35,188 nt of DNA from Gemmatimonadota bacterium (GTDB taxonomy: Bacteria > Gemmatimonadota > Gemmatimonadetes > Gemmatimonadales > Gemmatimonadaceae). Positions 1-35,188 of the stretch are shown here, one piece after another; the first letter of the stretch is position 1; each line of letters starts with the position of its first letter. Where the stretch lies: positions 1 through 35,188 of the forward strand of contig JANYKA010000156.1 of the NCBI GenBank assembly GCA_025358315.1. Reading direction: 5' to 3'. The notes under the pieces were generated by a model. It saw only the letters and a program-made list of their open reading frames with translations, ran no database searches and was not told the DNA's origin. Both the position numbers and the translations under genes were made by a program.

Positions 1-42
1 ACCAGTCTCGCACTCAGCACTCATACTCCCACTCAACACTCA
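1..42. repeat. Family 1 palindromic element, copy 1: L-end fragment, truncated by the window start
   Basis: accagtctcgcactcagcactcatactcccactcaacactca matches the outer arm of the other copies. Confidence 0.88.
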
Positions 43-882
43 GCTCTTGTACACCCGGAGGAGTCCAGCAAATTCGGAAGCCCCCAACACCTCCGGCCGT
101 AACGTCGGTTCAATTCCGGCTCGTTCTAACAAGCCAGCCGCCGCCACTGCATCCAACTTCCAATATTCCCGCACCACCCGAATCATCTGCTTCCGGCGAA
201 ATCCGAACGCGCCGATCACCATCGCGCGAAACGCTGCTTCTTCGTCGGCGGTAATCAACGGAGTGTCGAGCGGAGTAATGCGCAGCACGGCACTCTCCAC
301 CGATGGCACCGGCACAAACGCACCGGCCGCAACACGAAAGAGCAGCTCGGCCCGCGCCACCGCTTGCACATTCACCGACAATGCGCCGTAGGCCTCACTC
401 CCGGCCGTCGCGACGACACGTTCGGCGACCTCGCGCTGCACGAGATACACGGCCCTGAGCGGCCGAGGGCGCTGGAGCGCGTGAAAAATAATTGGCGTAG
501 TAATGTTGTACGGCACATTCCCGACGAGCAGAAACGGCCCGCCGGCGGCGGCGGCCAGATCGACTTCGAGCACATCATTCTGAATGACTTGCACGCGCGC
601 GTCACCGGCGTACTTCGCGGCGAGCATTGGCGCGAGATCGCGATCGAGCTCAATCGCGATCAATCGCCCGCAGCGCGAGAGCAACTGCTCGGTGAGCGAT
701 CCGCGCCCTGGGCCAATCTCGACGACCGTATCAGTCGGCGCGATGTCCAACGCGTCGGCAATGCGACCAAGTATCCGCGGGTCAGTAAGAAAGTGTTGGC
801 CGAGCCGCTTGCGGGCGTGCGGGAATTTCTCTTTCGGCGTTTTTGGTTCGGGTGCTTCCCTTCTTCCCTGGCGACGGCTCAC
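40..882 (-). CDS. rsmA: 16S rRNA (adenine1518/1519-N6)-dimethyltransferase RsmA/KsgA
   Basis: Translation has GQHFLTD, VVEIGPGRGSLTEQLL and NVPYNITTPI motifs typical of KsgA; stop TGA at 40-42 (minus). Confidence 0.96.
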   Translation of the reverse strand: MSRRQGRREAPEPKTPKEKFPHARKRLGQHFLTDPRILGRIADALDIAPTDTVVEIGPGRGSLTEQLLSRCGRLIAIELDRDLAPMLAAKYAGDARVQVIQNDVLEVDLAAAAGGPFLLVGNVPYNITTPIIFHALQRPRPLRAVYLVQREVAERVVATAGSEAYGALSVNVQAVARAELLFRVAAGAFVPVPSVESAVLRITPLDTPLITADEEAAFRAMVIGAFGFRRKQMIRVVREYWKLDAVAAAGLLERAGIEPTLRPEVLGASEFAGLLRVYKS

Positions 883-2174
883 GAGCGCAGCACCACCAGC
901 GCCTGATCGTCGGCCGGCGGTACGGTGCCCATATGGCCTTCGAGCAACGCGAAGACTCCATCCACAATCCGCGATGGCGCTTCGGCGCGGCGGGCCCGGA
1001 CCACGTCCAGTACCCGCGTTTCGCCAAGCACAGCGCCCGTGTCATCACGGGCATCGCTGATGCCGTCGGTAAAGAGCAGCAACAGATCGCTCCCACAATG
1101 CCACGGTCGCGTCACCGACTTCGGCGTGCGCGATCCGAGCCCCAGCGGCGGGTCGTTGGCGGTCAGACGGTCGGCGGTGCCATCGGCGGCAATAACAAAC
1201 GCGTGCGGATGGCCGGTGTTTGCGTACCGCAGTTCACCTTTGGCCGGATCAATCACCACATAACACAGCGACAGAAACATTTCGGTTTGACGAAGCTCAT
1301 CATTGAGTGACGCCAACAGCGCCGCCACCGTCTCACCCGGATCAGCCGTCGCCTGCGCGTGAATCGCCATCGCGCTCATCGTCAGCGCCATGATGAGCGC
1401 CGCCTGATAGCCGTGACTCGACACATCGCCGATGAGCACACCCGTCCGCCCCTCGGCGAGCTTGAACAAATGATAGAAGTCACCGCCCACACTCTGCGCC
1501 GGTTCCACGCGCGCCGCGCACGTGGCTTGCGGCGCCACAACATCCGGCGATGGCAACAATCGCATTTGTAAATCATGTGCGAGCTGCATCTCGTGGGCGA
1601 GGCGTTCCTGGGCCATCGACGCCCGCACAAGATTGTCAATCTGAATTGCCGTACCGATCTGCGTGGCGATCGCGGCAACGAGCTTCTGGTCACCGGCCGT
1701 GAATGGCTGCCCCACTTTGCGGCCGCTCAGCGTCAGCACGCCGAGCGGCACCCCGCCCTGCGGCGTCGTCCAGATGATCGGCACCACCAACAGTGCGCCC
1801 CGCCGTACCGCTCCATCGTCAGGCGACCCAACCGCCTGTTCGGCGACGAGCACCGGATGATGCGCGCGAAACACGGTCGCCACCGAACTCGAATCACTGT
1901 CAATCGCGATCGCCTTCACCGAGTCCATATCAGCACCGAGCACCGCCACCGGTTGCAACAACCCACGCGCCGCATCGTGAACAAACACGGCCGCCAGCTC
2001 CGCCCGGACCGTCTCGGTGATCTCCGTGAGAATCGTCCGCGCTGCGTCGGCAAGCTTTACCGTGCGGCCGAGTATCTCCCCGATCGAATACAGGAGATTG
2101 ATTTCCTCCCAACTCTCGGCAAGTTGCTCGGCGGCGAGTGCGGCCTCGCGTTGAGCCCGCTCAAGGTCGTTCAC
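879..2174 (-). CDS. GAF-domain + PP2C/SpoIIE-type serine phosphatase (RsbU-like)
   Basis: N-terminal GAF-like region, then SVGGDFYHLF, GVLIGDVSSHGYQAALIMA, YANTGHPHAFV and LLLLFTDGISDARD motifs; 4-nt overlap with rsmA. Confidence 0.92.
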   Translation of the reverse strand: MNDLERAQREAALAAEQLAESWEEINLLYSIGEILGRTVKLADAARTILTEITETVRAELAAVFVHDAARGLLQPVAVLGADMDSVKAIAIDSDSSSVATVFRAHHPVLVAEQAVGSPDDGAVRRGALLVVPIIWTTPQGGVPLGVLTLSGRKVGQPFTAGDQKLVAAIATQIGTAIQIDNLVRASMAQERLAHEMQLAHDLQMRLLPSPDVVAPQATCAARVEPAQSVGGDFYHLFKLAEGRTGVLIGDVSSHGYQAALIMALTMSAMAIHAQATADPGETVAALLASLNDELRQTEMFLSLCYVVIDPAKGELRYANTGHPHAFVIAADGTADRLTANDPPLGLGSRTPKSVTRPWHCGSDLLLLFTDGISDARDDTGAVLGETRVLDVVRARRAEAPSRIVDGVFALLEGHMGTVPPADDQALVVLRS

Positions 2175-2605
2175 GCGACGCCGCGCAGGAGAATCAGCCG
2201 CACCACGTTGCCGCCGTCGGAGAATCGCTCGACATGATCCATCAGCCGCCGCATCAAAAACAGCCCGCGGCCATCCTCCAACATCATATGATCGGGCGTC
2301 GTCGGGTCGGCCGTGCAGGCGTCGAGATCAAAGCCCTGCCCTTCGTCGCGTACTTCGAGCACGAGGCGGCTCGAATCCACTTCGGCGTGCACGTGCACGG
2401 AGCGCGCGGCGTCGTCGAGATTACCACGCAAAATGGCATTCGACAGCGCTTCGGTCAGGGCCACCGGCACATTGAGCGCGAGGTGGCGGCGCGGAAAAGC
2501 GTGCACTTCACAACGACGCACCACTTGCTGCACGATCCCTTCGATGTATTGAACATCACTGGGAATGCGGAAATCCAGAGCTTGCTCATCCACGCGCACA
2601 TCCAC
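2171..2605 (-). CDS. RsbW/SpoIIAB-like anti-sigma factor, HATPase_c kinase
   Basis: PVALTEALSNAILRGN N-box, VRDEGQGFD and DGRGLFLMRRLMD. The ORF track extends to 2725, but a GTG at 2603-2605 just after the STAS stop is a more plausible start. Confidence 0.82.
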   Translation of the reverse strand: MDVRVDEQALDFRIPSDVQYIEGIVQQVVRRCEVHAFPRRHLALNVPVALTEALSNAILRGNLDDAARSVHVHAEVDSSRLVLEVRDEGQGFDLDACTADPTTPDHMMLEDGRGLFLMRRLMDHVERFSDGGNVVRLILLRGVA

Positions 2606-2606
2606 T

Positions 2607-2939
2607 CTAGAAACTCTCGAGAGCGCGCTCGCGGGTTTCGGAGATCTGGAAGAGCGTGTCGAGCTTCGTGAGTTCGAATAGTGTCTGCAAATCGTCACTG
2701 AGATTCGCCAGCCGCAGCTCACCACCCATCTCGCGGATCTTCTTGGCGAGCGACACCAGCACGCCGAGTCCGGAACTGTCGATGTACCCGGTCCGCGCGA
2801 AATCGACGAGCACTTTGCGGGTGCCCTTGTCCAGATCGTCGAGTACCATCTGCTTCAGCGCCTGGCGATTGCCGACGATGAGCTGGCCTTCGATTTCGAT
2901 GATCGTGATGTCGCCTTGTTTCGAAGCAGTAAAGCTCAT
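2607..2939 (-). CDS. STAS-domain anti-sigma factor antagonist (RsbV/SpoIIAA-like)
   Basis: MSFTASKQGDITIIEIEGQLIVGNR...YIDSSGLGVLVSLAKKIREMGGELRLANLSDDLQTLFELTKLDTLF; start ATG at 2937-2939, a shorter ORF than in the track. Confidence 0.9.
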   Translation of the reverse strand: MSFTASKQGDITIIEIEGQLIVGNRQALKQMVLDDLDKGTRKVLVDFARTGYIDSSGLGVLVSLAKKIREMGGELRLANLSDDLQTLFELTKLDTLFQISETRERALESF

Positions 2940-2958
2940 TGTTGCTGCTCTCCGTGCA

Positions 2959-3960
2959 TCAGGGGCGTTTCTGGAGCGCCATAATGGCCGCGACGTGAAA
3001 GATGGCGTCCGCATCAGCGCCGCGCGAGAGATCAGACACCGGTTTGGCGATTCCCTGAAGGATTGGGCCGATCGCCGAGCCGCCCGACAGTCGCTCCGAC
3101 AGCTTATAGGCGATGTTGCCGGCGTCGAGCGAGGGGAAAACCAGCACATTTGCCCGGCCAGCCACACTGCTCCCCGGGGCTTTGCGATCTGCCACGGCGG
3201 GGATCAACGCGGCATCACCCTGCAGCTCGCCGTCGACAGCAAGCATCGGCGCACGCTCGCGGATCAACACCAGCGCGTCACGAACGAGGGCAATCGATCC
3301 GGTTGAGCCGCCCGATCCTTTAGTACTGTACGACAGCAGCGCCACCCGTGGCTCGTCGCCGACAATCACCCGCCGCGCATCGGCGGCGGCAATCGCGATG
3401 TCGGCAAGTTGGTCGGCGGTCGGCTGCGGCACCACGGCGCAATCGGTGTAGGTCAACACTTCGGTGTCGGCCGCAGCAGCGCCGTTGCGAAATCCCGGCA
3501 CGCACAAATAAAACGCACTCGACACCGTGCGCACGCCCGGCGCCGGACCAATCAGCCAGAGCGCATAGCGAATCACATCGGCAGTCACACGCACTGCACC
3601 AGCGACCGATGCGTCCACATCACCGGTATGCAACAAATACGTCGCAAAGACGAGCGGATCGCGGGCCAGTCGCGCCGCGTCCTCCGCACTCAGATTGTGC
3701 TTCGACCGAAGGTTGACGAGCAGCGCCGTCAATATCTCGGCACGCGGATCGGTGGAGGGATCAATACATTCGAGTCCCGACGCTACGGCAGCTGCCTGCC
3801 CCTGTTTTGCGGCGGGGTCAAGCACCAATACCGGAGTGGCGACACCTTCGCGCTCCAACCGTGCCGCCGCTTCGAGTATCCGCGGGTCTGCGGCCTCGGA
3901 GAACGCGATGCGCGCGCCAAGGCGCGCCGCCCGCACGCTCAACTGCTCGAGAAAACTCAC
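2959..3960 (-). CDS. pta: phosphate acetyltransferase
   Basis: PTA_PTB family features: [55 protein letters not shown]. Confidence 0.92.
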
Positions 3961-4451
3961 GTGGCGGGCATGCCTTCGAATTTCTTCTTGAGCGCGGTCG
4001 CGACTACAGGATGCACAAGACTCGTCACATCGCCATTGAACCGCGCCACTTCGCGCACCAGGCTGGAACTGATATAGGTCGTATCGAGCGACGGCACCAT
4101 GAACACCGTCTCCACATCGGGCGAGAGGTGCCGGTTCATCAGTGCCATTTGATATTCATATTCAAAGTCGCTCGCCGCCCGCAACCCACGGATAATCATC
4201 TTCACTTTTTGCGACTTGGCGAACTCGATGAGCAGTCCCTTGAAATGCACGACTTCGACGCGCGGATCATTCTCCGCCGCGGCGCGAATCAACGCCACGC
4301 GTTCTTCAATAGAGAACAGCGGCTGCTTGGACGCACTGGTCGCCACCGCAACCACCAGCCGATCAACGAACGACAGACTGCGCCGGATCAGATCGGCGTG
4401 GCCGTTGGTGATCGGATCGAAACTTCCGGCGTACATCGCGACATTTGGCAT
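3957..4451 (-). CDS. coaD: pantetheine-phosphate adenylyltransferase
   Basis: [20 protein letters not shown] and [15 protein letters not shown] motifs; length 164 aa. Confidence 0.96.
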
Positions 4452-4462
4452 TCAGTGGTCAC

Positions 4463-4987
4463 TCACAGTCGGTAAAAAGTGATTGCGGTAGCGCCATAGC
4501 GGCGGGTGTCAGCAGGAGAACCACCATCGGGCATTGCCAGTCGCGCTTCGTGCTCCACTCCAAAGATCGTCGCAAATGGCTCGGCGAGCCAGAGCTTGGC
4601 CAAAGCCACGGCCAGTTCCTGCCGGTACGGCGGATCGGCAAAGGCCACGTCGTATGGCTCCGCTCGTGCACCCTCGGCGAATTTCACGGCATCGTCTCTG
4701 TGAATCCTACAGCGCTCTCCGGCGCCCAGCAGGGCGACATTGCTTTCCAGTACGCGTATCGTGCGGGGATCGTCCTCGACGAAATCCACGAACCCCGCCC
4801 CTCGGGAAAGTGCCTCGAGCCCCAGCGCGCCGGATCCGGCGCAGAGGTCCAATACCCGAGCCCCCGGCAGACTTCCGTGCACGATGCTCATCCATGCCTC
4901 GCGCACCCGATCGGCCGTCGGCCGTACGGCATCGGTTTTCGGTGCCGCAATGAGACGGCCTCGCCAGGCGCCGGCAATTATTCTCAC
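4463..4987 (-). CDS. rsmD: 16S rRNA (guanine966-N2)-methyltransferase
   Basis: MRIIAGAWRGRLI...RPTADRVREAWMSI, VLDLCAGSGALGLEALSRGA, FADPPY. Confidence 0.94.
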   Translation of the reverse strand: MRIIAGAWRGRLIAAPKTDAVRPTADRVREAWMSIVHGSLPGARVLDLCAGSGALGLEALSRGAGFVDFVEDDPRTIRVLESNVALLGAGERCRIHRDDAVKFAEGARAEPYDVAFADPPYRQELAVALAKLWLAEPFATIFGVEHEARLAMPDGGSPADTRRYGATAITFYRL

Positions 4988-6732
4988 TTGCTCACCTGAA
5001 AATCGGCCAGCCCGAGTTGCAGCGTCGACTTGCCGCGAAACTCATTGCGCTCAAGCTTGTACGCAACATCGATAATGGCGCCGGGCTGCAGATCGGCCGT
5101 TCGATGCGCCAGCCCCCACCCGACTGCTTCAATATTTTCGTCGCCGTTTTCGATCCGGAACTTCACACCGTCCGCACCAATGCGCGTCGCACCCGTCGCC
5201 ACCCGCACGCGGCGCGCCGCAAACATCGGCCCCGGATTCCCAATGCCAAACGGCTCAAGATGACGTAACAATCGCTCAAGCTCGTCCGTCGCATCGGCCA
5301 GCGGCAACTCCAGGTCAATGCGCAATTCGCGCACAAGATCGTCCGCCGTCAACCGGGCCCGTGCCACCGCGTTGAACCGCTCCACGAATGCCGGAATCTG
5401 CGCTTCGGCCACGGTAAGTCCGGCAGCCGCCCGATGGCCGCCGTGCTTGAGCAACAGATCACCGCATTCTTCGAGCGCCGAGTGCAAATCAAACGCCGGA
5501 ATCGACCGGCCTGATCCCTTCCCGATGCCATCGTGAACGGCAATCATGAACACCGGCCGCGCCGTCTGTTCCACCAGGCGCGACGCAACAATTCCAATGA
5601 CCCCGGCGTGCCAGTCGTTGTCGTGGAGCACAATGCCGTAGGTCGATGTGAGATCCATTTTATCAACGCGGCGCAGCGCCTCATCGAGAATGCGGCGATC
5701 AAGCTCCTGTCGCTCGCGATTCAATTCTTCACAGTGACGGGCGATAGAGTTGGCTTCGTCCTCGCGGTCGGCCAACAGGAGATCCACCCCGCGAAGTGCC
5801 CGGTCGAGCCGACCAAGCGCATTGAGACGCGGCGCCAGAATGTATCCCACCCGGCCGGCGGTGATATCCTTGCCATCAAGTCCGGAACTGCGAATCAGCG
5901 CGCGCAAGCCGGCGCTCTTCGACTCGCTCAGCAGGGCCAACCCGCGGCGGACGAACACGCGATTCTCGCCACGCAACGGAGCGACATCAGCAACAGTCGC
6001 GAGCGCCACCAGATCGAGCATACTGAGCACAACATTTTCGTTGCCGCCGAGTTCACGGGTTAATGCGAGCGCCAGTTTAAAGGCCACGCCAACGGCGGCA
6101 AGATCTTTATCGGGTGATGCATCGTCCACACGCCGGGGATTGAGCACCGCGACCGCCGTCGGCAGCGGCCCGCCCGGCAGATGATGGTCACTGACAATGA
6201 GATCGATCCCCGCCGCCCGCAAACTCTCTGCGGCATCAATGGCGCTCGTCCCGCAATCGCAAGTGAGGACCACCGATGCTCCGGCAGCCACGGCAGCAGC
6301 CACTCCCGCCGGCCCAAGATCATAGCCGTCCGAGCGACGATCAGGAATGAACGGCACCACACGCCCGCCGAGTGTGCGAATCGCCCGGGTCATTAGCGAC
6401 GTCGAGCACATTCCGTCGACGTCGTAGTCACCGTGCACGAGAATTGTTTCGCCGCCGCGGATCGCCCGCGCCAGACGTTCGACCGCTTCACCCATACTCT
6501 TGAGTAACAACGGTTCGTGCAACTGGTCGAGTTGCGGACGCAAATAGCGCTTGGCCTGGGTCGGATCGGAAAGGCCGCGCAACACCAACAGGCGACAGAG
6601 CGGCAGCGGCAGTGAAACCGCCGCCGCGAGCGCCTGCGCCAACCCCTCGTCTGCCGCTGGAGCCGTCGTCCAGCGGCTGTCCGCGCGCCTGCTCACCCCG
6701 GGAAGTACATCAGCACGCCGCACGCCTCGCAC
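4984..6732 (-). CDS. recJ: single-stranded-DNA-specific exonuclease RecJ
   Basis: ILVHGDYDVDGMCSTSLM, IVSDHHLPGG, GGHRAAAGLTV; the true start may lie slightly inside the ORF. Confidence 0.93.
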   Translation of the reverse strand: MRGVRRADVLPGVSRRADSRWTTAPAADEGLAQALAAAVSLPLPLCRLLVLRGLSDPTQAKRYLRPQLDQLHEPLLLKSMGEAVERLARAIRGGETILVHGDYDVDGMCSTSLMTRAIRTLGGRVVPFIPDRRSDGYDLGPAGVAAAVAAGASVVLTCDCGTSAIDAAESLRAAGIDLIVSDHHLPGGPLPTAVAVLNPRRVDDASPDKDLAAVGVAFKLALALTRELGGNENVVLSMLDLVALATVADVAPLRGENRVFVRRGLALLSESKSAGLRALIRSSGLDGKDITAGRVGYILAPRLNALGRLDRALRGVDLLLADREDEANSIARHCEELNRERQELDRRILDEALRRVDKMDLTSTYGIVLHDNDWHAGVIGIVASRLVEQTARPVFMIAVHDGIGKGSGRSIPAFDLHSALEECGDLLLKHGGHRAAAGLTVAEAQIPAFVERFNAVARARLTADDLVRELRIDLELPLADATDELERLLRHLEPFGIGNPGPMFAARRVRVATGATRIGADGVKFRIENGDENIEAVGWGLAHRTADLQPGAIIDVAYKLERNEFRGKSTLQLGLADFQVSK

Positions 6733-7397
6733 AAATCAATTGCGCCAGTGGCGTTCATCACGTGACGACGCTGCATCGGGATCGCCGTATCGCACGCCCC
6801 GCACGACATATCACGCATCGGAAATACTGCTTCGACCCGCTTCCGGCTCCGGATCTTATCGTACTTCGTCAGTAATGGTTTCGGCACATCCTCGGCCAGC
6901 TTCGCCCGCTTCTCACGCGCCACCGCCAGTTCGCCGTCGATTTCGGCGCGCTGACCGGCAACTTCACTGCGGGCCGCCTCTTGTTCGGCCTCGACCTTCT
7001 CGAGCTCCGACTTTTGTGAATTCAGCACCGCGCGAACCTCTTCGAGCCGGCGGTTGAGGCCGAGCAGATCGCTTTCTTCACCTGCCACGATCTTCTTGGC
7101 CGCCTCCATCTGCGCGATGGCGGCCGTGGCCATCTTCATATTCGTTACCGCGTCCATCTGCGTCTGATTGCGCTCGATCAGCAGCTTGTGCTCGGCGATT
7201 TTATCCTTCAAATATGCCTGCTTCTTTTCCTCCGCCGCGACGGCCGCGTTCGACCGCTCCACCGCGTCCACCGACCGCTGTCGCCGCACATCGAGCTCAC
7301 GGATGCGTGGTTCAAATTCGGCGAGGCGCATGTTCAGCCCGTGAATGACCACATCGTCTTCCTGCAACTTTAATAACGCATCAAGATCCGTCGACAC
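6693..7397 (-). CDS. coiled-coil protein with C4-type zinc ribbon (zf-RING_7/CdsZ-like)
   Basis: Long coiled coil followed by MRDMSCGACDTAIPMQRRHVMNATGAIDLCEACGVLMYFPG. Confidence 0.8.
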   Translation of the reverse strand: MSTDLDALLKLQEDDVVIHGLNMRLAEFEPRIRELDVRRQRSVDAVERSNAAVAAEEKKQAYLKDKIAEHKLLIERNQTQMDAVTNMKMATAAIAQMEAAKKIVAGEESDLLGLNRRLEEVRAVLNSQKSELEKVEAEQEAARSEVAGQRAEIDGELAVAREKRAKLAEDVPKPLLTKYDKIRSRKRVEAVFPMRDMSCGACDTAIPMQRRHVMNATGAIDLCEACGVLMYFPG

Positions 7398-7470
7398 TAA
7401 GCCTCCACCATGATTGTTACGTGAACCTGCTGGTGTTCTTGCACTGCATTCCGCTCTTTCATCCGTACGA

Positions 7471-9357
7471 TCATTCGATCATACGTCGCACACTTCTCCA
7501 ACTCCGTCCGCCGAGCGCCGTCAATTCACGCCGCATGATCTCGGACTCGCGCAACAGCGCATCCTTCTCCGCGCCAGTCGCCAGCGGCGTCATGCGTTCG
7601 AGTTCGCCGAGTTTGTCTTGCATCAATCGTTCTTTCAGCAACCGGAGCGCACCGTCGATGGTGGCACGCGGATCGATCACCGCACCCGGCTCGGCAAGAA
7701 GTGCGTCGATCACGCCAACTGCTATTTCGTCAAGCGCCTCGGCCAATTGCTCGGCCGACACTTCCGCACCACGCTCAGCGATCGCATCGTAAATCGAGCG
7801 GAAGACAGGGTCGCGCAGTGCGCCGCGCGGATCGTATTCGTCGATCTCCACTTCCGGATGCGACCCCGCGTCGTCATCGAGGCGTCCAATGCGTTCGATA
7901 ATCTCTTCTATATAAGTGGGATGCAGGAGCATCACGCGTAATACGTCACGCTCCGCTGAACTCTCGGGTGACGATCCGCGATACGGCCCCAGTGGGCGCG
8001 GCGGCGGTGGGGCGTCGGGATCACGGTCGCGCGGCGGCCGTGGGGCTGGGCGCGGTCGTGAGCCGCGGCCGCTGCCGGACGGCACCGCCGACAATTCATG
8101 CACCAGTACGGATCGATCCACACCGGCCGCCGCACTTGCCCGCGCGATATACAACTCCTGAGTGATCTGATCTTTCGTCGAGCGAATCGTCGGCATCAGG
8201 GCATCGAGCGCCCGTCGCTTACGCTGCAAGTCGGCAAACCAGCCGCCGCGCTCGAGCAGTTGCACTTTGCGGTCGAACACGTCGAGACTGTTGGTCAATA
8301 GTTTCTCCATCGCCGCACCGCCGAACTTTGCCACGAAGGTGTCCGGATCCTCACCGTCCGGGAGCACCACCATTCGCACCGTCACGCCGCGCGCGAGCAG
8401 CACGTCAGCGGCCCGGAAGCTTGCCTTTTGCCCTGGGGCGTCGCTGTCGTAGAGCAGGAACGCGGTTTTCGAATTCCGTTCCAACAGTTCGGCCTGACCA
8501 TCCGTGAGCGCTGTGCCCATAGGTGCGACCACAGATTCAATTCCCGCATCCACCATTCGCACCACGTCGAAATATCCCTCGACGAGGATCACCCGCTCGT
8601 CTTTGCGAATCGCACTGCGGGCCGACGAAAGATTGTAGAGCAACTTCCCTTTCGAAAACGCTGGTGACTCCGACGAATTCAAATACTTCGGTTCGCCCGG
8701 TCCGAGCAGTCGCCCGCCAAAGCCGACCGTGTGGCTGGACGTATCGTGAATCGGGAAAATCAACCGGTCACGAAAGCGTGGGCGGGCTTCGTCCTGCTCT
8801 TCACGTTTGACCAGTAGTCCGGCGTCGAGCAACCGCTGGTCATCAAAGCCAAGTCCATTGAGATACTCACGCATCAGTCCGACTTCGCGGGGGGCAAACC
8901 CCAGCGAGAACCGGTCGGCCGTTTCGCGCGTGATGCTGCGCTTGATCAGGTACTCGCGGGCGTGCACACCAACGACGTTCTGCCAGAGCATATCGGAAAA
9001 CCAAGCGGATACGGTCGCGTTCAATTCCCAGAGTGGCTCGCGCGGGTCAGGCCCTTCGCGCCGCTTGTCCACTTCAATGACTTCGATTCCGGCTTTCTCG
9101 CCGACGTACTTCACCGCTTCGACAAAGTTCAACCCCAGCCGCTTCTGCACAAAGTTGAACACACCGCCTTTCTCGCCGCACACAAAGCAGGTGTACCCTT
9201 TGCCCGGTACCACTGAGAAATTATTGTTTGTGCCTTGATGAAATGGGCACGGCCCGCGATACACCGAGCCGGTCTTTTTTAGTCGCACATGTTCGCCAAT
9301 GATCGCGACAATATCCGCGGCCTCGCGCACCTGTTCGACCACCTCGTCGGGAATCAC
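7471..9357 (-). CDS. dnaG: DNA primase
   Basis: CHC2 zinc finger CPFHQG...CFVCGEKGGVFNFV, TOPRIM VEGYFDVVRM, RFRDRLIFPIHD. Confidence 0.96.
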   Translation of the reverse strand: MIPDEVVEQVREAADIVAIIGEHVRLKKTGSVYRGPCPFHQGTNNNFSVVPGKGYTCFVCGEKGGVFNFVQKRLGLNFVEAVKYVGEKAGIEVIEVDKRREGPDPREPLWELNATVSAWFSDMLWQNVVGVHAREYLIKRSITRETADRFSLGFAPREVGLMREYLNGLGFDDQRLLDAGLLVKREEQDEARPRFRDRLIFPIHDTSSHTVGFGGRLLGPGEPKYLNSSESPAFSKGKLLYNLSSARSAIRKDERVILVEGYFDVVRMVDAGIESVVAPMGTALTDGQAELLERNSKTAFLLYDSDAPGQKASFRAADVLLARGVTVRMVVLPDGEDPDTFVAKFGGAAMEKLLTNSLDVFDRKVQLLERGGWFADLQRKRRALDALMPTIRSTKDQITQELYIARASAAAGVDRSVLVHELSAVPSGSGRGSRPRPAPRPPRDRDPDAPPPPRPLGPYRGSSPESSAERDVLRVMLLHPTYIEEIIERIGRLDDDAGSHPEVEIDEYDPRGALRDPVFRSIYDAIAERGAEVSAEQLAEALDEIAVGVIDALLAEPGAVIDPRATIDGALRLLKERLMQDKLGELERMTPLATGAEKDALLRESEIMRRELTALGGRSWRSVRRMIE

Positions 9358-11879
9358 GCCGTCTCCGACAGGGTAACGATCGTCACGCCGGCGCCGCCTT
9401 CATTCCATAGCCCCAACCGAAAATCACGGACGCGTTTGTCGCTCTTGAGCAACGCGGTCACGCGCTCCCGCAACGCACCGGTGCCCTTCCCGTGAATGAT
9501 CATGAGTACCGGCAGATCGCCGCGCACGGCGAGATCCACGGCTTGTTGCACGGCATCATCCACTTCACTGACCCGCATGCCGCGCACGTCCACTTCACGC
9601 TTCACTTCGAGTTCCGGCTGGTCGCCCATCATTGGCACCATCTCGGCGCGTTCGGAGGCGGCGAGTCGGCGTTTGGCCACCCGGCGTACGGACGTCATCG
9701 GCACCGTGAGCTTGAGTGCGCCGATGACGACGGTGACATCGTTCCCGCGAAACTCCACCACCTGCCCCACTTTGCCGCCGAGCGTGGAAACTTCGACGGT
9801 CGTGCCGATTTCTATGGCGCCAGCTTCGGCACTGTTACCGCCGACCCGCGCCGCGACGCCCCGTGCGAGCTGACGCTCCCGTTCAATCCGCTCCAGCGCA
9901 AGCCCTTCGTCGGCGGCCCGGCGTTCGGCGACGCGCCGCGCCTCGGCGCCTGCGGTGGCGATTTGATCGGCGCCTGCGGCCTTCAAGTCGCGAATCGTTT
10001 GCTCGATCTCCTGACGGGCATCGAGCACATACCGCCGCGCATCCTGACGTGCCGCCCGTTCGACTTCGCGCTCCCGCTCCTTCAGCGCGAACTCACGTTC
10101 GGCGAGCTGCGAAGCGAGCGCCTGCGTTTGTTCATCCCGCTCTGCGACAATCGATTCCATCGTACTAAGGGATTTCTGACGCCGCTCCAGATCTTCCAAA
10201 AGTGCGGCCACATTGCGCTCGCCCTGCGGCACCCGGGCCTCGGCCCGCTCCAATACTTCCTCGGGCATGGCCAGTCGGCGGGCGATGCTCAGCCCGTAGG
10301 AGCGACCGGGGATTCCCTTCACCAGTGTGTAAGTGGGCGCCAGTGCGACAGCATCGAATTGCAACGATGCGTTCACCACACCCGGCACTTCCTGGGCGAG
10401 TTCCTTCAGCGCGCCAAGATGCGTAGTGGCAATCGTCGTGGTGCCGCGGCGTGTAAGTGTTTCGAGAATCGCGCCGCCAAGCGCGGCACCTTCGACCGGG
10501 TCGGTACCGGAGCCGAGTTCGTCGATAAGGACGAGCGACAAATCGGTCGCGCGGTGGATAATTTCCGTGAGGTTCCGCAGATGCGCGCTGAACGTCGAGA
10601 GTGAAGCCTCGATCGATTGTTCGTCGCCGATGTCGGCGAAGAACTGATCGAACAGCGCGACGCGACTTTCCGGCCCGACCGGGGCCGGAATACCCGCTTG
10701 CACGAGGAGCGAAATCAGCGCCAGCGCTTTCAGTAATACTGTTTTGCCGCCGGTATTCGGTCCCGACACGAGGAGTGTGCGTTCGGCGCCGTCCATAAAT
10801 AAATCGAATGGCACCACCGACTCGCGGTCGCGGGCAAGCAACAGCGGATGCCGCCCGTTAATGATGGAGAATCCCTCGCCCGGTGCGCTGAGCATTGCCG
10901 GCGAGCAGCTGAATGCCAGGGCGTAGCGGGCCCGTGCCGTGAGCGAATCCAAAGTGACCAATGCCGCGAGCGTGGCGAGCAGTTCGTCGCGGCGTGGCCG
11001 CAGGCGTTCAGTGGCTTCCAGCAAAATCCGTTCGGTTTCGCGCAGTTCTTCCGACTCGAGTTCGCGAATACGATTCCCCGCCTCGACCGCCGCCGGCGGC
11101 TCGACGAACACCGTGCTCCCACTGTGCGACGTGTCGTGCACAATGCCGCCAACCGTACTGCGTCCTTCGCGACGCACGGGAATCACGTAGCGGCCGTTCC
11201 GCATCGTGACCGATGCATCATCGACGCGATGATTGGTCTCGAGCTTGGCCATCAGCCGTTCGAGGAGACGAACGAGGTCGCTCTCGGCGCCGCGCAGTTC
11301 CTTTCGCAACTTGCGGAGCGCCGGTGAGGCATCGTCGCGCACCACGCCTTCGTCGGTGATCACCTTATCGATTTCACGTTCGGTGGTCAGATCGCTGACG
11401 AGGGCAAACGCGATGATCTCCAGCGGCAGGAGCGCGGATTTTTCTTTGTCGTCGCGCTTGGTATTGAGCAGTGCGTCGCGAGTTTTGCGCGAAGACACCA
11501 ACAGCGTAACCGCCGCCCGCAGTTCGAGTCCGGTCCACGACGATCCTGTCACGCGAAGCCGCGCGAGCGCTGCCGCTAAATCGGGGATCGGCTCCATTGT
11601 CCAGCCGCCTTCACTGCGGACGAGCGCCCGCGCCGCTTCGACTCTCGCATGTTCGGCGATAATTTCCGCAGCGTCGGTCATCGGTTCCAGCATGCGGATC
11701 CGCGCCGCACCCGCCTCACTGGACGCAAAGCCGGCGACGATATCAAGCGCCCGGGCAAACTCCAGCACCACCAACGCGTGCGAGCGAGCCGCAGGTGGCA
11801 CCACCTGCGAATGAAAAAGCCCGACCTCGCGATCGAAATCGCTCAGTCGGGCTTGTTCAACTTCCACTAAAGGGTTCAC
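9354..11879 (-). CDS. mutS2: endonuclease MutS2
   Basis: SGPNTGGKTVLLKALALISLLVQAG Walker A, VLIDELGSGTDPVEGAALG, C-terminal Smr domain VDVRGMRVSEVDDAVQQ...MIIHGKGTGALRERV. Confidence 0.96.
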   Translation of the reverse strand: MNPLVEVEQARLSDFDREVGLFHSQVVPPAARSHALVVLEFARALDIVAGFASSEAGAARIRMLEPMTDAAEIIAEHARVEAARALVRSEGGWTMEPIPDLAAALARLRVTGSSWTGLELRAAVTLLVSSRKTRDALLNTKRDDKEKSALLPLEIIAFALVSDLTTEREIDKVITDEGVVRDDASPALRKLRKELRGAESDLVRLLERLMAKLETNHRVDDASVTMRNGRYVIPVRREGRSTVGGIVHDTSHSGSTVFVEPPAAVEAGNRIRELESEELRETERILLEATERLRPRRDELLATLAALVTLDSLTARARYALAFSCSPAMLSAPGEGFSIINGRHPLLLARDRESVVPFDLFMDGAERTLLVSGPNTGGKTVLLKALALISLLVQAGIPAPVGPESRVALFDQFFADIGDEQSIEASLSTFSAHLRNLTEIIHRATDLSLVLIDELGSGTDPVEGAALGGAILETLTRRGTTTIATTHLGALKELAQEVPGVVNASLQFDAVALAPTYTLVKGIPGRSYGLSIARRLAMPEEVLERAEARVPQGERNVAALLEDLERRQKSLSTMESIVAERDEQTQALASQLAEREFALKEREREVERAARQDARRYVLDARQEIEQTIRDLKAAGADQIATAGAEARRVAERRAADEGLALERIERERQLARGVAARVGGNSAEAGAIEIGTTVEVSTLGGKVGQVVEFRGNDVTVVIGALKLTVPMTSVRRVAKRRLAASERAEMVPMMGDQPELEVKREVDVRGMRVSEVDDAVQQAVDLAVRGDLPVLMIIHGKGTGALRERVTALLKSDKRVRDFRLGLWNEGGAGVTIVTLSETA

Positions 11880-12319
11880 GCCGGCGTGCCCAGTTCCTCT
11901 CGAGCGATGCGGCTGATAACGCCGCCATCGGCACGACCCTTGAATTGCGAAACCACTTTGCCCATCACGGCACCAATATTCGTCGCGCCCCCGGCGATCA
12001 CGGCGCGAACTGCGGCACGGAGATCGTCTTCGCTCGCCTGCGCGGGAAGGTACTTCTCGATCGTGGCGATCTCTGATCGTTCTTGCGCCGCTAGCTCGGT
12101 GCGACCCCCTTTATCGAAGGCCTCCACGGATTCGCGACGCCGTTTGATCGCTTTTTGAAGCACATCAATAACGTCCGCATCCACCACATCGCGCTTGATG
12201 GAGGTATGAAAGTTCTCGATGTCTGCCAGCACGGAACCCAGGACGAGTACAGCAGCCTTGTTCTGGGCCTTTCGCGAAGCGTTGAGCTCTTCGCGGAGCC
12301 GGTCCGTCAGTGTTGCCAC
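11876..12319 (-). CDS. GatB/YqeY domain protein
   Basis: LNASRKAQNKAAVLVLGSVLADIENF, EIATIEKYLPAQASEDDLRAAVRAVI; 147 aa. Confidence 0.92.
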   Translation of the reverse strand: MATLTDRLREELNASRKAQNKAAVLVLGSVLADIENFHTSIKRDVVDADVIDVLQKAIKRRRESVEAFDKGGRTELAAQERSEIATIEKYLPAQASEDDLRAAVRAVIAGGATNIGAVMGKVVSQFKGRADGGVISRIAREELGTPA

Positions 12320-12508
12320 CTACGCAGTCCGTGTGCGACGATTCTTACGCGTGGCGGCGTTCATTTTCCGCTTGCGCTTCTCGCTCGGCTTCTCGTAATG
12401 GCGGTGCTTTCTGAGATCGGAGAGGATCCCTGCTTTTTCGCACTTCTTTTTGAAGCGCTTGAGGGCCCGCTCGAAATTCTCGTCGTCGTGAATGATGACT
12501 TCGGACAA
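12320..12508 (-). CDS. rpsU: 30S ribosomal protein bS21
   Basis: [48 protein letters not shown]. Confidence 0.95.
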
Positions 12509-12607
12509 ACTGGTCTAACCCCCTTCGTGGCGTTTGCGCGCCGGAGTGAGTTTTGGATGTGGTAGCCACGTAAGATAGGCAAGCATCGGCGGTTAGGGAA
12601 GTGGACT

Positions 12608-12963
12608 GATGAGTGTTGAGTGGGAGAATGAGTGCTGAGTGCGAGACTAGTGGGAGAAAGGCGTGGGAGAGGAGTGGGAGACGGTAGTGGGAGAGCGCCC
12701 GGGATAGGCTGGTTTCTCTCTCCCACTCGTCTCCCACTCCCTCCCACTCAATGCCTCAGTGAAGCCCGTTGCCTCCGGCCATAGACAGAGGCTTATAGAT
12801 CCGGAGCCCCCCGCACAGAACTGTCGTGCCCCGCCGAACGAGTGCGAGAGAGCACCAGCCCACCCCCCAGAAGCTCTCCCACTACCGTCTCCCACTCCTC
12901 TCCCACTCCCGTCTCCCACCAGTCTCGCACTCAGCACTCCTACTCCCACTCAGCACTCGCACT
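12608..12963. repeat. Family 1 (GTGGGAG) palindromic element, copy 2: L arm about 12608-12696, R arm about 12873-12963, structured non-coding loop
   Basis: Reverse complement of atgagtgttgagtgggagaatgagtgctgagtgcgagactagtgggagaaaggcgtgggagaggagtgggagacggtagtgggagagc matches the right arm gctctcccactaccgtctcccactcctctcccac...tcgcactcagcactcctactcccactcagcactc almost throughout. Confidence 0.93.
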
Positions 12964-12980
12964 AACTTAATGTCCAAGAA

Positions 12981-15900
12981 ATGCTACAAGAACAATCAAT
13001 CTTCCTAGATCCCAGCGGCCGCCGCTGGCGCGCCATCCGCCGCGCCACGGTTGCGATTGGTGTCCTGACCACGTTGGTCGGACTCGGCTTGGTTATCACG
13101 TTCCTGATTCCGCCCATTCTGCCGAAGTTGCAGGCGGCCAAGAAAGCGGTGAGCATCACCAAACCAAAACGCACCATCGCCAGCACCCGGTTGGAAGCGC
13201 AACAGGCTGCGGCCCGCGCCCAGATGACGGCCGCACTCACGCGCAGCGCGCCGCCAAAGTCTATACGCGCCGAGCGTCTGCCGATTATCAAGAACCGCGC
13301 CGTCGAGACAATTCCGGCGACGAAAAAAATCCCACCGAATGGTCAGCGCCCCGGAATTGTCGCCGGCTTCTATGTGGATTGGCAGGACAATTCATTCGCC
13401 TCGTTCTCCGCCCACGCGAAAGATCTCGACTGGGTGATTTGCGAATGCGCATTTATTACCGCGGGCGGTGATTCGCTGAACCTGCGTCTCGACAACAAAG
13501 TTCCTTACTTCGCCGATCAGCTGCCGGAAAAAGATCGCCCCCGCGTGTTCATGATGGTGAGCAACGTGGATTATGGCACGGGCGTCTTTGATGCCAAACG
13601 CGTGCGGAAGTTGCTGGCGTCACCGGAATCGCGGCAGCGCGGAGCATTGCAACTGGTGCGCGCCGCGCAGAAATTCGGCCTCGCCGGTATCACCGTCGAT
13701 TTTGAAGAAGTGCCCGACGATCTGCACGGCGCAATGGTGCTTTTTCTCACCGCGTTGCGCGACGGACTCCATCCCGGTGGCCGGTTGCTGACGATGGCGG
13801 TCTCGGTCAGCGCCGACTCCACCCAAGTACGCGATTACGCCAATGTGAACGACTACCTGTTTCTAATGCTCTATGACGAGCATTACAACAACGGTGATCC
13901 GGGGCCAGTGGCAAGTCAGGGATGGTTCACGGCGAAAACCAAGCAATTACTCTCGTGGATGCCGCCATCCAAAGCGATTCTGGCGCTCGGGGCCTACGGC
14001 TATCACTGGGACGACCATACCGGAAAGTTGACTGGCGTACAGTCGACTTTTCAGGAAACGATGCAACACGCGCGGCAGAACAATGCCAACATTCAATTCG
14101 ATTCGCTGTCGTTGAATCCCTATATCCGTTGGTCCGATCCAGACCACGTCGATCATGTTATTTGGTTTCTCGACGGCGTGACCGCGTGGAATCAATGGCG
14201 CGCCGGCAATCAGCTCCACGCCGCGGGCGTTGCCATCTGGCGGCTTGGTGATGAAGATCCGTCACTCTGGAGCGCACTCTCGAATGACGTGGACAAGGTT
14301 CAGCCGTCCGTGCTCGAACCCATCCCGCCCGGCTACGACGTGCAGTTCGATGGTATCGGTGAAATTCTTCGTGTCACCCACCGTCCGGGCGCCGGCGTGC
14401 GCGTCCTCAGTGCCGACTCGACAAGCGGACTGATCACTCACGAACAGATCACGCAGATCCCATCCCCGTGGGTGGTGCAGCGTTTCGGCGCGTCCGACTC
14501 CACAAAAATTGCGCTGACCTTTGACGATGGTCCCGACGCGAAATACACGAACGACATTCTTGATACGCTGCGATCACGCAACGTCAAAGCCACTTTTTTC
14601 GTGATCGGGCGTCAGGCCGATGAGTACCCCGGGATCCTGCGCCGCATTGTGCGTGAGGGACACGAAATTGGCAATCACACCTACACGCATCCGAATCTCG
14701 CCCTCACCAATCCGTTCGTCGCCCGCCTTGAGGTGGTTGCCAACGGGCGATTGATCGAAACCATTATCAATCGTCGCACCTCGCTTTTCCGTCCGCCGTA
14801 TTTCGGCGACGCCTCGCCAACCACCGCCGACGAACTTGTCCCTGTCGGAATGGTTAGCGACCTGGGCTATCTCACCGTCGGCGTCCGCATCGACTCCGAC
14901 GATTGGCGCATTACGAACAAAGACTCGATTCTCCAGCACACGCTCGACGAAGCATACAATGGCAATGTCGTGCTCCTCCACGACTCGGGCGGCGATCGTC
15001 GCGGCACGGTGGCCATACTCGGCACCCTCATCGACTCGCTCAGGGCACGCGGCCTCACACTGGTGTTGGTCTCGGATCTCGCCGGCATCACCCGCGACGA
15101 GATCATGCCGGTCATCGCATCTCGCACTGCCTTTGAGCACGTCGCCGATGTCATCGCCTTCACTTTTATCGGTTTGCTCGACTGGGGGTTGTACTGGATT
15201 TTCCTGGTCGCTGTCGTGCTCGCCATTGGACGGTTGCTGTTCATCATCTCGCTCGCGGCCATCCAGCGGTTCCTCAAGAAAAAAGAATCATCAGCACCAG
15301 CGTTCACTCCCGCCGTGAGCATCATCGTGCCCGCCTATCGCGAAGAACGGGTGATCGTGCACACGGTGAAAAGTCTACTCGCCCAAAGCTACAGCGGCAC
15401 GATGGAAATCATCGTCGTGGACGACGGCTCGCCCGACGCCACCTACGATGAAGCCCGACGCGCCTTCGGCAATGAACCCCGCGTGACCGTGCTCACGAAA
15501 CCAAACGGTGGCAAGGCCAGTGCACTGAATTATGGAATTGCCAGTGCGCAACACGAGATCATCATCGCCCTCGACGCCGACACGCAGTTCGAACCACAAA
15601 CGGTTGGCGAACTCGTCAAACCACTGGCGAATCCGGCCGTGGGCGCGGTCGCTGGCAACGCCAAGGTCGGCAATCGCATCAATCTGGTCACGCGATGGCA
15701 GGCGCTCGAGTATGTGACGTCGCAGAATCTCGATCGCCGGGCCTTTGCCCTGCTCGACTGCATCACCGTAATTCCCGGTGCCGTCGGCGCGTGGCGTCGT
15801 ACCGCGTTGCTCGAAGCCGGCGGCTTCACCACCGACACACTCGCCGAGGATCAGGATCTCACCATTCGCATTCGCAAACTCGGTCACTCAATTGGATTCG

Positions 15901-16427
15901 CTGAGCGGGCGATTGCCTGGACCGAAGCCCCGGCGACAATCAGCGAATTGTCGAAGCAACGTTTCCGGTGGTCGTTCGGCACGCTGCAATGCGCGTGGAA
16001 ACACAAGAATGCGCTCTTCCGTCCGAAGTTTGGCACGCTGGGGTTCGTCGCACTCCCGAACACCTGGCTCTTTCAGTTAATCCTGACAGCACTCTCACCG
16101 CTCGCCGACCTGATGTTCCTCTGGGGGTTGCTCTCCGTCTGGCTGACATTTAAATCGCACGGTCGGAATTACGCGGTCACTGATCTCGAACAGATCATGT
16201 TGTTCTACGCGATTTTTCTTGTGACCGACTGGTTCGGCGCGCTGATCGCATTTATGATGGAGCCCGACGAAGAACGGGCCCTCACCTGGCTCATCGTGCT
16301 GCAGCGCTTTGCCTACCGTCAGATTATGTACTCGGTCGTCGTGCGGAGCTTTATTGCGGCGATTCGCGGACGCGTCGTCGGGTGGGGTCGTCTCGACCGT
16401 AAAGCCACCGTGGAGCTCCCCGCGTGA
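12981..16427 (+). CDS. membrane protein fusing GH18-like glycosidase, polysaccharide deacetylase (NodB) and processive GT2 glycosyltransferase
   Basis: GH18-like GITVDFEEVPDD; NodB ALTFDDGPDAKYTNDIL and HEIGNHTYTHPNL; GT2 SIIVPAYREERVI, ALDADTQF, EDQDLTIRI, QRFRW; several TM segments. Confidence 0.92.
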   Translation: MLQEQSIFLDPSGRRWRAIRRATVAIGVLTTLVGLGLVITFLIPPILPKLQAAKKAVSITKPKRTIASTRLEAQQAAARAQMTAALTRSAPPKSIRAERLPIIKNRAVETIPATKKIPPNGQRPGIVAGFYVDWQDNSFASFSAHAKDLDWVICECAFITAGGDSLNLRLDNKVPYFADQLPEKDRPRVFMMVSNVDYGTGVFDAKRVRKLLASPESRQRGALQLVRAAQKFGLAGITVDFEEVPDDLHGAMVLFLTALRDGLHPGGRLLTMAVSVSADSTQVRDYANVNDYLFLMLYDEHYNNGDPGPVASQGWFTAKTKQLLSWMPPSKAILALGAYGYHWDDHTGKLTGVQSTFQETMQHARQNNANIQFDSLSLNPYIRWSDPDHVDHVIWFLDGVTAWNQWRAGNQLHAAGVAIWRLGDEDPSLWSALSNDVDKVQPSVLEPIPPGYDVQFDGIGEILRVTHRPGAGVRVLSADSTSGLITHEQITQIPSPWVVQRFGASDSTKIALTFDDGPDAKYTNDILDTLRSRNVKATFFVIGRQADEYPGILRRIVREGHEIGNHTYTHPNLALTNPFVARLEVVANGRLIETIINRRTSLFRPPYFGDASPTTADELVPVGMVSDLGYLTVGVRIDSDDWRITNKDSILQHTLDEAYNGNVVLLHDSGGDRRGTVAILGTLIDSLRARGLTLVLVSDLAGITRDEIMPVIASRTAFEHVADVIAFTFIGLLDWGLYWIFLVAVVLAIGRLLFIISLAAIQRFLKKKESSAPAFTPAVSIIVPAYREERVIVHTVKSLLAQSYSGTMEIIVVDDGSPDATYDEARRAFGNEPRVTVLTKPNGGKASALNYGIASAQHEIIIALDADTQFEPQTVGELVKPLANPAVGAVAGNAKVGNRINLVTRWQALEYVTSQNLDRRAFALLDCITVIPGAVGAWRRTALLEAGGFTTDTLAEDQDLTIRIRKLGHSIGFAERAIAWTEAPATISELSKQRFRWSFGTLQCAWKHKNALFRPKFGTLGFVALPNTWLFQLILTALSPLADLMFLWGLLSVWLTFKSHGRNYAVTDLEQIMLFYAIFLVTDWFGALIAFMMEPDEERALTWLIVLQRFAYRQIMYSVVVRSFIAAIRGRVVGWGRLDRKATVELPA

Positions 16428-18985
16428 AACGTTGGCGCAAGACGCTTGGTGCATCGATCGCACTCACGATCTTTGCAATCGCGCTCTATTCCCTGCGCAA
16501 GGAACTCGCCGGCTATAATTTTGGCCAGGTGCGCGACGCGCTCGACACTGTGTCGCGGACCAATCTCCTCCAGGCTATTGGCTACACCGCCTGCGGATAC
16601 CTCGCGCTCATCCTGTACGATGCGCTCGCCCTCCGCTACGTCAAACGCACGCTCCCGGCGCGCCGCGTGGCGTTCGTTGGTTTCGTTTCATACGCGATGT
16701 CGAACATGCTCGGCTTCCCGCTCCTGCTCGGCGGCGGCCTGCGCTATCGCTTCTACAATGCGTGGGGATTATCGACCGCCGAGATCGCGCTGACCATCGC
16801 GTTCAACAGCGTGACATTCTGGCTGGGCGTCGTCGGGCTCGCCGGGCTCGCCCTCGTGCTGCAACCAGTGGCCGCACACACCGCGCTCCCACTCCTCACG
16901 TCCGGCACGCTCTATGGCTTGGGCGTCGCGATGCTGTTGGCCGTCGCGGCATATTTGTTCGCCGCGGCATTTGTGCGCCGTTCACTGCATTTCCGCGATT
17001 GGGAATTCGAACTTCCGTCAGCGGGGCTCGCGCTGAGCCAGGTGCTCGTGAGTTCGCTCGACTGGCTCTTTGCCGCCGCCGTCCTCTGGGCGCTGCTGCC
17101 ATCGAACACACCGCAACTCACCTTCGCGGCTTTTCTCACGGCATTCCTCCTCGGTCAAGTGCTTGGATTGGTGAGCAACGTGCCGGGAGGCCTCGGCGTG
17201 TTCGAGCTGGTGATGCTCTCCCTGCTCCCGCCGTCGACCATTTCGCGCATATCGCTCGTTGGCGTGCTGATGCTGTACAGGGTGATTTACTATTTAATGC
17301 CGCTGGCGATTGCCGCGGCAATGCTGGCGACCCACGAACTGACCCGCGGAAAAACGCGTGTCGCCCGTGCGGCCCGCGCCGCCAGTTCGTGGGTGCCGGG
17401 CGTCGCACCAATTATTCTGTCGATCTCGACATTCATCGGCGGGATGATTCTGCTGCTCTCCGGTGCGACCCCGGCCCTCCCCGGCCGCCTGCGGTTGGTT
17501 TCGCAGCTCGTTCCACTGACGGTCATTGAGTCGTCGCATTTTATCGGCAGCCTCACCGGCGCCGCTCTGCTGGTGCTGGCCCGCGGACTCGGTCGCCGAC
17601 TCGACGCGGCGTACTACCTCACGGTCGGCGCGCTCGCGATCGGCATTATCGCATCGCTCGGCAAGGGATTCGATTACGAAGAAGCGATCGCCCTGACGTT
17701 GATTCTCATCGCATTGCTGCCGGCCCGCCGGCACTTCTATCGCCGCACGTCATTCACTGCTGAAGTATTCACGCCCAGTTGGGTGTTGATGGCTGGTGTC
17801 GCGGTTGGTGCGAGCGTCTGGCTCGGCGTGTTCGCATATCAGTATGTGGATTACTCAAACGATCTCTGGTGGCGATTCGCACTACGCGGCGATGCACCGC
17901 GTTTTCTGCGCGCCACAGTTGGCGCGAGTGTCCTGCTCGGTATGTTCGCGTTGTTCCGACTTCTACGGCCGGCGATTCCGGATCCGGCCCTGCCCGATGC
18001 CGCCACGCTCGAGCGCGTGAAACCCATCGTGCGTGCATCGCCGGATACGGGCGCCAACCTCGCGCTCGTCGGCGACAAGTCGCTCCTGTTCAGCGCCAAC
18101 GCCGATGCCTTCGTGATGTACGGCGTCGAAGGGCGCAGCTTTGTCTCGATGGGCGACCCAGTCGGCGCGCCAAACGAACGGCAGGAACTCGCGTGGCAGT
18201 TCCGCGAACTCGCCGACCGCCACGATGCGTGGACGGTGTTCTACCAAGTGCGCAAGCACAATCTTCCCCTCTATCTCGACCTCGGCCTGTCGATGCTGAA
18301 GCTCGGCGAAGAGGCGCATGTGCCGTTGCGTGATTTTTCGCTTGACGGCGGTTCGCGCAAAGGGCTGCGACGGATGATGAAGAACGTGGATAAGGCCGGC
18401 TGCACGTTCGACATTGTCGCTGAGCAGGACGTCCCCGCTCTGCTGCCGCGCTTCCGGGCGATTTCCGACGAATGGCTCGCGGCCAAACGCACCCGCGAAA
18501 AGGGATTCTCGCTCGGCTATTGGAACGACGGCTATATGACGATGGCCCCGGTCGCCGTCGTGCGCTGCGGCGGCGAGATCGTCGCCTTCGCTAATCTCTG
18601 GGAAGGCGCGGGCCGCGAAGAACTTTCGGTTGACCTGATGCGCTACGGCTCCGGGGCACCCGATGGCGTGATGGAATATTTATTTGTGCAACTGATGCTG
18701 TGGGGACGCGACGCCGGATACGGCAACTTCAATCTCGGGATGGCTCCGCTCGCTGGACTGGAGAACCGTCAACTCGCGCCAATTTGGAATCGCGTCGGAG
18801 CGCTGCTCTTCAGGCACGCCGAGAATTTTTATAATTTTCAGGGGCTGCGGACGTACAAAGAAAAATTCGATCCGGTGTGGGAGCCGCGGTATCTAGCGTC
18901 ACCTGGGGGGTTTGCGTTGCCGATCATTCTTACAAATGTGTCGACGTTGGTGAGTCGGGGATTGAGAGGAGCTGTGGGTCGATAA
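16424..18985 (+). CDS. mprF: bifunctional lysylphosphatidylglycerol flippase/synthetase MprF-like
   Basis: Multi-TM N-terminus plus C-terminal domain with GNFNLGMAPLAGLENRQLAPIWNRVGALLFRHAENFYNFQGLRTYKEKFDPVWEPRYLA; 4-nt overlap with the upstream gene. Confidence 0.93.
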   Translation: MKRWRKTLGASIALTIFAIALYSLRKELAGYNFGQVRDALDTVSRTNLLQAIGYTACGYLALILYDALALRYVKRTLPARRVAFVGFVSYAMSNMLGFPLLLGGGLRYRFYNAWGLSTAEIALTIAFNSVTFWLGVVGLAGLALVLQPVAAHTALPLLTSGTLYGLGVAMLLAVAAYLFAAAFVRRSLHFRDWEFELPSAGLALSQVLVSSLDWLFAAAVLWALLPSNTPQLTFAAFLTAFLLGQVLGLVSNVPGGLGVFELVMLSLLPPSTISRISLVGVLMLYRVIYYLMPLAIAAAMLATHELTRGKTRVARAARAASSWVPGVAPIILSISTFIGGMILLLSGATPALPGRLRLVSQLVPLTVIESSHFIGSLTGAALLVLARGLGRRLDAAYYLTVGALAIGIIASLGKGFDYEEAIALTLILIALLPARRHFYRRTSFTAEVFTPSWVLMAGVAVGASVWLGVFAYQYVDYSNDLWWRFALRGDAPRFLRATVGASVLLGMFALFRLLRPAIPDPALPDAATLERVKPIVRASPDTGANLALVGDKSLLFSANADAFVMYGVEGRSFVSMGDPVGAPNERQELAWQFRELADRHDAWTVFYQVRKHNLPLYLDLGLSMLKLGEEAHVPLRDFSLDGGSRKGLRRMMKNVDKAGCTFDIVAEQDVPALLPRFRAISDEWLAAKRTREKGFSLGYWNDGYMTMAPVAVVRCGGEIVAFANLWEGAGREELSVDLMRYGSGAPDGVMEYLFVQLMLWGRDAGYGNFNLGMAPLAGLENRQLAPIWNRVGALLFRHAENFYNFQGLRTYKEKFDPVWEPRYLASPGGFALPIILTNVSTLVSRGLRGAVGR

Positions 18986-18986
18986 A

Positions 18987-19095
18987 GCGAGTGGTGAGTG
19001 GGAGTAGGAGTGCTGAGTGCGAGACTAGTGGGAGAGAGGAGTGGGAGAGGCGTGGGAGACGGTAGTGGGAGATGAGTGGGAGACTGGAGTGGGCG
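18987..19095. repeat. Family 1 element, copy 3: R-type arm
   Basis: gcgagtggtgagtgggagtaggagtgctgagtgcgagactagtgggagagaggagtgggagaggcgtgggagacggtagtgggagatgag; inverted partner at 19977-20066. Confidence 0.92.
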
Positions 19096-19097
19096 AC

Positions 19098-19847
19098 TTA
19101 CGGATTCACTGCTAGCTGAAATCGCGCCGCCAGCACTCCTGAAGAAATCTCACTGCTCGTCGTACTGTTCACTGCGTCGATCGTTTGGATGTAAAACCGG
19201 TAGGTTCCCGCCACCGTCGGTGTGCCTAATAGCACACCCCGCCCCGAAATTGAAATTCCTGGCGGTAGTGTTCCCGATGCCAACGCCCATCGATATGACG
19301 GCGTACCGCCGCCGGTGATAATTGACGCGGCGTACGAAGCACCAACTTTGCCGGTCGGCAGGTAGTCAATGTGCTGGTTGGTCAGCCCGGCACTCGCACA
19401 CGGGTTGAACGCGGCCGGGTTGCTGCTGCAGGTGCTGGTCAAGTCGATCGCTACCCGACCGGAGCGAACTGTGCCGTGGTCGTCATTGACGTCAACGAAC
19501 AACGTGTATGTCCCCTGTCGTAGCGTGGTCGACCGACCCGTGACGTAGCCCTGCAGCGAGTTGATGGCGATAACGGGGTGAGGCTGCGCGGACCCCGGTG
19601 TCAACGTCCACGTGTAACCGGAGAGCACTTGGCCACCAGTTGCCACGATGGTGAGCGGATCAACATGGCTGAACGCGCCTCCATTCAGATCGATTTGACC
19701 GTACACAACCTGACCGGGAAAAATCGCCAGCGTGCTGGCCGTCTCAACGACAGGAATATCCACTGTCGGGATCAAATTCGGACAGCTCGTGAGACATAAA
19801 AGGCAGACAGTTCCAAGTACGCGAATGGCGCCTGAAGTTCTGATCAT
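19098..19847 (-). CDS. putative lipoprotein with Ig-like (He_PIG-type) domain
   Basis: Signal peptide with lipobox-like LTSC (MIRTSGAIRVLGTVCLLCLTSC); GTPSYRWALASGTLPPGISISGRGVLLGTPTVAGTYRFYIQTID resembles putative-Ig repeats. Start set at the internal Met of ORF 19098..19874. Confidence 0.7.
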   Translation of the reverse strand: MIRTSGAIRVLGTVCLLCLTSCPNLIPTVDIPVVETASTLAIFPGQVVYGQIDLNGGAFSHVDPLTIVATGGQVLSGYTWTLTPGSAQPHPVIAINSLQGYVTGRSTTLRQGTYTLFVDVNDDHGTVRSGRVAIDLTSTCSSNPAAFNPCASAGLTNQHIDYLPTGKVGASYAASIITGGGTPSYRWALASGTLPPGISISGRGVLLGTPTVAGTYRFYIQTIDAVNSTTSSEISSGVLAARFQLAVNP

Positions 19848-19976
19848 GGCTTTTTCTCCCGGAGTTTCTGACACTCAAGACTGCGGCAGTAGCCTCTCGC
19901 TTGTCAATCTGCCACCGGAGAGAGCCTCGTGAGTATGCGAGAGTGCGAGCGAGTGCGAGCGAGAAACAACAGCTAC

Positions 19977-20066
19977 ACTCTCCCACTACCGTCTCCCACG
20001 CCTCTCCCACTCCCGTCTCCCACCAGTCTCGCACTCAGCACTCCTACTCCCACTCAACACTCATCA
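19977..20066. repeat. Family 1 element, copy 3: L-type arm (inverted relative to 18987-19095)
   Basis: ctctcccactaccgtctcccacgcctctcccactcccgtctcccaccagtctcgcactcagcactcctactcccactcaacactcatca; near-perfect reverse complement of the left arm. Confidence 0.92.
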
Positions 20067-20831
20067 GTTGTTCCCCAAACTCCACGCCACCGCCCGCAGC
20101 ACAAACCCTCCTGCCAAAAGAATATTCCGCATCGAATGCCCTCCCCACGGCACCCACCACTTCTCAATTCTCGCCCCACCCGCCGCCATCAGAGCCGAAT
20201 CCGCCGTGCGATAGCGATCATCCGTCCCCCGCACAATCGCGATGCGCACCTGCGCCGGAATCGCCCGAATATTCTCGGCGATCGAAAAACTGCCGGGCTC
20301 CGTCGGTTCACCCGACATCGCCAAGTCCGCGGCCGAAATGCGCAGATGCCCCCGCGCACCGGGGCTTATCAGCAACACGCCCTTGAAGTGCGCCACATCG
20401 GCGCGCGATGCGATGTACGTAGCGACCTCGGCGCCAATGGAATGGCCACCAACGATCATCGGCAGCGTATCGGCGCCAAGTTCAACGCGAACGCGCTTTA
20501 GTATAATCGTCACACTATCCGTCAACGCTTTGCCACGCCTGAGCGTGTCGTCGGGCAGTCGATTGAAATACTTTTTTACATCAAAGCCCACGACGTTGTA
20601 ACTGCTCGCCGCCAGCCGCTTGGCGAGCTCTTGGTGCGCACCCCAGAAGCCGAGGTCGTTGCCAAGAAAAAAGATGATCGCTTTGGCGTGCGACGGCCCG
20701 TCAACCGCCGGATAGAAAAAGAACTCCGACGTCGCCAGTGAGGCGTCGTGTGGCGAATACGGCGCCGCGTCCGCCTTGAAGCATCCGGCGGCAGCGAGCG
20801 CGAACCCAACCGCGAAAACTCCTCTCCTCAT
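20064..20831 (-). CDS. VirJ/AcvB-like alpha/beta-hydrolase family protein
   Basis: AIIFFLGNDLGFWGAHQELAKRLAASSYNVVGFDVKKYF, PMIVGGHSIGAEVATYIAS, RGTDDRYRTADSALMAAGGARIEKW. Signal-like N-terminus; start uncertain within ORF 20064..20843. Confidence 0.78.
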   Translation of the reverse strand: MRRGVFAVGFALAAAGCFKADAAPYSPHDASLATSEFFFYPAVDGPSHAKAIIFFLGNDLGFWGAHQELAKRLAASSYNVVGFDVKKYFNRLPDDTLRRGKALTDSVTIILKRVRVELGADTLPMIVGGHSIGAEVATYIASRADVAHFKGVLLISPGARGHLRISAADLAMSGEPTEPGSFSIAENIRAIPAQVRIAIVRGTDDRYRTADSALMAAGGARIEKWWVPWGGHSMRNILLAGGFVLRAVAWSLGNN

Positions 20832-21169
20832 CCCGGCGGCCAATGCATCTTCCGGCCACCCAACACGTGGACGTGCAGGTGACTCACACTCTGCCCGCCA
20901 TCAGCGTTGGTGTTGACCACCGTGCGAAACCCGCTGGCGTTGATCCCCTCCGCGGCAGCGACATCACGGGCCATCAGCATCATCTCGCCAATCAATGTCG
21001 GGTCATTCAGCTCGTTGAGCGAATCGAAATGCTCGCGCGGGATCACCAAAAAATGTTTCGGCGCCTGCGGGCTGATATCGTGAAACGCCACGCACCTCTT
21101 GCTCTCAGCAAGAAATGCCACCGGCAACTCGCCGCGCGCGATGCGGCAGAACAGACACGTATCAGCCAT
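20828..21169 (-). CDS. HIT family (HINT-type) protein
   Basis: CLFCRIARGELP...HFLVIPREHFDSLNEL...QSVSHLHVHVLGGRKMHWPPG histidine triad. Confidence 0.95.
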   Translation of the reverse strand: MADTCLFCRIARGELPVAFLAESKRCVAFHDISPQAPKHFLVIPREHFDSLNELNDPTLIGEMMLMARDVAAAEGINASGFRTVVNTNADGGQSVSHLHVHVLGGRKMHWPPG

Positions 21170-22094
21170 CCTGACTCTCCTCGAGTTCGTGCGTCACTTC
21201 CCGTTTCGTTTTATCTTCCCGCTCCGCCTTCTCTTCCCGTTCCGCCATTTCTTCCCGTTCCTCCAACGATCCGCGAATCGTCCCCGGCAGCGCGGCGAGC
21301 GCCGAACGCACCACCGCGAGCGCCGCTACGGCCGCAGTTTCAAATCGCAGGTTCGTGTGCACCAGCGACACGGCGCGAAATCCAGCCGCCTTGAGCAACT
21401 CCATTTCGGAGTCCTCTATTCCTCCCTCCGGGCCGATCGCCAGCGTCAGCGGCCGTAGTCGCCCCGCCCCGTGCTCCTTCGCCATTCCGATCGCGCCGGC
21501 AATTAAATCGCCGATCGGTTCGCCGGCGCGGTCGAGCACCAGTCGCGGCCCTTCAGGCGCCGCGGCGATGGCGCGTTCCAGCGTCGCATCAGGATACACC
21601 GCCGGCAGCCAAGCGCCGCGCGACTGTTCCAGTGCCCCGGCCATCCGCGCTTGTGCTTTCTGCTGAAAGGTCGGGCCCTCGCCGCGCGGCGAGACACTCT
21701 TTGATCGTTTCCACATCACTGGCCGCCAACTCGTCGCCGCAAGTTCCGTCGCCTTCTCGGCGAGCCACAGCATCCGGTCACGATCGGCGATCGGGAGCAT
21801 CAGATGCACCGACGGCGGTGGCTCGGACGTCGCGGCACTTTCCACGCGCACCGCGGCATGCCGCTTCGCGAGCCGCACCAACACGCCCTGCCCTCGCGTG
21901 CCCCGGCCGTCCAGCAATCGCACGGTCTGTCCGACTTCAAGACGCAGCACGCGAATGTGATGCGCTTCATCTTCACCCAATGTCACCGTCTCACCCGCCT
22001 GAAACGGCTCCGAGCAGACGAACGTCGGGATCGCTACCGCGTGATGCTTACGCTCCACCACAGTTCCTCCGCGTCTTCGTTTAATACGGTCCAC
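21162..22094 (-). CDS. rsmE: 16S rRNA (uracil1498-N3)-methyltransferase
   Basis: HHIRVLRLEVGQTVRLLDGRGT, TLAIGPEGGIEDSEMELLKAAGFRAVSL; true start probably downstream of the ORF start because of overlap with prmA. The C-terminal tail is charged and repetitive (EEREEMAEREEKAEREDKTKRE). Confidence 0.92.
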   Translation of the reverse strand: MDRIKRRRGGTVVERKHHAVAIPTFVCSEPFQAGETVTLGEDEAHHIRVLRLEVGQTVRLLDGRGTRGQGVLVRLAKRHAAVRVESAATSEPPPSVHLMLPIADRDRMLWLAEKATELAATSWRPVMWKRSKSVSPRGEGPTFQQKAQARMAGALEQSRGAWLPAVYPDATLERAIAAAPEGPRLVLDRAGEPIGDLIAGAIGMAKEHGAGRLRPLTLAIGPEGGIEDSEMELLKAAGFRAVSLVHTNLRFETAAVAALAVVRSALAALPGTIRGSLEEREEMAEREEKAEREDKTKREVTHELEESQDG

Positions 22095-22879
22095 CCACCC
22101 GCCGAAATCACGGCCAGCATCTCGTCGCGCTCTTCAACCAATATTCCGCTCAAGATCGCCACACCGCCATCTGTCAGCGATCGCCCAATCATCGGCAACA
22201 GTTCCGTGAGTACCGACGAAATAATATTCGCCGTCACGACCCGCACCGGCGCCAACAGTGGCAGCAAAACAGCCGCGTCGCCTTCAAACACCCGCACCTG
22301 ATCACTCACTCCATTCGCCAGCACATTGTCTTCGGCGTTTGAAATGGCATCGTGGTCCATCTCGATCGCGGCGATACGGTCCGCACCCAACTTGGCGGCG
22401 GCGATCGCCAGCACCGCGCTCCCGGCGCCCAAATCGGCGACGGTATCACCGGCGCGAATCACACCTTGCATCAATCGCACAACACCACGCGTCGTCGGAT
22501 GCTCGCCGGTACCAAAGGCCATCGCCGGCTCAATAATAATTGTCGTCGCCGGATTCATGCCCGCCGCTAACCACGGCGGCGTCACGGTGAGTGATCCAAG
22601 CGCGTGCGCGCCAATCCGGTCGCGCCACATCACGCTCCAATCGACGTTTGGTACGTCGCTCGTGACGGTAATCGCTTCAGCGTCGGCGGCGTGAACGGCG
22701 GCTTCGTACACTGTAACATCCGTCTCCGGCTCGAGGTGCGTCACGAACCAATCGCCATCTTCGTGCACGCCCTGCGCGCCGGCTTCAAACAGTGCGGCGC
22801 TCAATGCCTCACGCGTCTCTGGATTCGATGGGCGCGTCGCAAAACGGATCCACGCGAATGATCCGCGATGTTCCGTCAC
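22034..22879 (-). CDS. prmA: ribosomal protein L11 methyltransferase
   Basis: MAFGTGEHPTTRGVVRLMQ, VADLGAGSAVLAIAAAKLGADRIAAIEMDHDAISNAEDNV. Confidence 0.93.
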   Translation of the reverse strand: MTEHRGSFAWIRFATRPSNPETREALSAALFEAGAQGVHEDGDWFVTHLEPETDVTVYEAAVHAADAEAITVTSDVPNVDWSVMWRDRIGAHALGSLTVTPPWLAAGMNPATTIIIEPAMAFGTGEHPTTRGVVRLMQGVIRAGDTVADLGAGSAVLAIAAAKLGADRIAAIEMDHDAISNAEDNVLANGVSDQVRVFEGDAAVLLPLLAPVRVVTANIISSVLTELLPMIGRSLTDGGVAILSGILVEERDEMLAVISAGGWTVLNEDAEELWWSVSITR

Positions 22880-24000
22880 GCGCCGAGCGCTTCTTTCATT
22901 TTCGCCCAGAAACCTTTCGCGCGTTTTTCGGGGACAGGCTGATGCGCCAACGCCAGCGCGTCAATCAGCGATGACTCCGATTCACTGAGTACACTGGGTG
23001 TCCAGATCTGCGCCCGCACATGCAGGTCACCGGTGCCACTGGCATTCACCCGCGGCAGCCCTCGCCCACGCAATTGAAAGACGTGCCCACTCTGCGTACC
23101 GGCAGGAACGGTGAGGTTGATGGGCCCGGCGACGCCAGGGACGTCAATACTCGCCCCGCGCACGGCCTGCGGAAATGTGAGGAGCACTTCGGTGTAGAGG
23201 TCTTCGCCGTCGCGTTCAAATCGCTCGTCGTCTTCCACTTCGAACATCACGACGATGTCGCCGCGCGGGCCGTTCCGCACTCCGGCGTTACCGATGCCGC
23301 GGAGTTGCATGTACTGCCCCGTCTCCACGCCAGCCGGAACCTTGATCGGCACGGTGTGATCGCCGCGCTGCCGCCCTTCACCGCGACACGCTTTGCACGG
23401 CGACGCGATGGACACGCCGTCGCCACCGCAGGTCGGGCAACCGGCGACGCTGACGAAGTTTCCGAAGAACGACCGCTGCTGCCGACGCACTTCGCCGGCG
23501 CCGCCGCACGTCGCACATTTCACGGGCTTGGTGCCGGGCTCGGCGCCAACGCCTTTGCAGACTTCGCACGGGTCAAGCAATTTCGCCTTCACATTTTTCG
23601 TCACGCCGGTTGCAACTTCGGCGAGCGTCAGGTGCAAGTCGATTTTGATGTCCGCACCACTCCTCGGCCCGGCTTGGGCGCGGCCACCGGTGCCGAACAT
23701 CTCGCCAAGTCCAAAGTCGCGCATGAAAATATTGAGTGCTTCGCTGAGATCGACGTGGTGATACTGCTGACCTCCGCCGCCCCGCAGCCCAGCCTCGCCA
23801 TACCGATCGTACGCGGCGCGCTTCTGCGGATCGCGTAGCACGTCGTACGCTTCGGTGATCTGTTTGAATCGCTCTTCAGCTTCTTTCGCCCCGCCGTTCT
23901 TGTCGGGATGATATTGCATCGCCAGGCGGCGGTACTGCTGCTTGAGTTCTTCGTCGCTCGCGGTTTTTTCGACTTCGAGGACGGAGTAATAATCTGCCAT
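22876..24000 (-). CDS. dnaJ: chaperone DnaJ
   Basis: J domain MADYYSVLEVEKTASDEELKQQYRRLAMQYHPDKN; CxxCxGxG-type zinc-finger repeats; C-terminal DnaJ domain. Confidence 0.96.
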   Translation of the reverse strand: MADYYSVLEVEKTASDEELKQQYRRLAMQYHPDKNGGAKEAEERFKQITEAYDVLRDPQKRAAYDRYGEAGLRGGGGQQYHHVDLSEALNIFMRDFGLGEMFGTGGRAQAGPRSGADIKIDLHLTLAEVATGVTKNVKAKLLDPCEVCKGVGAEPGTKPVKCATCGGAGEVRRQQRSFFGNFVSVAGCPTCGGDGVSIASPCKACRGEGRQRGDHTVPIKVPAGVETGQYMQLRGIGNAGVRNGPRGDIVVMFEVEDDERFERDGEDLYTEVLLTFPQAVRGASIDVPGVAGPINLTVPAGTQSGHVFQLRGRGLPRVNASGTGDLHVRAQIWTPSVLSESESSLIDALALAHQPVPEKRAKGFWAKMKEALGA

Positions 24001-24058
24001 ATCTGAATCTTGCTCGCTTGGTGAATTACGTTAAAAATACTTTAATTGCGTGATCGAT

Positions 24059-24480
24059 TGGGAACTGCAAAAACGGCTTAATCACGGATTTATGCGGATT
24101 CTAAAAAGGGCGATTTACGCGGATTTTCTTTTCGGGAACTGCGGGTGGTGCTACGGCTACGGCTCTCATTCGTGGCTTGATTGATAAGAAACTGCAAAAA
24201 CGGCTTAATCACGGATTTACACGGATTCTAAAAAAGGCGATTGCACGGATTTTTTTTGGGGAACTGCAAAAACAACAACAGTTACTGCGACGGGACTCCG
24301 TGAACAATGAATTGGTCGCTGTTCGAATTCAGGCTTTCTGTACTACCAGTTGCTGTTTATCCGTGTAAATCCGTTCTGTTATCCGCGAAAATCCGTGGCC
24401 CAGTCGTTTTTGCCCAAACATTCCACGACAATCCGTGGACTCAGCCGCTTTTACTCAAACATTCCACGAACACAGGCGGC
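24059..24480. repeat. Family 2 intergenic repeats: CACGGATTTACACGGATTC-type direct repeats with inverted counterparts
   Basis: actgcaaaaacggcttaatcacggattta(tg/ca)cggattctaaaaa at 24064 and 24191 (127 bp apart); inverted atccgtgtaaatccgt and atccgcgaaaatccgtgg at 24359-24398; acaatccgtgg at 24428-24438. Confidence 0.85.
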
Positions 24481-24482
24481 TG

Positions 24483-25526
24483 CTACCCCAACAACTCAGT
24501 CACCAGCGAAGACGTATGCGTGACTAATGCAATCACCTTGTCATACGGCATCCGGGTCGGACCAATCACTCCGATCACGCCGGCCAGGCCGCCAGCTTTG
24601 TATTCCGCCGTGATCACGGTCAGCCCGCCGGGCAGTGATGCGCCATGTTCGTTGCCAATCGTGATCTGTACGCCCGAGCCGGCGTTGCGTGATCTCAATA
24701 ACGTTGCGAGCTCCGTCCGGGTTTCGGTGAGCTCGATCAACCGCCGCATCTGATCGCCGCTCGCAAACTCCGGCTTATCAGCCAACAGTGATGCCTGGCC
24801 AAGCACAACCGAATCACCCACCGTCGGCGCCGCCACATCGAATAGCTGCTCGCCTTCCTGAAGAAAGATATTCAACAGCTCAGTGGATCCGCTCCCCGTT
24901 GTCGCATCGCGCAGGCGGTCACCGAGCGACGCGCGGATGTCGGCGAGCGACAATCCACCCAGCCGCTCATTGAGCACGAGCTGAACTTCGGCCAGCGCGT
25001 GGTCGGCAATCTCGCCGGTCACCTCAATAAAAATCGTCCGCACCGTGCCGCCGCGAAGCGTCAACACAAGAATCAATTTCGCCGCAGTGAGGCGAACAAT
25101 TTCCAACTTCTCCAAAATCGTTTGATCGAGCCTCGGGCCAAGCGCGACGCCAAGCTCCTGCGTCAGCACACCCAAACTTTGCGCGGCCCGCCGCAGAATG
25201 GACTCGATCGCCGAACTCCCGGCGCCGATTTCATCGGCAAGCCGAATGCGATCGGAATTCCCGAGCGGCACGATCTGCAGCAGTTCATCCACATAGACGC
25301 GATACGCCTTGTCCGTCGGGACGCGGCCCGCCGAGGTGTGCGGATGAAAGAGGAACCCCTTTTCCTCGAGGTCGCTCATGGTGTTGCGGATGGTCGCGGG
25401 CGAGACGCCCAAACCAAACCGACGCGACAGCGTCCGCGACCCCGCCGGTTCGGCGGTTTCGACATACGACCGGATAACCGCCGTCAGAATCGAGCGTTCC
25501 CGTTCATTCAGTTCGGCTGATGCCAT
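24483..25526 (-). CDS. hrcA: heat-inducible transcription repressor HrcA
   Basis: LNERERSILTAVIRSYVETAEPAGSRTLSRRFGLGVSPATIRNTMSDLEEKGFLFHPHTSAGRVPTDKAYRVYVD. Confidence 0.96.
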   Translation of the reverse strand: MASAELNERERSILTAVIRSYVETAEPAGSRTLSRRFGLGVSPATIRNTMSDLEEKGFLFHPHTSAGRVPTDKAYRVYVDELLQIVPLGNSDRIRLADEIGAGSSAIESILRRAAQSLGVLTQELGVALGPRLDQTILEKLEIVRLTAAKLILVLTLRGGTVRTIFIEVTGEIADHALAEVQLVLNERLGGLSLADIRASLGDRLRDATTGSGSTELLNIFLQEGEQLFDVAAPTVGDSVVLGQASLLADKPEFASGDQMRRLIELTETRTELATLLRSRNAGSGVQITIGNEHGASLPGGLTVITAEYKAGGLAGVIGVIGPTRMPYDKVIALVTHTSSLVTELLG

Positions 25527-25539
25527 AACTTCAAAGATA

Positions 25540-26721
25540 CTAACGACTTCGGCCCGCGCTCAAGGCGGCGGCGAGACTATCGAGCCGCAGCCAGCCCTCA
25601 GGGGTCAGGATCAGGCGGTCGGAACTAGGCTCAGAAGGCAAACTCTGCAGTGCCGAAGGCGCCTCTGGCGGCGTTGATCCGATTCCGGCCCATCCCGCAG
25701 CCATCCATTGCGCGACTGACTTTGCATCGGCCGGCTCGATTTCCAGCCCATCAATAGTCCGCAATCCAAGATAGACCTCCTCAGCCAGGCGTTGATCGGC
25801 ACCAAGCAATTCATCGCCAGCCATCGGATCGTCGCCAGCACCCACTCGGTGTGCCCAAGCCGCAAACTCCCGTTCGTTCCAGCGTCGACGTTCACCATCA
25901 AATGAATGCGCCGACGGCCCCAATCCGAGATACGGCACCCGCCGCCAATAGCTCGAGTTGTGCTGACTTCGGTGCCCAGGCAGACCAAAGTTCGAGACTT
26001 CGTAATGCTCAAATCCCGCGCCAGTCATCGCCTCGTGCGCCTCCAAAAATTCGGCGGCATAACGCTCCTCCGGCGCCTCGGCCACCTCCCCACGGGCAGT
26101 CCAGCGCCCCAACGGAGTATGCAGTTCGACGGTCAGCCCATATAACGAGACATGGCTCGGAGCGAGCTCCAACGCCCGTTCCAAATCGTTGCTCCAAGAT
26201 CGTTCGAGCTCACCAGGAAGGGCAAAGATTAGATCCACCGATATATCGTCAATCCCGGCCGATCGGGCCGCAGCAACAGCCAATCCAGCCGCCTCGGGCG
26301 AATGGGTCCGGTGCATCCAAGTGAGGACTTTAGGATCAAAAGATTGCACGCCAAGCGAGAGTCTGGTGATCCCGGCGGCCCGCCAAGATGTCGCTGCCTC
26401 GAGGTTCAGATCCTCCGGATTCGCTTCCATCGTCACCTCGGCATCAGTCGTCAGGCCAATGCCGGCGTGAGATCGAATTCGGTCAAGAAGACTGGTAATC
26501 CCGTCGGCGCCTAGTTTTGATGGGGTGCCACCGCCAAGATATATCGTACTTACTTGGCTCAAATCGGAGTGCTTCGAGCGCGTGGATAGCTCAGCTAATA
26601 CCGAATCAATAAAGTGCGCGACCGGGACTTCGCGGCGGACAGCAATGGCGAAGTCGCAGTAGCTGCAACGACGGGTGCAGAAGGGAATGTGGACATACAA
26701 ATGCTTTGTTTTTATTGGCAA
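25540..26721 (-). CDS. hemW: HemW-like radical SAM protein (coproporphyrinogen III oxidase family)
   Basis: YVHIPFCTRRCSYCDFAI, YLGGGTPSKL, LSLGVQSFDPKVLTWMHRTHS, GLGPSAHSF. Confidence 0.92.
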   Translation of the reverse strand: MPIKTKHLYVHIPFCTRRCSYCDFAIAVRREVPVAHFIDSVLAELSTRSKHSDLSQVSTIYLGGGTPSKLGADGITSLLDRIRSHAGIGLTTDAEVTMEANPEDLNLEAATSWRAAGITRLSLGVQSFDPKVLTWMHRTHSPEAAGLAVAAARSAGIDDISVDLIFALPGELERSWSNDLERALELAPSHVSLYGLTVELHTPLGRWTARGEVAEAPEERYAAEFLEAHEAMTGAGFEHYEVSNFGLPGHRSQHNSSYWRRVPYLGLGPSAHSFDGERRRWNEREFAAWAHRVGAGDDPMAGDELLGADQRLAEEVYLGLRTIDGLEIEPADAKSVAQWMAAGWAGIGSTPPEAPSALQSLPSEPSSDRLILTPEGWLRLDSLAAALSAGRSR

Positions 26722-26824
26722 AATAGGGATGAGAATGAGTTAAAGTAAATTCTCAAATACCTTATTAGTAATGAGTTATAAGAAACTGCTCGAAAGTACT
26801 TTAAGTGATATTTCGTATTGACGG

Positions 26825-26974
26825 TTCGAGCAGAGTGCAGCGTGCAGCAACGTACTCTCTTAGACCGCGTGGACCGGGAACGTAATTGCGGGACCTACTT
26901 AGCGGGCGGCGGTCAGCGTAGGGCTCGGAGGAATCAAGCTGTAACCTGCACGCTGCACCCTGCACCCTGCTCGG
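26825..26974. repeat. Family 3 inverted repeat (GCAGCGTGCAG arms) between dprA and hemW
   Basis: Left ttcgagcagagtgcagcgtgcag (26825-26847) against right ctgcacgctgcaccctgcaccctgctcgg (26946-26974). Confidence 0.82.
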
Positions 26975-26978
26975 CTTC

Positions 26979-27932
26979 TTAGCACCTCCAAACCATACCA
27001 TCCGACCGCTGCTGTACAATTCCCAACACTTCCAATCTGGCTACCGTCTCAACCACCTGCCGAACCGACATCCCAAGCCGGTACCCCAAATTATCCACGC
27101 TAGCCTCCCCTGGCGCCAATGCGTCCCAAACTCTGGTCTCCGGATACGTCAGCGCGGGCACGTTGGTTGGCCGCTTATCCGCCAACCCAAAGAGACCAAG
27201 GGCATCGGCAATGGAGCTGATCACCTGCGCCCCGTCCCGGAGCAACTGATTGCAGCCGGCGCTTCGTGGCGAGTCAATCTGCCCCGGAACGGCGGCCACA
27301 ATCCTCCCCAGTTCCAAGGCGTGGGTCGCGGTGTTCACCGCCCCGGACTTGTAAGGTGCTTCGACCACGATCGTCACTTTGGCGAGTGCGGCAATGATTC
27401 GATTGCGTTGCGGGAATGACCCCTGAAAGGCCTTGGTCCCCGGCTCGTATTCCGAGACCAGAAGTCCCCGCTCCCCGATCTCGGCGTGCAACGCTCGATG
27501 GGCCGCGGGATAGGGCACATTCACGCCAGTCCCAAGCACGGCGATAGTGTCGCCCGCACCCTCGAGTGCGCCCCGATGGGCCGCAGAATCGATTCCACGG
27601 GCCAGTCCGGAGACCACACCGATGCCAACCGCCACGAATGCCCGCGCGAGTTCGTCCGCGACCCTCATTCCGTACGGCGAGGCATCACGAGTGCCGACAA
27701 TGGCCACGAGCTGGCCGGGCGAGGCCTCGAGTAACTCGGTGCGCCCAATCGCATACAACGGACTGGGCGGGCGCAGGAGTTCCTTCAGCGACTCCGGATA
27801 AGCGGCAGAAGAACTTGGGGCATTCGACGAGCTGCCAGAACATCCGGCCAGCTCGACCAACTTTACGGAGCGAGCGGCTCGCGAACCCGGGTTAGCTCGT
27901 CGGCCTTCTTCAGTTCCAAGAGTTTTCGCCAC
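26979..27932 (-). CDS. dprA: DNA-processing protein DprA
   Basis: VAIVGTRDASPYGMRVADELARAF, VVSGLARGIDSAAHRGALEGAGDTIAVLGTGVNVPYPAAHRALHAEI, FPQRNRIIAAL; true start likely inside the ORF. Confidence 0.94.
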   Translation of the reverse strand: MAKTLGTEEGRRANPGSRAARSVKLVELAGCSGSSSNAPSSSAAYPESLKELLRPPSPLYAIGRTELLEASPGQLVAIVGTRDASPYGMRVADELARAFVAVGIGVVSGLARGIDSAAHRGALEGAGDTIAVLGTGVNVPYPAAHRALHAEIGERGLLVSEYEPGTKAFQGSFPQRNRIIAALAKVTIVVEAPYKSGAVNTATHALELGRIVAAVPGQIDSPRSAGCNQLLRDGAQVISSIADALGLFGLADKRPTNVPALTYPETRVWDALAPGEASVDNLGYRLGMSVRQVVETVARLEVLGIVQQRSDGMVWRC

Positions 27933-28885
27933 CAGGCGTCCTTGAGCGCGTCGAGCCCGATCCGGCCCGCCGCCGAAATGGAGTACAGGCCAAACGCGCC
28001 CGTCGTCACGATCTCCGGCACGTAGTGCTCACCGAGCAGATCGAGCTTGGTGAAGACCACACAATGCGGTTTCGCAGCGAGTTCCGGTGAATACGCAATA
28101 ATCTCGGCGCGCAGCTGATCGTACTCCGCTTGCCAATCCATTGCGTCGATCGGAATCAGAAAGGCGAGCACGCGCGTGCGTTCGATGTGTCGCAGAAACT
28201 GCAGCCCCAATCCTTTCCCTTCGTGCGCGCCTTCGATGATCCCCGGAATATCGGCGACTACAAAAGTGCGCGAATCGGAGAGCTGAATAACGCCGAGGTT
28301 TGGTGCGAGGGTCGTGAAGGGATAGTCGGCGATTTTGGGGCGGGCCGCAGAAATCACCGAGAGCAATGTCGACTTGCCGGCGTTGGGCTGACCGACCAAT
28401 CCAATATCGGCGATGAGTTTTAGTTCCAGCTCCAGCGAACGCGTCTGCCCTTCTTCACCCGGCTGGAATTCGCGCGGCGCTTGATGCGTTGCCGTCTGAA
28501 AAAACGAATTGCCTTTTCCACCGCGGCCGCCTTTCGCAACAATTATTTCCTGACCGGATTCGAGAATCTCACCGAGAATCTGGCCGGTGTTGAGATCCTT
28601 GATCACAGTTCCCGGCGGAACGGGGAGCACAATGCTCGCGCCACCGCGTCCCGATTTATTCGAGCCGCTGCCGTGCTCGCCGCTTTCGGCTTCCCACTTG
28701 TCGCGATAGGTGTAGTCGAGCAAGGTGGCGAGGTTGTTGTCGCCAACGACGGTGATGTCACCGCCCTTGCCGCCTTCGCCACCGTCGGGGCCACCCATAG
28801 GTTCGCGCCACTCGCGTCGGAATGAACTGCAACCCGAACCGCCGTTGCCGGCAACTGCTTTTACTACTACTCGGTCGATGAACAT
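27863..28885 (-). CDS. obgE: GTPase ObgE/CgtA
   Basis: MFIDRVVVKAVAGNGGSGCSSFRREWREPMGGPDGGEGGKGGDI, GLVGQPNAGKSTLLSVISAARPKIADYPFTTLAPNLGVI. Confidence 0.96.
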   Translation of the reverse strand: MFIDRVVVKAVAGNGGSGCSSFRREWREPMGGPDGGEGGKGGDITVVGDNNLATLLDYTYRDKWEAESGEHGSGSNKSGRGGASIVLPVPPGTVIKDLNTGQILGEILESGQEIIVAKGGRGGKGNSFFQTATHQAPREFQPGEEGQTRSLELELKLIADIGLVGQPNAGKSTLLSVISAARPKIADYPFTTLAPNLGVIQLSDSRTFVVADIPGIIEGAHEGKGLGLQFLRHIERTRVLAFLIPIDAMDWQAEYDQLRAEIIAYSPELAAKPHCVVFTKLDLLGEHYVPEIVTTGAFGLYSISAAGRIGLDALKDAWWRKLLELKKADELTRVREPLAP

Positions 28886-28936
28886 GAGTCAAAACTAAGG
28901 GGTCACAGGGGGAAAGCTTACAATTGGCACTTACTG

Positions 28937-28981
28937 TGAAGGCCGAGGGGGCGATTTGGATTACGGGGCGGACGGCGGGCA
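28937..28981 (+). repeat. Family 4 repeat, single dispersed unit
   Basis: tgaaggccgagggggcgatttggattacggggcggacggcgggca resembles the 31788-31960 units; core GGATTACGGGGCGGACGGCGG is shared. Confidence 0.82.
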
Positions 28982-28995
28982 ACGTGGGTTGCGCG

Positions 28996-29700
28996 CTACT
29001 TACCCTGGACTCGCGCCCAAAGCATTTGGGCTCGTTTCAGGTTTGTTGGATCAACGACTCCATCCAGGCAATCGAGCGTGGCCGTCACGGCTCGCGCGCC
29101 TGCGCCCGCATTGAGGGCGCCGTGGAGATGCGAGTGGAGTTGACGGTCCTGCCCTGCGGCGACACATGCGGCGATGATGCACAGTTCCCTTCGCTGTAAA
29201 TCCAGTCCCGGCCGGGAGAGGACCTTGCCGTACCCTTCGACTATCATCCAGTCATCGAGCGCGGGGTGGAGGGCGCGAATGTTCATTCGAAGCTTCTCGT
29301 AATTCTTTCCATAGACGACTTCGCACGTCTCCTCGCCCTGCTTCCGCCAACTGAACACGTTCTCGTACGATTCTACGTTCCCGTTCCGCTCCGCTCCGCT
29401 CCCGCCCAGCGCCCGCCGCCACTCGCGGGCAGCGTTCAATGCCCGAGGGAAACCGGCGAACAGGTACGATTGCAGCACGACCTCCTCCACCCACTCCGGC
29501 GGGACACTTTCTGCCGTGCCATTGCCGTCACTGCCGGCACCGCGGTCACCGCCGTCTCTGCCGGCACCGGTGCATTCGGCGAACGCTTCACGCACCGCCT
29601 CTTCGGAACCCCCGGTTATCCGGGCGGCCAAGCGAACGAGCGACGCCGTTGCGCCATCGAACGAGGGAATAGTAGCCGCAGAGTTCGGGTGTGACGTCAT
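28996..29700 (-). CDS. carboxymuconolactone decarboxylase (CMD) family protein
   Basis: VYGKNYEKLRMNIRALHPALDDWMIVEGYGKVLSRPGLDLQRRELCIIAACVAAGQDRQLHSHLHGALNAGA. Confidence 0.8.
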   Translation of the reverse strand: MTSHPNSAATIPSFDGATASLVRLAARITGGSEEAVREAFAECTGAGRDGGDRGAGSDGNGTAESVPPEWVEEVVLQSYLFAGFPRALNAAREWRRALGGSGAERNGNVESYENVFSWRKQGEETCEVVYGKNYEKLRMNIRALHPALDDWMIVEGYGKVLSRPGLDLQRRELCIIAACVAAGQDRQLHSHLHGALNAGAGARAVTATLDCLDGVVDPTNLKRAQMLWARVQGK

Positions 29701-29818
29701 CGAAACATTTCCTTAGGGGGCGGGTTATTGCATAGGAGCCGCAAACTGCGAGCAAAAGCGGCGCGTCCTTACTAAATTTAGTCCATCTAAACTGACCGAC
29801 TGTCTTTCTGAGGCTCGA

Positions 29819-30319
29819 ATGAACCTGAATCAAACGAAAGTACTGCTCCTGCTGTCGCTCCTCGCCACGGCCGCCTGCTCAAAAGACAAGGCCAAAGACG
29901 ACGAAGAAAAGCCCGTCGCGACCCAGACTCCACAGGAATATCGCGCTCGGCAACAGAAATTCGCCGACTCCGTGCTCAACGCCTCGTCGAGTGCCAAAAC
30001 CGTCGTCGAGAAACTTGGCAAAGGGTACGAAGTCGGTAGTATCAAAATGCGCGATAGCGTCGCTACCCTCGCCGCCGATACCACCGCCCACTGTTTCAAA
30101 GTCGGCCGAGCCACCGACCCGTATCTCGCGGGGACGGTGTCGTTCTGGGTGAATATGAATGTGACGGGGTCGGATATCGTCCGCATTCAGAAATCCGAGT
30201 GGACGTCGACTGCCGGCAATATTGTGGACGCGTGCTTGAATCAGCTGGCGAAAAGGTGGACGTTCGATTCGGCGATCGCTAAGCCGGGCGCGTACATCGT
30301 GCAGGTGCAGTTCAAGTAA
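29819..30319 (+). CDS. hypothetical lipoprotein
   Basis: MNLNQTKVLLLLSLLATAACSKDKAKDDEE: signal peptide and lipobox TAAC; soluble C-terminus ending QVQFK. Confidence 0.78.
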   Translation: MNLNQTKVLLLLSLLATAACSKDKAKDDEEKPVATQTPQEYRARQQKFADSVLNASSSAKTVVEKLGKGYEVGSIKMRDSVATLAADTTAHCFKVGRATDPYLAGTVSFWVNMNVTGSDIVRIQKSEWTSTAGNIVDACLNQLAKRWTFDSAIAKPGAYIVQVQFK

Positions 30320-30365
30320 CGCGCTGCTCGTTCGCTTTTCACAACAGCTAAATAAAGTTCGGCGC

Positions 30366-30490
30366 GCGGGTCGGGCTCGGGGAGCTCGCTTTGACGGGCC
30401 TATCGCTTACACGCATCGAGCCTCGCCCTCAAGGCGAGTCTCGCGCTACGCGATGGGCCCGTCGGCGCGAGCCCCCCGAACCCGCCCTGC
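30366..30490. repeat. Family 5 long inverted repeat with a nested hairpin
   Basis: 30366-30406 pairs with 30450-30490 (about 41-nt arms, roughly 30 matches); nested stem ctcgcc/ggcgag at 30422-30438. Confidence 0.82.
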
Positions 30491-30587
30491 AAGTCTTTTG
30501 TATTTTGCTTAGCGCTCACACCTAAGCGCATCACGCGCACGGAGCACGCCTGCGCGGTTCAGCTCACGCACACTGCGGTTATTGCCC

Positions 30588-30750
30588 GCTCTCGCACATT
30601 AGCTCGAAGGAAGGGCGAGTGCATTCACTCCACAGGGCCCCGTGGCTGCCGTGTGCCATGGGCCAGTTGGCCGATGGCATACGGATGCCACTTGCAGGCC
30701 CGAAGGAGTGAGTGCGCGCGCCCGACCGCAACGCACAAATGCGAGAGCCT
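30588..30750. repeat. Family 6 long imperfect palindrome
   Basis: gtggctgccgtgtgccatgggcca (30642-30665) and tggccgatggcatacggatgccac (30668-30691), 20/24 complementary; outer pairing includes gctctcgca/tgcgagagc. Confidence 0.82.
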
Positions 30751-30764
30751 CCCACTATCAAACG

Positions 30765-31754
30765 CTAGCGCGCGAGCCGAACCTCGCCAACAATCTCATT
30801 GCGCGTGTTGCGAATCGGCTTGTGCGCCCACTCCGCCATGCGGGGAGTCAACGTCTCCGGCAACTCCCCCAACAACTGCAACGCCCGGATCACCGCGATG
30901 TGCTGCGCACGCAACGCGCCGTCCTCTACCTTAATCGCAATCCCAATCCCCGATTCCGGAATCGCCAGCGAGTGCACGCCCTCGGCGCCCACCTTGGCAA
31001 TCACCCGACCGCCAGTCTCCTGCAATATCATCGTGTCGAAACGATCCGTGCCACCAATTAAATGCGGATGGGCGCGCATCGCCGCGGCGATGCGCGACGG
31101 AAGTTCTTCGCCCGCTTGTACGGCGCGCGCCCAACGCGAGTAGGCCAGCGCCATCCGGTCGATCGGCAACGCCATCACCACAACGCCGCAGCCATCAACG
31201 CCGATCGGCATGTCATCAACACCGACGCCACTCCACGCCGCGACTTCGTTCAGGCAACTGCGCTGCACCGGATGCTCGGCGCGTTCGTATCCCTGCAGCG
31301 CCCAACCGGCAGTGTACGCGCGGCCGAGCATCGCGGCGTGCTTGCCTGAACAATTATTGTGTAAGCGCGAATATTGGCGACCACTCTCGCGAGCCATCTT
31401 GACGCCGCGCGCCGAGAGAGGCTCGTGCGGGCCGCAAGCCAGATCGCCCTCTTCCAAGCCCATCGACGCGAGCATGCGCTCGACCACCACAAGATGTTCG
31501 GGCTCGCCACCGTGCGAGGCGCAGGCGAGGGCGAGTTCCTCGTCGCCCCAACCGAGTTTGTCGAATCCGCCGGAGGTAAGAAACGGGAGGACTTGAAACA
31601 TCTTGGAGCAGGACCGCCACATCGTCAACATCGAATGATCGTGGGCGGTAGCGATCAAGGCTTCATTCGGACCGATGACGGCAGCGTGAACCAAGTGCCG
31701 GGATTCGATGGTATCAGCGCGGGTTACTACTACGTCCAGGGCGAGCGGGATCAT
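30765..31754 (-). CDS. asparaginase (ReAV/AnsA-type, COG4448-like)
   Basis: VVVTRADTIESRHLVHAAVIG, RSCSKMFQVLPFL, RLHNNCSGKHAAMLGRAYTAGW. Confidence 0.87.
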   Translation of the reverse strand: MIPLALDVVVTRADTIESRHLVHAAVIGPNEALIATAHDHSMLTMWRSCSKMFQVLPFLTSGGFDKLGWGDEELALACASHGGEPEHLVVVERMLASMGLEEGDLACGPHEPLSARGVKMARESGRQYSRLHNNCSGKHAAMLGRAYTAGWALQGYERAEHPVQRSCLNEVAAWSGVGVDDMPIGVDGCGVVVMALPIDRMALAYSRWARAVQAGEELPSRIAAAMRAHPHLIGGTDRFDTMILQETGGRVIAKVGAEGVHSLAIPESGIGIAIKVEDGALRAQHIAVIRALQLLGELPETLTPRMAEWAHKPIRNTRNEIVGEVRLAR

Positions 31755-31785
31755 TCTGGAATGTAGTGGGGACTACATGCGATAA

Positions 31786-31970
31786 TGAAAGGGCTTGGGG
31801 GATTACGGGGCGGACGGCGGACAGGGAGTCACCTATTGGTCGAGTTTTTTGGGAAAGGGCTTGGGGGATTACTGGGCGGACGGCGGACAGTGATTCACTG
31901 ATGGGTCGGGGTGGTGCGAAAGGTCGAGGGGGGATTACTGGGCGGACGGCGGTCAGCGGATTCGGATGGC
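31786..31970 (+). repeat. Family 4 tandem array, left arm (three units at about 31788, 31854 and 31919; period 66 then 65 bp)
   Basis: Core gggggattac(g/t)gggcggacggcgg(a/t)cag repeated three times, preceded by aaagg(g/t)c. Confidence 0.95.
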
Positions 31971-32016
31971 GTTGAAATGATTGTGTCGAATGCGATTCAC
32001 GATACGATCGTGCGGG

Positions 32017-32463
32017 ATGAGGGATTCTGTTTTTGAAGGGCAATATGAAAAGTGGGCGGCGGCGCAGCCGGAGTTGCTTCGCGCAGATATTCTGTGGGCA
32101 TTGGATTCGTACCGGCTCGCGCTCTACTTGGTGGAACTCTCGACGACTGATATGCGGCGGGCGCGCGACGGCGATCTTGCAGCCGCTCGACGGCAATTAT
32201 TGAAGGCCGTAATTTCTATCAGTGCGAATATCGCCGAGGGGTACAGTCGCCCCACAATGGCAGATCGATCGCGATTCTTCGCGTACGCATTGGGGTCCAC
32301 CAGGGAAGCCGTCACCTGGTACGCGTCCTTCCGCATTTCACTGGGCGACACAACCCTGTTCGCCCGCTACACCCACCTAGCCCGCCTCCGCCGAATCCTA
32401 ATTGCGACTCAGCGCACCCAACATTTCCATCTCCCCCCCAACACCTTCACCCCCGGGATTTAA
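32017..32463 (+). CDS. four-helix bundle protein (S23 / 23S rRNA intervening-sequence protein family, TIGR02436-like)
   Basis: LLKAVISISANIAEGYSRPTMADRSRFFAYALGSTREAVTWY matches the family signature (SIxxNIAEGxxR...FxxxALGSxxE). The ORF track begins at TTG 31981; ATG 32017 (MRDSVFEGQYEKW) is the likely start. Confidence 0.9.
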   Translation: MRDSVFEGQYEKWAAAQPELLRADILWALDSYRLALYLVELSTTDMRRARDGDLAAARRQLLKAVISISANIAEGYSRPTMADRSRFFAYALGSTREAVTWYASFRISLGDTTLFARYTHLARLRRILIATQRTQHFHLPPNTFTPGI

Positions 32464-32465
32464 AC

Positions 32466-32645
32466 GCTGTCCGCCGTCCGCTCAGTAGGCCTCCACGACC
32501 TTTCCCAGAAACCCGACCAACAAGGTGACTCCCTGTCCGCCGTCCGCTCAGTAATCCCCCGCGACCTTTCGCAGCAACCCGACCCAACAATGAATCCCTG
32601 TCCGCCGTCCGCTCAGTAATCCCCCACGACCCTCCCGCTGACTCC
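32466..32645 (-). repeat. Family 4 tandem array, right arm (three units starting 32467, 32533 and 32598; periods 66 and 65 bp), inverted relative to the left arm
   Basis: ctgtccgccgtccgctcagta repeated three times; reverse complement matches the left array. Confidence 0.95.
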
Positions 32646-33647
32646 CTATCCCACAACCCCCAAATCAAACGCCTCCAAAACCTCTCCCACTGAAACAGTA
32701 GCCGCCCCCAATTTCCCGACTTCAACTCCAGCAGCATAGTTAGCAATCACCGCCGCCTCCAATGCCGTCGCCCCCGACGCCAACATCGCCGCCAGATAAG
32801 CTGTGACCGTGTCCCCCGCTCCCACTACGTCATACACTTCGCGGGCGGTAGTCGGAATCCGATGCACACCCGTCGCGCCTTTCTCGATCAGCGCCATTCC
32901 GTTTTCGCTCAGCGTGAGCAAAATGGATTCGACGCCGAGTCGTTCAACTAAAGCCGGCAACGTCTCCGGATGTTCCACGTCGATGGCCGCGCCGAGTGCG
33001 GCCTCGAGTTCGCGACGGTTCGGTTTGAAGACAGTCGCGCCGGTGTAGGAGAAAAAATTGCGATACTTAGGATCCACAACCACCGGAATTTTCTTTTTGG
33101 CAGCAATGGCGAGCGCGTGCGCAATAACGGCCGGCACCAGCACTCCCTTGTTGTAGTCCTCAAGAATCAACGCGTCCGCATCACCGAGCGCTTTGGTAAT
33201 CGCGCTGTTGAGCAGTCCGATTTCGGCGGGTGTGCAATCTTCGTCCACTTCTTCGTCCACCCTCACCAACTGCTGAGCGCGGGCGAGAACTCTCGTTTTT
33301 GTCGTCGTCGGGCGATTGACTGCCACGAGCCCGCGCGTGTCGCCGCCGATGGCCATCATCATGTCCCGCAGTTGCTGCGCGGACTGATCCTTCCCCACCG
33401 TGGCGACGAGTTCAACCTGAGCGCCGAGCGCTGCGACATTTTGGGCGACGTTGGCGGCGCCGCCGAGTGCGTGGCGTTTATCGCGAACCCTCACCACCGG
33501 CACCGGGGCTTCGGGCGAAATGCGGTCGACGTCGCCGCGCAAATACACGTCGAGCATCGCGTCGCCGATGACAACAATGCGATGCTTCGGTGACAGCGCG
33601 AGGAGCGCCGCGATGCGGTCGCGCGAGATTGGCTGAGTAGAGGGCAC
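32646..33647 (-). CDS. RfaE1/HldE-type D-glycero-beta-D-manno-heptose-7-phosphate kinase (PfkB family)
   Basis: VVIGDAMLDVYLRGDVDRISPEAPVPVV, LGGAANVAQNVAALG, DVVGAGDTVTAYLAAMLASG. Confidence 0.9.
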   Translation of the reverse strand: MPSTQPISRDRIAALLALSPKHRIVVIGDAMLDVYLRGDVDRISPEAPVPVVRVRDKRHALGGAANVAQNVAALGAQVELVATVGKDQSAQQLRDMMMAIGGDTRGLVAVNRPTTTKTRVLARAQQLVRVDEEVDEDCTPAEIGLLNSAITKALGDADALILEDYNKGVLVPAVIAHALAIAAKKKIPVVVDPKYRNFFSYTGATVFKPNRRELEAALGAAIDVEHPETLPALVERLGVESILLTLSENGMALIEKGATGVHRIPTTAREVYDVVGAGDTVTAYLAAMLASGATALEAAVIANYAAGVEVGKLGAATVSVGEVLEAFDLGVVG

Positions 33648-33732
33648 GGCTTAACGTATCGAATGCCGCCCGCGAGTGCGAGATTTCCCGAATGAACTTC
33701 ACGAACCACGCATACCAGCGGGCCTGCCCAGC

Positions 33733-34656
33733 GTGACCCATTCTCCCCCACCCGTCCGCGCCCGCCCGGCGATCGCGCCCCTCGTTCTCGTGGCCGCCGT
33801 ACTCGGCATCTCGATCTCCGGCCCCCTCGTCCGGCTCTCGCATTCCGACCCGCTGGTGATCGCGCTCTGGAGAATCGGGATTTCGATTGCCATCATTTAT
33901 TCCATCCTGCTCTTCAATGGGCAATGGAAACAGTGGCGCGCCCTCTCGCGTAGCGATCTCCTCGCCGCCGTCGCCGCCGGCGGATTTCTCGCGCTGCATT
34001 TCTGGAGCTGGATTTCGTCTATCGGGATGACGTCTGTCGCGGCGAGTGTCGTGCTCGTTAATATCCATCCGATCATCGTCGTCTTTGGGTCCGCACTTTG
34101 GCTTGGGGAGAAACCCACCCGCCCCCAACTGATCGGGATTGGCGTCTCCCTGATCGGTGCCCTCATACTCGGCTACGGCGACGCCCGCGGTGCCGCTACA
34201 GTCGCCGGGTCACGGGCGCTGATGGGCGATGCACTGGCAGTCGTCGGCGCCGTAACCGTATCTGCCTACCTACTACTCGGCAGACGCGTCCGCCAGAAAC
34301 TGGATCTCTGGCCGTACGTGGGATTCGTGTATTCCGTCTGCTTTGTGATCGTACTGGCGATTGCCCTCGTGCGCGGCGTGCAAATCATCCCAACCGGAGC
34401 AACGGCACCGCGTGAGCTCGCCCTCTTCGCCGCGATGGCACTCGGCCCGATGATGTTGGGCCACACAGGATTCAATTGGGCATTACGATATTTCCCGGCC
34501 TACTTCGTCAGTCTGGCTGCGCTCTGTGAGCCGGTAGGGGCTACCATATTGGCCGCGGTGATTCCGGGGATTGCCGAAATGCCTGGGGGGCTCACCCTAA
34601 TCGGCGGGGCGGTTGTGCTTGGGGGGATTGGACTGACTGCGGGCAGGAAGAAATGA
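33733..34656 (+). CDS. EamA/DMT-superfamily transporter
   Basis: Ten-TM-like hydrophobic profile, two EamA-like halves (WRIGISIAIIYSILL..., GFNWALRYFPAYFVSLAALCEPVGATILAAVI). The ORF track begins at 33676; GTG 33733 is plausible. Confidence 0.85.
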   Translation: MTHSPPPVRARPAIAPLVLVAAVLGISISGPLVRLSHSDPLVIALWRIGISIAIIYSILLFNGQWKQWRALSRSDLLAAVAAGGFLALHFWSWISSIGMTSVAASVVLVNIHPIIVVFGSALWLGEKPTRPQLIGIGVSLIGALILGYGDARGAATVAGSRALMGDALAVVGAVTVSAYLLLGRRVRQKLDLWPYVGFVYSVCFVIVLAIALVRGVQIIPTGATAPRELALFAAMALGPMMLGHTGFNWALRYFPAYFVSLAALCEPVGATILAAVIPGIAEMPGGLTLIGGAVVLGGIGLTAGRKK

Positions 34657-34890
34657 GTGTTGAGTGGGAGTATGAGTGCTGAGTGCGAGACCAGTGGGAG
34701 AAAGGAGTGGGAGAGGAGTGGGAGAAAGTAGTGGGAGAGTGAAACCGTAGTTTCTCTCTCCCACTTATCCCCCTCTTATCTCCCACTAAACTCCCACTGA
34801 TCTCCCACTGATACCTCCCACTCCTCTCCCACTCCTTTCTCCCACTGGTCTCGCACTCAGCACTCATACTCCCACTCAGCACTCGCACTG
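34654..34890. repeat. Family 1 palindromic element, copy 4 (complete, short loop)
   Basis: Left tgagtgttgagtgggagtatgagtgctgagtgcgagaccagtgggagaaaggagtgggagaggagtgggagaaag; right ctcccactcctctcccactcctttctcccactggtctcgcactcagcactcatactcccactcagcactcgcact. Confidence 0.93.
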
Positions 34891-34951
34891 CTTTAAATGA
34901 AGAGCGGCCAGCGTAGTTACGCCGGCCGCTCATTCCGTTAGAACGCGTCAG

Positions 34952-35170
34952 TTACTGCGACGCCCCATTGCCCAGCCCCGCCACCAACTGCACCAATGCC
35001 GCCTGAATCGCCAGCATCTGCGGGCTTGCCAGTGCACTGGCCGAGGTCGACGAGCTATTCACGAGTGCATTGAACGCTTCCACGGCGGTACGAACTGCCG
35101 GGCCCTTTTTGTCGGGATTGTTCAAGTTGTTCAACGACTTCACGAGTGCCGCGATCAACGCGCTATTCAT
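34952..35170 (-). CDS. short hypothetical protein, may extend beyond the window
   Basis: MNSALIAALVKSLNNLNNPDKKGPAVRTAVEAFNALVNSSS...; no recognised family; start uncertain at the window edge. Confidence 0.45.
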   Translation of the reverse strand: MNSALIAALVKSLNNLNNPDKKGPAVRTAVEAFNALVNSSSTSASALASPQMLAIQAALVQLVAGLGNGASQ

Positions 35171-35188
35171 GCCCGAGGCATTGAGCGT

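Follow-up and report, generated by a model that had tools for sequence, protein, structure and literature searches.

S23-type genes between inverted repeat arrays: a probable REPIN-like family of mobile elements without a recognisable transposase

A gene encoding an S23-type four-helix-bundle protein was located between inverted repeat arrays in the window, that is, the whole 35,188-nt stretch of DNA that was analysed. This stretch is a single contig from a fragmented assembly of 2.8 Mb, and the genes it carries suggest, by inference, an origin in the Gemmatimonadota. Sequence comparisons with related and distant genomes established the association of S23 genes with such arms, the cognate nature of the arms, the occurrence of gene-less copies, the presence or absence of elements at conserved sites, and purifying selection on the S23 protein. 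These S23 hairpin elements, defined here as a single S23-type gene with an array of short tandem repeats, usually heptamers, on either side, the two arrays being inverted relative to each other, are probably a REPIN-like family of mobile elements built on the S23 protein, with no recognisable transposase and with copying driven by S23. Recognition of the arms by the S23 protein and S23-driven copying are inferred.

The element between the asparaginase-like gene and hldE

The features of the element are listed in Table 1. The direct core copies (31797-31824, 31863-31890 and 31929-31956) are 93-96% identical with spacings of 66 and 66 bp, and the spacings of the inverted core copies are 66 and 65 bp. 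Complementarity between the arms was 80% over 109 nt (segments 31787-31895 and 32462-32570) and 86% over 81 nt (segments 31852-31932 and 32556-32636). These coordinates and complementarities confirm the description, in the initial annotation, of three 65/66-bp repeats before the gene and three inverted copies after it, as the ORF coordinates do for its placement of the TAA stop codon (32461-32463) three bases short of the right array. Its further claim, that the gene is enclosed by three-unit arrays, held for the enclosure and failed for the extent of the right arm, which continues with an extra partial unit to 32651 and overlaps the stop codon of hldE. RNA folding of the 859-nt element was 14 s.d. 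better than that of dinucleotide shuffles. The dominant period of the element is 66; a 7-nt period is only weakly expressed (lag 7, 0.34), with a local lag-7 identity of 0.52 in the core GGGCGGACGGCGGA; the 66-bp repeats are an atypical variant of the usual tandem-heptamer arms.

The S23 gene is the sole gene within the element. S23 proteins have, to our knowledge, no known catalytic motif, and their four-helix-bundle fold is common to S23 and Avd. The deduced protein scored 49.8 bits against TIGR02436 (cut-off 24) and 44.6 bits against PF05635 (cut-off 33.8), and it qualifies as a member of the S23/TIGR02436 family since both scores exceed the curated cut-offs. The start at ATG 32017 is more likely than that at TTG 31981 because conservation with the sister species begins there. 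Comparison with the gene of the sister species (G012) gave a dN of 0.047 and a dS of 0.53, and the resulting dN/dS of ~0.09 indicates that purifying selection acts on the protein. The solved structures 2GSC (XCC0516) and 2RLD match the S23 family at 136 and 57 bits and belong to the same protein family as the protein described here, although both are listed merely as uncharacterised proteins. XCC0516 is an S23 protein of X. campestris, the organism being inferred from the literature (PMC4990558) and from the gene name.

Table 1. Features of the S23 element, its host genes and the family B copies in the window.
Feature	Position	Strand	Remark
5' arm, direct 66-bp repeats, G-rich strand	31787-31956	+	TRF score 217
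Units of 5' arm	31787-31852, 31853-31918, partial 31919-31956	+	
S23-type four-helix-bundle gene, 148 aa from ATG 32017	32017-32463	+	alternative start TTG 31981
3' arm, inverted repeat copies starting at 32467, 32533 and 32598	32467-32645	-	TRF score 256
Left host gene, asparaginase-like	30765-31754	-	conserved hldE neighbour across genus
Right host gene, hldE/rfaE1-like kinase	32646-33647	-	last codons touch 3' arm
Gene-less hairpin, family B (GAGTGGGAG)	12608-12953		family arms also flank S23 gene on contig C88
Family B arms around Ig-domain (He_PIG) lipoprotein-like ORF	18994-20063		ORF at 19098-19874 (-)
Gene-less hairpin, family B	34653-34890		immediately past a stop codon

S23 genes and their arms in other genomes

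Genes matching TIGR02436 were detected in 63 of 80 relatives, at 0-12 per genome. A search for flanking repeats at other genes of this type, proposed in the initial annotation, found inverted repeats framing 40 of 43 S23 genes in the relatives versus 2 of 170 neighbouring genes at a threshold of 28 bits, and 38 S23 genes versus one neighbouring gene from the same sets at 36 bits. The S23 loci had been picked by HMM score and not by repeats, and were the 43 for which neighbouring genes were available. The S23 intervals were HMM-match coordinates and the control intervals were ORFs, so that the windows compared were not identical; the difference between 40/43 and 2/170 is far larger than this mismatch can account for. 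Since the repeat-gene-repeat pattern recurs at other S23 genes, it is far beyond chance at the locus described here. Scanning some 85,000 species genomes yielded 80 S23 loci in many phyla, two archaeal MAGs among them, and framing inverted repeats were found at 57 of 79 S23 loci versus 12 of 387 shifted control intervals. About a quarter of the cross-phylum S23 genes had no clear inverted repeat, and some of these keep heptamer arrays. Seventeen S23 loci that lack clear arms had no rRNA nearby, indicating that they are not simply cases of rRNA intervening sequences (IVS). The association statistics were not corrected for phylogeny. The plan of a gene between inverted repeats is general and not peculiar to the asparaginase-hldE locus.

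The arms of the cross-phylum loci had a lag-7 identity of 0.72 compared with 0.31 for shuffled arms, and heptamer arrays were present on both sides of 73% of 73 S23 loci versus none of 378 control windows. G exceeded C in the 5' arm of 87 of 95 elements. Examples of the heptamers are GGGATTC (Rhodanobacter), GTAGGCA (Mesorhizobium), GTGGTTA (Ruminococcus) and GGACGGT, the last extending across 247 bp in a planctomycete, with GCGAGTCA a further arm from Granulicella. The heptamer period is weaker in the relatives of the source genome (0.48 at lag 7, plus lags 8, 15, 22 and 29). Two Methanophagales archaeal MAGs carry S23 genes (L232 and L235), the second with 7-nt periodicity on both sides.

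Different S23 genes carry different repeats within each of eight named genomes having 1-13 S23 genes. Among elements of the relatives, arms were alike in all four pairs whose proteins are at least 70% identical; the fraction fell to 1 of 16 for protein identities of 60-70% and to 0 of 540 for those below 60%. The source genome itself contains four S23 genes, three of which have long inverted repeats around them, each set from a different and unrelated family: A, the element described above; B, on contig C88, with 87-bp arms (94%); and C, on contig C163, with arms of about 146 bp and a clear heptamer periodicity. Elements A and C encode S23 proteins that share 56% identity. Cognate pairing of the S23 gene with its arms is well supported by these comparisons.

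Heptanucleotide repeats reported previously, including the STRR of cyanobacteria, GGGAATC of Xanthomonas and TAACTGA of Beggiatoaceae (PMC4679880), are likewise tandem intergenic 7-mers. The Xanthomonas heptamers often form convergent inverted pairs, about 70 in number, as S23 arms do, and the paper is silent on S23 (PMC4692102). The published reports of heptamers mention no S23 and leave the origin open, whereas the arrays of S23 hairpin elements are tied to S23 genes. In a sample of 100 genomes of Xanthomonadaceae, the family of Pseudoxanthomonas, S23 genes were present in 44 and (GGGAWTC)3 arrays in 38. Arrays were present in 32 of the 44 genomes with S23 versus 6 of the 56 without, the six having at most 21 arrays each, and at least 30 arrays were found in 23 of 44 versus 0 of 56 (Fisher 8e-11, shared ancestry ignored). 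Genomes with a single S23 gene contained 8-245 arrays when its arms were GGGAWTC versus 0-45 otherwise (p 3e-4, ancestry again ignored).

Gene-less copies and occupied and vacant sites

Arms of family A gave only short partial matches elsewhere in the source genome. The arms of family B gave 34 hits, nearly all in head-in pairs spaced 25-900 bp; only the pair on C88 contains an S23 gene, and about a dozen head-in pairs are gene-less. Decayed S23 genes were sought inside the gene-less family B elements and none was found. In genome G014, which has 11 S23 genes, one palindromic arm has ~30 dispersed copies and another about five, and a third arm family makes four gene-less hairpins. These results meet a trait of REPINs, namely that the inverted repeats flanking a gene are also dispersed as gene-less inverted pairs (family B and three families of G014). 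Some of the G014 arms at L114 and L115 are palindromes of 118-148 bp, and these have the most dispersed lone copies. Arms are also found around ordinary genes: a recX-like ORF is enclosed by S23-type inverted arms in L045 (about 1408-2318). Since similar arms enclose this ORF and the lipoprotein-like ORF of Table 1, S23-type arms do not occur with S23 alone; such genes could have been enclosed by cargo capture or through a pair of independent insertions.

The junction of hldE and the asparaginase-like gene measures 891 bp in the source genome, 858 bp in the sister species and 23-119 bp in 11 congeners. The element is absent from 11 of the 12 congeners resolved at this junction and is shared by the sister species alone. 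The search for vacant sites here, also suggested in the initial annotation, was answered by these 11 congeners, which have neither the gene nor an array of the family A type; the longest gene-less junction (L154, 119 bp) contains short repeats of another kind. Vacant sites of family B in the sister species were dropped as evidence since most copies are common to both genomes, and the sole apparent vacant site, for 18994-20056 of the window, was not used because the matched locus is merely 68-72% identical.

S23 loci on plasmids are mostly cyanobacterial, and heptamer arms were present at most of the twelve that were read. Near-identity searches followed by alignment identified five pairs of filled and empty sites on Nostocales plasmids, with flanks about 89-100% identical. 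Sites 1 and 5 are occupied by related S23 elements sharing the heptamer GGAGTCA. Putative target duplications are GTAAT (5 bp, site 1), ATG (3 bp, site 4) and an imperfect TTCTA (site 5); they vary in length, and no more than two or three of the five sites hint at one, sites 2 and 3 giving no readable duplication because the junctions have diverged. The heptamer arm of one Nostocales S23 element recurs at 77 positions across 34 plasmid records. No phage-borne copy was matched among 50,697 phage records. Mobility of S23 hairpin elements is well supported by these comparisons, no movement having been seen experimentally. Where other plasmids hold the full element, Nostoc ATCC 53789 has a gene-less hairpin (L371) and Nostoc C052 an internally deleted copy (L369), forms that are likely steps toward non-autonomous elements. 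Several plasmid S23 elements lie within operons (for example cas6|cas4, cas10|cmr3 and nrdB|nrdA). Those with arms inside CRISPR-Cas operons of cyanobacterial plasmids (L352, L356 and L363; cas6|S23|cas4 and cas10|S23|cmr3) may be misread as CRISPR accessory genes.

Known systems, proposed mechanism and rival explanations

REPIN-RAYT systems have in common with S23 hairpin elements one gene between inverted palindromic repeats, gene-specific families and many gene-less inverted pairs, but S23 stands in place of the Y1 HUH transposase and heptamer arrays in place of single REPs. The IVS of 23S rRNA genes share an S23-type ORF between terminal inverted repeats, a trait that the element described here meets, and sporadic presence; those of Leptospira and Coxiella have been called selfish and horizontally transferred (PMC4990558). 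S23 hairpin elements differ from IVS in being intergenic rather than within an rRNA gene, in being multi-copy, and in having element-specific arms of tandem short repeats and dispersed gene-less copies, and excision by RNase III is not known for them. By analogy, REPIN-RAYT is the closest working counterpart, and by protein the closest relative is the rRNA IVS. The element belongs to neither, since tests for the defining transposase and for an rRNA location were both negative: Y1_Tnp (PF01797) was absent from the source genome and all 17 congeners, and the element lies between the asparaginase-like and hldE genes and not in a 23S rRNA gene, the 35,188-nt contig containing no rRNA and no Rfam family at threshold. 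A RAYT acting in trans was ruled out by the lack of Y1_Tnp throughout the genus. An anti-phage defence system was rejected as no PADLOC model fits. Unlike DDE-type IS and MITE elements, the asparaginase-hldE element has no transposase gene of its own; a trans-acting transposase is not excluded. A search of open-access full text, which excluded preprints and most subscription journals, turned up no paper that connects S23 proteins to inverted repeats or heptamers outside rRNA.

In the mechanism we propose, the S23 protein would recognise the arm of its own element, folded into a hairpin of DNA or RNA, and drive copying of this hairpin into further intergenic positions, whether or not the gene is included, filling the role that the RAYT transposase has for REPINs. 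Nicking, copying and joining may be performed by an unrecognised activity of S23 oligomers or by enzymes of host replication and repair, and the tandem units of each arm may be built by nested or slipped rounds of copying. The inference, made in the initial annotation, of an rRNA-independent S23 protein with cognate inverted repeats is supported by the recurrence of the plan and by the gene-less junctions; of the alternatives offered there, a mobile element or an RNA-protein system, mobile behaviour is borne out by the filled and empty sites, and whether DNA or RNA is the form bound remains unresolved.

An RNA role could account for some of the same observations. S23 would bind the hairpin both on the transcript of its own element and on other transcripts bearing copies, affecting RNA stability or termination and not serving as a mobilisation factor, and the spread of hairpin copies would be selected or incidental. 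The very stable predicted RNA hairpin and the purifying selection on the protein are compatible with such a role, as are the operation of rRNA IVS with S23 ORFs at the RNA level via RNase III (PMC4990558) and the regulatory role proposed previously for heptamer repeats (PMC4679880, PMC4692102). It is nonetheless judged unlikely, in that precise insertions of gene plus arms and a patchy distribution of 0-12 copies per genome still demand a mechanism of mobility, and the unrelated repeat in each element is unlike a shared regulon. That S23 is merely a passenger, with arms that are MITE-like or born of slippage and moved by another transposase or by replication errors, must also be weighed, since there are arms without S23, arms around ordinary genes, and GGGAWTC arrays in some S23-free genomes. 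We consider this doubtful at best: the same passenger would have to accompany numerous repeat families, unrelated to one another, across many phyla, arm similarity follows S23 protein similarity, genome-wide arrays are predicted by S23 presence and arm type, and most S23-rich relatives have neither RAYT nor RT.

The last of these points bears also on an RT-dependent retroelement, DGR- or retron-like or other, in which S23 would be an Avd-like accessory and copying would proceed via RNA. The fold in common with Avd and the predicted long transcript hairpin had made it conceivable, and the initial annotation hinted at reverse transcription of the DGR/Avd type. The hint was not borne out, and a DGR/Avd-type element was rejected, because RVT_1 was not found in the source genome or in most S23-rich relatives. 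RVT_1 was present in just 11 of 80 relatives and, within the 18 genomes of the genus, in G017 only; it was absent from G000, G011, G014, G021, G022, G023, G026 and G033, most of which have 8-11 S23 genes, and Y1_Tnp was likewise absent from the last seven. Since Y1_Tnp is missing from the genus and both domains are missing from these seven relatives, there is no general requirement for either RAYT or RT, and the RT-dependent explanation is largely refuted and retained only as highly improbable.

The REPIN-like mobile family built on S23 may have a wider reach, for which the case is evenly poised: that S23 proteins drive a new class of mobile elements without recognisable transposase or RT, that this class is the source of heptanucleotide repeats such as STRR and GGGAATC, and that rRNA IVS are the special case of elements that landed in 23S genes. 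The S23 family seems to be the marker of a hitherto unrecognised class of mobile DNA, and this class seems also to account for the seven-letter repeats in many genomes. If so, a very common family of hypothetical proteins would have a role, the heptamers of cyanobacteria and Xanthomonas an origin, and the 23S rRNA intervening sequences a place within a general class of elements, and movement of DNA without a known recombinase would be implied. The repeat-to-gene rule allows S23 hairpin elements to be detected and annotated automatically.

Two further features concern the relation of the elements to coding sequence. In the relatives the S23 gene tends to run opposite to its neighbours: of 42 loci, 32 have it antisense to the gene downstream and 19 to both adjoining genes (L111-L150 and L035-L037). 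One S23 protein (L148, about 4065-4474) has a C-terminal tail translated from the repeat array (AVDRPAVDRPAVSHPAVQHPAVQHPAV), indicating that arrays can lengthen coding sequence.

Follow-up and report, generated by a model that had tools for sequence, protein, structure and literature searches.

The window analyzed here, 35,188 nucleotides long, is the whole of contig C184 of G000, a Gemmatimonadota MAG of 2.8 Mb in 283 contigs that is 82% complete. It carries two families of inverted repeats, one rich in GTGGGAG (family 1) and one that brackets an intact gene of the IVP/four-helix-bundle family (family 2) (Table 1). All four GTGGGAG loci named in a preliminary description of this DNA are present where it had placed them, and what they share exceeds the described tips: it is an arm of ~85 bp with the approximate consensus TGAGTG(T/C)TGAGTGGGAGTAGGAGTGCTGAGTGCGAGACTAGTGGGAGAAAGGAGTGGGAGAGGAGTGGGAGACGGTAGTGGGAGAG, two such arms converging on a variable center. 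Since the window is a complete contig, positions 1-42 represent a single cut arm. Family 1 arms are 86-95% complementary, a range that in the 12610 and 18988 pairs extends over 84-122 bp (138 and 134 bits). Elements span 197-1076 bp; the one at 34654 folds as a single hairpin of about -181 kcal/mol as RNA, and folding of the 12610 element gave -234 to -263 kcal/mol. An isolated imperfect palindrome at 30366-30490 (125 bp, 74 bits) is apparently unrelated to either family.

Table 1. Repeat arms and associated genes in the window
Feature	Position	Strand	Remarks
Family 1 arm cut by contig end	1..42	-	Contains the stop codon (TGA, 40-42) of rRNA adenine dimethylase gene 40..882(-)
Family 1 element, left arm	12610..12694	+	Between the rpsU side and polysaccharide deacetylase/glycosyltransferase gene 12981
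Interior of 12610 element	12695..12874	.	Also found in the C19 element, whose site is unrelated
Family 1 element, right arm, inverted	12875..12959	-	
Family 1 arm	18988..19072	+	Immediately 3' of the stop codon of gene 16424..18985
Putative Ig-domain (He_PIG) lipoprotein-like gene	19098..19874	-	Enclosed by the arms of the 18988-20063 pair
Family 1 arm, inverted	19979..20063	-	Adjoins stop codon 20064-20066 of gene 20064..20843(-)
Short single-word copy of family 2	28958..28981	+	
Family 2 arm	31796..31958	+	CGGCGGACGGCGGACAG words, ~66-bp units
Intact IVP/four-helix-bundle gene, family 2 cassette	31990..32463	+	157 aa, PF05635, TIGR02436
Family 2 arm, inverted	32465..32626	-	79% to left arm over 164 columns
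34654 element, left arm	34654..34738	+	Opens with the TGA stop codon of EamA transporter gene 33676..34656
34654 element, center	34739..34800	.	
34654 element, right arm, inverted	34801..34885	-	

Across G000 there are ~30 family 1 arms at unrelated sites, with a mean identity of ~86%. They form 13 clean convergent pairs, and a few are single or contig-end arms. The 34654 element matches other G000 copies with Blast E-values down to 6.5e-54, which is far past chance, and the 12610 and C19 elements, at unrelated sites, are alike over their whole length, unique interior included (81% over 365 bp). The convergent arms, this common interior, and the lack of the family in most members of the genus bear out the earlier reading of a unitary, dispersed, MITE/REP-like palindrome that did not arise by low-complexity drift. 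The asymmetric ends it also proposed are weakly supported: a tip base (TGTTGAG versus TGCTGAG) differs between the two arms in 6/11 G000 elements and in 8/9 elements of the close relative G012, but it is swapped between orthologous 12610 copies. No consistent or convincing target-site duplication was found in the flanks or by comparison with empty sites. At its start, contig C26 (L006 1-333) repeats its own right flank, inverted, around the element, probably through an assembly fold-back at the palindrome; an arm swap there was set aside as an assembly artifact.

Elements fill intergenic gaps and mostly lie 0-22 nt from the adjoining stop or start codon. Family 1 tips often begin at a stop codon, their TGA being that of the neighboring gene at 34654 and at contig position 42; one arm elsewhere (L011 24-109) abuts the 3' end of an apparent tRNA gene. 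Gene contexts are convergent, codirectional, and divergent, the last at uvrA and rpsU/12981 (uvrA, rpsU, rodA, and accD are names that we assigned from the flanking translations, not from profile hits). Because contexts are mixed and include divergent gene pairs, a role as pure or bidirectional intrinsic terminators does not fit. In another member of the genus, G014 (L099-L118), GTGAACTGTTAAC and GTCTAGCGTCTG palindromes have common outer arms and different A-tract/GC-stem/T-tract centers, and these centers look like bidirectional terminators.

Comparison with relatives shows where family 1 is kept. G012, at about 87% nucleotide identity, retains the element at most G000 sites (12610, both C55 sites, C162, C181, C26, C255, C100, and C19), and the Gemmatimonadetes MAG JANYBD01, a close DNA match, contains the loci seen in G012. 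Almost every testable site is common to G000 and G012, and no recent movement is seen between them; at one site, a single arm in G000 (L003:1288-1371) stands against two in G012 (L051:464-674). In the other species of the genus, family 1 is absent or represented by weak relatives. The preliminary description had equated orthologous copies in all relatives with vertical, non-mobile inheritance; such sharing extends to the close relative, but most of the genus lacks the element. The G012 counterpart of window 18988-20063 (L054 4029-4260) is wrecked, leaving one arm and a decayed He_PIG fragment, and the neighboring LPG synthase and hydrolase genes are lost. The gap between those two genes carries GTACGTC-word repeats in both G011 (L091) and G002 (L092), which is another word family at an orthologous site.

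The rpsU/12981 gap has no palindrome in G006, G007, G016, G017, G009, and G015, and in G014 and G011 it holds palindromes of wholly different words, GGCGACTGG and GATGCGGG. In the DNA sampled, long palindromes number 75 per Mb in G014, 31 in G011, 30 in G016, and 16 in the G000 sample, and none were found in sampled DNA of G015, G003, G006, and G008. These uneven counts indicate that part of the genus is characterized by palindromes belonging to many families.

The family 2 arms bracket an IVP gene, and family 1 has its own coding member: on contig C88 of G000 (L012, 10414-11121), an intact PF05635 (23S_rRNA_IVP) gene lies between GTGGGAG arms. A Pfam search of 18 genomes of the genus, made independently of the repeats, listed 57 PF05635 genes in 14/18 genomes (11 in G014, 10 each in G011 and G002, 7 in G009, and 4 in G000), with 0 or 1 in genomes where palindromes were not found. 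When 50 IVP genes were examined for inverted repeats within 1 kb, 40 were bracketed at ≥40 bits, compared with 2/300 random 300-bp centers. A divergent IVP clade (support, 98/94) was bracketed in 23/23 cases at ≥60 bits (median, 101), and 17 of the 27 genes outside it at ≥40 bits; canonical IVP genes without arms occur (e.g., L221 and L225).

The window IVP protein scores 49.9 bits against TIGR02436 (cut-off, 24), and its predicted model (pLDDT, 87.8) fits 2GSC (XCC0516) with a TM score of 0.86 by target length; it also fits 2RLD and, more weakly, Avd of diversity-generating retroelements (DGRs), and a canonical IVP member matches the PHROG for Avd. XCC0516, the solved IVP homologue from which 2GSC derives, is encoded by Xanthomonas. 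For the IVP protein, no catalytic site is known. Orthologous IVP pairs have dN/dS values of 0.065-0.25; the gene is under purifying selection.

Palindromes without a gene reuse the arms of IVP cassettes. Sampled DNA from four genomes yielded 44 long palindromes, of which 23 match some IVP arm at ≥45 bits; the best match lies in the same genome for 21 of these 23, 3 of which are cassettes themselves, and shuffled arms gave 0 matches. G000 family 1 palindromes match the C88 cassette, and in G014 the arms of L262 resemble palindrome L109:808, those of L263 the GAACTGTTAACTACTAACTG family, and those of L248 both L108:3936 and L114:8791. Family 2 recurs as short word copies at about eight sites, one of them in the window. 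About half of the sampled palindromes, the abundant G014 family GTCTAGCGTCTG among them, have no matching IVP arm or gene, so either partner genes were missed or some families have lost theirs. Origin of the gene-less palindromes as deleted IVP cassettes was rejected, as their interiors hold no IVP remnant.

Filled and empty versions of one site are seen at rodA/accD. Seven species have a cassette there, directly 3' of the rodA stop codon and about 0.7-0.9 kb long; six copies are complete (G000, G014, G009, G016, G002, and G017), and in G011 the accD half lies on a contig end. The site is empty, with a short spacer only, in G006, G001, G005, and G015. The two arms of a cassette reach 0.73 of the maximum score against each other, compared with 0.25 between species (G016/G017 being a close exception) and 0.12 for shuffled arms. 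Arms that are alike within a cassette and unlike between species imply that the two change together. In G000, arm likeness is likewise 0.897 within and 0.863 between elements (permutation P = 0.0004); G012 has no such excess (P = 0.37).

The preliminary description had suggested looking for a trans-acting transposase with matching ends. The gene that goes with these ends is the four-helix-bundle IVP gene, and the Y1 transposase (PF01797) is absent from 18/18 genomes, with controls detected, which sets aside a RAYT/REP system. Reverse transcriptase (PF00078) was likewise missing from 17/18 genomes, G017 alone being positive, which disfavors a retro-mechanism. The mobility enzymes searched were these two. 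Loss of SbcCD as the cause of palindrome survival was rejected, as SbcD-like hits occur in all genomes, palindrome-rich and -poor. Nor did we find a match to a known RNA family (Rfam) in the window or a defense gene match in PADLOC, and an origin from phages or plasmids was rejected, as neither set gave a DNA match and nor did IMG/VR (exact pattern).

We therefore consider it fairly likely that the GTGGGAG palindromes are non-autonomous, gene-less members of a two-part element whose coding member carries the IVP gene. The complete form is a 0.4- to 0.9-kb cassette with an IVP/S23/TIGR02436 gene between inverted arms of short degenerate words; the gene-less form, dispersed in intergenic DNA, consists of an arm, a short center, and an inverted arm. 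The arm sequence is particular to each IVP gene, and the gene-less copies of a genome follow the arms of a resident IVP gene. Like its relatives XCC0516 and Avd, the IVP protein is probably a ring-forming, nucleic-acid-binding four-helix bundle, and it most likely recognizes the arms when folded, either as a DNA cruciform or as a transcribed hairpin. It would then assist host enzymes in copying arms to other places or converting them there, acting in trans on gene-less copies; the two arms of an element would then stay alike and whole families turn over between species. These data show the pairing of gene and palindromes; that the IVP protein mobilizes the palindromes is about an even bet. The system looks like a bacterial element of an unrecognized type, a repeat with a partner gene, that employs no known transposase, as far as the Y1 and reverse transcriptase searches reach.

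The main rival is that IVP is a host factor binding dispersed, non-mobile palindromes as targets for transcription termination, RNA decay, or chromosome organization. The position of elements against stop codons is consistent with this, as are the purifying selection on IVP genes and the many G014 palindromes that have an A-tract/GC-stem/T-tract center or lie between convergent genes or downstream of genes. However, elements also occur between divergent genes, sampled DNA of some same-genus genomes has no palindromes, and at a given site one family may be wholly replaced by another between species; the turnover of arms and their absence from sampled DNA of sister species argue against an essential role, and we regard this explanation as unlikely.

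It is less probable still, in our view, that the palindromes are ordinary MITEs whose DDE transposon is absent or went undetected, with IVP genes as frequent passengers. Long terminal inverted repeats, intergenic copies, and one interior copied at full length would suit such an origin, and the mobility enzymes searched were Y1 and reverse transcriptase. But arms bracket most of the examined IVP genes across many unrelated arm sequences, a passenger is hardly expected in so many families and several phyla, and there is no clear target-site duplication. Replication slippage and template switching at hairpins, with no dedicated protein and with IVP genes that tolerate or need hairpin flanks, would account for arms made of short-word repeats with varying unit number and for the likeness of arms within G000 elements and rodA cassettes. 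It fails to explain the similarity of so many arms at unrelated sites and their resemblance to those of an IVP cassette at another place in the genome, and G012 lacks the within-element coupling; we hold it to be the most doubtful of the three.

By analogy, the two-part IVP element would work like REPIN-RAYT (PMC3116915), in which a repeat-flanked gene is accompanied by genome-specific, non-autonomous intergenic inverted pairs that follow the flanks of the gene. Here, too, dispersed inverted pairs match the flanks of one resident gene, but the partner is an IVP protein instead of a Y1 tyrosine transposase, and short REPs are replaced by 50- to 170-bp arms of short words. With MITEs the palindromes share terminal inverted repeats of some length, small size, lack of coding capacity, and multiple intergenic copies; the difference is that no parent transposase (Y1 and reverse transcriptase searched) or target-site duplication was found, and where elements with these arms are coding, the gene is an IVP gene. 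Avd has the same fold as IVP and remote sequence similarity to it, and the likeness of PF05635 to Avd has been noted (PMC10053308); Avd, however, works with a reverse transcriptase, and here PF00078 was detected in one genome of 18.

The 23S rRNA intervening sequences of Leptospira and Coxiella (PMC4990558) involve the same protein family, with an S23/IVP ORF within an inverted-repeat stem; in Coxiella, GACAGAT heptamers lie upstream of the S23 ORF in that stem, and mobility, long suspected for such sequences, has been proposed (PMC4990558). Those sequences reside in rRNA and are removed by RNase III, whereas the present cassettes lie between protein genes, outside any 23S rRNA helix, and have dispersed gene-less relatives. 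The GGGNATC/STRR heptamer repeats of Xanthomonas and Nostoc (PMC4692102) are also G-rich, intergenic short-word repeats, and Xanthomonas is rich in GGGAATC words, with 70-75 convergent inverted pairs (PMC4692102); unlike the arms described here, these heptamers were reported with no partner gene and as unconnected to mobile elements. We predict that they are linked to IVP genes there. The literature we covered, which takes in few subscription papers, so that an earlier description is possible, does not link an IVP gene to dispersed palindromes.

Similar layouts occur beyond the genus. In other families of the class, inverted arms of short words reach ≥40 bits around 15/28 IVP genes, and plasmid S23/four-helix-bundle genes (cyanobacteria, Azospirillum, Riemerella, and Gemmatirosa) have arms in 10/16 cases at ≥40 bits and 14/16 at ≥30 bits, with mismatched flanks giving 3.8% and 6.3%, respectively. 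The cyanobacterial, Azospirillum, and Riemerella plasmid layouts are weaker versions of the cassette. Arms on Nostoc plasmid pNe_5 are found again at two other places, as inverted pairs lacking an IVP gene; those on a Pseudanabaena plasmid do not recur in this way.

Crystal structures of the S23/IVP family have existed since 2006, with no known function for it; where 23S intervening sequences come from, and where short-word intergenic repeats do, are two further puzzles. It is conceivable, at somewhat less than even chances, that IVP/S23 genes throughout bacteria form the coding part of a separate class of mobile element, one bounded by inverted short-word arms and spreading with no transposase or reverse transcriptase of its own. 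Such a class would be the source of gene-less palindromes and perhaps of many unexplained short-word repeats (STRR and GGGNATC), and 23S intervening sequences would be members that landed in rRNA. An IVP gene with its own inverted arms and dispersed gene-less copies would give the family a concrete, testable role and bring three puzzles into one model; if the IVP protein moves or maintains the palindromes, bacteria would have a repeat-spreading system without a recognized nuclease or transposase of its own. On cyanobacterial plasmids (L294, L298, and L303), four-helix-bundle genes lie inside CRISPR-cas operons, between cas6 and cas4 or between cas10 and cmr3, an arrangement that looks like cassette insertion between genes.
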